Assembly: GCA_028285755.1 (NCBI GenBank)
Contig: JANQOQ010000008.1
Location: 257,399 to 321,398 of the forward strand
Reading direction: 5' to 3'
Origin: Puniceicoccaceae bacterium
GTDB taxonomy: Bacteria > Verrucomicrobiota > Verrucomicrobiia > Opitutales > JAFGAQ01
DNA length: 64,000 bases
Positions 1-64,000 of the stretch are shown in pieces. Position 1 is the stretch's first letter. Every line of letters begins with the position of its first letter. The notes below the pieces were generated by a model. It saw only the letters and a list, made by a program, of their open reading frames with translations. It did no database searches and had not been told where the DNA came from. Position numbers and translations under genes: made by a program.

Positions 1-828
1 GCACAATTGGGGCCTGTAACTTTCTTCCGCAGTGACGATTTGAATACCGTGGGTATTACTCGAGCACAAACCGGTAATGCCACAGAAGTCATAAATGCGC
101 AAATCGCAGTTGCAGACAGTTTTGTCCCTGAAACGATCGCAGCCTTTATTGATGGCAATTCAGGGTCATTACCGCTTGACGGCACTTTGGGATCAGCCCT
201 AATTCTTGAGCAAAATAAGGATGACTTTTTCTCCCACATCGAAAAGGGGGGCCTAGTAGGTTATTTGATTCTAGGACTTGCATCGATTGCTCTGTTAATT
301 GCGATTTATAAGATCATCTCTATCTACAGCTTTCGTGTTCCCAGTGGCACATTTGTCCTGAACTTGGCCGAAATGGTTAAAGCGGGACAAAAGGATGAGG
401 CACTGAAAAAGGCAAAATCATTTGGTGGACTCGCGGGTGAGATGTTTGAAGAAGCGGTTGAAAACTCAGATCAACCCCGTGGTTTGATTGAGGAGTATCT
501 TTCCGTTAAGATTATCGTCGCCCGCCGCAAACTGGAAAGCATGCTTCCGTTCATCGCAATCACTGCGGCAGCTGCACCCTTGATGGGACTGCTCGGAACG
601 GTAGTAGGTATGATTAAAACATTCCAGTTGATCACCGTATTCGGAACAGGGGATGCACGTCAGCTCTCGGATGGTATTTCTGAAGCGCTCGTAACTACTG
701 AGCTGGGGCTGTTTGTTGCGATCCCGTCCTTGATCATCCACGGCATTTTGAACCGTATGGCCCGCACCAAGTGGGGACAGCTTGAGCAGGACTCCATCGT
801 ATTCCTGAACGACATTAAGGAAGATTAA
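1..828 (+). CDS. MotA/TolQ/ExbB proton channel family protein, TtpC-like (5' truncated)
   Basis: The reading frame is open from the first base, so the gene begins upstream and the apparent TTG start at base 7 is not credible. The C-terminal part has the three-helix proton-channel fold: one helix near codons 80-107, and two in the segments starting LPFIAITAAAAPLMGLLGTV and SEALVTTELGLFVAIPSLII. The region before the first helix is periplasmic-type and far longer than in ordinary ExbB. That is the layout of TtpC, the extra ExbB-like subunit of TonB2 systems, which carries a large N-terminal extension. It is the first visible gene of an operon with ExbB, two ExbD, TonB and a TPR protein. Inferred role: coupling proton motive force to TonB-dependent outer-membrane uptake. 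Confidence 0.85.
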   Translation, partial: AQLGPVTFFRSDDLNTVGITRAQTGNATEVINAQIAVADSFVPETIAAFIDGNSGSLPLDGTLGSALILEQNKDDFFSHIEKGGLVGYLILGLASIALLIAIYKIISIYSFRVPSGTFVLNLAEMVKAGQKDEALKKAKSFGGLAGEMFEEAVENSDQPRGLIEEYLSVKIIVARRKLESMLPFIAITAAAAPLMGLLGTVVGMIKTFQLITVFGTGDARQLSDGISEALVTTELGLFVAIPSLIIHGILNRMARTKWGQLEQDSIVFLNDIKED

Positions 829-850
829 TTGGTTTAAGAAAGCATAGACC

Positions 851-1459
851 ATGTATCTGAGCTCTTTATTAAGTAATTTTCAAGATAACATCGTTGATAA
901 CTGGGTCAGCGGTGGTTTCATGATGATCTTTTTGTTCGGTCTGGCTTTGCTTATTTTTGTGATTTCATTCGAGTTGCTTGCCACCCTGCGCAAGAACTCG
1001 ATCACTGATAAAAATAAAGATAAGTGGCTGGATTGGGCCAAAGACCCTGAGCAGGCTTCCGGCAATGATGGAATCGTGCTACGGTATACACGTCCCAACA
1101 AGGGAACTGCCGATGATGTGCGCCGACGATTTGCAGAATTGCGCGAAATTTATTTGGGAAATGTGGAGCGCCAATCCACATTTCTTAAATCACTGGTAGG
1201 TGCCGCACCGTTAATGGGGCTGCTTGGAACCGTAATCGGGATGTTAACCACATTCCAGGGGATTGCGACTTCCGGCGGAAACCAAACCGTCGATATGGTA
1301 TCCAAGGGTATCTCGACGGCTTTGATTACCACCCAAACGGGATTGATGATTGCACTGCCCGGCCTGTTTTTGTCGATGATTATTCGCCGTAAAACCCGAA
1401 GCACCGAAGATGCGCTCAACCGTATGGAAGGGATGATTCTTGGGAATCGAAAGGATTAA
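851..1459 (+). CDS. exbB: ExbB/TolQ-type proton channel subunit
   Basis: A 202-residue inner-membrane protein of normal ExbB length. The first membrane helix lies near residues 20-45 (MMIFLFGLALLIFVISFELL). It is followed by a cytoplasmic domain and two helices containing AAPLMGLLGTVIGMLTTF and STALITTQTGLMIALPGL. These are the conserved ExbB/TolQ signatures; the threonine-rich third helix lines the proton path. In the family, ExbB pentamers surround ExbD and energise TonB. It lies 22 bases after the longer ExbB paralogue, so two ExbB-type subunits are made from one operon, as in TonB2 systems. No strong Shine-Dalgarno sequence precedes the ATG. Confidence 0.92.
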   Translation: MYLSSLLSNFQDNIVDNWVSGGFMMIFLFGLALLIFVISFELLATLRKNSITDKNKDKWLDWAKDPEQASGNDGIVLRYTRPNKGTADDVRRRFAELREIYLGNVERQSTFLKSLVGAAPLMGLLGTVIGMLTTFQGIATSGGNQTVDMVSKGISTALITTQTGLMIALPGLFLSMIIRRKTRSTEDALNRMEGMILGNRKD

Positions 1460-1485
1460 ATCTTAACGAATTAGGAGTATTAATT

Positions 1486-1884
1486 ATGTCCTTACATAAA
1501 AGACTAGCAGACAGTGGAAATGAAAACGTAGAGATCAATCTCTCTCCGATGATTGACTGCGTATTTATTCTGCTCATTTTCTTTATCGTAACTACAGTAT
1601 TTGTTGAGGAGGTTGGAGTAGAGTCCAACAAGCCTGAAAGCAGTAGCTTAAATTCACTCGATAATGAAAATATTCTCATCTCGATCACGGATAACGGTGT
1701 AGTAACATTTAACGGTCGTGATATCGGGGTAGATGGGGTGACTTCCATTATCAAACAGGAAATGGTTACCAAGCCGGATATCCCAGTGATCATCGAAGCC
1801 GGTGATAAAACGCCACACGACATTTTTGCCCGCGTTTACGGGCGAGCTCGTGATACTGGAGTCGAGAAAATCAGCTTTAAATAG
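1486..1884 (+). CDS. exbD: ExbD/TolR biopolymer transport protein, copy 1
   Basis: A 132-residue protein with a short cytoplasmic N-terminus, a single membrane helix around residues 22-40, and a periplasmic domain. The helix contains the motif [17 protein letters not shown]. Its aspartate is the protonatable residue needed for ExbD/TolR function. A good Shine-Dalgarno sequence (AGGAG at 1473-1477) lies 8 bases before the ATG. It is followed directly by a second exbD whose first third is almost identical, showing a tandem duplication. Expected partner: the ExbB pentamer encoded upstream. Confidence 0.93.
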   Translation: MSLHKRLADSGNENVEINLSPMIDCVFILLIFFIVTTVFVEEVGVESNKPESSSLNSLDNENILISITDNGVVTFNGRDIGVDGVTSIIKQEMVTKPDIPVIIEAGDKTPHDIFARVYGRARDTGVEKISFK

Positions 1885-1905
1885 TAAATTTTAAAATTAA
1901 TTTTT

Positions 1906-2304
1906 ATGATTAGAAGATCCGCAGAAGTTGATGATGAAGAGTTGGAGATCAATCTCTCTCCGATGATTGACTGTGTATTTATCTTACTTATTTTCTTTAT
2001 TGTGACGACAGTGTTTGTTGAGGAAACCGGCATCGAGGTAGAAAAACCGGATGCCCTCAGCGCCGAACGTCTCGAAAAGAATAGTATTTTGATTGCGATC
2101 AGTGCTGAAGACAAAGTCGTCTATGGAGGTCGCGATATTGGAGTACGTGGGGTTCGCCCGACGATTCGTCCACTATTGTTGGAAGACGATTTGCCAGTGA
2201 TCATTCAGGCAGATCGTCAATCCACACATGAGATTTTTCGCCAGGTCTACGTGGAAGCAAAGCTTGCCGGTGCGGAAAAAATCAGTTTTTCAACCATTAA
2301 CTAA
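1906..2304 (+). CDS. exbD: ExbD/TolR biopolymer transport protein, copy 2
   Basis: A 132-residue paralogue of the preceding gene with the same organisation. The helix carries the same [19 protein letters not shown] stretch with the essential aspartate, while the periplasmic domain has diverged (about [17 protein letters not shown] onward). Two different ExbD chains in one operon suggest a heterodimer inside the ExbB ring, because ExbD works as a dimer; this is inference. The gap to the first copy is 21 bases with no obvious ribosome-binding site, so translation may depend on coupling. Confidence 0.93.
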
Positions 2305-2312
2305 GGAGCAGT

Positions 2313-2966
2313 ATGAAGGATATAGCACCCAAACAAAGTATTCTTTCAAGAGGATCTAATTTCTTTTTTGGTGGTCTCGCAGCTCTGGGTTTGTTTGTAG
2401 CGATCCCATTGATCCAGGCCATTGGTGACGTTATGAGCGGCCGCAATGAAATTAATACTGCAGATTTTGCTTTACCGCCACCCCCATTACTTGAAGTTGC
2501 GCTCCCCCCTCCCCCTGAGCAGGAAGAGGAAGAGGAAGATATTGAATTGGAAAAGGAACCTCCCAAGCTTAGTCTCGATCAGCTCGAGCTCGCCCTAAAT
2601 CCCGGAGCCGGTGATGTTATGGGTGGCGTTGTGCTTGATCTCGGACTTAATGAGGACTCACTCGGGCTCGATGAGATGATCTTTGATATTGCCCAGGTAG
2701 AAGAAAAGCCACGCGCACTGCGCCAAATTGAGCCGGTTTATCCGCCTACACTGAAACGGCAGAAAATTGAAGGCCAGGTAATCATCGAATTTATCATCGA
2801 CGTAAATGGTAACGTAATCGCCCCGGTAGTGAAGGATTCATCTCACAGAGAGTTTGAACGCCCTGCTTTGGACGCGATTCGCCGCTGGAAATTTACACCC
2901 GGTAAAAATGAAGGACAGGTGGTAAAGGTACGAGCACGCCTTCCCATGTCATTTACCATTAATTAA
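2313..2966 (+). CDS. tonB: TonB family energy-transducing protein
   Basis: A 217-residue protein with one N-terminal membrane anchor (about residues 18-38), two short proline runs (PPPPLLEVALPPPP), an acidic stretch, and a C-terminal TonB domain from about residue 135. The domain begins RQIEPVYPPTLKRQKIEGQ and contains the typical AIRRWKFTPGK. The proline-rich spacer is short and acidic rather than the long Pro-Lys/Pro-Glu spacer of enteric TonB1, which fits TonB2-type proteins. A Shine-Dalgarno sequence (AAGGAG, 2303-2308) overlaps the end of exbD copy 2, indicating operon translation. Predicted role: contacts TonB boxes of outer-membrane receptors and transmits energy from ExbB/ExbD. Confidence 0.92.
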   Translation: MKDIAPKQSILSRGSNFFFGGLAALGLFVAIPLIQAIGDVMSGRNEINTADFALPPPPLLEVALPPPPEQEEEEEDIELEKEPPKLSLDQLELALNPGAGDVMGGVVLDLGLNEDSLGLDEMIFDIAQVEEKPRALRQIEPVYPPTLKRQKIEGQVIIEFIIDVNGNVIAPVVKDSSHREFERPALDAIRRWKFTPGKNEGQVVKVRARLPMSFTIN

Positions 2967-2996
2967 TAAACACTGAAGCATTTTAAAAAAAACACT

Positions 2997-4397
2997 ATGA
3001 AAAAAAGTCTGACCGTATTTCTCACTGCTACTTTAGTATTGGGAGCATTCGCGCAAAACTCATTCAATCAACAAGAACTCCAAAACATTCGAAATCGTGT
3101 TTTCAATGATCCTCAGTTTATTGAACGTTTTGTTGGTTCCTATGCGCCTCTCGAGGCTTTAGAACCTGAGTTCACTGAAGAAGAAAAACTACGCCTTAAG
3201 GAAGAAGTCCTGACTATTATTCAAGGACCTCAGCCAATTCTTGCGGTTCCTGCCCTTCGGGAAATGGCAAGCGTACCTAATTCTTCGGCACAGATTGATT
3301 ACCTCTTGGGTACAATTCTTTTCCAGGAAGGCCGCGTAAACGAAGCGATTCCCGCTTATGAAGCTGCTATTCGTAAATTCCCCAATTACCGACGTGCGAT
3401 AAAGAATCTTGCGATTCTTTATGTGCAGTCTGGTCGATTGGATCAGGCACTTGGACCCTTATCCAAATCGATTGAGCTGGGAGACGTAAGTGGCCTTGCG
3501 TATGGAATTCTGGGTGTGATCTATCTTGAAAAAGAAGATTTCATTTCTGCTGAGTCTGCTTATCGCAGCGCGATTCTTTTCGAACCCGATAAGAAAGAGT
3601 GGAAAATGGGTCTTTTGAAAACCCTCATGTCCCAAGAACGATACAGCGATGCAAATTCACTGCTTTCAACTTTGCTTCAGGAAGATCCCAATAATGCAGA
3701 TCTTTGGAAATTCCAGGCCAATAACTTCCTGGGTCTCGAAAAACCGCTCGAAGCCGCTAAGAATCTTGAACTTGTCGTGCGTATGGGGCAGGCAAATACG
3801 GATAGCCTTGAGCTCTTGGGTAATATTTACATGAATCAGCAGCTCTATCCGCTTGCTCACGATGTCTATCAGCGTGTGATTCAGTCAGGTGGGGCTCAGT
3901 TCGACACACTTTTTAACAGTGCAGCTGTATTGGCGTCAGTAGGTTCTTTTACGGAGTCTCTTGATCTGATCGAGCGCATTCGCACTCGTTATGGAGATCA
4001 GTTGAGTAAGGAGAATAACCTACAACTTATGACCCTTGAGGCAAGCAGCCTGCGTTCGACCGGTGATCTGGATGCTGCTGTAGAAATTTTGCAGGAAGTA
4101 GTTCTGGAAGATCCGACCAATGGTCAGGCTTTGATTGAGCTGGGACTTTATTTCCGCACTCAGTATAATAATAGCGACGATGTTGCAGATGCTCAAAAAG
4201 CAATCAGCTATTTCGAACAAGCTGCCAATATCGACGAAACTGCACCGGATGCACTGGTTCAGCACGCGCAAATGTTGGTATCGCAACGCCGCTATCGTGA
4301 TGCAGTTCGCCTGTTGAAACGAGCACAGGAATTGCGTTATGAAAATTATGTTGAAGACTTTTTGCAGCGTGTAGAACGTGCTGCCCGACAAAGCTAA
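2997..4397 (+). CDS. Secreted tetratricopeptide-repeat protein of the TonB operon
   Basis: A 466-residue protein with a signal peptide (MKKSLTVFLTATLVLGAFA, cleavage probably before QNSF). From about residue 95 to the end it is built of TPR units; recurrent pieces are IPAYEAAIRKFPNYRRAIKN, ESAYRSAILFEPDKKEW and AVEILQEVVLEDPTNGQAL. TPR proteins end TonB2-type operons in many Gram-negatives, and a periplasmic scaffold role for the TonB complex is the likely function. It is the last gene before a strong terminator at 4424-4465. No enzyme motif is visible. Confidence 0.85.
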   Translation: MKKSLTVFLTATLVLGAFAQNSFNQQELQNIRNRVFNDPQFIERFVGSYAPLEALEPEFTEEEKLRLKEEVLTIIQGPQPILAVPALREMASVPNSSAQIDYLLGTILFQEGRVNEAIPAYEAAIRKFPNYRRAIKNLAILYVQSGRLDQALGPLSKSIELGDVSGLAYGILGVIYLEKEDFISAESAYRSAILFEPDKKEWKMGLLKTLMSQERYSDANSLLSTLLQEDPNNADLWKFQANNFLGLEKPLEAAKNLELVVRMGQANTDSLELLGNIYMNQQLYPLAHDVYQRVIQSGGAQFDTLFNSAAVLASVGSFTESLDLIERIRTRYGDQLSKENNLQLMTLEASSLRSTGDLDAAVEILQEVVLEDPTNGQALIELGLYFRTQYNNSDDVADAQKAISYFEQAANIDETAPDALVQHAQMLVSQRRYRDAVRLLKRAQELRYENYVEDFLQRVERAARQS

Positions 4398-4423
4398 AAC
4401 GTTCTTAACAGCCAAAAATTTGT

Positions 4424-4465
4424 AAACCTTTACCTGTAAAAAACAGGTAAAGGTTTATTTTTTTT
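4424..4465 (+). terminator. Intrinsic terminator of the TonB operon
   Basis: A perfect 14-bp inverted repeat (arms 4424-4437 and 4443-4456) with an AAAAA loop, followed by a run of T that starts inside the right arm and extends to 4465. It lies 27 bases after the TPR gene stop and is a textbook Rho-independent terminator. Confidence 0.93.
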
Positions 4466-4509
4466 AAAAAATCACTTGCAAAAAAAGAAAATATCACTCC
4501 TTATAGAAT

Positions 4510-4606
4510 CATAATATTTCTCTCTTAGGAGAGTTTTGGGGTAACAGAATAAAGTAGAAAATAAGTTGTGGGGCGAAGTTTAGGGGTAGACTTCGCCCCT
4601 TTTTTT
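4510..4606 (+). ncRNA. Candidate small RNA between two terminators
   Basis: The interval sits after the TonB operon terminator yet ends in a second strong plus-strand terminator at 4570-4607. The downstream gene is on the other strand, so that terminator has no protein gene to serve. A TTGCAA (4476-4481) and TATAGA (4502-4507) could form a promoter, although the 20-base spacing is long. A small hairpin (CTCTC/GAGAG, 4520-4533) lies inside. A transcript of about 90-95 nt is inferred; no known RNA family was recognised. Confidence 0.35.
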
Positions 4607-4607
4607 T
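4570..4607 (+). terminator. Intrinsic terminator, plus strand
   Basis: A GC-rich 9-bp stem (4570-4578 with 4591-4599), extendable by three pairs including one G-U, closes a short loop and is followed by seven or more T. The complementary strand lacks a T run, so it acts on plus-strand transcription. It ends just before the stop codon of the minus-strand flavoprotein gene. Confidence 0.85.
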
Positions 4608-4609
4608 AA

Positions 4610-6037
4610 TTATTTTTTGTCCCAAGGGAACTGGTAATCCTGTTTTTGATACTCCCAGGGTTTAAAAACTTCAAAAAGCTTTCCCGGATTTAGGATCCCA
4701 TTGGGGTCAAATGTCCTTTTAATTTGCTGCATCAACTGTAACTCAGTTGCACTGAATTGGGCATCCATAAACTCTGATTTTGCGAGACCTACGCCATGTT
4801 CGCCACTAATAGCTCCTCCCAGGCGAATCACTTCATGCATTAATTCCTCAAGCGCTTGTTCCGCATTTTTGCTTTGGGTAGAGTTATCCCGGTCATACAT
4901 GATATTGACATGGAGGTTGCCATCTCCTGCGTGACCGAAGACAGCTATAGTATCATGCAGTCGCTTTCTCAGGTCCCTGATGAAAGAAACCAGTTTCACC
5001 ATTTTGCTAAGCGGCACGACTACATCTTCATTCAGCTTAGAGTTGCCAAGGCGGAACATTGCTCCAGAGCATTTTCTGCGGACCTCCCAAAGCTTTTCTG
5101 CATCTTGTTCATTATGAGCAACTTGTGTATAGGGAGTGAGCTTGGTAAGCTGATTCTCGAGTTTTAGCCTTTCATTCTCTAGTTGCAGCGAATTTCCATC
5201 TATTTCTATAAGTAATACTGCAGGACTATTGATCTCTGGAAAAAATGAATAACCGGTTCTTAGAGATGCACCTTGAACGCTCAACGCATCAATAAACTCC
5301 ATGATGGACGGGCGAATGCCCGACTGCAAAATTTCCAACGAAGCTTTCAGTGCTTTTTCTTCATCTGAGAAGCCTGCAAGGAAAGTCAGTTTAGCTTCTG
5401 GCTTTTCAATGAGGCGTAGTGTGACGTCGGTTACAACCCCCAGGCAGCCCTCGGAGCCTATCCAAAGATCGCGAATATTAAAACCGGTTGCGAACTTCTT
5501 AACGTTTCTGCCCCATTCCACAAATTCGCCGGTCGGCAGATACCCTTTGAGCGCTAACACATAATCGCGGGTAACCCCATATTTGACGCAACGCAGTCCA
5601 CCGGCATTACAGGCAATATTACCTCCTATCGTGCACCACTTATGGGATGAGGGGTCTGGAGGATAGAACAGCCCCACTCCCTCTACCTTATCCTGTATAT
5701 CCTTTAGAACGGCACCTGCCTGTGCTTCTGCATATTGATTTTCGGCATCCACATGTATGTTATTCAGTTGAGTCATATTAATGACCCAGCCAGCCTTTAC
5801 GGGTGTGGCTCCGCCTGTGAGCGTAGATCCAGCCCCCCTTACGGTAACGGGGACTTTCCATTGGTTTGCGAGCTTTAAGGTGGTGCCGATTTGCTCGCGC
5901 TCCGTTGGCATTATGACCGCCTGAGGCGTGAATGCAATTTTCAGCCCATCAAAGGCATGTTCGTAGCACACCCTGGGGTCTGTGCTTACCACAGACCCGA
6001 GCTCATTCTGTAATGCTTCTTCGGGCGAATTTCCCAT
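4610..6037 (-). CDS. FAD-linked oxidase, glycolate oxidase (GlcD) / D-lactate dehydrogenase family
   Basis: A 475-residue flavoprotein. The N-terminal half is an FAD-binding PCMH domain (RGAGSTLTGGATPVKAG near residue 60). The C-terminal FAD-oxidase domain has the family hallmarks GHAGDGNLHVNIMYD (about residue 365) and ISGEHGVGLAKSEF (about 410). Members oxidise 2-hydroxyacids such as glycolate or D-lactate; the exact substrate cannot be read from sequence. No GlcE/GlcF partners or cysteine-rich Fe-S domain follow, so it is the short single-subunit type. Its ATG begins immediately after the TAA of gltB, implying translational coupling. That pairing is unusual, and a link between 2-hydroxyacid oxidation and nitrogen assimilation is only inference. 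Confidence 0.85.
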   Translation of the reverse strand: MGNSPEEALQNELGSVVSTDPRVCYEHAFDGLKIAFTPQAVIMPTEREQIGTTLKLANQWKVPVTVRGAGSTLTGGATPVKAGWVINMTQLNNIHVDAENQYAEAQAGAVLKDIQDKVEGVGLFYPPDPSSHKWCTIGGNIACNAGGLRCVKYGVTRDYVLALKGYLPTGEFVEWGRNVKKFATGFNIRDLWIGSEGCLGVVTDVTLRLIEKPEAKLTFLAGFSDEEKALKASLEILQSGIRPSIMEFIDALSVQGASLRTGYSFFPEINSPAVLLIEIDGNSLQLENERLKLENQLTKLTPYTQVAHNEQDAEKLWEVRRKCSGAMFRLGNSKLNEDVVVPLSKMVKLVSFIRDLRKRLHDTIAVFGHAGDGNLHVNIMYDRDNSTQSKNAEQALEELMHEVIRLGGAISGEHGVGLAKSEFMDAQFSATELQLMQQIKRTFDPNGILNPGKLFEVFKPWEYQKQDYQFPWDKK

Positions 6038-9000
6038 TTATGCGGGAGCCAGTGCACTTACGTTTTCTTCGGTGATATTCAAGAAGTTACGTGGCGTCCC
6101 CGGAACCGAGGGCTTAGGCACAACGACCCAGAATTTTTGGATACTCTCATGCCAATTGTCGACGATCGATTGGGCTTGTGAACTTTCCGACAAATCTGCA
6201 TGGCATTGAATCAAACTGCGCAGGCTCTCAATCTCAGTAGAATGGTCGAGCCGCTCAATGGTTACCATATCAGGATTGTAGAAGTGTTCAAAGTCTCCGG
6301 TTTCGTCATAGATGAAAGCCAGTCCGCCACTCATACCTGCTCCGAAATTACGGCCGGTTGTGCCAAGGCATACCACGCAACCCCCCGTCATGTATTCACA
6401 GCCATGGTCACCCAGGCCTTCTACTACGGCAGTCGCCCCTGAGTTTCTTACACCGAAGCGTTCACCGGCCTGCCCGCCCGCAAAGAGATAGCCCCCCGTT
6501 GCCCCGTATAGGCAGGTGTTTCCGATGATGATATTTTGATGCCATTCAAAAGTCTCTTCAGGTTTGGGGCGAATGATAATTTCTCCGCCATTCATGCCTT
6601 TACCCACATAGTCGTTCGCTTCACCGAGAAGCTTCATGCGAATGCCCTGTATCAGGAATGTTCCAAAGCTTTGGCCTGCGCTACCCTTAAAGGTAAGATC
6701 GATTGTCGCGGGCTTTGTAAGGGCCTTATTGCTGTGCATATAGGCTATCTCGCCGGATAAACGTGTACCAATATCCCGATTGACATTGGTGACCTTGTAG
6801 GTGTTCTTAAACTTCTGGCTACGGCTGACTATGGTTTCCTTCGCGTCTTGTAAAATCTGGTCGTCCAGGGACCCCTCATTGCCAAAGCGGTCGTTGCGCT
6901 CGCGTGTATGGATTTTAGACTCTTCACCCGAAGGATCAGGATCGTGCAGGATGCCGTCAAAGTTGATGAATTTCGTCTTAAAATTATTCGGATCTTCCTT
7001 CTGCCTCAATACACCCACCTGTCCGATGATTTCATCCAGGGAGCGATAACCCAGATCCGCGAGGATATGGCGGACATCTTCGGATACGGCATTAAAATAA
7101 TTAACCACGTTCTCAGGCTTACCTACAAACTTTGCACGCAGGTCTTCACGCTGGGTAGCGACACCGACGGGACAAGAGTTCAGGTGGCATACTCGGAACA
7201 TCGCACAGCCTGCTGCGATGAGAGCCGCGGTACCAAAGTTATACTCCTCAGCGCCGAGGATGGATGCGATTACAATGTCACGACCGGTTTTCAGGCCACC
7301 ATCCGTCCTCAATACCACCCGATTGCGCAGACCGTTCATCATGAGCACCTGATGTACCTCTGAGAGGCCAATTTCCCATGCAGAACCTGCATACTTGATG
7401 GATGACAGTGGTGACGCTCCGGTTCCTCCATCGTGCCCGGATATGAGTATCACATCTGCATAAGCCTTTGCCACACCCGCAGCGATGGTTCCTACGCCCG
7501 AGCTACTTACCAGCTTCACGCACACCTTTGCACGGGGATTGACCTCCTTTAAGTCAAAGATCAGCTGCGCAAGGTCCTCGATAGAATAAATATCATGGTG
7601 CGGCGGGGGTGAAATGAGTGTAACTCCGGGCACACTGTATCGCAGAGTCGCAATCAAAGGAGATACCTTGTGTCCTGGGAGCTGCCCGCCCTCGCCCGGC
7701 TTAGCCCCTTGGGCGACCTTAATCTCGATTTCCTTCGCATTCGAAAGGTATTCAGCGGTGACTCCAAAACGGCCGGAAGCAACCTGCTTGATGGCACTAT
7801 TGGCGTTATCCCCATTTTCGAAGGGGTGGAAACGACGTGCATCCTCACCGCCTTCGCCGGAATTGGACTTTCCGCCAATACTGTTCATTGCGATTGCGAG
7901 ACACTCGTGCGCCTCAGGAGATATCGCACCCAAAGACATTGCCGCAGTGGTAAAGCGCTTGCGGATATCCTCAATGGGTTCAACCTGATCGATCGAAATC
8001 GCAGTGCGGTTAGACTTGAACTCGAGCAGATCCCTCACTGAAACGGCCGGGTGATCGTCCGCAACTTCCTTAAATGCGTCATATGCGCCCGGGTTCCCAT
8101 CCTCGCGGAAAAAGCGCGTCATCGAGGAAACAACCCGGGGATTCCAGCCATGGAATTCACCTTCTCCCTTCTTTGGTACAAGATAATTGCCCTCGCGCCA
8201 GCGCTTGGGCGTTAGGCTATCACCCATAAACGCCTTATTATGCTTAATGAGGGTCTCCATAGCGATTTCACGATAGCCAATCCCATCAATAGGCGAATCG
8301 ATTCCGTAAAAACACTCCTCAATGATCTTTTTACTCAAACCAATCGCTTCGAAAATCTGTGCACTCTGATAGCTAAAGAGGGTGCTGATGCCCATTTTGG
8401 ACATGATTTTTAAGATACCCTTGTTGACGGCCTTACGGTAGTTTGCCAGTGCATCCTCAAAGCTCTTATCTCCGTAGACCCCGTTGCTATGGGATTCCTC
8501 GATGATGGATATCGCACCGTAAGGGTAGATGGCGTTTGCCCCAAAGCCTAATAAAGTGGCGAAGTGATGCACATCACGGCATTCTCCGGATACGAGCACA
8601 ATATCGCAGAACTCACGAATGCCGCGGCGAACAAATTCCTGATGTACCGCGCCGACTGCCAAAAGTGAGGGAATGGGCACCTGATCCGGGCCAAAAGCAC
8701 GGTCTGATAAGATTACAATACGCGCACCCTCATCTAATACTGCCCGCACGGCCTTTTCCTTAATGTCAGTAAGGCTCTGTTGCATGCTGTCTGCACCGTT
8801 TTTACGGTCAAACAGGATGTCGATAGTTTGGATCTGACCCGCGAATATGTCGAGGTTCTGGATAGACTCCAAATCGCCCTTAAACAGTAATGGAGAGTCC
8901 AAAGTAAGGAATTTACGATCTTCCGTTAGGGATTCGAACAACCCCAGGCGACCGCCAAGGATCGCTTTGTGCGACATCACCAAAAACTCCCGAAGTGAAT

Positions 9001-10585
9001 CGATCGCAGGATTGGTGACCTGTGCAAATCGTTGCTTAAAATAAGCGTAGAGTGGGCGTCCCCGCTTTGACAACACAGCAAAAGGCGTATCATCGCCCAT
9101 CGACCCAACGGCTTCGAGACCGTTTTTCACCATAGGATCAATGATCATGGAGCGCTCTTCATCGTCATAGGCGAAGACTTTCTTGAGGCTCACTAATTGG
9201 CTGGTTTCCAGAGCTTCGCTTGTATCCCCCTGAGGTGCATCCAGAGAGATCACTGACTTATCATACCATTCGGTGTAATTCTCCTGGCTTGCGAGATATT
9301 CTTTGATCTCCTGGTCATGCAGGATGGTGCCGTTGTGTAAATCCAGTGCGATCATCTTGCCGGGCCCAAGCCTGCCTGCCTTGACTACTTTGGCTCCCCA
9401 GTCCCGGATCAGGCCTGCTTCGGAACCGAGTACCACAGTATGGTCATCGTAAATCTTGTAGCGTGCGGGTCGTAGGCCATTGCGATCCAGTGCACCAGCA
9501 ACGAAACGCCCATCTGTAAAGCAAATCGCGGCTGGGCCGTCCCAAGGCTCCATCACCAGCGAGCTGGTACGGTAAAAGTCGCGGATCTTGGGGTCAAGTT
9601 GCTGATCATTCTCCCAAGCATGAGGCATCATCATGGCCGCAGCATGCACCGCAGATTTATCGGAAAGGCTTATGAGCTGCAGCGCATTATCGAAACTCGC
9701 AGAGTCAGACATGTCTGGCTGGATCATTGGGCTGAGATCCTGATAGCGATCTCCCCAGACACCGTGGTTAGGCGAATACTCCCGCGCGCGCATCAGGTTA
9801 CGGTTTCCCTGGATGGTGTTGATTTCACCATTGTGGGCGAGCATGCGGTAAGGTTGCGCTTTCGTCCAATCCGGGAAGGTATTGGTTGCGAATCGCTGGT
9901 GGAATATTGCGTATGCTGTCTCGTATTTGTGGTTCTTCAGATCCAGGAAGAACGGACGCACCTGAGGCGCATTCAGCAATCCTTTGTAGGTAATGGTCTT
10001 ATTCGAGAAACTGCAAATGTAGAAATCCTCAATGCGTTGTTCCAGCGCCTTACGGGTTGAATTACGCATGGCATAAAATAGTTTACGTTCGAATTCCTCA
10101 TCCGACTCCGACCCGGTGCGTGCCACGAGGATTTGTACGATGTAGGGCATGGTTACCAATGCTTTCTTACCCAGACAGTCCGGGTTTACTGGAACGTCTC
10201 TCCAGCCAAGGATCGCAAGGTCCTCACGCTTTACAGCTTCTTCGATGATGTGCTTCCCATGGGACTGAGCGTAAGTATCATCCTTGGGCAGGAATACCAT
10301 GCCTACACCCAGGTCTTCACGTTTGAACAGCTTCTTCCCTGCGCTGCCCAAAAAGTCTTCAAAAATGGAATAGGGAATTTGTGTGAGCACGCCTGCACCA
10401 TCTCCCGTTACCGCATCTGCATCAATCGCGCCCCGGTGTGCTAAATTTTTAAGACCTTCGATGGCCTTATCCAATATAGAATAGGACTTAACGCCCTTGT
10501 AATTAGCAATGAAGCCTACGCCACAGGCATCGTGCTCTTGCCCGGGTCGCCAGAGTGGAGAGGGTGCGATATTCTTGTTCAACAT
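6038..10585 (-). CDS. gltB: Glutamate synthase, large subunit
   Basis: A 1515-residue protein of full GltB length. The order is glutaminase (class II amidotransferase) domain with nucleophile Cys21 in HDACGVGF after a short propeptide, central domain, FMN-binding synthase domain (LSLGAISPEAHECLA; SGHDGGTGASPLSSIKYAG), and C-terminal GXGXG beta-helix (GYLFAGGQAGERFGVRNSG). The 3Fe-4S cluster motif C-x5-C-x4-C appears as CAMFRVCHLNSC near residues 1125-1140. It makes two glutamates from glutamine and 2-oxoglutarate. A GltD small subunit is not adjacent; the next co-transcribed gene is a GlcD-like flavoprotein. The electron donor (NADPH through a distant GltD, or ferredoxin) therefore cannot be decided here. 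Confidence 0.96.
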   Translation of the reverse strand: MLNKNIAPSPLWRPGQEHDACGVGFIANYKGVKSYSILDKAIEGLKNLAHRGAIDADAVTGDGAGVLTQIPYSIFEDFLGSAGKKLFKREDLGVGMVFLPKDDTYAQSHGKHIIEEAVKREDLAILGWRDVPVNPDCLGKKALVTMPYIVQILVARTGSESDEEFERKLFYAMRNSTRKALEQRIEDFYICSFSNKTITYKGLLNAPQVRPFFLDLKNHKYETAYAIFHQRFATNTFPDWTKAQPYRMLAHNGEINTIQGNRNLMRAREYSPNHGVWGDRYQDLSPMIQPDMSDSASFDNALQLISLSDKSAVHAAAMMMPHAWENDQQLDPKIRDFYRTSSLVMEPWDGPAAICFTDGRFVAGALDRNGLRPARYKIYDDHTVVLGSEAGLIRDWGAKVVKAGRLGPGKMIALDLHNGTILHDQEIKEYLASQENYTEWYDKSVISLDAPQGDTSEALETSQLVSLKKVFAYDDEERSMIIDPMVKNGLEAVGSMGDDTPFAVLSKRGRPLYAYFKQRFAQVTNPAIDSLREFLVMSHKAILGGRLGLFESLTEDRKFLTLDSPLLFKGDLESIQNLDIFAGQIQTIDILFDRKNGADSMQQSLTDIKEKAVRAVLDEGARIVILSDRAFGPDQVPIPSLLAVGAVHQEFVRRGIREFCDIVLVSGECRDVHHFATLLGFGANAIYPYGAISIIEESHSNGVYGDKSFEDALANYRKAVNKGILKIMSKMGISTLFSYQSAQIFEAIGLSKKIIEECFYGIDSPIDGIGYREIAMETLIKHNKAFMGDSLTPKRWREGNYLVPKKGEGEFHGWNPRVVSSMTRFFREDGNPGAYDAFKEVADDHPAVSVRDLLEFKSNRTAISIDQVEPIEDIRKRFTTAAMSLGAISPEAHECLAIAMNSIGGKSNSGEGGEDARRFHPFENGDNANSAIKQVASGRFGVTAEYLSNAKEIEIKVAQGAKPGEGGQLPGHKVSPLIATLRYSVPGVTLISPPPHHDIYSIEDLAQLIFDLKEVNPRAKVCVKLVSSSGVGTIAAGVAKAYADVILISGHDGGTGASPLSSIKYAGSAWEIGLSEVHQVLMMNGLRNRVVLRTDGGLKTGRDIVIASILGAEEYNFGTAALIAAGCAMFRVCHLNSCPVGVATQREDLRAKFVGKPENVVNYFNAVSEDVRHILADLGYRSLDEIIGQVGVLRQKEDPNNFKTKFINFDGILHDPDPSGEESKIHTRERNDRFGNEGSLDDQILQDAKETIVSRSQKFKNTYKVTNVNRDIGTRLSGEIAYMHSNKALTKPATIDLTFKGSAGQSFGTFLIQGIRMKLLGEANDYVGKGMNGGEIIIRPKPEETFEWHQNIIIGNTCLYGATGGYLFAGGQAGERFGVRNSGATAVVEGLGDHGCEYMTGGCVVCLGTTGRNFGAGMSGGLAFIYDETGDFEHFYNPDMVTIERLDHSTEIESLRSLIQCHADLSESSQAQSIVDNWHESIQKFWVVVPKPSVPGTPRNFLNITEENVSALAPA

Positions 10586-10708
10586 AACTCTAAAAATTAC
10601 TGAGCGGCTGCGGTTGCCGGCTCATAAGGATAGTGTGCGTACAGTGGATAGGAAGGCTACATGCAAACCCTCCCAATTAAAAAAAGACTAATAATTTATT
10701 CCCAATAA

Positions 10709-10737
10709 AAAAATAGAGCGTGTAAAGCGCTATTTTT
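10709..10737 (-). terminator. Intrinsic terminator after the glutaredoxin gene
   Basis: Inverted repeat AAAAATAG / CTATTTTT (10730-10737 and 10709-10716) with two further G-C pairs toward the loop. Read on the minus strand it is followed by a T run. It overlaps the glutaredoxin stop codon and separates this gene from gltB; gltB must then start from its own promoter in 10590-10705. Confidence 0.6.
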
Positions 10738-11071
10738 AGAAGAATCTAACGGTATTTGAGCGCATACGTTCATGCTCCTCATCACTGCATGCCTGATTAG
10801 TCGGTGCCTCCGGTTGAGTGTCATTAGGTTTAATCAAACCATTTTCCAGCATATATTGCTCAACTTCCTCACCGCTTACATCCGCAAGCATGACACCGTC
10901 TATCTCTACGCAGGGTGACAAGGGTTGCCCCGATTTCTGAACCATCTCCGCATAAATTTCCGAATTATTGATGATATCGAGATCCTTGTAATCCAGATTA
11001 TACTTTGCAAAGATAGCCCTGACACCACGACTCCAACCACAATGGGGTTTTAAGTATGCGTTAATTTCCAT
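10736..11071 (-). CDS. Glutaredoxin-like protein with CGWS active site
   Basis: A protein of about 111 residues with a thioredoxin fold: MEINAYLKPHCGWSRGVRAI, then a cis-proline region (PLSPCVEIDG) and a short hydrophilic tail containing another cysteine. The usual glutaredoxin CPYC is replaced by CGWS, close to the CGFS of monothiol glutaredoxins that carry Fe-S clusters. The start was placed at the ATG giving MEINAYL because the fold begins there; an in-frame ATG four codons upstream (11081-11083) is also possible. It stands upstream of gltB, an Fe-S enzyme, but with a terminator between them. Function in Fe-S delivery or thiol redox is inference. Confidence 0.8.
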   Translation of the reverse strand: MEINAYLKPHCGWSRGVRAIFAKYNLDYKDLDIINNSEIYAEMVQKSGQPLSPCVEIDGVMLADVSGEEVEQYMLENGLIKPNDTQPEAPTNQACSDEEHERMRSNTVRFF

Positions 11072-11178
11072 ACCCAAAAACATTTATTGATTTTTAAATT
11101 TGTCAATGGTTGGATTGAATTCAAACTCACTAAGATTGTCTAAATATATTAAGAAGGTTTTTGGTTAATCAGAATCTT

Positions 11179-12432
11179 ATGGGAAGAGTGTTAGTTACAG
11201 GTGTAGGCTTCATCAGCAGTATTGGTAATGATTGGGATCAGGTGACCCAGAATTTGCGTGAGCTGAATACCGGTATTGAGCCTTACCCGCTGTTTGCAGA
11301 TGATCATATCCCCATAAAACTGTCCGGCACTATCAAGGATTTTAAGGTAGATTCGACAGATCCGGAGGACTGGGAATACCCAAGGGAATATAAATTGCCG
11401 ATGGCTTACCTGCGTAGTATGTCACCCCATGCACTTTATTCGCATTGTGCACTGGAGCAGGCGATTCGGTCAGCCGGATTGACTGAAGCTGAGGTTTCGA
11501 ATCCGCAAACCGGTTTTTATACTGCCTCAGTGGGTTCACCCAAACTGCTCAATCATCATCTCAACTGGATGTTTGAAAATGGGGTAGAGCGATTGAGCCC
11601 CAAGGCGATCGTTACTACCATTTCGGGCACATTGAATTTCAATTTCGTAGCGAAACTTAAGATCAAAGGAACTTCCTGCGGGTTTACTTCAGCCTGTGCC
11701 TCATCCGGACATGCTTTAGGTTTTGCCTATGATGATATTGCTACCGGTCGCCAGGATCGTATGATTGTTGTAGGTGCAGAAGATGGTAATGTGGAGACTA
11801 TCCTGCCCTTTGCGGCTATGCGTGCACTGTCATCAGAATCGGAGCCTGAAAAAGCAGCATGCCCCTTTGATGTATCTCGCAATGGCTTTGTCGGAACCGG
11901 CGGCGCAACTGCTCTGATCCTTGAATCCGAAGAGGCTGCCAAAGCACGGGGCGCGGAACCCCTTGCGGAGTTTGCGGGTTGGGGTCAATCTTCAGACGGC
12001 TACAGCACGGTGCTTCCCGAACCCTCTGGGGATGGGTTGATACGCGCGATGGAAATCGCGAATAATAGTAGTGGGGTTAATCCTGATGAAATCGATTATG
12101 TGAATGCACACGCGCCGTCGACGGTTCATGGAGACCTTGCCGAAATGAAAGCTCTGGAAGCATTTTTGGGAGATTCCAAGCCACGTATCAGCAGCACGAA
12201 GTCATTGACCGGGCATGGGCTCTCACTTTCCAGCATACTTGAAGCGGGTATCAGTATCGTGAGCCTCGTTGAAGGTTTTTGTCCGGGCACCGCTCATTTA
12301 CGTGAAATCGATCCTGCCGGTGCCAATCTGAATATATTAAAAGAAACGAGTGATTATGCGCCCCAGGTGGTGCTCAGTAACAGCAGTGGGTTTGGAGGGG
12401 CGAATGTCAGCCTGATTTTCCGCAAACCTTAA
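11179..12432 (+). CDS. Beta-ketoacyl-[acyl-carrier-protein] synthase, FabF/KAS II-like
   Basis: A condensing enzyme of 417 residues. The nucleophile cysteine lies in TSACASSGHALGFAYDD, the first histidine in VNAHAPSTVHGD (the family consensus is NAHGTST) and the second in STKSLTGHGLSLSS. The Cys-His-His triad is therefore complete, although the glycine after the first histidine is alanine. KAS II enzymes extend acyl-ACP with malonyl-ACP. The ATG giving MGRVLVTGVGF is preferred by alignment to the family; a TTG six codons upstream exists. No acyl-carrier protein or FabG follows. Instead a glycosyltransferase and a GTPase-like gene follow, so a specialised lipid or glycolipid role is possible. 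Confidence 0.88.
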   Translation: MGRVLVTGVGFISSIGNDWDQVTQNLRELNTGIEPYPLFADDHIPIKLSGTIKDFKVDSTDPEDWEYPREYKLPMAYLRSMSPHALYSHCALEQAIRSAGLTEAEVSNPQTGFYTASVGSPKLLNHHLNWMFENGVERLSPKAIVTTISGTLNFNFVAKLKIKGTSCGFTSACASSGHALGFAYDDIATGRQDRMIVVGAEDGNVETILPFAAMRALSSESEPEKAACPFDVSRNGFVGTGGATALILESEEAAKARGAEPLAEFAGWGQSSDGYSTVLPEPSGDGLIRAMEIANNSSGVNPDEIDYVNAHAPSTVHGDLAEMKALEAFLGDSKPRISSTKSLTGHGLSLSSILEAGISIVSLVEGFCPGTAHLREIDPAGANLNILKETSDYAPQVVLSNSSGFGGANVSLIFRKP

Positions 12433-12437
12433 TTTGT

Positions 12438-13523
12438 GTGAAGTTTGTAATCTATCAGGATTATCTGAGAGTGGGTGGAACGGAGTCCCATACCATCCAC
12501 ATGGCTGATTATCTATTTTTTAGGCAGGAACGCTGTACGATTATTACAAATCGTCCCGGTGGCTCACTCTATCCGCTCGTTCAGGAAAAAGGCATTCCGC
12601 ATGTAGCGCTGCAATCCATGGATACCGGGTTTAACTGGTATGCGCCTCGGTTGTTGCATAAGCTTAAGGAGTTAGAACCGGATCGCATCCTACTGATGGG
12701 CCGTAATGCGAACCGATGGGGGAGCCGCTTGGTTAAGGCATTTCCAAATGCGAAGATATTCTCTAGTTTCCGTACAGGGCGCAAAGTGCCTGCGTCTTAT
12801 TTGCGTAGTATGAAACATACGCATAAGACTCTCGTAAACAGTGAATATGCTTCTGAGAAACTATTGAAAATAGGGGTGCCTGCTGAGAAGCAGCTAGTCA
12901 TTAAAAACCCTTGTCTGCGCGCTCAGGTTATTGATGAGCTTCGCGCAAAATACACACGTTCGCAAATGTGCGCACAACTGGGTGTATCAGATGCGACATT
13001 CAATATGCTCTATGCAGGCGCATTCATTCCCGGTAAAAACCACGCTGCGTTGCTTCGTGTAATGAAGGAACATATTGAAAATCCCAATCTCATGCTGTGG
13101 ATGGTCGGTGAAGGGCCGCTATTCGATAAGATGAAACGGCTTGCGGTAAAGTTGGGTATTGAACACCGGGTAAGGTTCTTTGGATACCGGAGCGATTTAG
13201 AGTTTTTTTATTTGGCCGCAGATCTTGCAGTGAGTCCGTCCCAGGAGGAATCGTTGCCGAATTTCCTGATTGAGGCCCAGTATGCGGGCCTTCCGGTGGT
13301 TGCGTATGACGAAGCCGGCTCTCGAGAGTGTTTTTTACCGGGAAAATCCGGAATTTTGGTTCCACGGGGTAATGAATCTGAATTTTCGAGCGCCATCGCT
13401 AGTCTATACAAGAGTCCTGAACAACTTGAGCCTATGTCGCAAGCCGCGCGGCAATATGCTCTTGAGCAATTCGAGCCGAACCATTTAGATGATGAGACTT
13501 ACCGCATATTAGCCCAGTCCTAA
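12438..13523 (+). CDS. Glycosyltransferase family 4 (group 1) protein
   Basis: A 361-residue GT-B fold enzyme. The N-terminal Rossmann domain starts with a loop typical of GT4 acceptor domains (RVGGTESHTIHMADYLF). The C-terminal donor domain contains LYAGAFIPGKNHAALLR, VRFFGYRSDLEFFYLAADLA, and the E-x7-E nucleotide-sugar motif in SQEESLPNFLIEAQYAGLPV. It starts with GTG five bases after the ketoacyl synthase stop. It likely transfers a sugar to a lipid or polysaccharide; donor and acceptor are unknown. Confidence 0.88.
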   Translation: MKFVIYQDYLRVGGTESHTIHMADYLFFRQERCTIITNRPGGSLYPLVQEKGIPHVALQSMDTGFNWYAPRLLHKLKELEPDRILLMGRNANRWGSRLVKAFPNAKIFSSFRTGRKVPASYLRSMKHTHKTLVNSEYASEKLLKIGVPAEKQLVIKNPCLRAQVIDELRAKYTRSQMCAQLGVSDATFNMLYAGAFIPGKNHAALLRVMKEHIENPNLMLWMVGEGPLFDKMKRLAVKLGIEHRVRFFGYRSDLEFFYLAADLAVSPSQEESLPNFLIEAQYAGLPVVAYDEAGSRECFLPGKSGILVPRGNESEFSSAIASLYKSPEQLEPMSQAARQYALEQFEPNHLDDETYRILAQS

Positions 13524-13534
13524 TTCTCCAAGCC

Positions 13535-15391
13535 ATGAATATAAAAAACATGTTCACCCAAGCTGAAGTCACCGATTGCGGTGTCCGCTTATTGGAGTGT
13601 GTGACGGGGACGCGCATATTGCCTGAGCGGTTACCCTGTCACTTTATGGTGAATGGGCAGCTGAAATACGGAGATTTTACCCCCGGTGATATTCCCCGTG
13701 CTTTCTATTTTGATCAGAAGCAAGGGAAAACCTATCTCAAAAAAGGTACACTTTCTCCCGATATTACCTGCCTGCTCTTTGGAAAGGAGTGGGAAGAGGA
13801 GGTCCAGCTACAGCCTAATGTGGAATACATGCTGCAGATGGATGAGTTTCTATACGTATTTCGTTTTGGTCAAACTTCCTGGAACTGGGCGGACAAGATC
13901 GACACCCATAAATGGTGGCTTTTTGACTTCCGCAGTGATTCCCCCGGCCAGTCCTATAGCTTTGAGGAACTGAAGCACGCGATTATTTCGAATGAAAATC
14001 TGGAAGTGAATCACCTTGGGGTTTGTGCAGATGGGATGGAGGGAGCCTTTTCCCTGAAGCACATTATGCTGATGCCGAGTATGCGGCAGCTCGTCGTCGG
14101 CATCAGCCAACCGACGGAAGTTGCCAGTTATACCCCTGGAAATGCTTCCAAAAGCAAGAGCGAGCCCCAGGTGCGCACACAGGGAGAGCTCATCTCACCC
14201 TTTTGCTGGGAGCGCTTTGATTACGGGGATATTCAGCATATTGCTATGGATGAGCGGCTATTGGGAGATCCCATACTCGGGCAGGGCGAATATCTGCGTT
14301 TTTATGCCACACGGTTTAACGAAGTGGGCAAGGCGTTGGATGCCTATGATAATCCCTGCAATGAAATTGCAGATCCCTACACCCGGTTAAAATTGCCTCA
14401 GGGGTATTTGGAGCTTCCTCAACAGATATTCTCGCTAATCGGAGCACCGGGCTCGGGTAAATCAAACTATCTGAGCGTACTCATCAACAAATTGCAGAAC
14501 TCGCTCTACCAGAACTTTAACCTTGTAGTCAAAGATGCCGACCCTGCGCGGAACGCACCCCTCAATGATATGAAAAATTGCCTGTTCGGCGGAGGGAGTA
14601 TCGAACAGGCAGCCCTTCTCAAAACGCAGCTTGAGGGTAAGATGTATATGAAGGTCAAGAAGGACTCCAAAATACTCGCTTACCCGAGACCCTTCATATA
14701 CACTTTAGGCAAGTCCGATAGCCATGAAGGCGTTTGCAATTTGGTTTTCTACGACAATGCAGGGGAGCATTTTGAGCCTGGCATAGATACTTCGGTATCT
14801 CCCGGAGCCCAGCACATAGCGGCGGCCGCAGGTCTTTTATTCCTGGTGGACCCCACCACACTCCCCGCGTTTCGTCAGCGACTGCAGTTTCACCCGGATC
14901 CCCAGCTTAAACACCTCGGGCGTATCGATCAGCAGGATGTTCTGCTTTCTGAACTGGAAATCCGTATCCATAAGGCGATGGGACTCTCCGTGAACCAAAA
15001 GGTGGACAAGCCGCTTGCGGTCATGCTCGGCAAGAGTGATATCTGGATGTCGCTGGTCGAACGCACGCGCTTTATGAATCCGATCACGCCTACCGGATTC
15101 AGTGAGCAGGCATTGCGCAACAATTCTGAAATCGTTAGGGAACTTCTATTGGAACTCGCTCCCACGATTGTAGCTAATGCGGAAAGCCTGACAGATGACG
15201 TGATGTATTTCCCGGTGAGCGCGTTTGGGCACTCGCCCACACGCCTGCCCAGTGGTTCCCTTGCGCCGAATCCGGTACGTTTAAAGCCTTTTTTAGTGGA
15301 GATGCCCGTCATTTGGACGTTAACTAAAAAGTTTAAGCATGCATTTACCGCAAAACCCAAACCTCCGGGGGCACGTTTGATCCCGGGTTAA
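13535..15391 (+). CDS. Large P-loop GTPase-like protein of unknown function
   Basis: A 618-residue soluble protein. The first ~290 residues match nothing I recognise. From about residue 295 there is a P-loop NTPase: Walker A GAPGSGKS (303-310), a G3-like DNAGE (about 406-410) after the strand CNLVFYD, a strand AGLLFLVDP, and a G4-like GKSD (499-502). This order fits the TRAFAC class of GTPases, particularly the double-GTPase type described in predicted NTP-dependent conflict systems; that assignment is from memory and tentative. It starts 12 bases after the glycosyltransferase, so the ketoacyl synthase, glycosyltransferase and this gene are probably co-transcribed. No conflict-system partner (GAP1, vWA, MoxR) is beside it. 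Confidence 0.6.
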   Translation: MNIKNMFTQAEVTDCGVRLLECVTGTRILPERLPCHFMVNGQLKYGDFTPGDIPRAFYFDQKQGKTYLKKGTLSPDITCLLFGKEWEEEVQLQPNVEYMLQMDEFLYVFRFGQTSWNWADKIDTHKWWLFDFRSDSPGQSYSFEELKHAIISNENLEVNHLGVCADGMEGAFSLKHIMLMPSMRQLVVGISQPTEVASYTPGNASKSKSEPQVRTQGELISPFCWERFDYGDIQHIAMDERLLGDPILGQGEYLRFYATRFNEVGKALDAYDNPCNEIADPYTRLKLPQGYLELPQQIFSLIGAPGSGKSNYLSVLINKLQNSLYQNFNLVVKDADPARNAPLNDMKNCLFGGGSIEQAALLKTQLEGKMYMKVKKDSKILAYPRPFIYTLGKSDSHEGVCNLVFYDNAGEHFEPGIDTSVSPGAQHIAAAAGLLFLVDPTTLPAFRQRLQFHPDPQLKHLGRIDQQDVLLSELEIRIHKAMGLSVNQKVDKPLAVMLGKSDIWMSLVERTRFMNPITPTGFSEQALRNNSEIVRELLLELAPTIVANAESLTDDVMYFPVSAFGHSPTRLPSGSLAPNPVRLKPFLVEMPVIWTLTKKFKHAFTAKPKPPGARLIPG

Positions 15392-15451
15392 TGCAGGCAA
15401 ATACCGCTTTCTTTCGTTTACCATACTACACAATCAAAAATATCTCTATTT

Positions 15452-18268
15452 ATGAATCGTATTCGCTGCTCGCTTTTGAGCCTTATTTTTATCGCTTCAT
15501 CTATTTTCTCATTTGGAAGTAATCTGAATGAACCACTGCCGATTGACCCCAAGGTGCGTATTGGCAAGCTGGATAACGGCTTTACTTATTATTTGCGAGA
15601 AAACCAAAAACCCGAAAACCGTGTGGAGATGCGGCTCGCGGTAAATGTGGGCTCCATTGTCGAGGATGATGACCAACAGGGGCTCGCCCACTTCGTAGAG
15701 CACATGGCTTTCAATGGGAGCACAAATTTTGACAAGAACGAGCTTATCAGCTATTTGCAGAGCATCGGTGTGGACTTCGGGCCCGACCTCAACGCATACA
15801 CCTCGTTTGATGAGACGGTTTACATGCTTACGATCCCTTCGGATAAATCGGAACTGGTGGATAAAGGGTTTCTCGTGATGCAGGACTGGGCGCAGGGTTT
15901 GACCCTATCGGACGAAGAAATCGAGAATGAACGAGGCGTGATCATTGAAGAGTGGCGTATTGGCCGCGGAGCAGGTCAGCGCATGCTTGATAAATATTTG
16001 CCGGTTCTATTTTACAATTCCCACTATGCGGACCGCCTGCCCATTGGTAAGATCGAGATTCTCGAAAACTTCGATTTTGATGTGTTGCGCCGCTATTACT
16101 ACGATTGGTATCGCCCGGATCTCATGGCGTTTATCATGGTTGGCGATTTTGATCTGGATCAAGCAGAAGAGCAGGTCGTAGCGCATTTCTCTGGGCTAAC
16201 CATGCCGGAGGACCCCCGCCCGCGCGAGCGATTTGGCATACCGGATCATGAAGAAACCCTGGTCGTGGTAGCGACTGACGAAGAGGCGCCCAATACGGCG
16301 GTGCAGATCAATTTTAAGCATGAGTCCAGCGATTTGGCCACCGGGGCGGATTATCTGGATGCCGTAAAGCTCAGACTGTTTAGTGCAATGCTGAATCAGC
16401 GCCTCTCTGAACGCGCTCAGGAGGGCAACCCTCCCTTTATCTTCAGCAGTTTCCGATATTCGAGTCTATACTCACCTGAGAAGGATACCTTTTCAGGGTA
16501 TGCACTGGTCTCGGATACGGATATCGCGAGTGGATTTCAGGCAATGATGGAAGAGGCTGAGCGCGTGCGGCGCTTTGGTTTTACTCAATCGGAACTCGAC
16601 CGTGCGAAGCTCAACTCGCTGAATGCTTACGAACGTGCTTATGCCGAAAGGGATAAAACGGAGTCTTCAAGTTACATCCAGGAGTACATTGATCATTACC
16701 TCGAAAATGACCCGATTCCCGGGATTGAATTTAAGTATGAATTCGTCAAAGAGCACTTAGTCAGTGTTGATCTGGAATCCGTCAATGCACTTGCGGAGCA
16801 GTTGATTACTGCAGAAAACCGCGTCATTGTGGTAACGGGTCCTGAGTCAGCGCAGGCCAATATATCCGAAGACCAGTTACTCGCTATCGTAGATGAGGTA
16901 GGCGAGATGGAAATCGCCGCCTATGAGGATGCGCTCGCAGGCTCTGAGTTGATTACAGAAATGCCCGAACCCGGCGAAGTGATTTCCACGGAACTGATCG
17001 ACGTGATCAAGGCGGAAAAATGGACACTCTCAAACGGAGTGGAGGTTTACCTGAAACACACCAACTATAAAAATGATCAGGTATTGATACAGGGTTTCAG
17101 CGACGGAGGGACCTCACTCTATCCGGATGAAGATTTTACATCTGCTGTGCATGCCGGCAGTATCGCAGACCTGAGTGGCGTCGGAGATTTCACGGAAGTG
17201 GAACTTACAAAACTGCTCGCAGGTAAAATCGCAAACGTAGGCACGAGTATACGCAAATACGGGGAAGCGGTCAGTGGGAGCGCCCGCCCCCAGGATTTGG
17301 AGACCATGTTCCAATTGCTTTACCTGCACTTTACGGACCCAAAATTCAATGAAGATGCTTTCAACTCATACGTGAGCCGTTGGTCCGCATATCTGAAAAA
17401 CCGACTGGATGATCCAAATGCGTATTTTCAGGATCAATATGCGCGCATATTGCAGCAGCATCATCCGCGGGGAGACTATTTTCCTCGGGTTGAGGATTTC
17501 GCAAAGATCGACCATAAGCGTGCGCATGAGATTTATCTGGAGCGCTTCAGCGACGCGGATGATTTCACGTTTGTTATTGTAGGTAATTTTGATGTGTCAG
17601 CCCTGAAACCATTCATTGAGCAGTATCTGGCAAGCTTGCCAAGGAGTGCCAGCGATGAAAGCTATGTGGATTTAGGGATACGTCCACCATCCGGTTATCA
17701 GCTGAATGAAATTTTCAGAGGTGAAGATGAAAAGAGCTCCACCTATGTCAATTTCTCCACACCGGCAGATTATATCTGGGAAGATTCCCTGCACTTGCAG
17801 GCACTTTCCCGGGTGTTGGATATACGTTATCAGGAGACGCTCCGGGAAGAAATGAGCGACGTTTACTCAGTAGGGGTGAGTGCGAATTTTGGTCGTGAAC
17901 CTTATGATCGTGCAACTTTACGCATCCGCATGCCCTCGTCGCCCGATTCGGTTGAAGGGCTTGTCGATTCAGCGATTTCAATCATTGAAGAGATAAGGCA
18001 AAACGGACCTTCGGAAGAAAATGTAGAAAAGGTGAAAGAGATTATGCGACGTAATTTTGAGAAAAGCCTGGAGGAAAACAGCTTCTGGCTTGGCGGAATC
18101 GCGAACTATGTGGAGTATGATAAAGATTTCAATAAACTTGCAGATATATCGCAGTTTGATCTGATTACTGCTGAGGGAATTCAGAAGGTCGCCCGGAAAT
18201 ATTTTGATACCGAATCATACATCCAAACGACTCTATACCCGGCAGCTATGAAGCCTGAGAATCAGTGA
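15452..18268 (+). CDS. M16 family zinc metallopeptidase, two-domain periplasmic type
   Basis: A 938-residue protein with a signal peptide (about 22 residues). The inverted zinc motif HFVEH is at residues 80-84 and the third ligand Glu160 lies in EIENERGVIIEEWR, 76 residues after the second histidine as in pitrilysin-type enzymes. A second, inactive M16 domain occupies the C-terminal half (from about 520). This PqqL-like architecture is typical of secreted peptidases that digest small peptides or partly unfolded proteins. Its last 7 bases overlap the stop of the convergent PhzF gene. Confidence 0.92.
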   Translation: MNRIRCSLLSLIFIASSIFSFGSNLNEPLPIDPKVRIGKLDNGFTYYLRENQKPENRVEMRLAVNVGSIVEDDDQQGLAHFVEHMAFNGSTNFDKNELISYLQSIGVDFGPDLNAYTSFDETVYMLTIPSDKSELVDKGFLVMQDWAQGLTLSDEEIENERGVIIEEWRIGRGAGQRMLDKYLPVLFYNSHYADRLPIGKIEILENFDFDVLRRYYYDWYRPDLMAFIMVGDFDLDQAEEQVVAHFSGLTMPEDPRPRERFGIPDHEETLVVVATDEEAPNTAVQINFKHESSDLATGADYLDAVKLRLFSAMLNQRLSERAQEGNPPFIFSSFRYSSLYSPEKDTFSGYALVSDTDIASGFQAMMEEAERVRRFGFTQSELDRAKLNSLNAYERAYAERDKTESSSYIQEYIDHYLENDPIPGIEFKYEFVKEHLVSVDLESVNALAEQLITAENRVIVVTGPESAQANISEDQLLAIVDEVGEMEIAAYEDALAGSELITEMPEPGEVISTELIDVIKAEKWTLSNGVEVYLKHTNYKNDQVLIQGFSDGGTSLYPDEDFTSAVHAGSIADLSGVGDFTEVELTKLLAGKIANVGTSIRKYGEAVSGSARPQDLETMFQLLYLHFTDPKFNEDAFNSYVSRWSAYLKNRLDDPNAYFQDQYARILQQHHPRGDYFPRVEDFAKIDHKRAHEIYLERFSDADDFTFVIVGNFDVSALKPFIEQYLASLPRSASDESYVDLGIRPPSGYQLNEIFRGEDEKSSTYVNFSTPADYIWEDSLHLQALSRVLDIRYQETLREEMSDVYSVGVSANFGREPYDRATLRIRMPSSPDSVEGLVDSAISIIEEIRQNGPSEENVEKVKEIMRRNFEKSLEENSFWLGGIANYVEYDKDFNKLADISQFDLITAEGIQKVARKYFDTESYIQTTLYPAAMKPENQ

Positions 18269-19050
18269 ACAGTTGGTAGTTCTGCCTTAAAGTAAGTAAT
18301 AGCCTGACCTTCAAGGATCACCCGGTCATTGGTGACCCTGCACCATACTTCCCCTCCCCGCGGGGATGCCTGGTAAGCGCGAAGCTGTGATTTACCCAGC
18401 TTCTTTGCCCAGTAGGGTGCAGCCATGCAGTGAGCGGATCCGGTTACAGGATCTTCAGGTATACCGACACGCGGAGCAAAAAAACGACTTACAAAATCGT
18501 AATTGCTGCCCTCGCTAGTGATCAGCAGTCCCTGTGCATCTATAGATGCTATTTGGGGATAATCAGGCTGGAAGCTTCTCAAAAACGCTTCGTCCTTGAG
18601 CACTACCATGAGTTTTTCTCCCCAGAAACATTCAATGGTTTGTTCGCTGAGAGTACCGATTAATGATTCTGGCAATTCACAAGAGTCACCCATTACCTGA
18701 GGAAAGTCCATCTGATAGCCATTTTTGATTTGAGTTACGGTCAAAATGCCACTGCGTGTCTCAAATGAAACGCTTCGATCCTCTAACTTTAGCTCCGATA
18801 GTATGACGTGGCCGCTTGCCAGTGTGGCATGACCACAAAAATCGACTTCCGCCATGGGGGTGAACCATAGCAACGGGTAGTGCCCATCAGATGTTTTAGG
18901 GTAGATGTATGCCGTTTCTGCCAGATTATGTTCATTGGCCATTTTCTGCAAAATCACATCATCCGGTATGTTCTCTTCCAATATGCACACCCCTGCCTGA
19001 TTACCGGTAAATGGCCTACTCGCAAAAGCATCTACATGAAAATACTTCAT
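18262..19050 (-). CDS. PhzF family isomerase/epimerase-like protein
   Basis: A 262-residue protein beginning with the family signature YFHVDAFASRPFTGNQAGVC. The catalytic-type glutamate appears in EHNLAETAYI. Other hallmarks are DFCGHATLASGHV and EDPVTGSAHCMAAPYW. PhzF of phenazine synthesis isomerises its substrate, but most chromosomal members have unknown substrates, and no phenazine genes are present. It lies 7 bases after hemJ on the same strand, probably co-transcribed. Confidence 0.9.
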   Translation of the reverse strand: MKYFHVDAFASRPFTGNQAGVCILEENIPDDVILQKMANEHNLAETAYIYPKTSDGHYPLLWFTPMAEVDFCGHATLASGHVILSELKLEDRSVSFETRSGILTVTQIKNGYQMDFPQVMGDSCELPESLIGTLSEQTIECFWGEKLMVVLKDEAFLRSFQPDYPQIASIDAQGLLITSEGSNYDFVSRFFAPRVGIPEDPVTGSAHCMAAPYWAKKLGKSQLRAYQASPRGGEVWCRVTNDRVILEGQAITYFKAELPTVH

Positions 19051-19057
19051 CGGACCT

Positions 19058-19483
19058 TTAGAATGGTTTCATGAGCGTAAGGATCAATATCCCCAGCAGC
19101 ACAAAGACGGGCAGTTCATTAAACCAGCGAAAAAATACAGAGCTGGGCTTTAGTGTATCTTTTTGCATTTGCTTCAGGAAATAACCGCACAGGTGGTGGT
19201 GGACGACAAAATACAAAACCAGTAACAACTTCGCGTGCATCCAGCCGCCGCCCATACCAAAGTGTAACCACAGCGTCAGTCCCAGGATAATCGCAAAGAT
19301 CATCATAATAGTGGAGAATTTGTAGAGCTTACGGGCCATGGTCTTGATGCGTGAGACTCCTTCCCCTTCCTGTACGGCTTCCTGGAAATGCACGAACATG
19401 CGGGGCAGATAGAAAATACCTACCATCCATGCGATTACAAAGAAGATGTGAAACACCTTAACCCAAAGATATGCGCTGGTCAT
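19058..19483 (-). CDS. hemJ: Protoporphyrinogen IX oxidase HemJ
   Basis: A 141-residue inner-membrane protein with four predicted helices. The N-terminal signature VKVFHIFFVIAWMVGIFYLPR contains the conserved histidine, and HAKLLLVLYFVVHHHLCGYF contains the conserved lysine. HemJ (UPF0093) oxidises protoporphyrinogen IX in most Gram-negatives that lack HemG/HemY. No other heme gene is nearby; it sits between recD and the PhzF gene. Confidence 0.88.
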   Translation of the reverse strand: MTSAYLWVKVFHIFFVIAWMVGIFYLPRMFVHFQEAVQEGEGVSRIKTMARKLYKFSTIMMIFAIILGLTLWLHFGMGGGWMHAKLLLVLYFVVHHHLCGYFLKQMQKDTLKPSSVFFRWFNELPVFVLLGILILTLMKPF

Positions 19484-19519
19484 AAATTATAAACAAAGTT
19501 TTCAGGGAGATATTTCCAG

Positions 19520-21244
19520 TTAATTCTGCCCGAGTGTACGCTCTGCAAGACTACTTTCCCGGTGTGTGGATTGGCGGATCGCCTTTTCAAGTAAATCAAT
19601 GCTCCCGACGATGGTTAATGATTTGCGGGCCCGGCTCACCGCCGTATACACAAGCTCGCGAGTTAACAAAGGAGAGTCAGCATGGGGCAAAAAGAGCAGC
19701 ACGTGATTCGCCTCTGAGCCCTGGCTTTTGTGGATGGTTATGCCAAATGCGGTTTTATGAGCGGGCAACTGCCTGCTTGTGAAGAGCTGCAATTCGTTTT
19801 CAGAACCCAGTTTATAGTGAAGATCATCCTCGTCATTTTTATGCTGAGTGATCAACAAGTCACCATTGTAGAGCTTTTTAGCGTAATCATTATGCTCGAT
19901 TAAAACCGGTTTCCAATGAGCTTGTTGGGGATACCGGCTTTTTATCGTTTTTTCAATATAGTCATTAAGTGTTTCTGCCCCGTAGGGTCCACGGTTAGTC
20001 GCACTCAAGACCATAAAATCACTGAGTTTCTTGAATGCGCCCTCCAGACTTTCTGCCTGGCTGAATGGGAGTATGTGATGCTCTATCCAAGCTTGAATCT
20101 GGGCATCGGCTTTTGCAGTATCCTCCGGAATAAGTCTCACTTCTGAGTTAGCTGCATCAAAGACGCCTTTAAATGAGTTGCTGGAATTACTCCTGCCTGT
20201 ACGTATCGTTTCATTGAGCTTGTGCAGAGCAGACTCTTCAGCAAAGCGGTAGGTTTTGCTAAGCTGTATGGAAGTGGCTGCCTGCGATCCGGATCGGGTT
20301 ATGATTTCGTATAGATCGCGGAAAACCGCGCCGGGTCTTACGGATGCCAGCTGATTTATATCACCAATGAGGTATAATCGACACTCTTTCGGCAACACCT
20401 TTATTACTTGGTAGAGCAGCTCCAGATCCACCATTGAGGCTTCGTCAATAAATAACCATTTCAGCTGGGGTCTTATGGGTGGTAAGATGCCTGAGCGTGA
20501 ACTGGGTTTCAGCTCCTGATAGAGCCGATGGAGCGTGACTGCGTTTCGGGGTATTTTTTGTTTCGTCGTGGGTTCAAGAGACAACGAATCGAGACCGGCT
20601 TCGATGCTGTCATTGAGGCGGCTTACGGCCTTACCCGTAGGTGCAGTGACTGCGATGTGGGCATGAGGGTCAGTCACAAGGATATTTGCCATACATCTTA
20701 ATACCGTGAATGTCTTGCCGGTTCCCGGTCCTCCGGAAAGGGTGATCAATGAATGTGAATGAACGGCTTCGATTGCGGCGATTTGATCCTTGGCACACCC
20801 GTCCTTAAGCACATCAGGCGTAGTAATAATTTTCGTTGGCAGCTCCCGGTTTAGCAATTCATTTATATATGTCGCAAGCCCCGCTTCTGCCAGCCACGCC
20901 CGCTTTAAATAGAGCTTGTTTTTCTCATAAACAAAAGGGTATTGGCCTTCGGGGGTAAAGTTTGCAAGCGATTGTGCCCAGGAATCGGGGGTGGGCCAGG
21001 GATCTTCGATGAATTCAAGCTCAACCGGCTTTTCCCTTAGGTCTAGGGCGAGTTGCCCATTTCGGTGATATTGGTGACAGAGAGCTGCTGCCAAATAAAG
21101 CCAGCTATTTTCAGTATTTTGACCCTCAATGACGGTTAAGGCGATTTCTGTATCCAAGGCATCCAGCAAAGGGGATTCTACATGGCCATTAATGTGCCCT
21201 GGCCAAGACCTTTGGGGTAACAATTGCAGTTCAGATAGTTTCAT
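19520..21244 (-). CDS. recD: Exodeoxyribonuclease V alpha subunit
   Basis: A 574-residue SF1B helicase. Walker A SGGPGTGKT is at about 168-176, the DExx motif in KWLFIDEASMVDLELL, and the C-terminal UvrD-like motif in ELVYTAVSRARKSLTIVG. It is the fast 5'-3' helicase of RecBCD. The ATG overlaps the TGA of recB (21241-21244), showing translational coupling in a recC-recB-recD operon. Confidence 0.93.
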   Translation of the reverse strand: MKLSELQLLPQRSWPGHINGHVESPLLDALDTEIALTVIEGQNTENSWLYLAAALCHQYHRNGQLALDLREKPVELEFIEDPWPTPDSWAQSLANFTPEGQYPFVYEKNKLYLKRAWLAEAGLATYINELLNRELPTKIITTPDVLKDGCAKDQIAAIEAVHSHSLITLSGGPGTGKTFTVLRCMANILVTDPHAHIAVTAPTGKAVSRLNDSIEAGLDSLSLEPTTKQKIPRNAVTLHRLYQELKPSSRSGILPPIRPQLKWLFIDEASMVDLELLYQVIKVLPKECRLYLIGDINQLASVRPGAVFRDLYEIITRSGSQAATSIQLSKTYRFAEESALHKLNETIRTGRSNSSNSFKGVFDAANSEVRLIPEDTAKADAQIQAWIEHHILPFSQAESLEGAFKKLSDFMVLSATNRGPYGAETLNDYIEKTIKSRYPQQAHWKPVLIEHNDYAKKLYNGDLLITQHKNDEDDLHYKLGSENELQLFTSRQLPAHKTAFGITIHKSQGSEANHVLLFLPHADSPLLTRELVYTAVSRARKSLTIVGSIDLLEKAIRQSTHRESSLAERTLGQN

Positions 21245-24200
21245 AAGCCCAGTGCAGCTCCCAGTGAGTTGAGCAACTCGAGGGGCGGTTTGGTTGCATA
21301 GATTCCTTGTGTCGATGGATGTTCCAGGCCTCTTAAATAGAAGTAATACACGCCGCCAAAATCGCGGTTATAATCGTATGATGGATTCGCCAACTTCAGG
21401 TAGCGGTTGATAGCGAGCAGGTAGATTAAATATTGCAGATGATAGTGGTGCTCATTCATGGACGTGACTATTGTCCCTGCATCATAGTCTTCGATGCTTT
21501 CACCAAGCCAATTACTCTTCCAGTCGATGAGATAATACTTACCCTCTTTTTCGAACCAGAGATCAATGATGCCTCGCATATACCCCTCCAGCAGCGGACT
21601 CAAGGCATTGAAATCGGGCAAACTGTAATTCATCTGCATCGCCCAATCGGATGCTCGAATTTGATTTAGAAATGAGGTCAGTCTGGGTTCCTGAATATTG
21701 ATCGCTAGGGTAAATTCGGTCTCTGCAAATAGCTGTTTGGCGGGAATCGAATTTAAGCTAAACGGAGCATCAACCCCTATCTTAACGTCACTCAGTACCT
21801 TTAACATCTGCTCCATTAGGGAGCTCCAAGTCTTGGTTGGATAGTTAAACTGATCACACTCCTGCTCAATAAGCGTTTTCCAGCTTCCTTCATTAGTAAA
21901 ATCAACTTGCTCCAATATGCTGTGCAATAACAGGCCGGTCTCTGTTCCTTTGGGGAGGTCGTGAATGGAGGGGTCTTTTGAGTCATTGGATAAGACTTTC
22001 GAAGTATTCGGAGAAATGATCAGCGGTTCGTCTTCGAGTGCTGTAGTGGTCTCTGTTTTATGAACCATGGAGGAAAAACTCAGTAAACTCAGGGGTTTGG
22101 GCGTATTGGGTTTTTCTATGGCCTCGAGTCTTGTTTCTGAGATGGATTGCGGGTCACCTCGAGTGCTTTTTTGGAGCTTTTCCAGATTCGGTTCGCTAAT
22201 TCTGAATAAGCCCGGATATTTTGTCTGCAGGTATCTGAGCGCACTTTCCAAATCAAGATCTTCTGCCGCGTTTACGTGTTTTCTCAGCCATTGGCATACG
22301 GTCGCTTTTTTCCATGAAGTGGGTTTTGCATTGAGGTATACTTTGCAGATGTATTCTGCACGCGTGATTGCCACATAGCTGAGCCGCATTTTTTCGGAGA
22401 TATGGGCGATGCTTTTGGCTTCCCGGGATTCTTCAGTCAGGTCAAACTGGGTGTATGCTCGTTGTTTGGCATGATAGGAATCGTGGTAATCCATGGGCAG
22501 CTCCATGGCCCGTTGAGTATCTACACTATCCGGAAACGGTATCAGCACGACAGGAAATTGTAGCCCCTTGGATTTATGCATGGTGATGATCCTGAGTGCA
22601 TGGGTTTGCTTATCGAGGCGCAGAAGCTCATCCATATTCGATTGATCCGGCATCTGCATTTTTTTCTGGTAAACCCGCAGCAAATCGCGAGGCTCCCTAG
22701 TGCTTTCGGTGAGTGAGAGAATCAAGTCGTAGAGGTGGTAAAAGTTAGCCAGTGCCCGATCGGGATTCGCAGATTGTGCCAGGTTTTCCACCCAATGAAA
22801 AGCCAACTCCATGTATTTCAACGCGTGAGGGAGCCCCCGGTTAATCCACAATTCGTGAGCTTTCAAAAAGTGTTGGACCAGGGAACTCAAAGACTGAACA
22901 TCCTCCGACAAAGCGTGGATATGGCTCGCTGAGTAGTTAAATGGGGGTGTTGATAATGCCCCGAATAAGAACGCCGTGGAATCCGGCTTTATGAGGGCTT
23001 GCAGGATCGTGTGCCAGACTTGGGCTTCATCGCTTTCATACACACTCGCTCCCCCCAGTATGACTGCTGATAAAGCGAACTTCTCAAGTGTGCTTTTGAG
23101 TTTTGATGCAGTATCGTTAGAGGGTACTAATATTGCAATGTCTTCGATGTTTAGCGGCCGCCTTCCTTCTGTCGCATTTTCAAGATAATAATTATCGGAA
23201 AGCAGATCCTGAATATCATTGATGAGTGCGTCCGTCAGGGTTTTATGGGTTGCGTTCAGGTCAGCCTCGAAAGGCATCCAATGGATGCCCGAGACTTCCT
23301 CATTTTGGTAATAGGCTCGTTTTTGTGAGCTGTTTGGAGAAGTCTGAATCGATTCGTAGCCTATCCATGGATACAAAAAGGGATCTTCAAGATTTAGGAG
23401 CGCATTTACCCCATCGTTAATGGTTTTATTGGAGCGCCAGTTGGTCGTGAGAGAGTAAGCAGCTACTGCCTCTTTCTGAGCCGCAAAATATGTAAATATA
23501 TCGCCCCCCCGAAAACTGTATATTGCCTGTTTGGGGTCACCGATAAATATGAGCGATTTGGGCGAATCATTAGTAAGGAAGATATTTTGAAGAATGGAGA
23601 GCTGGACCGGGTCAGTATCTTGAAATTCATCGATGATGCCAATCGTGAAATCCTGAGCCAGCCGTTGCGCAAGCGATGGATTGGCGATGAGGCAATGATT
23701 CAAATGGTTCAATAAGTCGTCATAGCGCAGGGTGTCCTGCTCAAAAACGAGTCGTTGTGTGTTTTTGCGATTTTGTGTGGCGATCCAGTCAACAAGCCAA
23801 TGGCAGCACTTATTAAGGAGCTGAGTAAATACGGTGACCTGCGTGAATACATTCAACGTAGGCATAATTTTTTTGCTCTTTAGCTGAGCTTCCAAATGAT
23901 CAGGGTGAAAACGGAGTAAGTCATTGAAGAGCTGGGGTTCCCAGATGCCCTTATTAAAAAGGGCCTCCAGGGTTACGCTTGCCTGCTTTAGAGATCGCCA
24001 CGCATCTTTCTTTAAAAGGGTCGTTTGGGCATCCAGGCATGCTTCCTGAATAGTTGCTTGTTCGGAAATCCAGGTTTGCTGCAGCTCGTTGAAGAATTGT
24101 GTAATTGCTTCGTCTAGTTGTGCGACGGGGTATGCATCGATTTTAGGATCATCCGTCTTATCTAATAGTTTGTCCAAAAATGGTCCTTCCAATCCGAGAT

Positions 24201-24681
24201 ACAGACTTGTAGGAACAATCCACGGGGATCGGTTAGCCTGTTGTTGCATGCCTCGATAGATGCCCTGTTTCAGTGATTCGTGAAACTCGCGTGAATCGGG
24301 AATCAAGGTAAACTCCGAACTGATCCCACATTCTTGACTGTAAGCTTTAAGCGTTCGCTGGCAGAAACCATGAATCGTGGAAATGTTAGCACGATCAAAA
24401 TCCTCCAAGGCAATCGATAGGTTTTGGTATCCCTGAATATCCTCTGCGTGGAGCGCTTCGTCTTGTGCGTTTTCCAGTTTTTTGCGAATGCGTTGGTTGA
24501 GCTCCTCAGTTGCTGCGTTGGTAAAGGTCAGCACCAGGATTTGATCGATCGTTGCTTCGCCTTGCCCGATCAGACGTGCAACGATTTCTGTGATGCTGTA
24601 GGTTTTTCCGGTACCGGCACTTGCTTCTATGAGCGTGATCCCGGGATCTGGCCTAAATTGCGCTGAATTAAACGGGATCAT
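21241..24681 (-). CDS. recB: Exodeoxyribonuclease V beta subunit
   Basis: A 1146-residue SF1A helicase-nuclease. Walker A ASAGTGKT at residues 20-27 is followed by motif II IIDEFQDTDPVQLS and the UvrD-type motif MRLSYVAITRAEYICKVYL. The C-terminal nuclease domain has the RecB motif: GIIDLWF (about 1030) and YLIDWKSN (about 1050). It digests double-strand ends and loads RecA after a Chi-like signal. Its start overlaps recC by 14 bases. Confidence 0.95.
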   Translation of the reverse strand: MIPFNSAQFRPDPGITLIEASAGTGKTYSITEIVARLIGQGEATIDQILVLTFTNAATEELNQRIRKKLENAQDEALHAEDIQGYQNLSIALEDFDRANISTIHGFCQRTLKAYSQECGISSEFTLIPDSREFHESLKQGIYRGMQQQANRSPWIVPTSLYLGLEGPFLDKLLDKTDDPKIDAYPVAQLDEAITQFFNELQQTWISEQATIQEACLDAQTTLLKKDAWRSLKQASVTLEALFNKGIWEPQLFNDLLRFHPDHLEAQLKSKKIMPTLNVFTQVTVFTQLLNKCCHWLVDWIATQNRKNTQRLVFEQDTLRYDDLLNHLNHCLIANPSLAQRLAQDFTIGIIDEFQDTDPVQLSILQNIFLTNDSPKSLIFIGDPKQAIYSFRGGDIFTYFAAQKEAVAAYSLTTNWRSNKTINDGVNALLNLEDPFLYPWIGYESIQTSPNSSQKRAYYQNEEVSGIHWMPFEADLNATHKTLTDALINDIQDLLSDNYYLENATEGRRPLNIEDIAILVPSNDTASKLKSTLEKFALSAVILGGASVYESDEAQVWHTILQALIKPDSTAFLFGALSTPPFNYSASHIHALSEDVQSLSSLVQHFLKAHELWINRGLPHALKYMELAFHWVENLAQSANPDRALANFYHLYDLILSLTESTREPRDLLRVYQKKMQMPDQSNMDELLRLDKQTHALRIITMHKSKGLQFPVVLIPFPDSVDTQRAMELPMDYHDSYHAKQRAYTQFDLTEESREAKSIAHISEKMRLSYVAITRAEYICKVYLNAKPTSWKKATVCQWLRKHVNAAEDLDLESALRYLQTKYPGLFRISEPNLEKLQKSTRGDPQSISETRLEAIEKPNTPKPLSLLSFSSMVHKTETTTALEDEPLIISPNTSKVLSNDSKDPSIHDLPKGTETGLLLHSILEQVDFTNEGSWKTLIEQECDQFNYPTKTWSSLMEQMLKVLSDVKIGVDAPFSLNSIPAKQLFAETEFTLAINIQEPRLTSFLNQIRASDWAMQMNYSLPDFNALSPLLEGYMRGIIDLWFEKEGKYYLIDWKSNWLGESIEDYDAGTIVTSMNEHHYHLQYLIYLLAINRYLKLANPSYDYNRDFGGVYYFYLRGLEHPSTQGIYATKPPLELLNSLGAALGL

Positions 24682-27600
24682 ATCTCTTGGGAGTATTCAA
24701 GTGTTCAAACAAAGGCTTGTAGATGGTAGTTGCGACTTCCCAGAAGTCATCACCGAAGGGCTCCCTATTTTGTAGGCTCAGCTTGATGTAGGGATCGTGG
24801 GACTCTCCGAAATATTCCCTGGAGGCCCATTTATCATGGCTGCGGATTTTCGCTGAATCCGGCCTTGGCATCTTGAAGGCTATCTGGCTGATTTCCGGAT
24901 AAAATGGCAGCGGGCTAACCTGGTATTTGCCGAACAACTCAACGAGGGTATGTAGTAAGGCATAGGCATCATCCGGTGGATTAACGGAAGCCCAACGATC
25001 CTTTGCGAAATAATACACATGAACGCTATTTTTAGCGTTATCAGAGGCATTCAGGCATAGGCATAACAACCAGGTTTCCAGGAGATCGCGTATCCTGTAT
25101 TTACTGGAGCGCATAACACCCAAATGCTCGATTCCATCGATCAATGAACAACCCAGCAATGTATGATCGCCTAAGCCTATTTCTGCATAGTCCAGATCTT
25201 CTGCCGGATTCAGAATTTCAACTTCGGGGGGCATTGCCTGGAGCCATTGTTGGTGGGTATTCAGATGCTCGTTAAACCAGCCATCACTAACCGACGCATC
25301 GGGTAACAACCCCTGGTAGCTTAAGGTCTCCTGGATTGCCTGAGGGCTTTGGTTTTGCAGCAAACCCTCGCGGATAATGGAATGGATTCTGTAGTTCTCA
25401 AGGGAGTTTGAATACCAGATAAAGGGCTCATGCTCTCTCCCATCCTCACGGACATCCGGTATTTTTATACCGAGGATGTTTTCGCAGTAATAACGGGCGG
25501 ATTGGGTTAACCATTTGGCGAGCGTGTTAAGCGTAAGGGTTTGATGCGTTTCCCCGATATGGAGGGGCGCATCCACAAACGGCTTAGGTGGGGCTTTAGC
25601 TGAGATTAAATCGGAGGCGGCTACTTGCTGGGCTTCAAATTGAGAGTAGCCACTTGGAATGGCTTCGTAAGGAAATCGGGGATGTTGGCGGATTGCGAGT
25701 TGTATGCTGTCGCCGGATTGGTAATACTTCGGGAGCTCTTGTTCGACGGTCATCTGGATATACTCAATTTCGGGCGATAATGGCAGTGGTTCGGTATTTT
25801 GCAGATTGCTGCCCTGGTAGATGGCTATCCATTGGTCTTTGGTTTGCAGCAGGGACTGGAGCAGCCAGTAGCGGTCTTCGTTTTTGGCGGAGGGATCGTT
25901 GAGGCGCGGGCTGTCCTGCTGAATGAGGTCGATGCTGGATTGAGTATCCGTTTGGGGAAATTGCCCCTCATTCATACCCAGCAATAGGGTAACTCGCGAT
26001 GGTATGAGATTCTGATGCCGTATGGATGAAAAGATGAGCCCGCTTCGTCTGCTTTGAGCGGTCTCAAGCGGTAGGTAAGGTAAATGATATTTTAGGAACT
26101 GGCTGAAGCTTTGAAGCGTATGCTGAGCCTGATCCCCGAATAGACTTGAGAGGCGAGTGAGCGATTCCTGCAAAATTCGATATTCGCCGAAATGGGTCTC
26201 CAAATCAAAAAAGAGGTTCACATGCCGTTCAATGAGCTGCTGCCAGTGAGCTGCTGTTTTGGCAGAGCTCATTAGCTCACGATTTGCAGTATCGAAGGCA
26301 TGAATAAAGGTGATGAAGGATTCGAGTAGCTCGGGTTGGTTGGCAACAGCTCGCCATGTGTGAGAGGAATCATCAATGGTGCCCTGACTGTATGCTCCCA
26401 GGAGTCGTTGTATTCCTGAATCGAGTGTGAATTGCAGAGTGGTGCCGCTTTGGTCTTCCTTGTGTGGTGATGAACTTCTGCCGAGAAATGCGCCGGCCTC
26501 CTGCAACCAGCTTCCTATGATTTCAATATCGCCGTCTTCCCAGCCGAATTGTTTTTTGAGAGGGGGCATACGCATCCATTCAAGCAGTGTGGGTAATGAC
26601 CAGATATCATCGGCTAATTCAAGCCATTTGAAAAAAGCCTGAAAAAAAGGATTCTCTTCCGGTGCAAGCGATTGATGAATATGATAGACGAGTTGGTTTT
26701 CTGTCTCAGCCTCATTGAAAACCGCAGGAATCAGTGTTGCGTAATCGTCGATATTGGGGGCATAAACAGCGATGTCTTCCAGTCGAATTCCGGGGTTTTC
26801 CCGGATAGCATCCAGGATGCAGGTTTTCGCGATTTCCAGCTCACGGCGCAGGCTGCTGGCTGAATGGATTTGCATGCTATTATCAAGTTTAAGTGCCTGC
26901 GGATTTTCTGGGTTTAACGAGTCAGGATCACTGATAAGGGTTTGCAGTGCCTGGAGTAGATTGGGTTGTGCAGTTTTGGGGGCAGTAAAGGGTATGGGGT
27001 CTATATTATAGTCGAGCAGTTGCACCTGCATGGCCTTACCCATACGTGCGAAGCGGGCAAGCATTTGGTATCGGCTCTGACTATTGTCCTCATCGCCTGG
27101 AGTAAATAAGTCAGTTGACGGGTGGGTTTTGGCTAAATCTACCAGGTAGGTGCTGCTTGGCAGGGGCAAATACCAATAGGCTTCTATATCGCCGATTATC
27201 TGTAACAACATATCCCATACAGCCGGGCTGGATGCCCAGAAGCCGAAGAGATGTAAAGTCTCTAGCGATGGGGATTGGACGTCTTTCCGGTTCTCAATAT
27301 AATTTAGAATCGGGTGCTGAGGAGACGATCCGTTCTTAGTGATGGTTTGCCAATATTGCCTTTGGGTAGCGCTATTACCTGGAGCGCTAGAGAAACTGGG
27401 GTTATTGAGTAGCCACTCCGGTCGATGTTCCGCATATTGATCAAACATTCCCGCAAGTTCCCAGGATTGCTTGAGCCTTGTAGATTCGGATTCAGCAGTA
27501 TCCTTTTCGTTTTGTTTTTCATTGAAAATTGTATTTGTCCAGTGGATTTTGATATCGCGGCGGCTGAGCCCATGGTCTTGTCGGTGGGCTTCCTGTAAGA

Positions 27601-27805
27601 GGTTCTCGAGGTAGACAAACCTTACATTCAGGCAGATACCAAGCTGATCGGCAATGCGGTTATTCAGCCAGCGGATGAGGCGGTGATTGGGGGCAGCGAT
27701 ATGAAAGGCGCGCAATGGGTTTTGGCGTATTTGCTCACACAGGGTCGCGCACAATTGATCTGCAAGGAGTTCAATCTGCGAAGAGCTGTAAGCAATAAGC
27801 GCCAT
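24668..27805 (-). CDS. recC: Exodeoxyribonuclease V gamma subunit
   Basis: A 1045-residue protein with the degenerate helicase/nuclease architecture of RecC. Recognisable parts are FHIAAPNHRLIRWLNNRIAD near the start, DIAVYAPNIDDYATLIPAVF, LLLGMNEGQFPQTDTQSSID and QSLLQTKDQWIAIYQGSNL. RecC scans for Chi and holds RecB and RecD together. It is the first gene of the recCBD operon and diverges from the metallo-hydrolase gene. The complete recBCD set points to the RecBCD rather than AddAB route. Confidence 0.93.
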   Translation of the reverse strand: MALIAYSSSQIELLADQLCATLCEQIRQNPLRAFHIAAPNHRLIRWLNNRIADQLGICLNVRFVYLENLLQEAHRQDHGLSRRDIKIHWTNTIFNEKQNEKDTAESESTRLKQSWELAGMFDQYAEHRPEWLLNNPSFSSAPGNSATQRQYWQTITKNGSSPQHPILNYIENRKDVQSPSLETLHLFGFWASSPAVWDMLLQIIGDIEAYWYLPLPSSTYLVDLAKTHPSTDLFTPGDEDNSQSRYQMLARFARMGKAMQVQLLDYNIDPIPFTAPKTAQPNLLQALQTLISDPDSLNPENPQALKLDNSMQIHSASSLRRELEIAKTCILDAIRENPGIRLEDIAVYAPNIDDYATLIPAVFNEAETENQLVYHIHQSLAPEENPFFQAFFKWLELADDIWSLPTLLEWMRMPPLKKQFGWEDGDIEIIGSWLQEAGAFLGRSSSPHKEDQSGTTLQFTLDSGIQRLLGAYSQGTIDDSSHTWRAVANQPELLESFITFIHAFDTANRELMSSAKTAAHWQQLIERHVNLFFDLETHFGEYRILQESLTRLSSLFGDQAQHTLQSFSQFLKYHLPYLPLETAQSRRSGLIFSSIRHQNLIPSRVTLLLGMNEGQFPQTDTQSSIDLIQQDSPRLNDPSAKNEDRYWLLQSLLQTKDQWIAIYQGSNLQNTEPLPLSPEIEYIQMTVEQELPKYYQSGDSIQLAIRQHPRFPYEAIPSGYSQFEAQQVAASDLISAKAPPKPFVDAPLHIGETHQTLTLNTLAKWLTQSARYYCENILGIKIPDVREDGREHEPFIWYSNSLENYRIHSIIREGLLQNQSPQAIQETLSYQGLLPDASVSDGWFNEHLNTHQQWLQAMPPEVEILNPAEDLDYAEIGLGDHTLLGCSLIDGIEHLGVMRSSKYRIRDLLETWLLCLCLNASDNAKNSVHVYYFAKDRWASVNPPDDAYALLHTLVELFGKYQVSPLPFYPEISQIAFKMPRPDSAKIRSHDKWASREYFGESHDPYIKLSLQNREPFGDDFWEVATTIYKPLFEHLNTPKRYDPV

Positions 27806-27898
27806 ACCTTTGTTTCTAGCAGCTTCGTGAATAGCCTGTAAAGACTACTACCGAGTTCTTGCGTCTTTTCTGTTTTGTGTCGAATATCTCATAAACGC

Positions 27899-28546
27899 AT
27901 GAATGGACTGAAACTCAGAATATTTGAACTCCCCCCCATCGGAACCAATGCTTACCTGCTGATTAATGAAACGGCAAAGGAAGCGGTATTATTCGACGCT
28001 CCCTATGGAGCCTACGAAGAAGTGTGCAAGCAACTCGATAAAGCGGGGGTATCACTCTCGGCAGTCTATCTCACCCATGGGCATTGGGATCATATTCTCG
28101 ACGCGTATCGGTTCAATGAGGCAGGCGTGCCGGTGTATGCGCATAATGGGGACCATCTGCTCTATCAAAGCCCGGAGGTCATGGCTTCTTTTTCATTGCC
28201 GGGAATCGAATACCACGCAGTGACGATTGATTATTGGATCGATCACGGGCAGAAAATCAAAATCCTGGGTCAGGAAGCGCGGGTTTTGCATGTGCCGGGG
28301 CACAGCCCGGGCAGTGTGGTATTTCATTTTCCCAAAGAGTCGTGGGCCGTTTCCGGGGATGTAGTGTTTGCCGGAAGCATCGGGAGGACGGATTTTCCTG
28401 GATGCAGCCACACTGAACTTATCCAGTCCATCAACGACCATGTGCTGACGATGGATGATGCGGTGATTCTTTACCCCGGGCATGGCCCGAAAACGACGGT
28501 GGGGCACGAGCGGCGACTCAATCCCTATTTGAACGGCAGTTATTGA
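27899..28546 (+). CDS. Metallo-beta-lactamase fold hydrolase, glyoxalase II-like
   Basis: A protein of about 215 residues. The metal-binding motif HGHWDH is at 60-65, followed by HVPGHSPGSVVFHFP, the ligand aspartate in AVSGDVVFAGSIGRTDF, and YPGHGPKTTVGHE. This is the compact YcbL-like glyoxalase II-type group that hydrolyses thioesters; the true substrate is unknown. The start was set at the ATG giving MNGLKLRIFELPP because an upstream in-frame TTG at 27875 adds an unconserved octapeptide. Confidence 0.88.
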   Translation: MNGLKLRIFELPPIGTNAYLLINETAKEAVLFDAPYGAYEEVCKQLDKAGVSLSAVYLTHGHWDHILDAYRFNEAGVPVYAHNGDHLLYQSPEVMASFSLPGIEYHAVTIDYWIDHGQKIKILGQEARVLHVPGHSPGSVVFHFPKESWAVSGDVVFAGSIGRTDFPGCSHTELIQSINDHVLTMDDAVILYPGHGPKTTVGHERRLNPYLNGSY

Positions 28547-28552
28547 ATCTGC

Positions 28553-28580
28553 TTGTCTGCGGGTGGAAAATCGCTTTAAT
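28553..28580 (+). promoter_or_regulatory. Probable tRNA-Arg promoter
   Basis: TTGTCT (28553-28558) and TTTAAT (28575-28580) are separated by 16 bases. The predicted transcription start would fall about 8 bases before the mature tRNA 5' end. It lies just after the hydrolase stop codon. Confidence 0.45.
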
Positions 28581-28594
28581 CCTGTTCCTTTCGT

Positions 28595-28671
28595 GCATCG
28601 CTAGCTCAATTGGATAGAGCATCTGGCTTCGGACCAGAGGGTTGGGGGTTCGAGTCCCTCGCGGTGTGCCA
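28595..28671 (+). tRNA. tRNA-Arg (anticodon TCG)
   Basis: The cloverleaf is complete. The acceptor stem pairs GCATCGC with GCGGTGT (two G-U pairs), the D-arm contains GCTCAATTGGATAGAGC, the anticodon stem is TCTGG/CCAGA with loop CTTCGGA (anticodon TCG), and the T-arm is GGGGGTTCGAGTCCCT. The 3' CCA is encoded. It reads CGA/CGG-type arginine codons. No T-rich terminator is evident after it. Confidence 0.95.
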
Positions 28672-28735
28672 TTAAATTGGATACATTCTCCTCAGTAAAT
28701 TACAGAATTGCTCAAAGCAGGATCAATAAGTATAA

Positions 28736-29032
28736 ATGGAAGATCTAGTTAAGCAGCTTGAGCAGGATTGGGATCACGGCTTCTTCTACAAACTACGACA
28801 AGGATATTATGATCCATCAGAAGGTGAAGTACTGATATCAAAGTATAAGAAGTTACTGAATTTTGATGAACCAGCTTTCCCTAGGAGGGTCGTTTCCCTC
28901 ACATGGTATATTCCTTTGTTCTTAGAATGGCAATTAGAGAGAGTCGAAAGCATGGGAGGTGATTTGGAAGCTTATGAAAAATTTCGCAATACTATGTTAT
29001 CACTCCTTGAAGAAGTATTTGGGGTTCCGTGA
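28736..29032 (+). CDS. Hypothetical protein downstream of tRNA-Arg
   Basis: A 98-residue acidic, mostly helical protein without signal peptide, membrane segment or a motif I can name; it is rich in Glu, Leu and aromatic residues. The DNA is visibly more AT-rich than its neighbours and lies directly 3' of a tRNA gene, a common place for foreign insertions, but no integrase or att repeat was found. The ATG opens the frame cleanly and the sequence looks like a genuine globular protein, perhaps an immunity-like or regulatory factor; that is speculation. Confidence 0.6.
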   Translation: MEDLVKQLEQDWDHGFFYKLRQGYYDPSEGEVLISKYKKLLNFDEPAFPRRVVSLTWYIPLFLEWQLERVESMGGDLEAYEKFRNTMLSLLEEVFGVP

Positions 29033-29117
29033 TTTAAATGTAGTGATGTTACTGCTAATTTCTTTTGGGGAGATCACGTTGGTTTTGCGACAACCTTAGG
29101 TTGAATCGATTTTTGCC

Positions 29118-30998
29118 ATGAAAATAGCCCCAATCTTTCTCCTGTTTGTTTCCCCCCTACTGAGTTTTGCTCAGGATAAACCCAATATTCTTTGGATTAC
29201 GTGTGAGGATTTGCATCCGATGTTGGGGGTGTATGGGGATGAACTTGTGCAGACGCCCACACTCGATGCACTGGCGGCTGAGGGTCAGCTTTATGAAAAC
29301 GCGTTTGCCACAGCTCCGGTATGCCTGCCTGCGCGGTCAGCAATAATAACTGGGGTATATGCGACGAGCCTCGGCACACAGAATCTACGTTCGGAGACAC
29401 AGGTCCCGGAGCATATTATTGGCTTTCCCAAGTTCTTGAGAGAGGCCGAATACTATTGCACGAATAACGCAAAAGAGGACTACGGGTTTACGGATCCGAC
29501 CATTTGGGATGACTCCAGCGAAAACGGACACTGGCGCAATCGGCCGGATGCAGACCAACCCTTCTTCAGTGTATTCAATATTGGCACCACGCATCAGTCC
29601 CGTATTTTTGGAGATGATGCATTTTTTAAGAAGCGATTCGGTTCGTTGTTGGAGCGTATCGAGCGCACCAATCCCAAGGATGTTGAACTGTTTCCCTTTT
29701 ACCCGGATACACCCGAGATTCGTAAATATGTGGCCCGATATTACGATCTGGCTGCAATGATGGATATCCAGGTCTCTCAGCTTTTGATGCAACTCGAAGA
29801 GGATGGGCTTACTGAAAACACTATCGTTTTTTTCTATGCAGACCACGGGATCGGACTGCCACGTGGCAAGCGTGCATTACACGATACGGGAATGCAGGTG
29901 CCGTTGATCATCCGCATGCCCGAGCAGTATCGGGAGCAGTATGGTTTTGAGGCGAGCGCCCGTATCGACGACATGGTGAGCCTCATTGATATGCCGGCGA
30001 CCGTGCTTCATCTGGCAGGGCTGGAGATACCCGATTACATGGAGGGTGAATCCATCTTTGCGGATGATTTTGAAGGCGATCGTGTATTATTTGGGGCTTC
30101 GGATCGTGTGGATGAGGGTTTTGAATTCAGTCGCTCGGCACGTAACCAGGAGTTCCTCTATATTCGCAACTACTTGCCGTATTTGCCTTTGATTCAACCC
30201 AACCACTACAGCGACCAATCGGAAATCAGCCAGGCGTTGAAAAGCGCGCTCAAATCAGCCAAAGTGACTCCACTGCAAGCCAGTTTAATCGCTACTCCTC
30301 GGCCTGCTGAGGAACTCTATGATGTGGTAAACGACCCCCTTCAGATCAATAATCTGGCCTCCAAGTCAGAATATGCCGAACAGCTATTAGAAATGCGTTG
30401 GGTTGTACAAAAGTGGCAAATTGAGACCTGTGATACAGGCTTATTTCCAGAAGCCCGGGTAAATCGCATCAGCCAAACCCAGGCTCCCTATGACTATATG
30501 CGCTCTGATGAGGCGCCAGCCCTTGCGCCGATTATCAGCCTGCTGAACAGGCAGTTGGCGGTTGATACTCCAATACGGCCTGAGTTTGCTCCCGTTGATT
30601 CGCATCTGAAAAAATACTGGTATTTGATCAGTCTGGCCAGTGTGGATTCGAATGAGCTTTCAGAACATAAAGAACATATCGGGAAATTTCTGAATGACGA
30701 AGCCCCACTGGTTCGAATTGAAGCCGCGAAATTACTTATCCAGATTGGTGCCACTGAACATGTGGATGTATTGGTGGAGGCGCTACAGTCAGATAATCCG
30801 CAGGTTCTGCTGTATGCGGCGCGTGTCTATGAACTCCTGGGGGATCAGGTCGCAACTACAAGGGATGAAGTATTATCCATCACCAAGGCCCTCATCGAGA
30901 AGACAAAAGACCAATGGCAAGGGCACGACCTCTATGCATCCTGGGCGCTGATCGAAGCCTTCAAGGCCTGGGGGATTGATCTCGATCCCAAGCGCTAG
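29118..30998 (+). CDS. Sulfatase with C-terminal HEAT-like repeats, exported
   Basis: A 626-residue alkaline-phosphatase-superfamily sulfatase with a signal peptide (about 18 residues). The formylglycine site is Cys69 in VCLPARSAIITG (C-x-P-x-R), so the enzyme would need an FGE maturase encoded elsewhere. Metal-site pieces include WITCEDLHP and FFYADHGIGLPRGK. The C-terminal ~130 residues look like HEAT-type helical repeats (VRIEAAKLLIQIGATEHVDV). Sulfatases of this group remove sulfate from marine polysaccharides or other esters; the substrate is unknown. The stop TAG overlaps that of the convergent gene. Confidence 0.9.
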   Translation: MKIAPIFLLFVSPLLSFAQDKPNILWITCEDLHPMLGVYGDELVQTPTLDALAAEGQLYENAFATAPVCLPARSAIITGVYATSLGTQNLRSETQVPEHIIGFPKFLREAEYYCTNNAKEDYGFTDPTIWDDSSENGHWRNRPDADQPFFSVFNIGTTHQSRIFGDDAFFKKRFGSLLERIERTNPKDVELFPFYPDTPEIRKYVARYYDLAAMMDIQVSQLLMQLEEDGLTENTIVFFYADHGIGLPRGKRALHDTGMQVPLIIRMPEQYREQYGFEASARIDDMVSLIDMPATVLHLAGLEIPDYMEGESIFADDFEGDRVLFGASDRVDEGFEFSRSARNQEFLYIRNYLPYLPLIQPNHYSDQSEISQALKSALKSAKVTPLQASLIATPRPAEELYDVVNDPLQINNLASKSEYAEQLLEMRWVVQKWQIETCDTGLFPEARVNRISQTQAPYDYMRSDEAPALAPIISLLNRQLAVDTPIRPEFAPVDSHLKKYWYLISLASVDSNELSEHKEHIGKFLNDEAPLVRIEAAKLLIQIGATEHVDVLVEALQSDNPQVLLYAARVYELLGDQVATTRDEVLSITKALIEKTKDQWQGHDLYASWALIEAFKAWGIDLDPKR

Positions 30999-31894
30999 AG
31001 CTTAATCGCGTATACTTTGCCCGCCAGCATGTCCGGCAGGTATAGGATATTCTTTTTCTCATCGAGATAGAAGTCGGCTGCGGATTGAAAGCCTTTTGCG
31101 AGCACCTGCTTTTTGCCCTTAGGACTGACTTTCCAGACCTTGCCCTGAGTCCAGCTCGATACATAGTAGTTGCCATTCTTGTGTTGCTCCACAGCATCCG
31201 CACCCCGCATGCCATCGGCAAGGATGGATCGTTCATCGTCTTTGAAGTGCACCAAATTCCCGGTGAAAAAGCCGCCCACCAGCAGGCTTCCGTCGTTGGC
31301 AACACCCACACCATTGGGGATCACCATACTGCGGTCCGGTGAAATCACTTCGGTGACTTTACCCTTCAAATCGATATGATATACGCGTCCAATCAATTTG
31401 AGTGCCTCTGCCTGCTCACTCTCCAGTGGCCAGAGCCCTGAATCGCCGCGCATATTATCCCGGTCTCCCATATCAGTAACGTAGACTCCATTCCCATCGG
31501 GGGCAGCGGCGACATCATTCAGGTAGACTACCGGGTGCGGGAATGCTTCAGGAGCGGCGAGCGTGGAGACGTTTCCCTCAGCATCGATCTTTACGATTTC
31601 AGTTAAATCGCTGGTGATTAAGAAGCCGCCGACAAACACGATACCCTTGGGCTCACTCAACCCTTTAGCAAACGGGCTGACTTCTCCCTTATGGATGCGT
31701 CTGACTTCGCCATCACCGGGTTCCCGGCCGTTCATGATACCCACAAAGAGATCACCATTGAAGCCTCTGACGATACTTTCCGGTCGCATGCCTACATCAA
31801 TGATTTCGAGCTGGGGAGCTGCTTTTCTATGATGCCCTGCTTGAGCGAAGGACAGTGAAATGAATAGAATTGAGATTAAGGTAAGGGATTTCAT
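30995..31894 (-). CDS. Exported SMP-30/NHL-type beta-propeller protein
   Basis: A 299-residue protein with a signal peptide (MKSLTLISILFISLSFAQA). It is built of repeated four-stranded blades, for example GFNGDLFVGIMNGREPGDGE, GLSEPKGIVFVGGFLITSDL, IPNGVGVANDGSLLVGGFFT and MRGADAVEQHKNGNYYVSSW. These resemble gluconolactonase/SMP-30 or NHL propellers. Secretion beside a sulfatase suggests a role in sugar-polymer metabolism or binding; catalytic activity cannot be confirmed. Confidence 0.8.
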   Translation of the reverse strand: MKSLTLISILFISLSFAQAGHHRKAAPQLEIIDVGMRPESIVRGFNGDLFVGIMNGREPGDGEVRRIHKGEVSPFAKGLSEPKGIVFVGGFLITSDLTEIVKIDAEGNVSTLAAPEAFPHPVVYLNDVAAAPDGNGVYVTDMGDRDNMRGDSGLWPLESEQAEALKLIGRVYHIDLKGKVTEVISPDRSMVIPNGVGVANDGSLLVGGFFTGNLVHFKDDERSILADGMRGADAVEQHKNGNYYVSSWTQGKVWKVSPKGKKQVLAKGFQSAADFYLDEKKNILYLPDMLAGKVYAIKL

Positions 31895-32092
31895 AGTATG
31901 TGTATTGGTAAAGGTTATTATAATAGGTTAGTGTTTATGCGGGAATTTTAAAAATTCAATGTGTTTTCACTGATCGTTTAGTAAAGGCAGATGGATAAAT
32001 AGTATGCATTGTAAAGACTTGGCTGCTTAAATGCTTGCAAAAGGATAATCTAAGCTAAATACCTGCTATCCCTTTTATCTTTATCCTGTCCT

Positions 32093-33931
32093 ATGAAAAA
32101 TCTGTTATCGGGTGTACTCTCGGCTACTCTGAATGGGCGGCTTGGCTTTATATGCTTTGGTCTTTTATTTATCCATTTTACCTTAATCGCCGAAGATCGG
32201 GATCGTATCATTCAGGTACAGGAGCAGATCACGGATGTGGAGACTTTGCTCGCCCAGTCTGAAAGTGATCGCGAAAAATCGTCCCTGCAAAAACGACTGG
32301 ATCGGCTCAGGCTTGAGCTTGAGTTACAGGAACAACGTGTAGTTCTTGAAAAACGCGAGGCTGAGCTGGCTCAGAGCATGATGTCGCGACCAGAAAATGC
32401 GTTGCTGGAAGTGATCCGCAGTATCGACCGCTCGGTAGAGCACTTGGAAGGGCAGCGTGAATCACTGAATACAGAGCTCGCAGAACTCCAGAGCAAACGC
32501 GATACCGCCATATTACAGCGTATGCAGATCAAGGGAACCGATGATGATAGTCTTGAGTTGGCTTCAGAGCTGGACGAGCAGATTTTTGCGGTGCGTGAGG
32601 GGATTTCAGCGTTGAATATGGAAGATGAAGCCATCAGCCATGAGTTGCGCATATCCACAGAAATTGCACGCATACGGGAGGCAATGCGCGCTGATCAGGA
32701 AAGGACACGTGTGCGGTTTCAGGTGATTCTGGAGAAAAAGGAGGCAATTGCACACACGGATGAGCAAATTACTATTTGTGAAGCGATCATCCGCAATGTA
32801 AATGATTCCCTGGAAGTAACGATCGCTAAGCTTGAACTCGGCAGGCAAAAGCTTGGGCAGATCGATGATGAAATTTCACTCCTGAGAACCCAGACCGGCA
32901 TTTTCAACAGTAACCCTGAGATTAAGCGGCAACTGAATATAGCACGCGGGCAGCAAAAATTCCTCGGTGAAGAGCTGGTATATTTGGAGCGGCAGATTGC
33001 CGCGTTAGAGCGGTCCCGGCTAGCGATTACCCGCCTGGACGATCTCATGCACAAGGAAAAGGCTTACCTGAGTGATACCCTTGAGTTAGCCGAAAAACGC
33101 TACTACCGCATGTGGCTGCTACCTATTGCGTTAATAGCATTTTTTGTAATCGGTTACATCGTGTTTTCTCACATCATCCTGCCTAAGCTGAAAGATCGTG
33201 AGGACCTCATGGTCGTCAGGCGTTTTGCACGTTATATTGCTACCATTGCCTCGATTGTGGTTGTGGTGGCGGTGCTCTTTGAAGATATGCAGGGCTTCTT
33301 TACGATATTCGGTATCGTGAGTGCGGGTCTTGTCATTGCTCTGCAGGATGTTTGTGCATCCATAGCGGGTTGGTTTGCCATTATTGGCGGAAAAATTTCT
33401 GTAGGTGATCGTATCGAAGTGGATGGCTCAGTGGGGGATGTGATCGATATCGACCTGCTCAGAACCACCTTTATCGAAATCAATTCGGATCTGGATGTGG
33501 AGCACCCGACGGGTCGCGTAATTGTGATGCCCAACAGTTTTGCGCTACGCAACAAGGTGGCGAATGCCTCCCACGGGCACCCTTATATGTGGACGCGCGA
33601 AGTGATTACCTTCACGTACGAATCGGACTTAAATAGCTGCAAGGTTTTGATCGACCGGGTCATCGAGGAGGAGACCAAGCAAAATTTTGAGGATGCCCGA
33701 CGGGGATCCGGCAAACTGCAAAAGCAGTATGGGATAACCGATGCTTCGTATGAGCCCAAAATTTTAGTGAAACTTGCGGATAGCGGATACGAATTTTCAT
33801 GCCTGCATGTATGCCACGTTAAAAACATCGAGGATACGCGCACACGCATCCACTACCGATTGGGAGAAGAGCTCGTCACATTACCGAATGTTGAATTGGC
33901 TTATCCGACATCCCGTGAAATTAAGGGTTGA
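32093..33931 (+). CDS. Mechanosensitive channel (MscS family) with long coiled-coil periplasmic domain
   Basis: A 612-residue protein. After a signal-like N-terminus, about residues 35-330 are strongly coiled-coil (heptads rich in Glu, Leu, Arg and Gln). Two membrane segments follow (about 342-364 and 385-405), then the pore helix GIVSAGLVIALQDVCASIAG and the MscS beta domain GGKISVGDRIEVDGSVGDVI with VIVMPNSFALRNKVAN. This is the MscK/YbdG-like expanded layout. It releases osmolytes under hypo-osmotic stress. A short AT-rich hairpin lies 45 bases after the stop. Confidence 0.9.
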   Translation: MKNLLSGVLSATLNGRLGFICFGLLFIHFTLIAEDRDRIIQVQEQITDVETLLAQSESDREKSSLQKRLDRLRLELELQEQRVVLEKREAELAQSMMSRPENALLEVIRSIDRSVEHLEGQRESLNTELAELQSKRDTAILQRMQIKGTDDDSLELASELDEQIFAVREGISALNMEDEAISHELRISTEIARIREAMRADQERTRVRFQVILEKKEAIAHTDEQITICEAIIRNVNDSLEVTIAKLELGRQKLGQIDDEISLLRTQTGIFNSNPEIKRQLNIARGQQKFLGEELVYLERQIAALERSRLAITRLDDLMHKEKAYLSDTLELAEKRYYRMWLLPIALIAFFVIGYIVFSHIILPKLKDREDLMVVRRFARYIATIASIVVVVAVLFEDMQGFFTIFGIVSAGLVIALQDVCASIAGWFAIIGGKISVGDRIEVDGSVGDVIDIDLLRTTFIEINSDLDVEHPTGRVIVMPNSFALRNKVANASHGHPYMWTREVITFTYESDLNSCKVLIDRVIEEETKQNFEDARRGSGKLQKQYGITDASYEPKILVKLADSGYEFSCLHVCHVKNIEDTRTRIHYRLGEELVTLPNVELAYPTSREIKG

Positions 33932-33975
33932 AGTTAACTGATAGCCTTCTGTGACTAATTGTGGATTGTATTTTA

Positions 33976-34004
33976 GAATAAAATACTCTAGCACTGTTTT
34001 ATTC
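33976..34004. repeat. AT-rich inverted repeat between mscS-like gene and small membrane protein
   Basis: GAATAAAA (33976-33983) and TTTTATTC (33997-34004) are perfect complements separated by 13 bases. It could be a weak terminator or a regulator-binding site for the next gene; no T run follows, so neither is certain. Confidence 0.4.
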
Positions 34005-34038
34005 CATACACATTTAATCTAACTCTTATATTTTTACT

Positions 34039-34332
34039 ATGGACGGAAAAACTAAAGCAATTGTCGCACATATCACTTTGATTGGATGGATTATCGCTCT
34101 CGTTACGAATTCCAATGAGACCAAAGACGAACTCGCAAGCTTCTACATTCGCCAAAACTTAGGGCTTATTTTATTAGGCTTCGTGCTTGGCCTTATTCCT
34201 GTCATCAATTTTGTTGCCTGGATTTTCCCACTTGTATTGTGGATCATGAGTCTGATCGGTGCAATCAATGGAGAGCAAAAAGTGTCCCCGCTTGTAGGAC
34301 AGTACTTCCAGGATTGGTTTAAAGGCCTTTAA
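34039..34332 (+). CDS. Small membrane protein, DUF4870-like
   Basis: A 97-residue protein with an amphipathic N-terminus (AIVAHITLIGWIIALVTN), a conserved-type FYIRQNLGLILLG, and two further hydrophobic segments. The layout fits DUF4870, a family of small integral membrane proteins without known activity. It is followed by its own terminator, so it is probably monocistronic. Confidence 0.75.
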   Translation: MDGKTKAIVAHITLIGWIIALVTNSNETKDELASFYIRQNLGLILLGFVLGLIPVINFVAWIFPLVLWIMSLIGAINGEQKVSPLVGQYFQDWFKGL

Positions 34333-34360
34333 TTCAGTAGGATTATACTCATTTACTTTT

Positions 34361-34390
34361 AGCCTCGGTTCTAAAGACCGGGGCTTTTTT
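34361..34390 (+). terminator. Intrinsic terminator after the DUF4870-like gene
   Basis: Arms AGCCTCGGT (34361-34369) and ACCGGGGCT (34377-34385) form a 9-bp stem with one G-U pair and a 7-base loop, followed by TTTTT. It runs up to the stop codon of the convergent S8 protease gene. Confidence 0.88.
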
Positions 34391-36854
34391 AGTCCGTAGA
34401 AACCACGATCACTTCGAATTGTTCAAAGGGTGAAATCGATCCCGCATTGGCCATCAGTTCTGTATTTGTACTTTCGGCACTTAAAAATAGTGTATTGGCA
34501 GCAGATCGTAGGGTTATGATACCTTCCCCCTGATACACGGGCAGCAATTGTTCATCATTGCCAATGGTCGGGCTGGTTGCACTTACATTGCCATCCCCGG
34601 GAATATTGGTCGTTATGTATTTGCCACTGATCTGGGACTTCAGCGCAAAAACGATTTTGGAGAGTTCTTCGACTTCGAAGAGAGCGGCTTCAGTTATATC
34701 CGAACCATCCGCATACAAAGTATCGCTACCCACTACATAAGAACCCGTGCCCAGGTTTCGCAGGGCAATAATATCGCCGCCTCGTAAAGGATGTGCAATT
34801 TCCAGAAAAAAGTGTTCAGATTGGGTGACCTGATTGCGGTTTGCCTGTAGAGGTTGTAGGCCGTTAAGTCCGGTAGTAACGATCGCGCCATTGCTGTGTG
34901 CCTGTAGTGCAATAATCTCATCCGTAACCCAGATAGGCAGGAACCACTCACTCTCTGCGGCGCTGGGCTGGGTTGCAGCGATGGGGCTGAACCCATCTTC
35001 CCCGGTGCTTAAAAATTGCCCGATGGCTACGGAGCGTAGTGCAATCAAGTTGCCGGGAGCATTGGTTACTTCAAATACGGAAAGCAAATTACGTTCGGGG
35101 TCGTCAGCACTGATCTGGTTTGCGTTACCCAGGTTAATAGTCGCAAAATTATTGGTGAGAATTGAGCGCAGCGAAATGTGATTTCCGTGGATTAGGATGT
35201 TACTTTTTTGAGCGAGCTGAGTTGCCTTGAAGGCGTTGATACGTCCTCCCGTCAGTATTTTGTCACTCAGGGTTGCTGAAGGGTCTGTAGTGTCCAAAAT
35301 CGTTTGTTTGATTTGGTTACTGTCAAATTGGGGGTTTATGGATTTAATGAGTGCTACCAGGCCGGCGACATGCGGGGCACTCATAGACGTACCATCTAGA
35401 CTCTCGTAGTTGTTTCCGGGAACGGTGCTCAATATCAAACCTCCCGGAGCTGCAACATCGACCGAGACTGCATTAAAGGATGAAAACTCGCTTAGCTGAT
35501 CATCCCAGTCGGTGGATGCTACTGAGATGATGTTGGGGTTTTCGTAATCGGCAGGATAATTTGGGAAGATTGCATTATCGGCCCCGTCATTCCCGGCGGA
35601 AGCTGTTAGTAAAATACCTGCCTGCTCCATTCGGGTTATTGCATTGCGAGTCAGTCGGCTGGGATCAGGACCGCTTAATGACATGTTTACCACGGTGGCT
35701 TTTATATCAATAGCGTAGTCGATCGCATCCGCAATATCGGTGACAAAGCCGCTCCCTTCAGCATCGAGTGCCTTTAAAGGTAATATACGGGCATTGGGTG
35801 CGACCCCGATGATACCTGTGTTATTGTTCCCCGTAGCTGCTGCAATGCCACTGACGTGCGTACCATGTCCATCGTCATCATAGGGGTTATTTCCACTACT
35901 GAAATCGACAAAATTCCATCCAGATATATCATCTTCAAAGCCGTTATTGTCATCATCGATCCCATTATCAGGAATTTCATTGGGATTTTGATACAGGTTA
36001 GATTTTAAATCATTATGATCCGGATCAATGCCGGTATCGATAATCGCTATAATGGTTGAAGTATCAGCGGTTGTGATATCCCAGGCTTCGGGAGCGTCAA
36101 TATCCGCATCAGGAATCGCTCCAAAAAAGGTGCCGTTGTTATTGAGTGCCCATTGTTCCCCAAATCGATTATCATTGGGAATACCGGTATGAAATGCCAC
36201 AAAATCTGGCTCGGCATAATCAACCAGCTCATTGAGTCCATTCAAGTGTTCGATCGTCTCTCTCAGGCTGGTTGCACTTTTCAGGGGTATTTGGATGACG
36301 TGAGCATTAATGCTGTCTATGGATTTGATTACGGAAGCGTTGAGTGCCAGGAGTGGTTCTTCAAAGTTGGCCAGTGTTTGCCCCTCCTTTAAGCCCACGA
36401 TTAGATGATCCGCTGACATGGCGCTGATACCCAATGCCTTTACGGTAGAGCCGATTTGCTGAAAACGTTCTTCGACCAATATGTTGGGGTATTTCATATT
36501 GGTTTGATAAACTTTAGAAATCTTGAAGTAGCCCTGTTCGTCTGCTTCGCTACGATAGTTATACAGTACAGGGTAGTTGGCGAAACGCTGCTCAACATTG
36601 TTTTTGTAGCTCGTATTCACGGCGGGTAGTGCCGCATAAAGCTCCGTACTTAAACTGTTGTGAGCCGGTTTATCTGAATATTTGGCCAAATAATCTACGG
36701 CAGTATTTGTGAAGGCATAGTATTGTGGATTGGCTGCTGCTTTTTCACTATAATACGGATTGAGCCCGCTGTTCATGCTAAATAGCAAAAAGATAGCCGC
36801 AAGTGCTAGGATACTTGCTGTCAGGAGGAATATTTGATACTTTTTGCGCAGCAT
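34389..36854 (-). CDS. S8 (subtilisin) serine protease with C-terminal fascin-like beta-trefoil repeats
   Basis: An 821-residue exported or membrane-anchored protease. An N-terminal hydrophobic segment (about 8-27) and a pro-region precede the catalytic domain (about 225-555). The triad is Asp in IAIIDTGIDPDHNDL (about 273), His in GHGTHVSGIAA (about 331), and Ser in GTSMSAPHVAG (about 490). From about residue 565 onward repeats of the type ALRS-(V/A)-x-G-x(2)-(L/V)-(S/T)-(T/A)-G recur (LIALRSVAIGQFLSTGEDG, IIALRNLGTGSYVVGSD, FALKSQISGKYITT, ITLRSAANTLFLSAEST). These fit fascin-like beta-trefoil units. The trefoil part probably binds carbohydrate or another surface; that is inference. Confidence 0.88.
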   Translation of the reverse strand: MLRKKYQIFLLTASILALAAIFLLFSMNSGLNPYYSEKAAANPQYYAFTNTAVDYLAKYSDKPAHNSLSTELYAALPAVNTSYKNNVEQRFANYPVLYNYRSEADEQGYFKISKVYQTNMKYPNILVEERFQQIGSTVKALGISAMSADHLIVGLKEGQTLANFEEPLLALNASVIKSIDSINAHVIQIPLKSATSLRETIEHLNGLNELVDYAEPDFVAFHTGIPNDNRFGEQWALNNNGTFFGAIPDADIDAPEAWDITTADTSTIIAIIDTGIDPDHNDLKSNLYQNPNEIPDNGIDDDNNGFEDDISGWNFVDFSSGNNPYDDDGHGTHVSGIAAATGNNNTGIIGVAPNARILPLKALDAEGSGFVTDIADAIDYAIDIKATVVNMSLSGPDPSRLTRNAITRMEQAGILLTASAGNDGADNAIFPNYPADYENPNIISVASTDWDDQLSEFSSFNAVSVDVAAPGGLILSTVPGNNYESLDGTSMSAPHVAGLVALIKSINPQFDSNQIKQTILDTTDPSATLSDKILTGGRINAFKATQLAQKSNILIHGNHISLRSILTNNFATINLGNANQISADDPERNLLSVFEVTNAPGNLIALRSVAIGQFLSTGEDGFSPIAATQPSAAESEWFLPIWVTDEIIALQAHSNGAIVTTGLNGLQPLQANRNQVTQSEHFFLEIAHPLRGGDIIALRNLGTGSYVVGSDTLYADGSDITEAALFEVEELSKIVFALKSQISGKYITTNIPGDGNVSATSPTIGNDEQLLPVYQGEGIITLRSAANTLFLSAESTNTELMANAGSISPFEQFEVIVVSTD

Positions 36855-37047
36855 TGGTATGACGAATTACCTTCTTATAAACGGTATCGAGTGAAGATTA
36901 AAGATTATTGCAAAAAAATCGAGTGAGGAACCAAAATACACTTATATTTACACCCATTTGACATGACAAGTTTCCTTAAAGTTCAGTCTCTTTTACGGTC
37001 TTCGCTTATTTCTTGTGCTATCACTCTTGATTTGGTTATTTGGGGGT

Positions 37048-37542
37048 ATGACTGTCGAAAACCCTAAAGTCGCCATTGTCATGGGAAGCAAGTCGGACTG
37101 GCCGACCCTTAAGCTGGCTCATGAACTTTTAGACCACTTCAAAGTACCCCACGAATATGCGGTGAAATCTGCTCACCGTACGCCCGATGCTATGGCGGAA
37201 TTTGCGAAAACTGCTGCAGACCGAGGCATCCAGGTGATCATTGCGGGAGCGGGAGGAGCTGCGCATTTACCGGGTATGATAGCGGCACACACCCCCCTGC
37301 CGGTACTCGGAGTACCTATTAAATCAAAAGCGATGAGTGGCGTAGATTCGCTGTATTCGATTGTGCAGATGCCTGCAGGAATACCCGTCGGAACGCTCGC
37401 GATCGGGGATGCGGGAGCGAAGAATGCGGCCATACTGGCTGTGAGCATATTGGCACTCACAGATGCGGAACTTACTGAAAAGCTTGTGGAATTTCGACAA
37501 GAGCAAGCCCGACAGGCTGCAGAATCTACACTGGAAGATTAA
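37048..37542 (+). CDS. purE: N5-carboxyaminoimidazole ribonucleotide mutase
   Basis: A 164-residue class I Pur[18 protein letters not shown] at the start, the catalytic region [10 protein letters not shown], and [19 protein letters not shown]. It converts N5-CAIR to CAIR in purine synthesis and works with PurK encoded directly after it. The ATG giving MTVENPKV was chosen over an upstream GTG (37015) that would add an 11-residue hydrophobic stretch not found in PurE. Confidence 0.95.
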
Positions 37543-38685
37543 GTGAAAGTAGAAATCAATCAGGCCATCGGAATCATGGGTGGGGGTCAGCTCGGTCGGT
37601 TTCTTGCCATGCAGGCCCGTGATTGGGGGATGGAAGTGTATGTGTTCTGCCCCGATGAGCATTCTCCGGCAGCAAGGCTGGCCAATCGTCATTTTAAGGC
37701 GGATTATCAGGACCTTGAAGCCCTTCGGGAGTTTGCGAGTATGGTGTCTGGGGTTACCTACGAGTTTGAAAATATTCCGCCGGAGTCCATTCGCTTTTTA
37801 AGCCAGCATATTATTACCGCACCGGCTGCGCTTGCCCTGGAAACTTCGCAGAACCGTAAGCGGGAAAAACTATTCCTCAATAAGATCGGCAACGAGACTG
37901 CTCCCTTCGCCCTGATTGAAACGCAGGAAGATATTGAAGCAGCACAATCGGGCTCTCTGATACCCGGTGTATTAAAAACGGCGGCATTTGGATATGATGG
38001 AAAGGGCCAGATTAAGGTGGAAAGTGCGGATGCGCTCGCAGCAGCCTGGCTCGAACTGGATCAGCAGCCCTGCGTTCTAGAGGGTTGGGTGAATTTCGAA
38101 AAGGAAGTATCGATCCTTTCGGCCCGCGATTTTGCAGGCAACCTGGTGCATTACCCTTTGATCCAGAATACGCATAAAAATCACATTCTGGATCTCTCTT
38201 TATTTCCCATGGCAGGCTGGAATGAAGATCTCCAGCAACAGGCTGAGGAGATGAGTAGCCGATTGCTTACAGAGCTGGATTATGTGGGGTTACTCTGCGT
38301 TGAGTTTTTCCTGTTGCCGAGTGGAAAATTAGTCGTAAACGAGTTTGCCCCGCGGCCCCATAATTCGGGTCACTTAACCTTGGACTCGCACAATGTATCG
38401 CAGTTTGAGCAACAATTACGTTGTTTGACCGGTCACATTGTGGGAGGGAATCATACGACTTATCCGAATGCAGTTATGCTTAATCTCATCGGTGAGGATT
38501 TCTCCCAGTTCGTGAAAGTCGCACATCGTTTGTCTCACGATTACCCACACCTGCATATCCATCTCTACGGCAAAGACAGAGTGATGCCTGGCCGTAAGAT
38601 GGGGCATTTGACCCTGGTAGGCGATGATTTAAATAGACTACAAGAGGAAATAGAAACCATTCGTACGTTAATTAACGAAGCTTGA
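37543..38685 (+). CDS. purK: N5-carboxyaminoimidazole ribonucleotide synthase
   Basis: A 380-residue ATP-grasp enzyme. The N-terminal signature is GIMGGGQLGRFLAMQARDWG; the grasp domain contains VLKTAAFGYDGKGQIKV, LEGWVNFEKEVSIL, and the late FAPRPHNSGHLTLDS characteristic of PurK. It carboxylates AIR using ATP and bicarbonate. Its GTG start directly follows the TAA of purE, so the two are translationally coupled. Confidence 0.95.
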   Translation: MKVEINQAIGIMGGGQLGRFLAMQARDWGMEVYVFCPDEHSPAARLANRHFKADYQDLEALREFASMVSGVTYEFENIPPESIRFLSQHIITAPAALALETSQNRKREKLFLNKIGNETAPFALIETQEDIEAAQSGSLIPGVLKTAAFGYDGKGQIKVESADALAAAWLELDQQPCVLEGWVNFEKEVSILSARDFAGNLVHYPLIQNTHKNHILDLSLFPMAGWNEDLQQQAEEMSSRLLTELDYVGLLCVEFFLLPSGKLVVNEFAPRPHNSGHLTLDSHNVSQFEQQLRCLTGHIVGGNHTTYPNAVMLNLIGEDFSQFVKVAHRLSHDYPHLHIHLYGKDRVMPGRKMGHLTLVGDDLNRLQEEIETIRTLINEA

Positions 38686-38699
38686 GTAATCAGACAGCT

Positions 38700-39365
38700 A
38701 TGCAAAAAACCATACTCGTAACCGGAGCAAATCGCGGAATAGGCAAAGCAATCGCTAAAATCTTAGAAGGCCGGGATTGCACCGTTGTAAAAGCTGCTCG
38801 CAAACCTTTCGGGGGAATCAATGAGGGTTGGCTGGAGCTCGATATAACAGACGACGCAAGTGTTGAAAGGGCTGCTATCCAATTCTCGGAGAAATACAAA
38901 TCATTGGACGTATTGATTAATAACGCGGCCATCCTGCTGGATCGCTCAGCAGACTTTATGGCGCAGCCCTTGCATGAGCTTCAGGAAACTTTGGAAGTCA
39001 ATGTTACCAGTACACAGAGGGTGACTTTGGCATTTTTACCGTTCTTAAAGAAAAGTTCGGAAGCACGCATTATTAATATGAGTAGCCGAGCCGGGGCATT
39101 GAATTCGCCCAGTGCATTTGCTCCTTCCTATTGTGTTTCCAAAACGGCGTTAAATGGCCTTACGGTACAGCAGGCGATTTCCCTAAGGTCTCATGGGATA
39201 TCCGTGAATTGTATGAGCCCGGGCTGGGTGAATACCGATATGGGGGGACCGGGTGCGCCTCTCACACCGGAGCAAGGCGCAGATACTGCCGTGTGGCTGG
39301 CGTTGGAAGCTTCTCACCATGAAACGGGCAAGTTTTGGGCAGATCGTCGTGAAATCGAATGGTAA
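38700..39365 (+). CDS. Short-chain dehydrogenase/reductase
   Basis: A classical SDR of about 221 residues: nucleotide-binding TGANRGIGKAIA, NNAAILLDRS, the catalytic serine in IINMSSRAGAL, and YCVSK as the Tyr-x3-Lys motif. The substrate is unknown. The ATG at 38700 opens with MQKTILVTGANRG; a TTG at 38682 overlapping the purK stop would add six residues. It probably shares the purEK transcript. Confidence 0.88.
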   Translation: MQKTILVTGANRGIGKAIAKILEGRDCTVVKAARKPFGGINEGWLELDITDDASVERAAIQFSEKYKSLDVLINNAAILLDRSADFMAQPLHELQETLEVNVTSTQRVTLAFLPFLKKSSEARIINMSSRAGALNSPSAFAPSYCVSKTALNGLTVQQAISLRSHGISVNCMSPGWVNTDMGGPGAPLTPEQGADTAVWLALEASHHETGKFWADRREIEW

Positions 39366-39498
39366 TCGTAAAAAAACGATAATCCAGGACCGAATTCGCT
39401 TGGTTTCCCAAAAATCAGCGATTATGAAATATCAATTAATACCGATAATAAGGTATTATTTTATTCGTTACCTTTTGAAGTTCAGCATTTGCTGTTAA

Positions 39499-41295
39499 AT
39501 GAATCCCACAAATATTCGTGACCCTGAATACTTTCACAAAGTAGTCGATTGTCAATACGCGTGCCCTGCGCATACCCCTGTCCCAGAATACATCCGCCTG
39601 ATCGCTGCCCAGCGCTACACGGATGCATACATGGTGAACTGGGAGTCCAATGTATTCCCCGGTATCTTAGGTCGCACCTGCGACCGCCCCTGTGAGCCCG
39701 CCTGCCGTCGTGGCAGGGTAGAGGATAAACCCGTAGCGATATGCCGCCTAAAGCGAGTCGCTGCCGATCACAAGGAGGACATAACGGATCGCCTGCCGGA
39801 AATTCCGAAGATCAAAAACGGCAAACGCGTAGCCCTCATTGGAGGTGGGCCCGCTTCGCTTACCGTTGCCCGTGACTTAATGCCGCTCGGATATGAGGTC
39901 GATCTTTATGATAACCAACCCGGTGGCGGGGGGATGATGCGCAGTCAGATACCCAGTTTCCGTTTGCCTGAGGATGTGCTTTCTGAAGAGGTGAATCTAA
40001 TCCTCGATATGGGGGTAAACACTTTCTTCAACACGCATGTTTCGAGTATGCGTGAGATTTTGGATAAAGGTTACGATGCCGTCTTTGTTGGCACCGGAGC
40101 CCCTAAAGGTATGGACCTCAACATTCCGGGGCGTGATGACGTGGCCCTGCAGGCGCATATCGGAATCGAGTGGCTGGCGAATGTGGCGTTTGATCACACG
40201 GATAAGATTGGTGAAAAAGTGATTGTGATCGGGGGTGGTAACACGGCGATGGATTGCTGCCGCACTGCCCGGAGGCTAGGTGGTCAGGATGTCAAGGTGG
40301 TCGTACGCAGTGAATTCAGTAAAATGAAAGCCTCACCCTGGGAAATTGAGGATGCCCAACACGAGGATATCCCTATTTTCAATAATCACGTGCCCCTTGA
40401 GTTTGTGCACGATGAGGGTAAGCTCCAGGGGATGCGCTTCGAAAAAGTGGAGGTGCAGTACGAAGACGGTAAGCGTAAGCTCGTACCTCTGGATGAACCG
40501 CCAGTATTTTTCGAATGTGACGAAGTGCTCATTGCCATTGGCCAAAATAATACCTTTTCCTGGATCGAGCGTGATTTGGGAATCGAATTTGGTAAATGGG
40601 ATATGCCGGTGGTAGATCAGGTCACTTTCCAATCCACAAACCCCAAAGTATTCTTTGGTGGGGATGCAGCATTTGGACCGGCCAATGTGATCACTGCAGT
40701 TGCTCATGGTCACCAGGCTGCGATCTCAATCCATAAGCATATTCAAGGTGAGGATGTGAAGGATCGCCCGGCACCGGGGGTCAATCTGGTCAGCCAGAAA
40801 ATGGGTATCCACGAATGGAGCTACGACAGTGAGGTTTCCCACGATGAGCGCTACCTTGTGCCGCTCCTGGATAAGGAGGTCGCTCTCAAGGATCGAAAAC
40901 TTGAGGTGGAACTCGGTTACGATGGCAAGACCGCGTATGAGGAGGCACAACGTTGCCTGAATTGCGATATTCAAACAGTATTTACCACAGAGCTTTGCAT
41001 CGAGTGTGACGCCTGCATGGACGTTTGCCCGACCGACTGCATTAACTTCATAGAAAATGAGGAAGAAGTTGTCCTTCGGGATAAATTGCGTGTACCTGCC
41101 TACAACGATGATCAGGATTTGTATGTGTCTACTGCACTGCCCAGTAAACTTGTGATGGTGAAGGATGAGGACGTGTGCCTGCATTGTGGCTTGTGTGCAG
41201 AGCGCTGCCCGACAGGTGCATGGGATATGCAAAAGTTTTTATATAGTGTAACCAAAGCCGGCAAAAGTAATGAGACCCCCCTTGCAATCGGTTAA
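39499..41295 (+). CDS. NAD(P)-binding Fe-S flavoprotein (GltD-like) with C-terminal two-cluster ferredoxin domain
   Basis: A 598-residue fusion. The N-terminal GltD-type cysteine domain (residues 8-100) contains CQYACPAHTPV and GRTCDRPCEPACRRG. It is followed by an FAD motif (VALIGGGPASLTVARDL, near 111) and an NAD(P) motif (VIVIGGGNTAMDCCRTA, near 240). The C-terminus holds two 4Fe-4S motifs, CIECDACMDVCPTDC and CLHCGLCAERCPTG. It ends within korA (26-base overlap), so it is almost certainly the electron-transfer subunit that couples the 2-oxoacid:ferredoxin oxidoreductase to NAD(P). It could act in either direction. It is unlikely to serve GltB, which lies about 29 kb away. Confidence 0.88.
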   Translation: MNPTNIRDPEYFHKVVDCQYACPAHTPVPEYIRLIAAQRYTDAYMVNWESNVFPGILGRTCDRPCEPACRRGRVEDKPVAICRLKRVAADHKEDITDRLPEIPKIKNGKRVALIGGGPASLTVARDLMPLGYEVDLYDNQPGGGGMMRSQIPSFRLPEDVLSEEVNLILDMGVNTFFNTHVSSMREILDKGYDAVFVGTGAPKGMDLNIPGRDDVALQAHIGIEWLANVAFDHTDKIGEKVIVIGGGNTAMDCCRTARRLGGQDVKVVVRSEFSKMKASPWEIEDAQHEDIPIFNNHVPLEFVHDEGKLQGMRFEKVEVQYEDGKRKLVPLDEPPVFFECDEVLIAIGQNNTFSWIERDLGIEFGKWDMPVVDQVTFQSTNPKVFFGGDAAFGPANVITAVAHGHQAAISIHKHIQGEDVKDRPAPGVNLVSQKMGIHEWSYDSEVSHDERYLVPLLDKEVALKDRKLEVELGYDGKTAYEEAQRCLNCDIQTVFTTELCIECDACMDVCPTDCINFIENEEEVVLRDKLRVPAYNDDQDLYVSTALPSKLVMVKDEDVCLHCGLCAERCPTGAWDMQKFLYSVTKAGKSNETPLAIG

Positions 41296-43144
41296 TGACT
41301 GTGTAGTCAAATTTGCGAACGTTAACGGTAGTGGCTCTGCAAGTGCAAATGGCCTCTTTGCTAAAGCGGTTTTCCGCATGGGCATACCGCTGAGCGCGAA
41401 GAATATCTTCCCATCGAACATCCAGGGCTTACCCACGTGGTTTGAGGTGCGCGTTAATCATAAAGGCTATATCGGTCGGCGGGGCGGTGTGGACTTTATG
41501 GTGGGTGTCAACCCTCACAGTATGGTTCGGGATGTGGCGGAAGTCGTACCGGGAGGATACTTCCTCCACGATTCCACGAAGCCGCTTGCCCCAACTTTGA
41601 AGCGAGAGGATCTTCACTACGTCGGCATCCCGCTTACGGATATGTGCATTCGTGAATACAGGAAGCCGAGGCATCGCCAGCTCTTTAAAAATGTGATTTA
41701 TGTAGGAGCGCTGGCAGCATTGCTGGATATGGATTTTCAGGTCTTCAAAGATCTCATCAACGAGCAGTTTAAGCGTAAGGAAAAACTAATCCCAGCAAAT
41801 ATTAATGCCCTTGAGATGGGTTATAATTATGCAAAGGAGCATTATGAGTGCCCTTTGGGTGTACGTATACAAAGAGGTCCCTGTGAGGCAAGGCATCTGA
41901 CTGAGACTAATCCCATTTTTATCGATGGAAATACTGCGACGGCTTTGGGAGCAATCTATGGCGGAGCAACGGTGGCTGCCTGGTACCCGATCACACCCTC
42001 GACCTCGGTGGTGGAAGCCTTTGAAAAATACGCGAATAAGTTGCGTGTGGATCCGGGAACTGGCCAAAAGAAGTTTGCAGTCGTGCAGGCTGAGGATGAA
42101 CTTGCTGCCCTGGGGGTGGTGATCGGCGGGAGTTGGAACGGAGCACGCTCATTTACAGCCACCAGTGGGCCGGGCATTTCATTGATGTCGGAGTTTCTCG
42201 GGCTCGCTTATTTTGCAGAGATCCCTGCGGTGCTCGTAGATGTGCAGCGTGCGGGCCCCTCCACCGGTATGCCGACACGTGTACAGCAATCAGATGTAAT
42301 CTCCTGCGCCTATGCCTCCCACGGGGACACCAAGCACGTGCTGTTGATCCCATCCACTCCTGCGGAGTGCTTCGAGATGATGGCACAGTCTCTGGATCTC
42401 GCCGATCAGCTCCAGACACCGATCATTTTGCTATCGGATCTGGATCTGGGCATGAATGACTGGATGTCGCCACCTCTCGATTGGGAAAAGGGGCGCGGTT
42501 TGGATCGAGGTAAAGTCCTGGACGGAGATGCGCTTGATAAGATGCAGGAGCGTTTTGGACGCTATCTTGACGTAGACGGCGATGGTATTCCCTATCGCAC
42601 ATACCCGGCGACTCACCCCGAGAAGGGTGCATTTTTCACACGCGGTACCTCGCGGGATGAATATGCAACCTATACTGAAAATGGGGCTGAGTATGTGAAA
42701 AATATGGACCGCCTGATCGCAAAATGGGAAACCGCCAAGAAGTATGTGCCCAGTCCGAAGATGCGTAAGTCTCCCTGGAAGACGGAGTTCGGCATGATGT
42801 TTTATGGGACTTCCTCCTCTTCGTGCTATGAAGCGATGGATCATCTCGCCCAAAAGAATATTTGGGTGGATACCCTGCGGGTGCGTGCGTTCCCCTTTAA
42901 TGAAGATGTGCAGCGATTTCTGGACAATCATCAGTATATCTTTGTGGTTGAGCAAAACCGGGATGCCCAGATGCGCCAGCTTCTGATCAATGAGTGCGAT
43001 GTCAATCCTGATAAGCTGATAGCGATTTTAAATTATGATGGGATGCCTATTACAGCGCACTTCATTCAACTCGAAATTCTCAAATTGGAATGCGTTTCCG
43101 ATCAGCTCCATGCCGATGCGCTTGATGTGAATGCCTTAATCTAA
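41270..43144 (+). CDS. korA: 2-oxoacid:ferredoxin oxidoreductase, fused gamma-alpha subunit
   Basis: A 624-residue protein. The N-terminal gamma domain (about 1-190) includes GSGSASANGLFAKAVFRMG. The alpha domain begins near ALGAIYGGATVAAWYPITPS and contains ARSFTATSGPGISLMSEF and VQRAGPSTGMPTRVQQSDV. With KorB it decarboxylates a 2-oxoacid (2-oxoglutarate or another) to acyl-CoA with reduced ferredoxin, or runs in reverse. The start overlaps the preceding Fe-S flavoprotein, which indicates one operon. Confidence 0.92.
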   Translation: MRPPLQSVNDCVVKFANVNGSGSASANGLFAKAVFRMGIPLSAKNIFPSNIQGLPTWFEVRVNHKGYIGRRGGVDFMVGVNPHSMVRDVAEVVPGGYFLHDSTKPLAPTLKREDLHYVGIPLTDMCIREYRKPRHRQLFKNVIYVGALAALLDMDFQVFKDLINEQFKRKEKLIPANINALEMGYNYAKEHYECPLGVRIQRGPCEARHLTETNPIFIDGNTATALGAIYGGATVAAWYPITPSTSVVEAFEKYANKLRVDPGTGQKKFAVVQAEDELAALGVVIGGSWNGARSFTATSGPGISLMSEFLGLAYFAEIPAVLVDVQRAGPSTGMPTRVQQSDVISCAYASHGDTKHVLLIPSTPAECFEMMAQSLDLADQLQTPIILLSDLDLGMNDWMSPPLDWEKGRGLDRGKVLDGDALDKMQERFGRYLDVDGDGIPYRTYPATHPEKGAFFTRGTSRDEYATYTENGAEYVKNMDRLIAKWETAKKYVPSPKMRKSPWKTEFGMMFYGTSSSSCYEAMDHLAQKNIWVDTLRVRAFPFNEDVQRFLDNHQYIFVVEQNRDAQMRQLLINECDVNPDKLIAILNYDGMPITAHFIQLEILKLECVSDQLHADALDVNALI

Positions 43145-43148
43145 TACC

Positions 43149-44198
43149 ATGAGTTTTACAAAATCCAAGTTTAGACATCCTAAGCTGCCCACGAATCGCA
43201 GGGGATTTACACGTGCGAGTTATGAGGGTGCGATTTCAACCCTGTGTGCCGGTTGTGGGCACGATTCGATAAGTGCAGCCATTATCCAGGCCTGCTATGA
43301 ATTGGAGCTGGAACCTCACAAAATCGCCAAGATGTCGGGCATTGGCTGCTCTTCCAAGACGCCCACTTACTTCCTGGGAAAATCGCACGGCTTTAATTCC
43401 GTGCATGGGCGTATGCCATCCGTTGCAACCGGCGCGAACCTGGCCAATAAAGATCTGACCTACATTGGTGTATCCGGTGATGGAGACACAGCATCCATCG
43501 GTATGGGGCAGTTTATCCATGTCATCCGCCGAAACCTGAATATGCTCTATATCGTTGAAAATAATGGATGCTACGGTTTGACGAAGGGGCAGGACTCTGC
43601 GACTGCGGATGAGGGTTCGGTTAATAAGAAGGGCATCGAAAATCCCTTTTACGGGCTCGACCTTGCAAGCCTCGCACTCCAGGCAGGAGCATCTTTCGTG
43701 GGGCGCAGCTTCTCGGGTGATAAAAATCAGCTAATTCCGTTGATTAAGGCGGGTCTCACCCATAAAGGCTTTGCATTTCTGGATGTGATATCGCCCTGTG
43801 TGACGTTTAATAATCATGAGCATTCTACGAAGAGCTACGGTCATGTGAGGGATAGCAAAGACGCAGTGCCGTTGGACTTTATTGCACATCAGGATGAAAT
43901 TACGGCCGAATATGATCCCGGCAGCACTCAGGAAGTAAAGATGCACGATGGCTCCTACATACGCCTTTATAAGAGTCGAGAAGATTACGACATCTCCGAT
44001 CCCTTTGCAGCACTGACTGAAGTAGCGAAGTATAATCGTCAGGGAAAGATTTTAACGGGCCTACTTCATGCAGATACATACAAAAAGTCGCTGCACGAGA
44101 CTCTCAATACCAGTGACACGCCGTTACAAAAGCTGGGGGATGAAGATCTCATCCCCGACAGCGAGTTCCTCGCAACGATCAATCAATCGCTGCGCTAG
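43149..44198 (+). CDS. korB: 2-oxoacid:ferredoxin oxidoreductase, beta subunit
   Basis: A 349-residue thiamine-diphosphate subunit. Cluster cysteines occur in STLCAGCGHDS; the TPP/Mg motif is SGDGDTASIGMGQFIHVIRR followed by VENNGCYGLTKGQ. The region SPCVTFNNHEHSTKS resembles the substrate loop of 2-oxoglutarate-type enzymes. It starts 4 bases after korA. No convincing terminator follows. Confidence 0.93.
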   Translation: MSFTKSKFRHPKLPTNRRGFTRASYEGAISTLCAGCGHDSISAAIIQACYELELEPHKIAKMSGIGCSSKTPTYFLGKSHGFNSVHGRMPSVATGANLANKDLTYIGVSGDGDTASIGMGQFIHVIRRNLNMLYIVENNGCYGLTKGQDSATADEGSVNKKGIENPFYGLDLASLALQAGASFVGRSFSGDKNQLIPLIKAGLTHKGFAFLDVISPCVTFNNHEHSTKSYGHVRDSKDAVPLDFIAHQDEITAEYDPGSTQEVKMHDGSYIRLYKSREDYDISDPFAALTEVAKYNRQGKILTGLLHADTYKKSLHETLNTSDTPLQKLGDEDLIPDSEFLATINQSLR

Positions 44199-44234
44199 TA
44201 TAATCTTTAAGGATCTTATTTTGTAGCAATCTTA

Positions 44235-44268
44235 TTGACTAGCTAGCTAAGTTAGCTAGATTGATATT
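44235..44268 (+). promoter_or_regulatory. Promoter with embedded palindromic operator, toxin-antitoxin pair
   Basis: TTGACT (44235-44240) and TAGATT (44257-44262), 16 bases apart, form a credible promoter. A perfect palindrome CTAGCTAA-G-TTAGCTAG (44243-44259) fills the spacer and reaches the -10 box, the position expected for autorepression by a Phd/YefM antitoxin. The predicted start point coincides with the antitoxin GTG at 44269, so the mRNA may be leaderless. Confidence 0.65.
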
Positions 44269-44502
44269 GTGAAAATCGGAACCTTTGAAGCCAAAAACAA
44301 ACTCTCCTCGCTCCTTGAGAGAGTGGAGCAAGGGGAAGTCATATATATAACTCGCAGGGGGAAAACGGTGGCTGAGTTAAGGCCCGTGCAAGAATCAGTA
44401 GCACAAGGACCTCAATTCGGAAGTGCTCAGGATTTAGTGATCGAAGTACCGGATGATTTTACTGCACCACTAGATGATTTTGAGGATTACATGAAATCGT
44501 GA
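44269..44502 (+). CDS. Type II antitoxin, Phd/YefM family
   Basis: A 77-residue protein with the family N-terminus: TFEAKNKLSSLLERVEQGE then VIYITRRGKTVAELRP, the DNA-binding half. The acidic C-terminus (VIEVPDDFTAPLDDFEDYM) is the toxin-neutralising tail. It starts with GTG and its TGA overlaps the GTG of the toxin (44499-44502), the usual coupling of such pairs. Predicted autoregulation is through the palindrome in its promoter. Confidence 0.9.
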   Translation: MKIGTFEAKNKLSSLLERVEQGEVIYITRRGKTVAELRPVQESVAQGPQFGSAQDLVIEVPDDFTAPLDDFEDYMKS

Positions 44503-44885
44503 AGCTATTACTGGATACTCATATTTTACTGTGGTTCCTAGCCGGAGACCTGCGCCTCAGTAAAAGTAGTAAAGACTCTATAGAAAAGGCAGCAAATCAA
44601 TGTTATATTAGCGATGCATCCCTCTGGGAAATTTCGATTAAACAATCCTTAGGCAAGCTCAAATTGGCAGAACCTTTTGATGTGAAACTAACCGAAGCTT
44701 TGCTGCAAAACACAATAGAAACACTCCCGATTGCGAAATCACACATTTTTAAGGTGTCTCAATTACCGTGGCATCACCGGGATCCTTTTGATAGGTTGCT
44801 GCTTGCAGCATCTATGATCGAAGATATGCCTATCGTTACTAACGATCCGGCATATCTTCACTATGATGTGAAAGTAATTCAATAG
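44499..44885 (+). CDS. PIN-domain (VapC-like) ribonuclease toxin
   Basis: A 128-residue PIN domain. Acidic active-site residues are seen in KLLLDTHILLWFLAGD, DASLWEISIKQSLG, DPFDRLLLAASMIED and VTNDP. Enzymes of this type cleave tRNA or other RNA and arrest growth until neutralised. It is the second gene of a complete TA module. Confidence 0.92.
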   Translation: MKLLLDTHILLWFLAGDLRLSKSSKDSIEKAANQCYISDASLWEISIKQSLGKLKLAEPFDVKLTEALLQNTIETLPIAKSHIFKVSQLPWHHRDPFDRLLLAASMIEDMPIVTNDPAYLHYDVKVIQ

Positions 44886-44895
44886 TTACTGCCTT

Positions 44896-45816
44896 TTACT
44901 TTACCGGAAAGTGGACAACGGTCTCTAGTTCGTTCTCAGGAGTGGTTTCCGGGTTATTAATATAATATTCAAATGGATCTATCTTCTTATTTGTCTTATA
45001 GACTTTGGCTTGAGAGCGCATCATTCCGGCGCTCCACGGGTTTGAGAGGTGGCGGTAAGGGCCTGTATGCTTTATCGTATAAGTTCGGCATGTTGGAAAG
45101 ACGCCTGAAATAAACTCGCCCGACAAATCTTCAGGAATGGAATCCACCGCCATAGCCGCAGTGTAGACTGCAGTCCCTTTCACCAGGTCCCATTTATGGT
45201 ATTGGCAGATAGATCTGGGACTCGTGCTTAAGCTTTTTTCCTGTATATAAGCCATGAGTTTGCCAAAGTCTTCTTCCATAATTTGGATGTTGGAGATGTC
45301 GCAGGTCCGACGAATGCCAATGTAGCTAAACCCTTCAAACGTTTCTTCACCGGGAAATTCTGTTTTCGAAGGAACTTCGCCCGTTTCGGCCAGGTCTTTG
45401 AGCATTGCCAGGCCCCGCTGGTAATCCATACCCACCCAGGCTTCCATTTGATTTTTCATCCAGAACATGAAAATGGGCAAGGAGCCAAACATGCGCCAGA
45501 TAACCGTAGTGCTTCCGTCTTGTTCGCTGAAATCGAAAGTGACTTTGGATTGTGATTTCCAGGGTTTAAAGAACTGCAGGTCGAGCTCAATCTGCTGATT
45601 TTCAGTTTCACTTACGATTGTATTTGAGCCTGCACCGATGATTTTACCGTCCCAGTTGTAACTTTTGCCGTCTTCCGAGTATTGCAAAGGGCAGTCCGGC
45701 TCAGCAGTTAACCAGGGAGACCAGATGGGCCATTGCTTAAAGTCTCTTACCAGGGGATAAACTTGGTTGACCGGTGCTTCGATGGTAACCGATTTTTCTA
45801 TGAATAATTTAGGCAT
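44896..45816 (-). CDS. SRPBCC domain fused to a GyrI-like effector-binding domain
   Basis: A 306-residue soluble protein. Residues 1-150 look like an SRPBCC/polyketide-cyclase lipocalin-type fold (VTIEAPVNQVYPLVRDFKQW; WRMFGSLPIFMFWM). Residues 155-306 resemble the GyrI/AraC effector-binding domain (FSYIGIRRTCDISNIQ; TCRTYTIKHTGPYRHLSNPW). Such fusions are likely ligand-binding sensors or scavengers of hydrophobic molecules. No DNA-binding domain is present. The ligand is unknown. Confidence 0.8.
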   Translation of the reverse strand: MPKLFIEKSVTIEAPVNQVYPLVRDFKQWPIWSPWLTAEPDCPLQYSEDGKSYNWDGKIIGAGSNTIVSETENQQIELDLQFFKPWKSQSKVTFDFSEQDGSTTVIWRMFGSLPIFMFWMKNQMEAWVGMDYQRGLAMLKDLAETGEVPSKTEFPGEETFEGFSYIGIRRTCDISNIQIMEEDFGKLMAYIQEKSLSTSPRSICQYHKWDLVKGTAVYTAAMAVDSIPEDLSGEFISGVFPTCRTYTIKHTGPYRHLSNPWSAGMMRSQAKVYKTNKKIDPFEYYINNPETTPENELETVVHFPVK

Positions 45817-45899
45817 AGTATTATTAGGTTAGGATTAATTATAGGAAAAGTAATGAACTAACTTATACTAAATAAAGTGAGGAAAGAAAAGCTTTTTTG

Positions 45900-46529
45900 T
45901 TAACCTCCGATGGGTTCGTAGAAAAATAATCCCAATCCGAATGCGTAAACGGCAAGGCCATAAATGGCATGCTCCAGCCACGGATACAGCACACTATTTG
46001 TCTTCAGATAGGCATGCGCAAAGAGAATGCCTGCAATAAAGGTCATCACCAGTGAAGTAATGTTATCGAAGATAATGTGCAGAAAGGCAAAGGCAGCAGC
46101 ATTTATGAGAATAGCCCCCCAGCCCTTCGGAAAAAGGTCTCCGTAACGGCTGAAATAAAACTGACGATAAAGGAATTCCTGGGGTAATGCCGAGACCCAC
46201 GGATAGAATATCAGGATGCGGATCATAATGTCCGGCATCTCCCGAATCAAAAACAGGAAGTATTCCCGATGGAAGAACCATGCGTAACCTGCAATCAATG
46301 TGCAAACAAGCAACATCCGGAGTATAAAGGGCTTCCATTTGATGGACTTTTTCTGCGCTTTGGGTTTACCGCGTTTGTCGATATTATAAACGATCAGTGC
46401 GTAAATCACAGGGACTGAGAAGATCAGAAACTTACTTACTTTAAAGACATCAAAGTAGCTGATCAGTGGATACAGCCAGAAGAGGATAGCCCATTCAGAG
46501 TAGAGGAAGATTTTTTTTCGCGCGGTCAT
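45900..46529 (-). CDS. CPBP family intramembrane protein (Abi/CAAX protease-like)
   Basis: A 209-residue protein with about six membrane segments. Motif 1 reads LPQEFLYRQFYFSRYG, with Gln-Glu replacing the usual Glu-Glu before x3-Arg. Further along are FAFLHIIFDNITS (motif 2/3 histidine and a following asparagine) and LFAHAYLKTNSVLYPWLEHA. CPBP proteins include CAAX-type proteases and bacteriocin self-immunity proteins; loss of one glutamate may affect catalysis. No bacteriocin gene is adjacent. Confidence 0.82.
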   Translation of the reverse strand: MTARKKIFLYSEWAILFWLYPLISYFDVFKVSKFLIFSVPVIYALIVYNIDKRGKPKAQKKSIKWKPFILRMLLVCTLIAGYAWFFHREYFLFLIREMPDIMIRILIFYPWVSALPQEFLYRQFYFSRYGDLFPKGWGAILINAAAFAFLHIIFDNITSLVMTFIAGILFAHAYLKTNSVLYPWLEHAIYGLAVYAFGLGLFFYEPIGG

Positions 46530-46692
46530 TACACAACATATACGAATAAATGCTAGGCAGCCTTACCAAAGCGCTTGTTTTTTACGAATGTAACTTATGG
46601 ATTGGATAGATTCGGTGAGAAATTGGTAACAGACTCAAAATAGGCTTTACAGTGAGAGCGAGTAGTATACACCTCTTACGCCATCCGCCCTT

Positions 46693-47868
46693 ATGTTCTA
46701 CGATTCTCATCAGGATCTTGAGAAAGACGTCGTATTGGAATTAATACTGTCGGGCTGGGCTATTCATAAGAATAAGAAGAAAAAGAAGAAACGCCCATAC
46801 GACATGATCGCTACTCAGGATCGCAAACAGGTCGCGATCCAAGTCAAAAATTCGTGGGTGCCGATTCGTGTCAGCCACATTGAGCAGTTTCAATCTTTTC
46901 TGGAATCCAAGGATGGGTTGATTTATGACTGTGGATGGCTGATTTCTTCCAGTGAGTTTAGCAACCAGGCATTGGCCTACTACAACGATCAATGCAACTC
47001 GAGGCTACGGCTTGCAACCGCCAAGAAAGGCAAGGTGGAGTGGCTACCACTGCCCGGTGAGGCAGATTTGGCACAACAGGAGAAACGTCCCCTGTACATC
47101 GGCGTATTTACCTGCAAGGGAGGGGTTGGTAAAACGACAATCAGTGCCCACTTAGCCGGAGCAATGGCACTGACGGGATATGATGTGGCCCTGGTTGACC
47201 TGGATCCCCAGAAAAACCTTTCGATGTTACTCGGTGATGGTGTGGTGGTCGGTGGCATGGACCAGAATACCCGCACGATCGGTGTATTTAATCACAATGA
47301 GTGGAAGCAACTTTATCCAAGGGATCAGATTCGTGCGGTTGTTTGTGACTTTTCGCCGAGCTTTGAAGCAAACCCAGTGGAACTGATCAATGAGGTGGAT
47401 TACTGCATTATCCCCACAACGCTAAATCCGCTCGGTCTCAATAAGAATGGTCATGTTATACGCGAGACACTCGAGAAGATTCGTAGCATGAACACCAAAG
47501 CACAGCTTTTTGTCCTCATTAATAACTACAATCGTGAAGAGACTGAAAAACGGGACATCCTGACGGATGCTTACAACCAGTATTTCAGCGAATTCTTTCA
47601 GAATGATGATCAATTTGAATTTTTGAATCCTGAGACAGTATCCATTCGCTCAAGCTCACAACTCTTTTATTGGGGGTTTCATGTTTTTCAAAATCAGGAG
47701 CCTAGACTTGCTTTTAACCCGCCCGGAGCGAAGTGCGACGTGAAGACAGATTTTCTTAATTTGCTGAACTATATCGAAGAGCGCTCCAATATGCCTGAGT
47801 ATAAGAAGCGCTTGGATAAAAATCCCCAGGCTGCATCCTCCGAGGAGCAAAGCTGGCTACCATCTTAG
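46693..47868 (+). CDS. ParA/MinD-type ATPase with N-terminal Mrr-like PD-(D/E)xK nuclease domain
   Basis: A 391-residue protein in two parts. Residues 8-115: a helix with Glu16, then Asp37 in PYDMIAT and QVK at 50-52 in QVAIQVKNSW. This spacing matches the Mrr/HSDR-like restriction-endonuclease fold, which uses D...QxK. A lysine run (26-33) precedes it. Residues 130-340: ParA fold with the deviant Walker A KGGVGKTT (142-149), ALVDLDPQKNLSMLLG, and VVCDFSPSF. ParA normally positions DNA or protein cargo; a nuclease fold attached is unusual. No parB, parS-like repeat or other partition gene is next to it, so the module stands alone between a CPBP gene and an S4 gene. Defence or DNA-positioning roles are open possibilities. 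Confidence 0.75.
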   Translation: MFYDSHQDLEKDVVLELILSGWAIHKNKKKKKKRPYDMIATQDRKQVAIQVKNSWVPIRVSHIEQFQSFLESKDGLIYDCGWLISSSEFSNQALAYYNDQCNSRLRLATAKKGKVEWLPLPGEADLAQQEKRPLYIGVFTCKGGVGKTTISAHLAGAMALTGYDVALVDLDPQKNLSMLLGDGVVVGGMDQNTRTIGVFNHNEWKQLYPRDQIRAVVCDFSPSFEANPVELINEVDYCIIPTTLNPLGLNKNGHVIRETLEKIRSMNTKAQLFVLINNYNREETEKRDILTDAYNQYFSEFFQNDDQFEFLNPETVSIRSSSQLFYWGFHVFQNQEPRLAFNPPGAKCDVKTDFLNLLNYIEERSNMPEYKKRLDKNPQAASSEEQSWLPS

Positions 47869-47870
47869 TG

Positions 47871-48095
47871 CTACCGGGACGAAACCTTGTAGCGGCTATT
47901 TTCAAATTCGACTTCGCTGCCGAGATAGAGCTTGCGACGTACGCGTAGCTCGGGCTCTCCATCCACTTTGACCAGACCCTCCTTAATGATGATTTTGGCC
48001 ACAGCACCACTTTCTACTAAACCTTCAAGTTTTAAAAACTTGTTTAATTCTATATAATCACCCTGAATCGGCACGGAAATAGGTTCATTAGGCAT
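47871..48095 (-). CDS. S4-domain RNA-binding protein
   Basis: A 74-residue protein that is essentially one S4 domain: YIELNKFLKLEGLVESGAVA then IIIKEGLVKVDGEPELRVRR, ending in LYLGSEVEFEN. It resembles YbcJ/YaaA-type single-domain RNA binders of unclear ribosome or tRNA role. It ends 2 bases from the stop of the convergent ParA fusion gene. Confidence 0.88.
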   Translation of the reverse strand: MPNEPISVPIQGDYIELNKFLKLEGLVESGAVAKIIIKEGLVKVDGEPELRVRRKLYLGSEVEFENSRYKVSSR

Positions 48096-48116
48096 AATGT
48101 TTAACGAGTATAAGGG

Positions 48117-48731
48117 GTGGTTGTTTTAAATAAAGAGGATAGTTTCAAATTTCGTTGCACGCAGTGCGGAGAGTGTTGCCGGGGCGATATTATCATTCAT
48201 TTGAATTTGGTCGATCTGCAAAAGATGGCCGAGTATCTACTCTTCGAAAATACCTCAGAGCTTTTTGAGCGAGGCTACGTCGGAGAAGCAAAGCTCGAGA
48301 ATGGAGGCTTTCTGCCTTACATATTGTTTAAAACCAATCCGGTGACTGAGCCTTTCTGCCCTTTTCTGGAGAATCGATTGTTGGAAAATGGTGAAATGGA
48401 GGGCGTTTGTCGGTTGCATCCTCACCATAAGCCTTTGGTTTGTGCTACGGCGCCAATCGGTCGCGTTATCGAAGGATATAAGGAACAATGGATCTATCAG
48501 GAGCCTATCGAGGGATGCCCAGCGTCTAAAACGGGTGAAGCGCGGGATTTGACTTCTTTCATTAAGAGCTACTCCAACGATTTCAAGCTGGAGGCCCGCT
48601 ATTTTAAGATTATGCAGCGCATGCAGTCGCTCAATGCAGCGTATGACCAATACCAGTCATTTCACTCAATGCCGGTGGACAATGATATCTACGATTGGCT
48701 GGCACACTTTGAAGCCAGCCTTGCTGCCTGA
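48117..48731 (+). CDS. YkgJ family zinc/iron-cysteine-cluster protein
   Basis: A 204-residue protein with the family motif CTQCGECCRGD near residues 14-24 and later cysteines in EPFCPFLENR, GVCRLHPHHKPLVCATAP and EGCPASKTG. The cysteines probably bind zinc or an Fe-S cluster; the biochemical role of YkgJ proteins is not established. The start is a GTG with GGGG immediately upstream; no better start in frame is visible. Confidence 0.85.
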   Translation: MVVLNKEDSFKFRCTQCGECCRGDIIIHLNLVDLQKMAEYLLFENTSELFERGYVGEAKLENGGFLPYILFKTNPVTEPFCPFLENRLLENGEMEGVCRLHPHHKPLVCATAPIGRVIEGYKEQWIYQEPIEGCPASKTGEARDLTSFIKSYSNDFKLEARYFKIMQRMQSLNAAYDQYQSFHSMPVDNDIYDWLAHFEASLAA

Positions 48732-48742
48732 ATGAGAGGCGG

Positions 48743-50359
48743 TTACTTGCTTTCAGCTTCTTTCTCTATGCGATCGATATACTCGGATACGTTACAAGTG
48801 AGCATACGGCTGCCGTCCGGCCTTACCTCGAGCACCTTGTTAACTACGGGGTCCAGGAAATCCCGGTCGTGACTTACCAGTATAACCGTTCCTTCAAATA
48901 ACTTGATCGCCTCCTGAAGCACTTCCTTACTCTTAATATCCAGGTGATTAGTTGGCTCATCGAGTATAATGAAGTTTGCCGGATTCATGAGCATCTTTGC
49001 GAGCGCTACCCGGTTACGTTCTCCGCCTGACAGCACATCAATAGACTTATGTTGATCCTGCCCGCTGAAGAGCATTGCCCCGAGAGCAGCTCGCGGGTTG
49101 GCTTCCTCATTCTTTACCGAGTATGAAACTTCTTCGAGGACGGTTTTGGTAGGATCCAGATTTTCGGCCTGTTGCTGGGCAAAATAACCAATAACAGTGT
49201 TCACACCGACTTCACGTTGACCCGCATTGATGGGTTCTTCCCCGGCAAGGATGCGCGCGAGTGTCGATTTGCCGGCACCATTGACGCCCACAACCGCAAT
49301 CCGGTCCCCTTTATCGATACGTAGAGTCAAACCCTCGAAGACGTGAATGTCGCCGTAGGACTTATGCATATCGATAACTTCGACGACCTTCTGACTCGCG
49401 GGCGGTGGAGTTGGGAAACGAAAGAACATCTTCTTTTCTTCGCGCTCGACTTCGATGATCTCCATTTTATCGAGCTGCTTGATACGGCTTTGCACCATAC
49501 CCGCCTTTTTTACATTGCCTCGAAAACGATTCACCAGATCCTTCTGGCGCTGGATTTCCTTTTTCTGGTTATCCGCTTTTCTGCGCTGGAGATCGATACG
49601 TTCTTCGTATGCCTTTTCAAAAAAAGTATAATTGCCTGAGTAAGTGTGCAGGTCGCCAAATTTCAGCTGATACGTCTTATTGGTAACCGCATTGAGAAAG
49701 GCCTTATCGTGCGAAATGACCATGATAGCACCCTTGTATTGGCTCAGGTACTTCTCCAGCCAGTTTTGAGAAATAATATCCAGGTGATTGGTCGGCTCAT
49801 CGAGTAGGAGGAGTGAAGGGGTTTGTAGGAGCAGTTTTGCCAAGGCAATACGCATTTGCCAGCCTCCGGAGAATTCACCGGTATCCCGCTCCATATCGGC
49901 CATGGAAAATCCAAGACCCATCAATACTCGCTCGATACGTGACTTCATCTTCTGAGGCTCATGGTTATCGAGTTGCTCCTGCCATTCGCCAATCATATCG
50001 TAGAGTTCGTAGACTGCTTCGTCTTCGGGATCCATTTCGTAGGTCTGCTCCAGGGCATCATCGATTTTCTGTTGTAGCTCCAACACGTCTGCAAAAGAGG
50101 ACTCCACCTCTTTGTAGAGTGTATTGCCCTTACACTCGATACCGTCCTGAGGCAAATAGCCCAAACTCACAAAGTCCGGTTTCTGAATATCACCACCATC
50201 AATCTCCACATCCTTTAAAAGCACTTTCAAAAATGTGGATTTCCCAGAACCATTAACGCCCACCAGAGCGATACGGTCACTCTGACCAATAGTCACATTG
50301 ATATCCGAAAAGATAGCTTTTTCGCCGAAAGATAAGCTGACGTTTTTTAGTGTAATCAT
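48743..50359 (-). CDS. ABC-F family ATPase (ribosome-associated type)
   Basis: A 538-residue soluble protein with two ABC cassettes and no membrane segment. The first cassette has GVNGSGKST and FSGGWQMRIALAKLLL; the linker carries the charged Arg/Lys/Gln-rich stretch (ERIDLQRRKADNQKKEIQRQ); the second has GVNGAGKST and LSGGERNRVALAKMLM. This is the layout of EttA/Uup/YbiT-type ABC-F proteins that act on the ribosome. A specific subfamily cannot be chosen without alignment. Confidence 0.93.
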   Translation of the reverse strand: MITLKNVSLSFGEKAIFSDINVTIGQSDRIALVGVNGSGKSTFLKVLLKDVEIDGGDIQKPDFVSLGYLPQDGIECKGNTLYKEVESSFADVLELQQKIDDALEQTYEMDPEDEAVYELYDMIGEWQEQLDNHEPQKMKSRIERVLMGLGFSMADMERDTGEFSGGWQMRIALAKLLLQTPSLLLLDEPTNHLDIISQNWLEKYLSQYKGAIMVISHDKAFLNAVTNKTYQLKFGDLHTYSGNYTFFEKAYEERIDLQRRKADNQKKEIQRQKDLVNRFRGNVKKAGMVQSRIKQLDKMEIIEVEREEKKMFFRFPTPPPASQKVVEVIDMHKSYGDIHVFEGLTLRIDKGDRIAVVGVNGAGKSTLARILAGEEPINAGQREVGVNTVIGYFAQQQAENLDPTKTVLEEVSYSVKNEEANPRAALGAMLFSGQDQHKSIDVLSGGERNRVALAKMLMNPANFIILDEPTNHLDIKSKEVLQEAIKLFEGTVILVSHDRDFLDPVVNKVLEVRPDGSRMLTCNVSEYIDRIEKEAESK

Positions 50360-50405
50360 GATAGACTTATAGCTAGGAGCATAATCTCAACTCCCGTGCG
50401 TCAAA

Positions 50406-51131
50406 TCATTTTTGCGGCTTTTTATGACCTTTGGGTCTGGGTTTTAATAAATCTTCTGCAGCAAAATGCAGAATACGCTTGGTATCAAAGAATTCCAGCT
50501 CGGGGTAATAATCGGTAATGGCAATGTTCATGAATGGTTCAACGCCAAGCTCGTGGATTTCATCCCTTAGATCCCCGCCCTTGAGGTAAACGACCCCTTT
50601 GCGAATTCCCTTTTCCTGGCCGTTTTTGAGCTTGTTTTTAATCCAGCTGATGAAAACGGGTAGAGATTTCACTGCACGGCCGGTAATAAAGTCGAACTTT
50701 CCGGGTAATGCTTCGGCGCGAATCTGCTTTGCGGTAACATTGGCAAGTTGGAGCGTATCGGCCATGGCCTGTACGGCATTGATTTTTTTGCCGATGCTAT
50801 CGATGAGTGTGAATTGGCAATCCGGGAAAGCAATCGCCAAAGGAACACCTGGCAAACCTCCGCCTGTGCCGACATCCAGGATACGTGATCCTGTAGGGAA
50901 TGTTAAATACTTAGCAATCGCCAGGGATGATAGCAGGTGGCGCTCTTCAAAATGTTCCATATCCTGTCGGGAAACCAGATTGATCTTTGAGTTCCACTTA
51001 GCAAATTCGTGATGAAACACCTCCAAACGCTTCAATTGATCTTCTGAAATTTCAGGGAAATATTTTGTAAGTAAATTCACTGGCAATGTGGTGATCACGT
51101 TCCTACGATGTATCTCAGGAATCAAACTCAT
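50406..51131 (-). CDS. rsmG: 16S rRNA (guanine527-N7)-methyltransferase
   Basis: A 241-residue Rossmann methyltransferase. Features are HHEFAKWNSKINLVSRQDME, the SAM motif GSRILDVGTGGGLPGVPLAI, and TGRAVKSLPVFISWIKN. RsmG methylates G527 of 16S rRNA. It diverges from the DUF4202 gene with a 7-base gap. No gid/mnmG or parAB genes, its frequent neighbours, are present here. Confidence 0.93.
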   Translation of the reverse strand: MSLIPEIHRRNVITTLPVNLLTKYFPEISEDQLKRLEVFHHEFAKWNSKINLVSRQDMEHFEERHLLSSLAIAKYLTFPTGSRILDVGTGGGLPGVPLAIAFPDCQFTLIDSIGKKINAVQAMADTLQLANVTAKQIRAEALPGKFDFITGRAVKSLPVFISWIKNKLKNGQEKGIRKGVVYLKGGDLRDEIHELGVEPFMNIAITDYYPELEFFDTKRILHFAAEDLLKPRPKGHKKPQK

Positions 51132-51138
51132 TTTTTAA

Positions 51139-51747
51139 ATGCCTCTTCAAATTTCAGATCCAGAACGTTATCAACGTGCGGTTGCACAGTTTGATGCGCT
51201 TAATGCAAAGGACCCTAATTTATTTGACCATGATGGGCGAAACATACCGTGGGAACTGTTTGCTTCGCGACAGATGCTGCGTTGGGTGGACCAGCTGTAT
51301 CCAGAAGTTCCGGAGCCGGTTGCACTGGCGGCGCATTGTCAGCACCTGTGTCGATGGGAGATTCCGCGCAATACGTACCCTGAGGGCAGAGCTGGTTATT
51401 TGAAATGGCGCAGTGACTTGAAGCAGTTTCATGCAGATAAGGGAGCCGAAGTTTTAAAGGAAGTCGGTTATAATGAGGATATTATCGAAGCCGTTCGTGT
51501 GATTAATCTGAAAAAACAGCTCAAAAAAAATATCCAGACCCAGATGATCGAGGACGCACTCTGTATGGTGTTCCTGGAATTCCAGTATGAAGATTACTGC
51601 GATAAATGGGAGGAGCAAAAGTTGATTGGGATATTGCAGAAAACCTGGGTAAAAATGTCGGAGATTGCTCAGGAAGCCGCTCAGACGTTGTCCTATAATA
51701 AGAAAGCGCAGGGGATTCTTGCCAGGGCATTGAACCCGGATGCCTAA
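51139..51747 (+). CDS. DUF4202 family protein
   Basis: A 202-residue all-alpha protein. The HD-like segment AAHCQHLCRWEIPRNTYPEG and DALCMVFLEFQYEDYC are characteristic of DUF4202. It may be a metal-dependent phosphohydrolase-like enzyme of unknown substrate. It ends with TAA overlapping the stop of the convergent small membrane-protein gene. Confidence 0.85.
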   Translation: MPLQISDPERYQRAVAQFDALNAKDPNLFDHDGRNIPWELFASRQMLRWVDQLYPEVPEPVALAAHCQHLCRWEIPRNTYPEGRAGYLKWRSDLKQFHADKGAEVLKEVGYNEDIIEAVRVINLKKQLKKNIQTQMIEDALCMVFLEFQYEDYCDKWEEQKLIGILQKTWVKMSEIAQEAAQTLSYNKKAQGILARALNPDA

Positions 51748-51962
51748 ACGTCTGTTTTAGTATCTTCGGGAGGTATCGGGGTAGCGTTTTTCAATCGTTT
51801 CAATTCCCGCATTTTTTGCACTGAGTAGATTAGCAACCCACTGGCTGCAAATTCATCGATATTTCCGACAAAGGGCAGGTTGTCCGGGATTTCAAATACG
51901 CCCAATGTAAAATTTAGCAGATAGAGGATGCTCACGATTGCGTAAAATAAATACTTTATCAT
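51744..51962 (-). CDS. Small membrane protein, DUF1232/YkvA-like
   Basis: A 72-residue protein with a hydrophobic N-terminal helix followed by FEIPDNLPFVGNIDEFAA, similar to the D-x-I-P-D-x-I-P-x-x-G-x-x-D-D core of DUF1232 proteins. The family has no established function. Its four-base stop overlap with DUF4202 leaves no terminator. Confidence 0.6.
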   Translation of the reverse strand: MIKYLFYAIVSILYLLNFTLGVFEIPDNLPFVGNIDEFAASGLLIYSVQKMRELKRLKNATPIPPEDTKTDV

Positions 51963-52024
51963 AGTTTGGGTTTACACTTACTTCACGCATATAGCAACTG
52001 CCTCTTTGTGACACATCCGTAACT

Positions 52025-52633
52025 ATGAACCCCGTGATCATCTACGACCTGGAATTTACGGCTTGGGAAGGTTCCTGGCAACGCCACTGGTCGCTGGATT
52101 GGGAGCATCGGGAAGTGGTGCAGATCGGGGCAGTCAAAGGAGAATGGTATAATGGAGTATTAACTGCGGTGGATCAGTATCAGAGTTACGTCAAACCCGT
52201 CAACAACCCGGAGCTCAGTGATTATTTTGTTCAATTGACGGGTATCGATCAAAACAGTATCGATGCTTTCGGTATGCAATTTGAGCAGGCGATGAGCAGC
52301 TTTTACGCATTTTGCGGCTTTGGCAATTATCCCATGTATAGCTGGGGGGAGGACTGGAGTGTCATTACCGAAAACTACCTGTTGCGTGGTTTACCCCAAC
52401 CCGCTTTCTACAGCGGGTTTTTCGATATCCGGTACTTGTTTTTGCAGTACGGAATTAAGGTGGAGCAGTATACCAGTGGGAATCTCTGCTCGCATTTTGG
52501 TATCAGCGTGAATGGCAGAGCCCATAATGCTTTGCACGATTCGTTTTCAGTATTTGAGTCGCTTAGAGTATTAGTGTCGCAGATGGGCGACGCTCAAAAA
52601 GAGAAACTGAGTGAAGGTTGGAAGCAGTCTTAG
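52025..52633 (+). CDS. DEDDh 3'-5' exonuclease (RNase T / DnaQ fold)
   Basis: A 202-residue exonuclease domain. Acidic residues occur in [15 protein letters not shown] (Asp8, Glu10), a later aspartate in [12 protein letters not shown], and the His-Asp pair in [17 protein letters not shown], giving the DEDDh set. It may trim RNA or DNA ends. The unusually Trp-rich N-terminus ([20 protein letters not shown]) resembles eukaryotic ERI1-like and plant/bacterial small exonucleases rather than DnaQ epsilon. Its TAG overlaps the stop of the convergent K+ channel gene. Confidence 0.85.
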
Positions 52634-53442
52634 TCGTTTTCCAAAGAAGCTCCGCAGTTGTAGCAGAAAATTGCACCGCGTGGGTGATTCTTGGCACCAC
52701 AGTTATCGCAGACTATTTTTCCCGGAGGAGCCGAACTTACTTTCGAGAGCTCCACCGTAACAATACCGGTAGGCACCGCAATGATCCCATAGCCTGTAAT
52801 CATGATTATGGATGCAAAGAGCTGACCCATGGGGGTTTGGGGTGAGATGTCGCCGTATCCCACAGTCGTGAGGGTCACGATCGCCCAGTAAACACTCTTG
52901 GGTATACTGGTGAAGCCGTTATCGGGCCCTTCAATGAGATACATGACCGAACCCAAAATGGTTACAAGCGTGAGCACTGCGAATATGAAGATACCGATTT
53001 TGCGGGCGCTGGCCGCAATAGCGCTGAGCAGGATATTGGCATCCCCGATGTATTTTACGAGCTTGAGCACGCGGAAGATGCGCAACACCCGCACGATGCG
53101 GAACAGCATCAGGTAACGCGCCCCGGGGATCAGCAAATCGAGGTAACTGGGTAAAATGGCCAACAGATCGATGATACCGTAAAAGCTGCGGATGTATTTC
53201 CATGGCTTTTCTGCTGCCCAGATACGTATAATGTATTCGATGGTAAAGAGGATGGTGAATCCCCACTCAAGCCCAAGTAGTAAGCCTGCATACTGGCTAC
53301 GAACACTTTCGATACTCTCCGCCAAGACCACGATCACACTCAGCGAGATGGCAATGATCAGTAATATATCAAAAAGTTTTTCATCTGATTTATTAGAATC
53401 AAAGATGATTCTGCGGCACCGGTGTCGAAAATTCTCAGCCAT
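52630..53442 (-). CDS. Voltage-gated K+ channel with C-terminal zinc ribbon
   Basis: A 270-residue six-helix channel. The S4-like segment [20 protein letters not shown] has regularly spaced arginines. The pore carries the selectivity filter [13 protein letters not shown] (residues ~190). The last ~25 residues form a zinc ribbon with [20 protein letters not shown]. Kv-type channels in bacteria conduct K+; the ribbon is an unusual cytosolic addition that may bind metal or mediate assembly. Confidence 0.92.
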
Positions 53443-53539
53443 GATCTTAAGTGTATTCTTTGAACATCAAAATCGTTTGCATGTCGATGATTCTCATGAA
53501 ATGAATCCATATTGGAGTTTTTGGTTAACAATTTATGGT

Positions 53540-54442
53540 ATGTATCGACGGCTACTAGGCATAGTATTTTTACTATCGGGCTTAGTTTATACAAACTTTG
53601 CTCAAACTGAGGTTCCTGATGAAATATTGGATTTTCATCGCCCTGAAGCCTGGGCAATGAAATATTTCAATGCTGCGTCATTACCCCTTAAAAGCGGATT
53701 GCTTGACCACGTGGAATCGGGAAAATGGGCTTTGGATCTTGAAATTGCGCATGTGCCCCGGTTGGATCAACGTCAACGCACAGTTGGCTTTAATGGATTT
53801 AAAGAGGAAGATCTTAATAAAACTCATGTATTTGCGAGGCCGGCAATACGATACGGATTGCCTGAAGGCTTTAATCTAAGCATAAACTACCTGCCGCCGA
53901 TTGAGGTGTTTGGCGTTAAGCCTGAGTTTGCGGGCGTTGCCTTGGATAAGCGTCTAATGTTCGGAAAGCGTTGGCAGGCGGCCCTGCGTGCATTTACTCA
54001 ATATGGTCGCGTTGAGGGAGCTTTTACCTGTTCCTCTGATATCTTTGAGTTTGATGGCGATTTTGACAGCAATCCCTTTGGGTGCGATGAAAATTCAAAT
54101 GATGTATTCCGTTCTTTGACGTATGGAATGCAGGCTCTGCTTGGGCGCTCGTTAACGGATAGTGGGGATACCTTTGCTTATATCTCTGCATCGTGGCAAG
54201 ATTCGGATTTGACCTTTGAGATCGATGCGGTCACAGGAGGTTTTCGCGATAACCGGCGGCAGGTGACGGATGGTGTAGGCTATAGTATAGGTGCCGGCGT
54301 AGAGCGCCAATGGTCTGAAAAATGGCGGGCCGCAGTCTCACTTTTTTATTTTCCACTGAAAATAAGGCGTCCTGAGGATATAGATCCCCAAAATGATGAT
54401 CTTTTACAATTGAGGGTGCAGATGAGTTATGCTCTTTTTTAA
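53540..54442 (+). CDS. Exported protein, probably outer-membrane beta-barrel type
   Basis: A 300-residue protein starting MYRRLLGIVFLLSGLVY with a signal peptide (cleavage near NFAQ). The mature part is rich in aromatic residues and alternating strands (FNLSINYLPPIEVFGVKPEF, WRAAVSLFYFPLKI) and ends LQLRVQMSYALF with a terminal Phe, as in outer-membrane barrels. No named family was recognised. A longer in-frame start at 53501 (13 more residues) is possible; still earlier starts run antisense into the channel gene and lack a signal peptide. It ends six bases before the methyltransferase and may be co-transcribed with the polyketide cluster. Confidence 0.7.
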   Translation: MYRRLLGIVFLLSGLVYTNFAQTEVPDEILDFHRPEAWAMKYFNAASLPLKSGLLDHVESGKWALDLEIAHVPRLDQRQRTVGFNGFKEEDLNKTHVFARPAIRYGLPEGFNLSINYLPPIEVFGVKPEFAGVALDKRLMFGKRWQAALRAFTQYGRVEGAFTCSSDIFEFDGDFDSNPFGCDENSNDVFRSLTYGMQALLGRSLTDSGDTFAYISASWQDSDLTFEIDAVTGGFRDNRRQVTDGVGYSIGAGVERQWSEKWRAAVSLFYFPLKIRRPEDIDPQNDDLLQLRVQMSYALF

Positions 54443-54448
54443 CGATTG

Positions 54449-55090
54449 ATGATGTCCCGAACGGTCAGCCCTGAAATTCTTGATTCCCTTGAGCCGGATG
54501 ACCCCCGGGCGATTCGCAACCGAAGGGAAATCAACCGGCTGAATCGTATGATGGGCAATCATCAGTGGCTGCTAAATAGCTTGCAAGAGCTTGTTCCGGA
54601 GGGAAGTCAGATCATTGATCTGGGTGCAGGCGATATCACTTTCTATGAGCATATTAAAGGGCAACCAATATTGTACAGTGCCTTGGATCGTGTAAAACCT
54701 GGACCGTCAATTCCTCAGGGAATGCAGTGGATTACATGCAATATTGAATCTTTTGAGGGCTGGGAGGCATACAACGTTATAACTGCAAATCTATTTTTAC
54801 ATCAACTTACGGATGAGGCATTGGGTAAGCTGGGCTCGATTTGGAATAAAACTGCTGACATTATGATATTTAATGAACCTTTAAGGCACCCTTTTCATCG
54901 GATGATAGCACCAGCATTTCTGAAGTTTGGCGGTTATGGATTGGTGACTCAGCACGATGGTTTGGTAAGTATCGAAGCGGGTTTTCGGGGAGGGGAGCTG
55001 CCCGGATTGTTGGGGTTGGGTGAAAACTGGAAAATCGAAGAACATCAAACCCTGCGGGGTTCTTATCGCATGATTGCTACGAGAAAATGA
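54449..55090 (+). CDS. Class I SAM-dependent methyltransferase (polyketide cluster)
   Basis: A protein of about 213 residues. The SAM motif is GSQIIDLGAGDITFYEH, followed by NVITANLFLHQLTDEALGKL and a C-terminal sheet (SYRMIATRK). Its TGA overlaps the ATG of the FAD oxidoreductase, so it is in the same operon as the type III polyketide synthase. Likely role: methylation of a resorcinol or pyrone product; C- or O-methylation cannot be told from sequence. Either of two adjacent ATG codons, or a TTG before them, could be the start. Confidence 0.85.
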   Translation: MMSRTVSPEILDSLEPDDPRAIRNRREINRLNRMMGNHQWLLNSLQELVPEGSQIIDLGAGDITFYEHIKGQPILYSALDRVKPGPSIPQGMQWITCNIESFEGWEAYNVITANLFLHQLTDEALGKLGSIWNKTADIMIFNEPLRHPFHRMIAPAFLKFGGYGLVTQHDGLVSIEAGFRGGELPGLLGLGENWKIEEHQTLRGSYRMIATRK

Positions 55091-56112
55091 GTAAACCCAT
55101 TAACATTGTCGGTGGGGGTGTGGCTGGGCTGAGCCTGGGGATCGCGCTGAGGAATCAAGACGTCCCGGTCACACTCTATGAGGCTTTGAGCTACCCGCGG
55201 CATCGGGTATGCGGAGAGTTTATCTGTGGAGTGAGTGATGCTACCCTGGAAAACCTGGGTATTAAAAAGCTGTTGGCAGATTGTGGCCGATTGCTGGATA
55301 CCGCCTGGTATCGGGGGAATGCGCATGTGGGCACTTTTCAACTGCCCAAGCCGGCAATAGCAATCTCGCGTTATGCGATGGATCAACGGTTGGCTGATCA
55401 GTTTGTGGCACTGGGGGGTAATCTGCGCACAAACGAACGCGTATCAGAAGAAGTATTTTCCAACAAAGGTTGGGTGCGAGCTTCGGGGCGGCGAAAGTCT
55501 AATAAGCGAGAGTGGATTGGTCTGAAAGCGCACTTTACGGGGTTGGAAACGACCGAGGATCTGGAGCTCCATATTGGCAGCGCCGGCTACGTTGGGATGT
55601 CCAAAGTCGAGAATGGATGTACGAATGTGAGCGGATTGTTTAAGCTCAATAAAAACTGCAAGGGGCAGAAGCGGGAGTTGCTCTTGAGCTATTTGCGAGC
55701 TTCGGGTTTGGATTCACTCGCGGATCGTCTGGCAGTCGCAGATATGGATGCCGAGAGTTTCTGCGGGGTGACCGCACTCGATTTTAAGCGATACTTTAAT
55801 AGTGCGGACGAGTTTTGTCTGGGGGATGCTCAGGGGATGATCTGCCCTTACACCGGCAATGGAATGTCGATTGCGCTTGAGTCGGCAGAGCTCGCGACTG
55901 AACCGCTTATGCGGTATGCTGAGGGTGTGCTTAATTGGACTCAGGCCATTCGCGAATACAATCGTGAGGCATCGCATAAATTTGCAGGACGATTGCGGGC
56001 TTCGACTCAGTTGCACCCCTTTATCTATCAAAAACCCTTCAATCAATTGTCTGAAGGATTGGTGAAATTAAATCTGTTGCCCTTTCGTTTAATTTATCAA
56101 CTAACTCATTAA
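55087..56112 (+). CDS. FAD-dependent oxidoreductase (geranylgeranyl-reductase-like, polyketide cluster)
   Basis: A 341-residue group A flavoprotein. The N-terminus is INIVGGGVAGLSLGIALRNQ followed by SYPRHRVCGEFICG. A second flavin motif is GDAQGMICPYTGNGMSIALE (DG-type). This fold includes aromatic hydroxylases and geranylgeranyl reductases. It overlaps the methyltransferase by 4 bases and is followed at 12 bases by the type III PKS. A hydroxylase acting on an alkylresorcinol, as in srs-type operons, is the working inference. Confidence 0.85.
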   Translation: MSKPINIVGGGVAGLSLGIALRNQDVPVTLYEALSYPRHRVCGEFICGVSDATLENLGIKKLLADCGRLLDTAWYRGNAHVGTFQLPKPAIAISRYAMDQRLADQFVALGGNLRTNERVSEEVFSNKGWVRASGRRKSNKREWIGLKAHFTGLETTEDLELHIGSAGYVGMSKVENGCTNVSGLFKLNKNCKGQKRELLLSYLRASGLDSLADRLAVADMDAESFCGVTALDFKRYFNSADEFCLGDAQGMICPYTGNGMSIALESAELATEPLMRYAEGVLNWTQAIREYNREASHKFAGRLRASTQLHPFIYQKPFNQLSEGLVKLNLLPFRLIYQLTH

Positions 56113-56124
56113 ACTGCAGCTACT

Positions 56125-57150
56125 TTGAATTTACTGGCATATTCCAACCGGGTTCCTCAGGCGTCCTACACTCAACGTGAGTGTTGGGAGATATTTACCC
56201 AATCGAATGCATACGATTTAGTGAATGATCGTTCTCGTATGTTGATGGAAAAGGTGCTCCATAGTGAACACGGTATCGATAAGCGGCACTTTGCGCATGA
56301 GGATATCGGCTCGCTCTATGCCAATGATGCGGAGAGTCTTTACCGGCTATTTGAGCATCATGCTCCCAGACTGGCGGCTGTTGCGGTCAATGAGGCTCTT
56401 GAAAAGGCGGGCCTTGCTGTAGATTCGCTCGATGCGATCATGGTATGCACCTGTACAGGATATCTTTGCCCGGGTATATCGAGCTATGTAGCTGAACAGT
56501 TGGGCATGCGGCGGGATGCTTACCTGCAGGATATCGTGGGCCTGGGCTGTGGGGCACTCGTTCCAACCCTGAGATCTGCATACGACTTTTTAAAGGGTGA
56601 AAAGAACAGGCATGTGGCGGTCGTCGCCGTGGAAATCTGCTCTGCAGCTTTTTACATTGATAATGATCCGGGGGTATTGATCAGCCTTTGCCTGTTTGGG
56701 GATGGCTGCTCGGCAAGCATCTGGAGCTCGGATGATTTAGGCGCAAAGGGGAGATTGGATGCGTTTGATACGGTGCACTATCCAGAAAACCGGGATCAGC
56801 TACGTTTTGAAAATAAAGGGGGTAAGCTGAGGAATCGCCTGCATCTTACCGTGCCGGTCATTTCCAGCCGCGCCGTTGAGGAGCTCTTTCGTAAAAATGA
56901 GGCGCTTGGCTTTGACGGGATTATTTCGCACGGCGGTGGGCGGGATGTGCTCGCTGCGATTGAGCGGCGCCTGCCGGATTACCCCCTGCAACCGAGCTGG
57001 AATACACTTGCGGACTTTGGAAATATGAGCAGCCCATCGGTGTTTTTTGGCTTGGCGGATTATCTGGAGAATGGATCAGCCGGAAATCGGCTTTGGTTAA
57101 CATCCTTTGGTGCGGGCTTTGCCTGCCATGGTTGCCGTTTCCAGCGCTAG
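56125..57150 (+). CDS. Type III polyketide synthase (chalcone/stilbene/alkylresorcinol synthase family)
   Basis: A 341-residue thiolase-fold enzyme starting with TTG. The Cys-His-Asn triad is Cys142 in DIVGLGCGALVPTLRSAYDF, His269 in IISHGGGRDV, and Asn300 in ADFGNMSSPSVFFGLADYL. CTCTGYLCPGISSYVAEQLG is also family-typical. Type III PKSs iterate malonyl-CoA onto a starter without an ACP, giving resorcinols, pyrones or naphthalenes; starter and ring pattern cannot be read here. With the neighbouring methyltransferase and FAD oxidoreductase the set resembles Streptomyces srsABC, which makes methylated phenolic lipids. Confidence 0.9.
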   Translation: MNLLAYSNRVPQASYTQRECWEIFTQSNAYDLVNDRSRMLMEKVLHSEHGIDKRHFAHEDIGSLYANDAESLYRLFEHHAPRLAAVAVNEALEKAGLAVDSLDAIMVCTCTGYLCPGISSYVAEQLGMRRDAYLQDIVGLGCGALVPTLRSAYDFLKGEKNRHVAVVAVEICSAAFYIDNDPGVLISLCLFGDGCSASIWSSDDLGAKGRLDAFDTVHYPENRDQLRFENKGGKLRNRLHLTVPVISSRAVEELFRKNEALGFDGIISHGGGRDVLAAIERRLPDYPLQPSWNTLADFGNMSSPSVFFGLADYLENGSAGNRLWLTSFGAGFACHGCRFQR

Positions 57151-57228
57151 GCTGAACAGTCAACGTTGTGGGGCTTCATATATGCAGCTGGATGCTATTG
57201 TATCTGGGATTTGTAACTTATCCTGCCT

Positions 57229-58662
57229 ATGCCCAATACATTAATACTCCTGCTACTCTTACTTCTGAACGTTACCCTGTTCGCTGGACCCAAGCCAAAC
57301 ATCATCTACATTATGGCGGATGATCTGGGATGGGGAGATCTCAGTATGAACGGGCAGATGGCGTTTGATACTCCAAATATTGATCGACTCGCGCAGGAGG
57401 GCATCTCATTTACGAATCACTATACCGGGGCTACGGTCTGCGCGCCCTCTCGTGCAGCATTTATGACGGGTAAGCACACGGGGCATTGTTCGGTGCGAGG
57501 GAATGCGCCCGCACAACTGCTACTCGATGAGGAAGTGACGGTTGCAGAGATATTCAAGCAGGCAGGCTACGTGACCGGCGCCATTGGTAAATGGGGCATC
57601 GGGCACCCCCCACCTCCAAATGACCCCGAGCGTAACGGATTCGACTTTTTCTATGGCTACATCAACATGTGGCATGCCCACAATTTTTATCCCGAGTTCC
57701 TTTACCGCAATGGGATCAAGGAGCGATTGCCGGGCAATCAATTGGCCGATATCAAGTTTGAGAACTTGGATGATACTAAAGAGGGTGCCGGCGTAGCTGA
57801 AATCAAAGAGACCTACGTGCACGATTTGTTTGACCAGGAAGCGCTACAATTCATTGAGCGCCATCAGGATGAGCCCTTCTTTCTCTACATGGCCTACAAT
57901 GTGCCGCATACTAATAATGAAGCGGGCTACCACTCTGGCGATGGAATGGAAGTCGAGGACTACGGAGAATTTGCGGATAAATACTGGCCCAATCCTGAGA
58001 AAGGCTTTGCACAGATGATTCGCAACCTGGATAACTCCGTAGGAATGATCATCGATAAACTCAAGGCCTTGGGATTGGATGATAACACGCTGGTGATTTT
58101 TTCTTCCGATAATGGACCCCATGAGGAAGGTGGGCACATCGCGGAGTTTTTTAATAGCAACGGTCATCTACGCGGCACCAAGCGCGATTTATATGACGGA
58201 GGTATAAAGACTCCTTTGCTCGCCCGCTGGCCGGCAAAAATTCAACCGGGAACGGAGAGCGACCACTTGTCTGCATTTTGGGATTTTCTGCCTACGGTTT
58301 GTGAGATTACGGGTGTTGAGGTTCCGGAAGGGATTGATGGCATCTCGCTGTTACCGACATTAAAGGGCCAATTAAATAAGCAGAAGAAGCACAAGTATCT
58401 GTATTGGGAGTTTTACGAACTCGGTGGCAGGCAAGCAGTTGTGGCCGGACACTTTAAGGCTGTTAAGCTAAATGTGCGCACCGCTAATCCAAAGCCAACG
58501 GAGCTTTACGATTTACGACTGAACCCCGAGGAACGCCCGGATGTTGCCGATCTCTATCCTGAAAAAGTGAAGGAGCTTGAAGCATACATCGAAGAAGCGC
58601 ACGAGCCAGTGAGCTTTATGTCGCTCTTTGAGTCGGAGGTGGATGCGGAGACCCGGTTTTAG
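57229..58662 (+). CDS. Arylsulfatase A-type sulfatase, exported
   Basis: A 477-residue sulfatase with a signal peptide (about 19 residues). Metal ligands are in YIMADDLGWGDLSMNG, and the formylglycine precursor Cys71 in VCAPSRAAFMTGKHTGHCS (C-x-P-S-R). SSDNGPHEEGG and YDGGIKTPLLARWP are later active-site elements. It is a different subfamily from the sulfatase at 29118-30998. The stop TAG overlaps that of the convergent START-like gene. Substrate unknown. Confidence 0.93.
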   Translation: MPNTLILLLLLLLNVTLFAGPKPNIIYIMADDLGWGDLSMNGQMAFDTPNIDRLAQEGISFTNHYTGATVCAPSRAAFMTGKHTGHCSVRGNAPAQLLLDEEVTVAEIFKQAGYVTGAIGKWGIGHPPPPNDPERNGFDFFYGYINMWHAHNFYPEFLYRNGIKERLPGNQLADIKFENLDDTKEGAGVAEIKETYVHDLFDQEALQFIERHQDEPFFLYMAYNVPHTNNEAGYHSGDGMEVEDYGEFADKYWPNPEKGFAQMIRNLDNSVGMIIDKLKALGLDDNTLVIFSSDNGPHEEGGHIAEFFNSNGHLRGTKRDLYDGGIKTPLLARWPAKIQPGTESDHLSAFWDFLPTVCEITGVEVPEGIDGISLLPTLKGQLNKQKKHKYLYWEFYELGGRQAVVAGHFKAVKLNVRTANPKPTELYDLRLNPEERPDVADLYPEKVKELEAYIEEAHEPVSFMSLFESEVDAETRF

Positions 58663-59312
58663 TTGCCGAATTCCTGAACCAGGAATTGTTCGAAATTGCG
58701 GATATTCTTAACCGGGAGTTTCTGGATATATCGCCGTGCCAGACTTGCGGGGACTCCGTCACAAATTTCCAGGGAGATTTTATAAACGACATCCGTCTCC
58801 TTGCCATCGATGCATATGAGGCTCCACTCGCCTTTCATATCTACCTGTTCTCTTTTGGGATGATAGTTGAAGTTTTCATCTACAAAGCTCTTGAAAGTGT
58901 ACCCGATCGCACGATCCTGAACCCCCATTTTTTCAAAGGCCAGCAGGCATTCGCGATCTCTTAAGGGCCAGGGTGCATCCATGGCATTATAAAATGTGCC
59001 GACGGTTTCCGGCTCGATATTGACCGAATGCACTTCGATCATATTGGGCACCCATTCGATGTATTTTTCGATATTATCAAGAATAGCTTCACAATCGCTT
59101 ATCGGGAACGGAACTCGCGTACGTGCCCAATAGAAAGACTCCTGTTCCTGGTTCGCATAAGTATATACGTCGAGACCTTGTATGGTCTTAACCAGCTCAG
59201 AATCTTCAGAAACGATTTGCTGTTTAAAGCTCTGGAGAGTGTTTACCGATGCTGCCAACGCGAGCCCCGAGACACAGAAAATTCCTATTAATGTTTTACG
59301 AACAATTAACAT
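58659..59312 (-). CDS. Exported START/SRPBCC-fold lipid-binding protein
   Basis: A protein of about 217 residues with a signal peptide (MLIVRKTLIGIFCVSGLALA), which fixes the start at the internal ATG rather than the one 11 codons upstream. The mature part resembles the StAR-related START fold (FYWARTRVPFPISDCEAIL, WPLRDRECLLAFEKM, WSLICIDGKETDVVYKI). START domains bind lipids or hydrophobic ligands in a deep cavity. It follows the sulfatase tail to tail. Confidence 0.8.
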   Translation of the reverse strand: MLIVRKTLIGIFCVSGLALAASVNTLQSFKQQIVSEDSELVKTIQGLDVYTYANQEQESFYWARTRVPFPISDCEAILDNIEKYIEWVPNMIEVHSVNIEPETVGTFYNAMDAPWPLRDRECLLAFEKMGVQDRAIGYTFKSFVDENFNYHPKREQVDMKGEWSLICIDGKETDVVYKISLEICDGVPASLARRYIQKLPVKNIRNFEQFLVQEFGN

Positions 59313-59362
59313 ACGAGCGGATATGCGGCAGTGAGTAAGCAGCAAGGCTAATAGTTAAATCA

Positions 59363-59395
59363 ATAAAAAAAACGCCATTCCGATGAAATGGCGTT
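59363..59395 (-). terminator. Intrinsic terminator of the lamin-tail-domain gene
   Basis: AACGCCATT (59371-59379) and AATGGCGTT (59387-59395) form a 9-bp stem. On the minus strand the T run is contributed by the A8 stretch at 59363-59370. A T-rich run also follows on the plus strand, so it may act in both directions. Confidence 0.85.
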
Positions 59396-59476
59396 CTTTT
59401 TGTGGAAATAATTATGTAGATTAATGATTATTACTGAATAAAATGTTTAGTCTATTAAGCGATCAGGTTACTAATA

Positions 59477-60118
59477 TTAGTTATTTTGATCAGTATTCTC
59501 AGGCACTGTAAAGTTAATGCGGGTTTGATTGAGCGTATCTCCACCTGCCTTTTTTAGGGTGATATTGAGCTCGTAGGTGCCAGGTTCCAGTTCACCGAGT
59601 TGCACGCCGCCGGCTTCACCGAATGTAGGAGTATCAAATATAAACCAATCTTCCACACGACTACCATTCGTTCCTACGCTCAAGGCAATAGAGGAACCTT
59701 CAGGTGCGGGTTCTACGAAAGCACCTGCTGTCCATATACCTTTGGTGACAGCTACGCTTTCGCGACCAATGCCCCCTGCTCCGTATTGTACGAAATGTTG
59801 CATGGCATCGGGATTGCCAAAACTTGCACTACTATAGAGGCCGATGTCGCCGGACTGATCATTCAAATTGAAGCCGCTAACGACCAAAAATTCTCCCGGT
59901 TGGATCGTCAGGCTGCCCGAAACAACGGTCAGACTGTTGAGCGGTGCATAAGTCAGGCGGTGGCAGAGCTGCCAGTTGCTAATGTCTACCGGTTCTTCGC
60001 CAGTGTTGATAAATTCGATTTGATCGGTTCCCACATGTTGGAACTCAGTAATTAGAATCTCTGCTCTGGTAAGCAGGGTAGATAGGAACAGTATAGCAGT
60101 AACGGATAGAGTTTTCAT
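59477..60118 (-). CDS. Exported lamin-tail-domain (LTD) protein
   Basis: A 213-residue protein with a signal peptide (MKTLSVTAILFLSTLLTRA). The LTD core is ILITEFQHVGTDQIEFINTG then VDISNWQLCHRLTY, TIQPGEFLVVSGFNLNDQSG, and EDWFIFDTPTFGEAGGVQ. LTDs are Ig-like surface-associated modules, often in extracellular nucleases or adhesins. No catalytic domain is attached here, so a binding or structural role is likely. A strong terminator lies downstream. Confidence 0.85.
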   Translation of the reverse strand: MKTLSVTAILFLSTLLTRAEILITEFQHVGTDQIEFINTGEEPVDISNWQLCHRLTYAPLNSLTVVSGSLTIQPGEFLVVSGFNLNDQSGDIGLYSSASFGNPDAMQHFVQYGAGGIGRESVAVTKGIWTAGAFVEPAPEGSSIALSVGTNGSRVEDWFIFDTPTFGEAGGVQLGELEPGTYELNITLKKAGGDTLNQTRINFTVPENTDQNN

Positions 60119-60237
60119 AATATATGTATATATGTTAACGAATAACTCTTGGATTCATAACATTCTTTTTTGGGCAAATTGGGCGTATTTATATCTTAGG
60201 CTTGGAATCCCTCACAAATTTAGTTCATAGGTAGAGC

Positions 60238-61545
60238 ATGAGTAATGTTCGCGTGAGATTTGCGCCCAGCCCAACCGGGTTTTTTCATATAGGCAGTGCC
60301 CGTACGGCCTTGTTTAACTGGCTGTACGCCCGAAAAACAGGCGGGCAATTTGTGCTACGCATTGAAGATACGGACAAGGAGCGAAACACCGATGAAGCGC
60401 TACAGGTATTACTCGAAGGTATGCGCTGGCTAGGTTTGGACTGGGATGAAGGCCCTGAGGTAGGCGGTGATTACGGGCCGTATTTTCAAAGTCAGCGCAA
60501 CGAGATCTACGATAAACACCTCGAAATATTAAGGGATAAGGGCCTTGCTTACGACAAAGAGGGGGCTGTTTTTTTTAAGATTTCGGAGGAACCGCAGATC
60601 ATTGAGGATCAGGTACGTGGCCGTGTAGAACGTACGGAGGAAAAGGACTTTGTGATTTACCGCTCCGACGGCAGCCCCGTATTTCACTTTGTCAACGTGG
60701 TGGATGATCTTACCATGGGCATCACGCATGTGATACGCGGAGAAGACCATTTGTCCAATACATCGAAGCACATGGAGCTTTTTAAAGGGTTGGGAGCGGA
60801 ACCACCCGTTTTTGCCCATATACCGCTGATTCTGAAACAGGAAGGCCAGGGCAAAATGAGCAAACGGGATAAAGGGGCGCTCATCGGGGAATACCAGGAG
60901 CGCAAGTTTCTGCCAAATGCGGTCGTCAATTACCTGTCCCTGTTGGGCTGGAATCCCAAGGATGATCAGGAGGTGATGAGTGTCGATAGCATCATCGAGC
61001 AATTTGATTTTAAAGGAATTCAAAAAGGTGGCGCACGATTCGATGAAAAGAAAATGGCGTTTGTGAATACCGAACATCTTCGAGCACTCGTGCCTCAAGC
61101 GTTTCAAGGATTGGCACGTGAAGTTTTGGCTGACCTAGATATCAAGGAAGGTGACTATTTTGCGGAAGTGATGCAGCTTGCCCAACCCAAGGCCTCGAGC
61201 CTGGAAACGTTGAATAGTTATGTGGACTATTTCTTTAAGGATGATTTTGTGCGGCAGCAGTCAGTGCTGGAGAAAATTTCCAAGAAAGGAGATCCTAAGG
61301 AGAAGATTGAGCAAGTGCTAGCAGCTATCAATTCAGTTGAAGGCTGGACGGTTGTTGAAATTGAGAATGCGCTGCTTCGTCTTGCCCGGCAGCATGGGCA
61401 GGAGAAACCCTTCGCCTGGTTTCCTACGATTCGCTGGTCAGTGAGCGGTCTAGCGGGTGGGCCGGATATGATTCCGATGCTACAAGTGATGGGGCGCGAA
61501 AGAGTGATTCGCCACTTGGAAAAGGCAAAGAAACTGCTAAATTAA
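60238..61545 (+). CDS. gltX: Glutamate-tRNA ligase
   Basis: A 435-residue class I aminoacyl-tRNA synthetase. The HIGH motif appears as [19 protein letters not shown] and the KMSKS motif as [17 protein letters not shown]. The anticodon-binding region is shorter than usual (typical GluRS is 470-490 residues). It charges tRNA-Glu; a separate glnS follows, so this is expected to be the discriminating type. The pair is separated by 5 bases. Confidence 0.95.
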
Positions 61546-61550
61546 TCATA

Positions 61551-63218
61551 ATGTCTGAAGAAGATTCAAACAAACCTTCCAAGCACTTTATCCAGCAGGC
61601 CATTGATGAGGATTTGGCTGTGGGTCGCTTTAACACTGTAAAGACGCGATTTCCGCCGGAACCGAATGGTTACCTGCACATTGGTCATTCCAAGGCGATC
61701 TGCCTGGTATTTGGCATGGCCGAAGAATATGGAGGCAGCTGCAACCTGCGCATGGATGATACAAATCCGGCCAAGGAAGATATGCGCTATGTGGAGGCGA
61801 TTCGCCGCGATATTAAGTGGCTGGGCTTTCAGTGGGCCGAGGAGCGCTTTGCCTCCGATTATTATGGGCAGCTTTATGAGTGGGCGGAAAAACTCGTAAA
61901 AGAGGGTCTGGCCTATGTGGATGACTCTACAGGTGAGGAAATCCGCAAAATGCGTGGTACGCTTAAGGAGCCGGGCGAGAATAGCCCTTATCGGGATCGT
62001 TCGATAGAAGAAAATCTCGAGTTGCTTAAGAAGATGCGGGCCGGGGGGTTTGGCGATGGAGAACGGGTGTTGCGCGCTAAAATCGACATGACGAGCCCCA
62101 ATATGAATATGCGGGATCCGGTGCTCTATCGGGTGCTGCACGAAGACCATTTTCGCACCGGAGATGAGTGGCCGATCTACCCGATGTATGACTTTGCCCA
62201 TGGGCAGTCGGACTCCATTGAGGGCGTTACGCATTCGTTGTGTTCTCTGGAGTTTGAGGATCACCGGCCGCTCTACGATTGGCTGTGTGAAAAGCTGAAA
62301 ATCTTTCATCCCCGCCAGATCGAGTTTGCGCGATTTAATTTGAGCTACTCGATCATGAGTAAGCGTAAGCTTAAGCAACTTGTGGATGAAAATTATGTGG
62401 AGGATTGGGATGATCCGCGCATGCCAACACTGAGCGGATTGCGCCGAAGGGGCTATACTCCGCAGTCGATCCGTAAGTTTTGTGATGATATCGGGGTGTC
62501 CAAGCGTCCCCAATGGATCGATATTTCAAGGCTTGAGAATAGCCTGAGGAAAGACCTCGAGGATAAGGCGGAGCGTCGCATGGCGATTTTGAAACCGCTG
62601 AAGGTTACGATTCAAAACTATCCCGAAAGCGAAGAAGAATGGTTGGACGCCTGGAATCACCCGACGGATGAGAGCTTTGGCAAGCGGCAAATCCCATTTT
62701 CGAAGACTTTGTATATCGATCAGGATGACTTTATGGAGGATGCGCCAAAGAAATACTTCCGGTTGACAGTCGGTCGTGAAGTACGTCTACGCTACGGTTA
62801 TTACATCACCTGTGATGAAGTTATCAAAGATGAAGCTGGCAATATCGTGGAACTGATATGCACTTACGATCCGGAAACCAAGGGTGGAACATCCGCTGAT
62901 GGGCGTAAGGTGAAAGGGACGATTCACTGGGTATCTGCGCAGCATGCGATCGATGCGGAAATCCGACTCTATGATCGGCTGTTTAAAGTGGAAAACCCGG
63001 ATTCGTTGGATAATTATCTGGATGCTTACAACGAAGAATCACTGAAGGTTTTGAAAGACTGCAAGCTCGAGCCTGAGTTAGCGAAGGCGTCCTTAAAGGA
63101 TCACTATCAGTTTGAGCGGGTAGGCTATTTTATAACCGATACCAGATCCAAGTCGGACGCGCTAGTATTTAACCGTACGGCATCCCTGCGGGATTCCTGG
63201 GCGAAGAGGCAGGGTTAG
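61551..63218 (+). CDS. glnS: Glutamine-tRNA ligase
   Basis: A 555-residue class I synthetase. HIGH motif [25 protein letters not shown]-type [20 protein letters not shown], and the GlnRS-specific region [21 protein letters not shown] full GlnRS means Gln-tRNA can be made directly rather than through GatCAB; GlnRS in bacteria descends from a eukaryotic-type gene by transfer. It lies in an operon with gltX. The stop TAG overlaps that of the convergent DUF4174 gene. Confidence 0.96.
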
Positions 63219-63658
63219 TTGTTTTGTCGCGCGCGAATTTCTGCGGCACGCATAGGCATACTGTCGATGCGACCAAAGATGGAGCTTAATTCTAAATCTT
63301 GGATTGGGTAGCTGGCTTTGCTTCCCCCGTCCAGGCCAATAAGTACAAGGGTATAGGGTTGTTGCTGTGTTTTCGCCTGAATCTCAGATTTAAGGGCGGT
63401 GCCCGGAGAGATTTTTTCATGAGAGTAAATGATATTCAGCTTGTCCTCATAAGTCGCTAAAACGACCAGCTTACGGTCAGCCAATTCATTTTCCTGCCCA
63501 GTTAGTTTCGATTTGAGGGCATCGAGCGCATCCTGGTTATCCAAATGCACAAGCAGCAGGCGATTTTCCCACTGGAAGTCGCGCAGGGTCTCTATATTTT
63601 TTGCACTCACGGAAGAGATTATGAACAGGAATAAGAGTATGTATACTGAAGACTTCAT
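63215..63658 (-). CDS. Exported DUF4174 family protein
   Basis: A 147-residue protein with a signal peptide ([19 protein letters not shown]). The mature part fits DUF4174: [19 protein letters not shown], then [14 protein letters not shown] and [20 protein letters not shown], a thioredoxin-like arrangement without a redox Cys pair. Function unknown. Its ATG overlaps the TAA of dtd by one base, so the two are co-translated. Confidence 0.85.
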
Positions 63659-64000
63659 TAAAAGTCCTTGTTTTCGGTATCAAGAATGAGCGTTACGGGT
63701 CCGTCATTGGTGAGTCTTACATCCATATGCGCGCCAAATGAGCCGGTTAGCACTATTGCGGGTGCGGCTTCGCGTGCTTTTGCAACAAATGTATCATATA
63801 AAGGGATGGCGATATCCGGCGGAGCTGAGTGGTTGAAGGATGGGCGGTTGCCTTTCTTCATATTACCGAAAAGGGTAAACTGGCTAACGATCATCAGGTC
63901 ACCTGAGATATCGATGAGGGATTGATTCATTTTGCCATCCGAGTCCTCAAAAATACGCAGGTTGAGTATTTTGCTTAGCAGCCAGTCGATGTCTTTTTCA
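63658..64000 (-). CDS. dtd: D-aminoacyl-tRNA deacylase (5' end outside window)
   Basis: The frame is open to the window end, so the gene is truncated at its N-terminus. Visible parts are WLLSKILNLRIFEDSDGKMN, IVSQFTLFGNMKKGNRPSF (the SQxT active-site motif) and LTNDGPVTLILDTEN (the NxGP-region motif). DTD removes D-amino acids from tRNA. The internal ATG at 63930 is not the start. Confidence 0.92.
   Translation of the reverse strand, partial: EKDIDWLLSKILNLRIFEDSDGKMNQSLIDISGDLMIVSQFTLFGNMKKGNRPSFNHSAPPDIAIPLYDTFVAKAREAAPAIVLTGSFGAHMDVRLTNDGPVTLILDTENKDF

Follow-up and report, generated by a model that had tools for sequence, protein, structure and literature searches.

A methyltransferase, flavoenzyme and type III polyketide synthase operon with an apparently deeply divergent synthase in a verrucomicrobial genome

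The window investigated here, a stretch of 64,000 nucleotides from a Puniceicoccaceae bacterium (Verrucomicrobiota), carries three tightly packed genes predicted to encode a methyltransferase (MT), a flavoprotein and a type III polyketide synthase (PKS), which raises the question of what such a unit makes and to which of the known polyketide operons it is related. The genes, and two neighbours considered as possible partners, are as follows.

54449–55090, + strand: class-I SAM methyltransferase, 213 amino acids (motif IIDLGAGD, weak PRK06202 match, AF2 model, conserved position)
55087–56112, + strand: FAD-dependent oxidoreductase of the geranylgeranyl-reductase/UbiH-like superfamily, 341 amino acids (Pfam, NCBIfam, co-occurrence)
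56125–57150, + strand: type III polyketide synthase of a deep-branching clade, 341 amino acids (Pfam, PDB matches, catalytic triad, trees)
53501–54442, + strand: exported barrel-like protein, upstream and separated from the MT gene by 6 bases (weak OMP_b-brl match, E=0.024, below the cut-off)
58659–59345, − strand: exported protein, candidate accessory (no Pfam match; found beside the operon in sister genus G003 too, 34% identity)

The three-gene unit and its conservation

The MT gene runs from an ATG at 54449 to a stop codon ending at 55090 and overlaps the FAD gene by four bases (ATGA), the latter starting with the ATG at 55087. A gap of 12 bases separates the FAD gene from the PKS gene, which starts with a TTG codon at 56125. 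The open reading frames, the overlap, the gap and a Cys142-His269-Asn300 triad had all been described in an initial annotation of this DNA, and are confirmed by the ORF coordinates and by alignments.

Conservation of the unit was assessed in a sample of 387 genomes of the phylum, 68 of which encode the PKS (53 from the same class as the window and 15 from other classes). An ortholog of the FAD enzyme was found in 49 of the 53 same-class PKS genomes and in 0 of the remaining 334, and lies directly upstream of the PKS gene on the same strand in 45 same-class PKS genomes; as these genomes are related, the Fisher value for the co-occurrence overstates their independence. The MT gene is conserved upstream of the FAD-PKS pair. 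A search of 72,556 plasmids with the FAD protein (threshold 1e-8) returned only three matches, all adjoining type III PKS genes. The distances of the three proteins correlate across 17 loci (r 0.82–0.84; 0 of 2000 permutations), a pattern predicted by adjacency and by vertical descent alike, and in some families the PKS gene is separate from those of the MT and the FAD enzyme. Because the MT-FAD-PKS arrangement recurs across the class it is more than chance, and the trio is a real unit; the co-occurrence that the initial annotation had expected of the neighbours is strongly borne out for the MT and the FAD enzyme across PKS-bearing genomes.

The barrel-like protein had been suggested to help place or move the product in the envelope. 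The gene exists, but no homolog lies beside the operon in any other locus compared; it was rejected as a part of the pathway and is probably an incidental neighbour. A downstream sulfatase was rejected on the same finding. The protein encoded at 58659–59345 was discarded as a general partner, recurring only in sister genus G003 among the loci compared; its membership in the system is uncertain, and its sequence gives the impression of possibly a START-like lipid-binding fold. The gene has the same convergent orientation to the PKS gene in G003.

Phylogeny and active site of the synthase

In Pfam the PKS scored 51 bits with FAE1_CUT1_RppA and 45 bits with Chal_sti_synt_N, both above cut-off, and 20 bits with the C-terminal domain, short of the 27 bits required. 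Type III PKSs headed the matches in a PDB sequence search, the best being the pyrone synthase Pks11, and ArsC was absent among the PDB matches listed. The best 50 hits in a fold search with an AlphaFold model (pLDDT 77.5, from a shallow alignment) were likewise all type III PKSs, with a poor superposition (rmsd ~14 Å). Cys142, His269 and Asn300 were invariant across the deep clade described below in two alignments, and the FG-A-G loop was kept throughout it, while FabH of the same genome or family, sitting on a long branch, was excluded from the type III PKSs with a support of 100/100. The protein, of thiolase fold and KAS III-like with a Cys-His-Asn triad, is thus a type III PKS.

Trees were constructed from 58 proteins and rooted on FabH, with Paludisphaera borealis standing in for the planctomycetes and with HidC, SrsA and ArsB/C outside the set. 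The main split placed a canonical type III PKS side (support 98/91 and 98/90), holding DpgA, RppA, Pks11 and the ICMT-linked enzymes, Pks18, and planctomycete and other MT/FAD-linked PKSs, opposite a deep verrucomicrobial side (91/93 and 93/90), and it persisted after the two longest branches were taken out. The deep clade, which contains the window PKS, comprises Verrucomicrobiota and a few Betaproteobacteria and lies outside the sampled DpgA, RppA, Pks11/ICMT-linked, Pks18 and planctomycete groups. A single clade of all MT/FAD-linked PKSs was rejected by the AU test (p 0.016), a result that is support rather than proof because the group had been defined only once the tree was known and because the branches are long. 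Sequence identities follow the same pattern: the window PKS shares 27% with the Paludisphaera PKS, 25–31% with those canonical type III PKSs from plasmids that were compared, 40% with a protein encoded on a Caballeronia plasmid and 42–58% with verrucomicrobial proteins of its own class. The initial annotation had looked to phylogeny for a placement among or outside the resorcinol synthases; the window PKS instead groups with no sampled characterized clade, neither resorcinol nor other, and appears from its sequence to be a deeply divergent, so far uncharacterized branch of the type III PKS family.

The best NCBIfam match of the PKS was DpgA, which would fit an enzyme making a short or DpgA-like aromatic of the 3,5-dihydroxyphenylacetyl type and no lipid. 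The score of 98 bits is, however, far under the cut-off of 425 bits (NF042429), DpgA lies across the main split of the tree (98/91), and no dpgB, dpgC or dpgD partners were seen beside the operon. Identity with DpgA was rejected, and we regard a product of this kind as very unlikely.

The active site bears on a second alternative, in which the PKS forms an alkyl-alpha-pyrone by lactonization, as do Pks11, Pks18 and ArsC, the MT O-methylates it and the FAD enzyme modifies it, giving neither resorcinol nor quinone. Residue 266 of the window PKS (56914–56934), three before the catalytic histidine, is aliphatic, and every verrucomicrobial PKS of the main subclade from the window's class has Ile, Val, Leu or Met there; elsewhere Trp is nearly universal, most of the sampled type III PKSs having it. 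The choice between resorcinol and pyrone in ArsB and ArsC hinges on single residues (PMC6274091). This precedent, the aliphatic residue and Pks11 as the best match in both sequence and fold speak for a pyrone, and the substitution also counts against a resorcinol-type ring. Pks11 and Pks18 nevertheless keep the Trp, and the residue therefore marks no pyrone synthases and was rejected as a marker of either outcome. As the partner genes discussed below also point away from it, a pyrone product is considered unlikely.

Relation to known operons and roles of the tailoring enzymes

SrsB of the srsABC operon is an ICMT-type membrane methyltransferase. The MT of the window had no significant Pfam match of its own, and its AlphaFold model (pLDDT 84.5) matches SAM methyltransferases, with a predicted class-I fold in place of the ICMT type; a relative elsewhere carries a methyltransferase annotation. 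Both srsABC and pkqABC share with the window a type III PKS, a methyltransferase and an oxidoreductase, and their products are alkylresorcinol-derived quinones, but the gene order is PKS-MT-oxidoreductase and both the PKS lineage and the MT class differ. The polyketide quinones of pkqABC are reported to act as an alternate means of electron transport in both Mycobacterium and Streptomyces (PMC9927152). The parallel with srsABC drawn by the initial annotation was accordingly rejected as the closest model: the window MT is a soluble class-I SAM enzyme, and the ICMT-linked plasmid PKSs form a separate clade.

Closer parallels are found in two other groups. Among planctomycetes, Milke et al. 2024 (PMC10896814) found 58 of 96 type III PKS genes at the end of an mtr-fdo-t3pks operon, and in cyanobacteria the genes of hidABC encode, in turn, a methyltransferase, an oxidoreductase and a type III PKS (Larsen et al. 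2021, PMC8086630; citing Costa et al. 2019), an order identical to that of the window. The planctomycete operons share with the window the three genes, their order, short overlaps or gaps, the general enzyme classes and the PVC superphylum, and one such operon with 4-base overlaps was found on a Paludisphaera borealis plasmid. The relationship is nonetheless remote: identities to the Paludisphaera proteins are 26% for the FAD enzyme and 27% for the PKS, the two MTs gave no significant match, and the PKSs belong to different clades. Milke et al. (PMC10896814) place HidC among the PKSs of planctomycetes; the window PKS is separate from the Paludisphaera PKS, HidC itself being outside our tree. 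As the order is published for hidABC of Cyanobium and for the planctomycete loci, neither it nor the PVC setting is new; the initial annotation had noted the order and phylum as differences from srsABC. Type III PKS clusters had also been flagged earlier in Verrucomicrobiota by antiSMASH, without analysis. In its organization, the operon belongs to the MT-FAD-type III PKS operons already known for phenolic lipids.

By analogy with these systems, the MT would be the counterpart of HidA and planctomycete mtr, and the FAD enzyme that of HidB and fdo. The PKSs of G. maris, R. baltica and S. maiorica yielded 5-alkylresorcinols (C15/C17) in C. glutamicum, and G. maris mtr and fdo together led to the addition of a methyl group, probably on carbon, with no oxidation product identified for fdo (PMC10896814). 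The MT of the window likely methylates the polyketide ring, and we propose the FAD enzyme as a ring hydroxylase. The latter matches Rossmann/FAD families, with NAD_binding_8 over the Pfam cut-off, and its best NCBIfam match is GG-red-SF (53 bits, below the cut-off of 158.8). This proximity to geranylgeranyl reductases counts against hydroxylation; the protein could be a reductase of the alkyl or alkenyl chain, the product then being a methylated saturated phenolic lipid without ring oxidation, which would also suit the missing fdo product of G. maris. Since sister cassettes have UbiH/MhpA-type monooxygenases or U32 proteins, both linked to hydroxylation, in the place of the FAD enzyme, we consider a chain reductase improbable.

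Sister cassettes, proposed product and respiration

Within the phylum but beyond the window's class, deep-clade PKSs are accompanied by one of two gene sets. The first (e.g. loci L075 and L078) consists of a UbiH/MhpA-type FAD monooxygenase (PF01494, 172 bits) and a UbiE-type methyltransferase (TIGR01934, 161.9 against a curated cut-off of 158.35). A second MT is encoded in L075; it belongs to the PRK06202 family, which the window MT matches weakly (27 bits, versus 124–162 bits for MTs of the other-class cassettes). The second (L065, L067, L071, L072, L074 and L076) pairs an MT with a peptidase-U32 protein, a single chain of about 400 residues whose match to PF01136 is weak (24 bits over 64 residues, just over the cut-off). 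UbiU and UbiV, which are U32 superfamily proteins too, contain 4Fe-4S clusters, and ubiquinone synthesis depends on them for its O2-independent hydroxylation (PMC6747719). The U32 protein resembles them in its superfamily and conserved cysteines, and is sited where sister cassettes have an O2-dependent hydroxylase; it occurs in related genomes and is absent from the window. Its function is only inferred, because the cysteine spacing is unlike either the UbiU or the UbiV motif and an NCBIfam search gave no UbiU/UbiV match, which together with the weak Pfam match weighs against the main reading. Members of this U32 subfamily turned up in 6 of the 308 genomes searched, each time with a type III PKS gene as a neighbour. 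U32-MT-type III PKS operons were observed at L071 8886–10851, L072 6615–8646, L076 4693–6649 and L147/L149.

The U32-MT cassette also occurs with a PKS of the canonical lineage (46–48% identity to Deinococcus) in genomes G149 and G169, where the U32 protein and the MT are ~70% and 54–60% identical to those accompanying deep-clade PKSs, and a UbiH-type FAD gene stands with a canonical PKS in G194. As one U32-MT cassette carries either lineage, both probably do the same job and make the same kind of ring. This exchange, and partners common to quinone pathways (FAD hydroxylase, UbiE and U32), argue against the pyrone alternative. On the Caballeronia plasmid pSBC2-3 (L044 7971–12678), genes for a deep-clade PKS, an MT and an FAD enzyme are followed by those for an acyl carrier protein (ACP) and a beta-ketoacyl synthase, a set that suggests an ACP-bound starter.

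The reading we favour, and hold to be moderately probable, is that the operon product is a ring-methylated, ring-hydroxylated alkylresorcinol-type lipid or its quinone, in keeping with the compact operon and likely product of the initial annotation. The PKS would load a fatty acyl starter (as CoA or ACP thioester) and extend it with malonyl-CoA to an alkylresorcinol-type ring, the class-I MT would methylate the ring on carbon or oxygen, and the flavoenzyme would hydroxylate it with O2, giving a hydroxylated alkyl phenol able to oxidize to an alkyl-benzoquinone. Starter, ring type, methylation site, FAD hydroxylation, quinone end product and physiological role are all steps that we infer, and the ring type is insecure because the PKS is only 27% identical to the one planctomycete PKS compared and lies outside the characterized clades sampled. 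Gene content and order shared with the planctomycete operons and hidABC support this product by analogy, with the polyketide quinones of pkqABC as a further precedent, and the intact triad, the co-occurrence of the FAD gene, the correlated distances of the three proteins, the exchange of oxidative genes and of PKS lineages, and the cydA adjacency described next appear to support it at the sequence level.

Genes for cydA, cydB and a rubredoxin-like-domain protein adjoin the PKS cassette at three loci from two families only (L071 13344–16001, L075 1763–4610 and L078 2772–5610). Menaquinone synthesis was searched for with one marker per route (MenD and MqnA/D) in draft, incomplete and related genomes. 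Neither MenD over the cut-off nor a strong MqnA was found in 11 of the 15 other-class deep-PKS genomes (G196 has a weak partial match), three of which (G166, G242 and G329) have cydA, in G242 4–6 kb from the PKS cassette. Among cydA-positive genomes of other classes, the markers were missing from 3 of 6 with the deep PKS versus 3 of 27 without it, which at these small numbers is suggestive at most, and full complementarity of menaquinone genes and type III PKS among cydA genomes was not found. G016 and G056 have a cytochrome bd match and no MenD, MqnA or type III PKS match at the thresholds used; a second cydA match in G016 is weak.

These absences, together with the pkq precedent (PMC9927152), would fit a dedicated respiratory quinone replacing menaquinone across the whole clade. 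The window genome, however, encodes MenD (424 bits), and MenD, MqnA or a split match resembling MenD was present in the rest of the same-class genomes tested; with the few genomes and incomplete assemblies behind the 3/6 versus 3/27 comparison, so general a role seems quite unlikely. In the window organism, where cydA also gave no match, a respiratory-quinone role is weakened; any such role would be accessory because MenD is present, and the operon there most likely supplies an accessory lipid with a redox or membrane function. A broader model is that the deep verrucomicrobial PKS founds a polyketide-quinone pathway with interchangeable FAD (O2-dependent) and U32 (O2-independent, UbiU/V-like) ring hydroxylases, the quinone feeding cytochrome bd in some members without detected menaquinone genes; we put this forward as a doubtful, speculative extension.

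The operon adds a large, widely conserved and chemically uncharacterized type III PKS branch to phenolic-lipid biosynthesis, and the exchange of FAD and U32 genes offers a direct way of probing what the FAD enzyme does in the planctomycete and hierridin operons. Should the product serve respiration in some carriers, it would extend non-isoprenoid respiratory quinones beyond the Actinomycetes.
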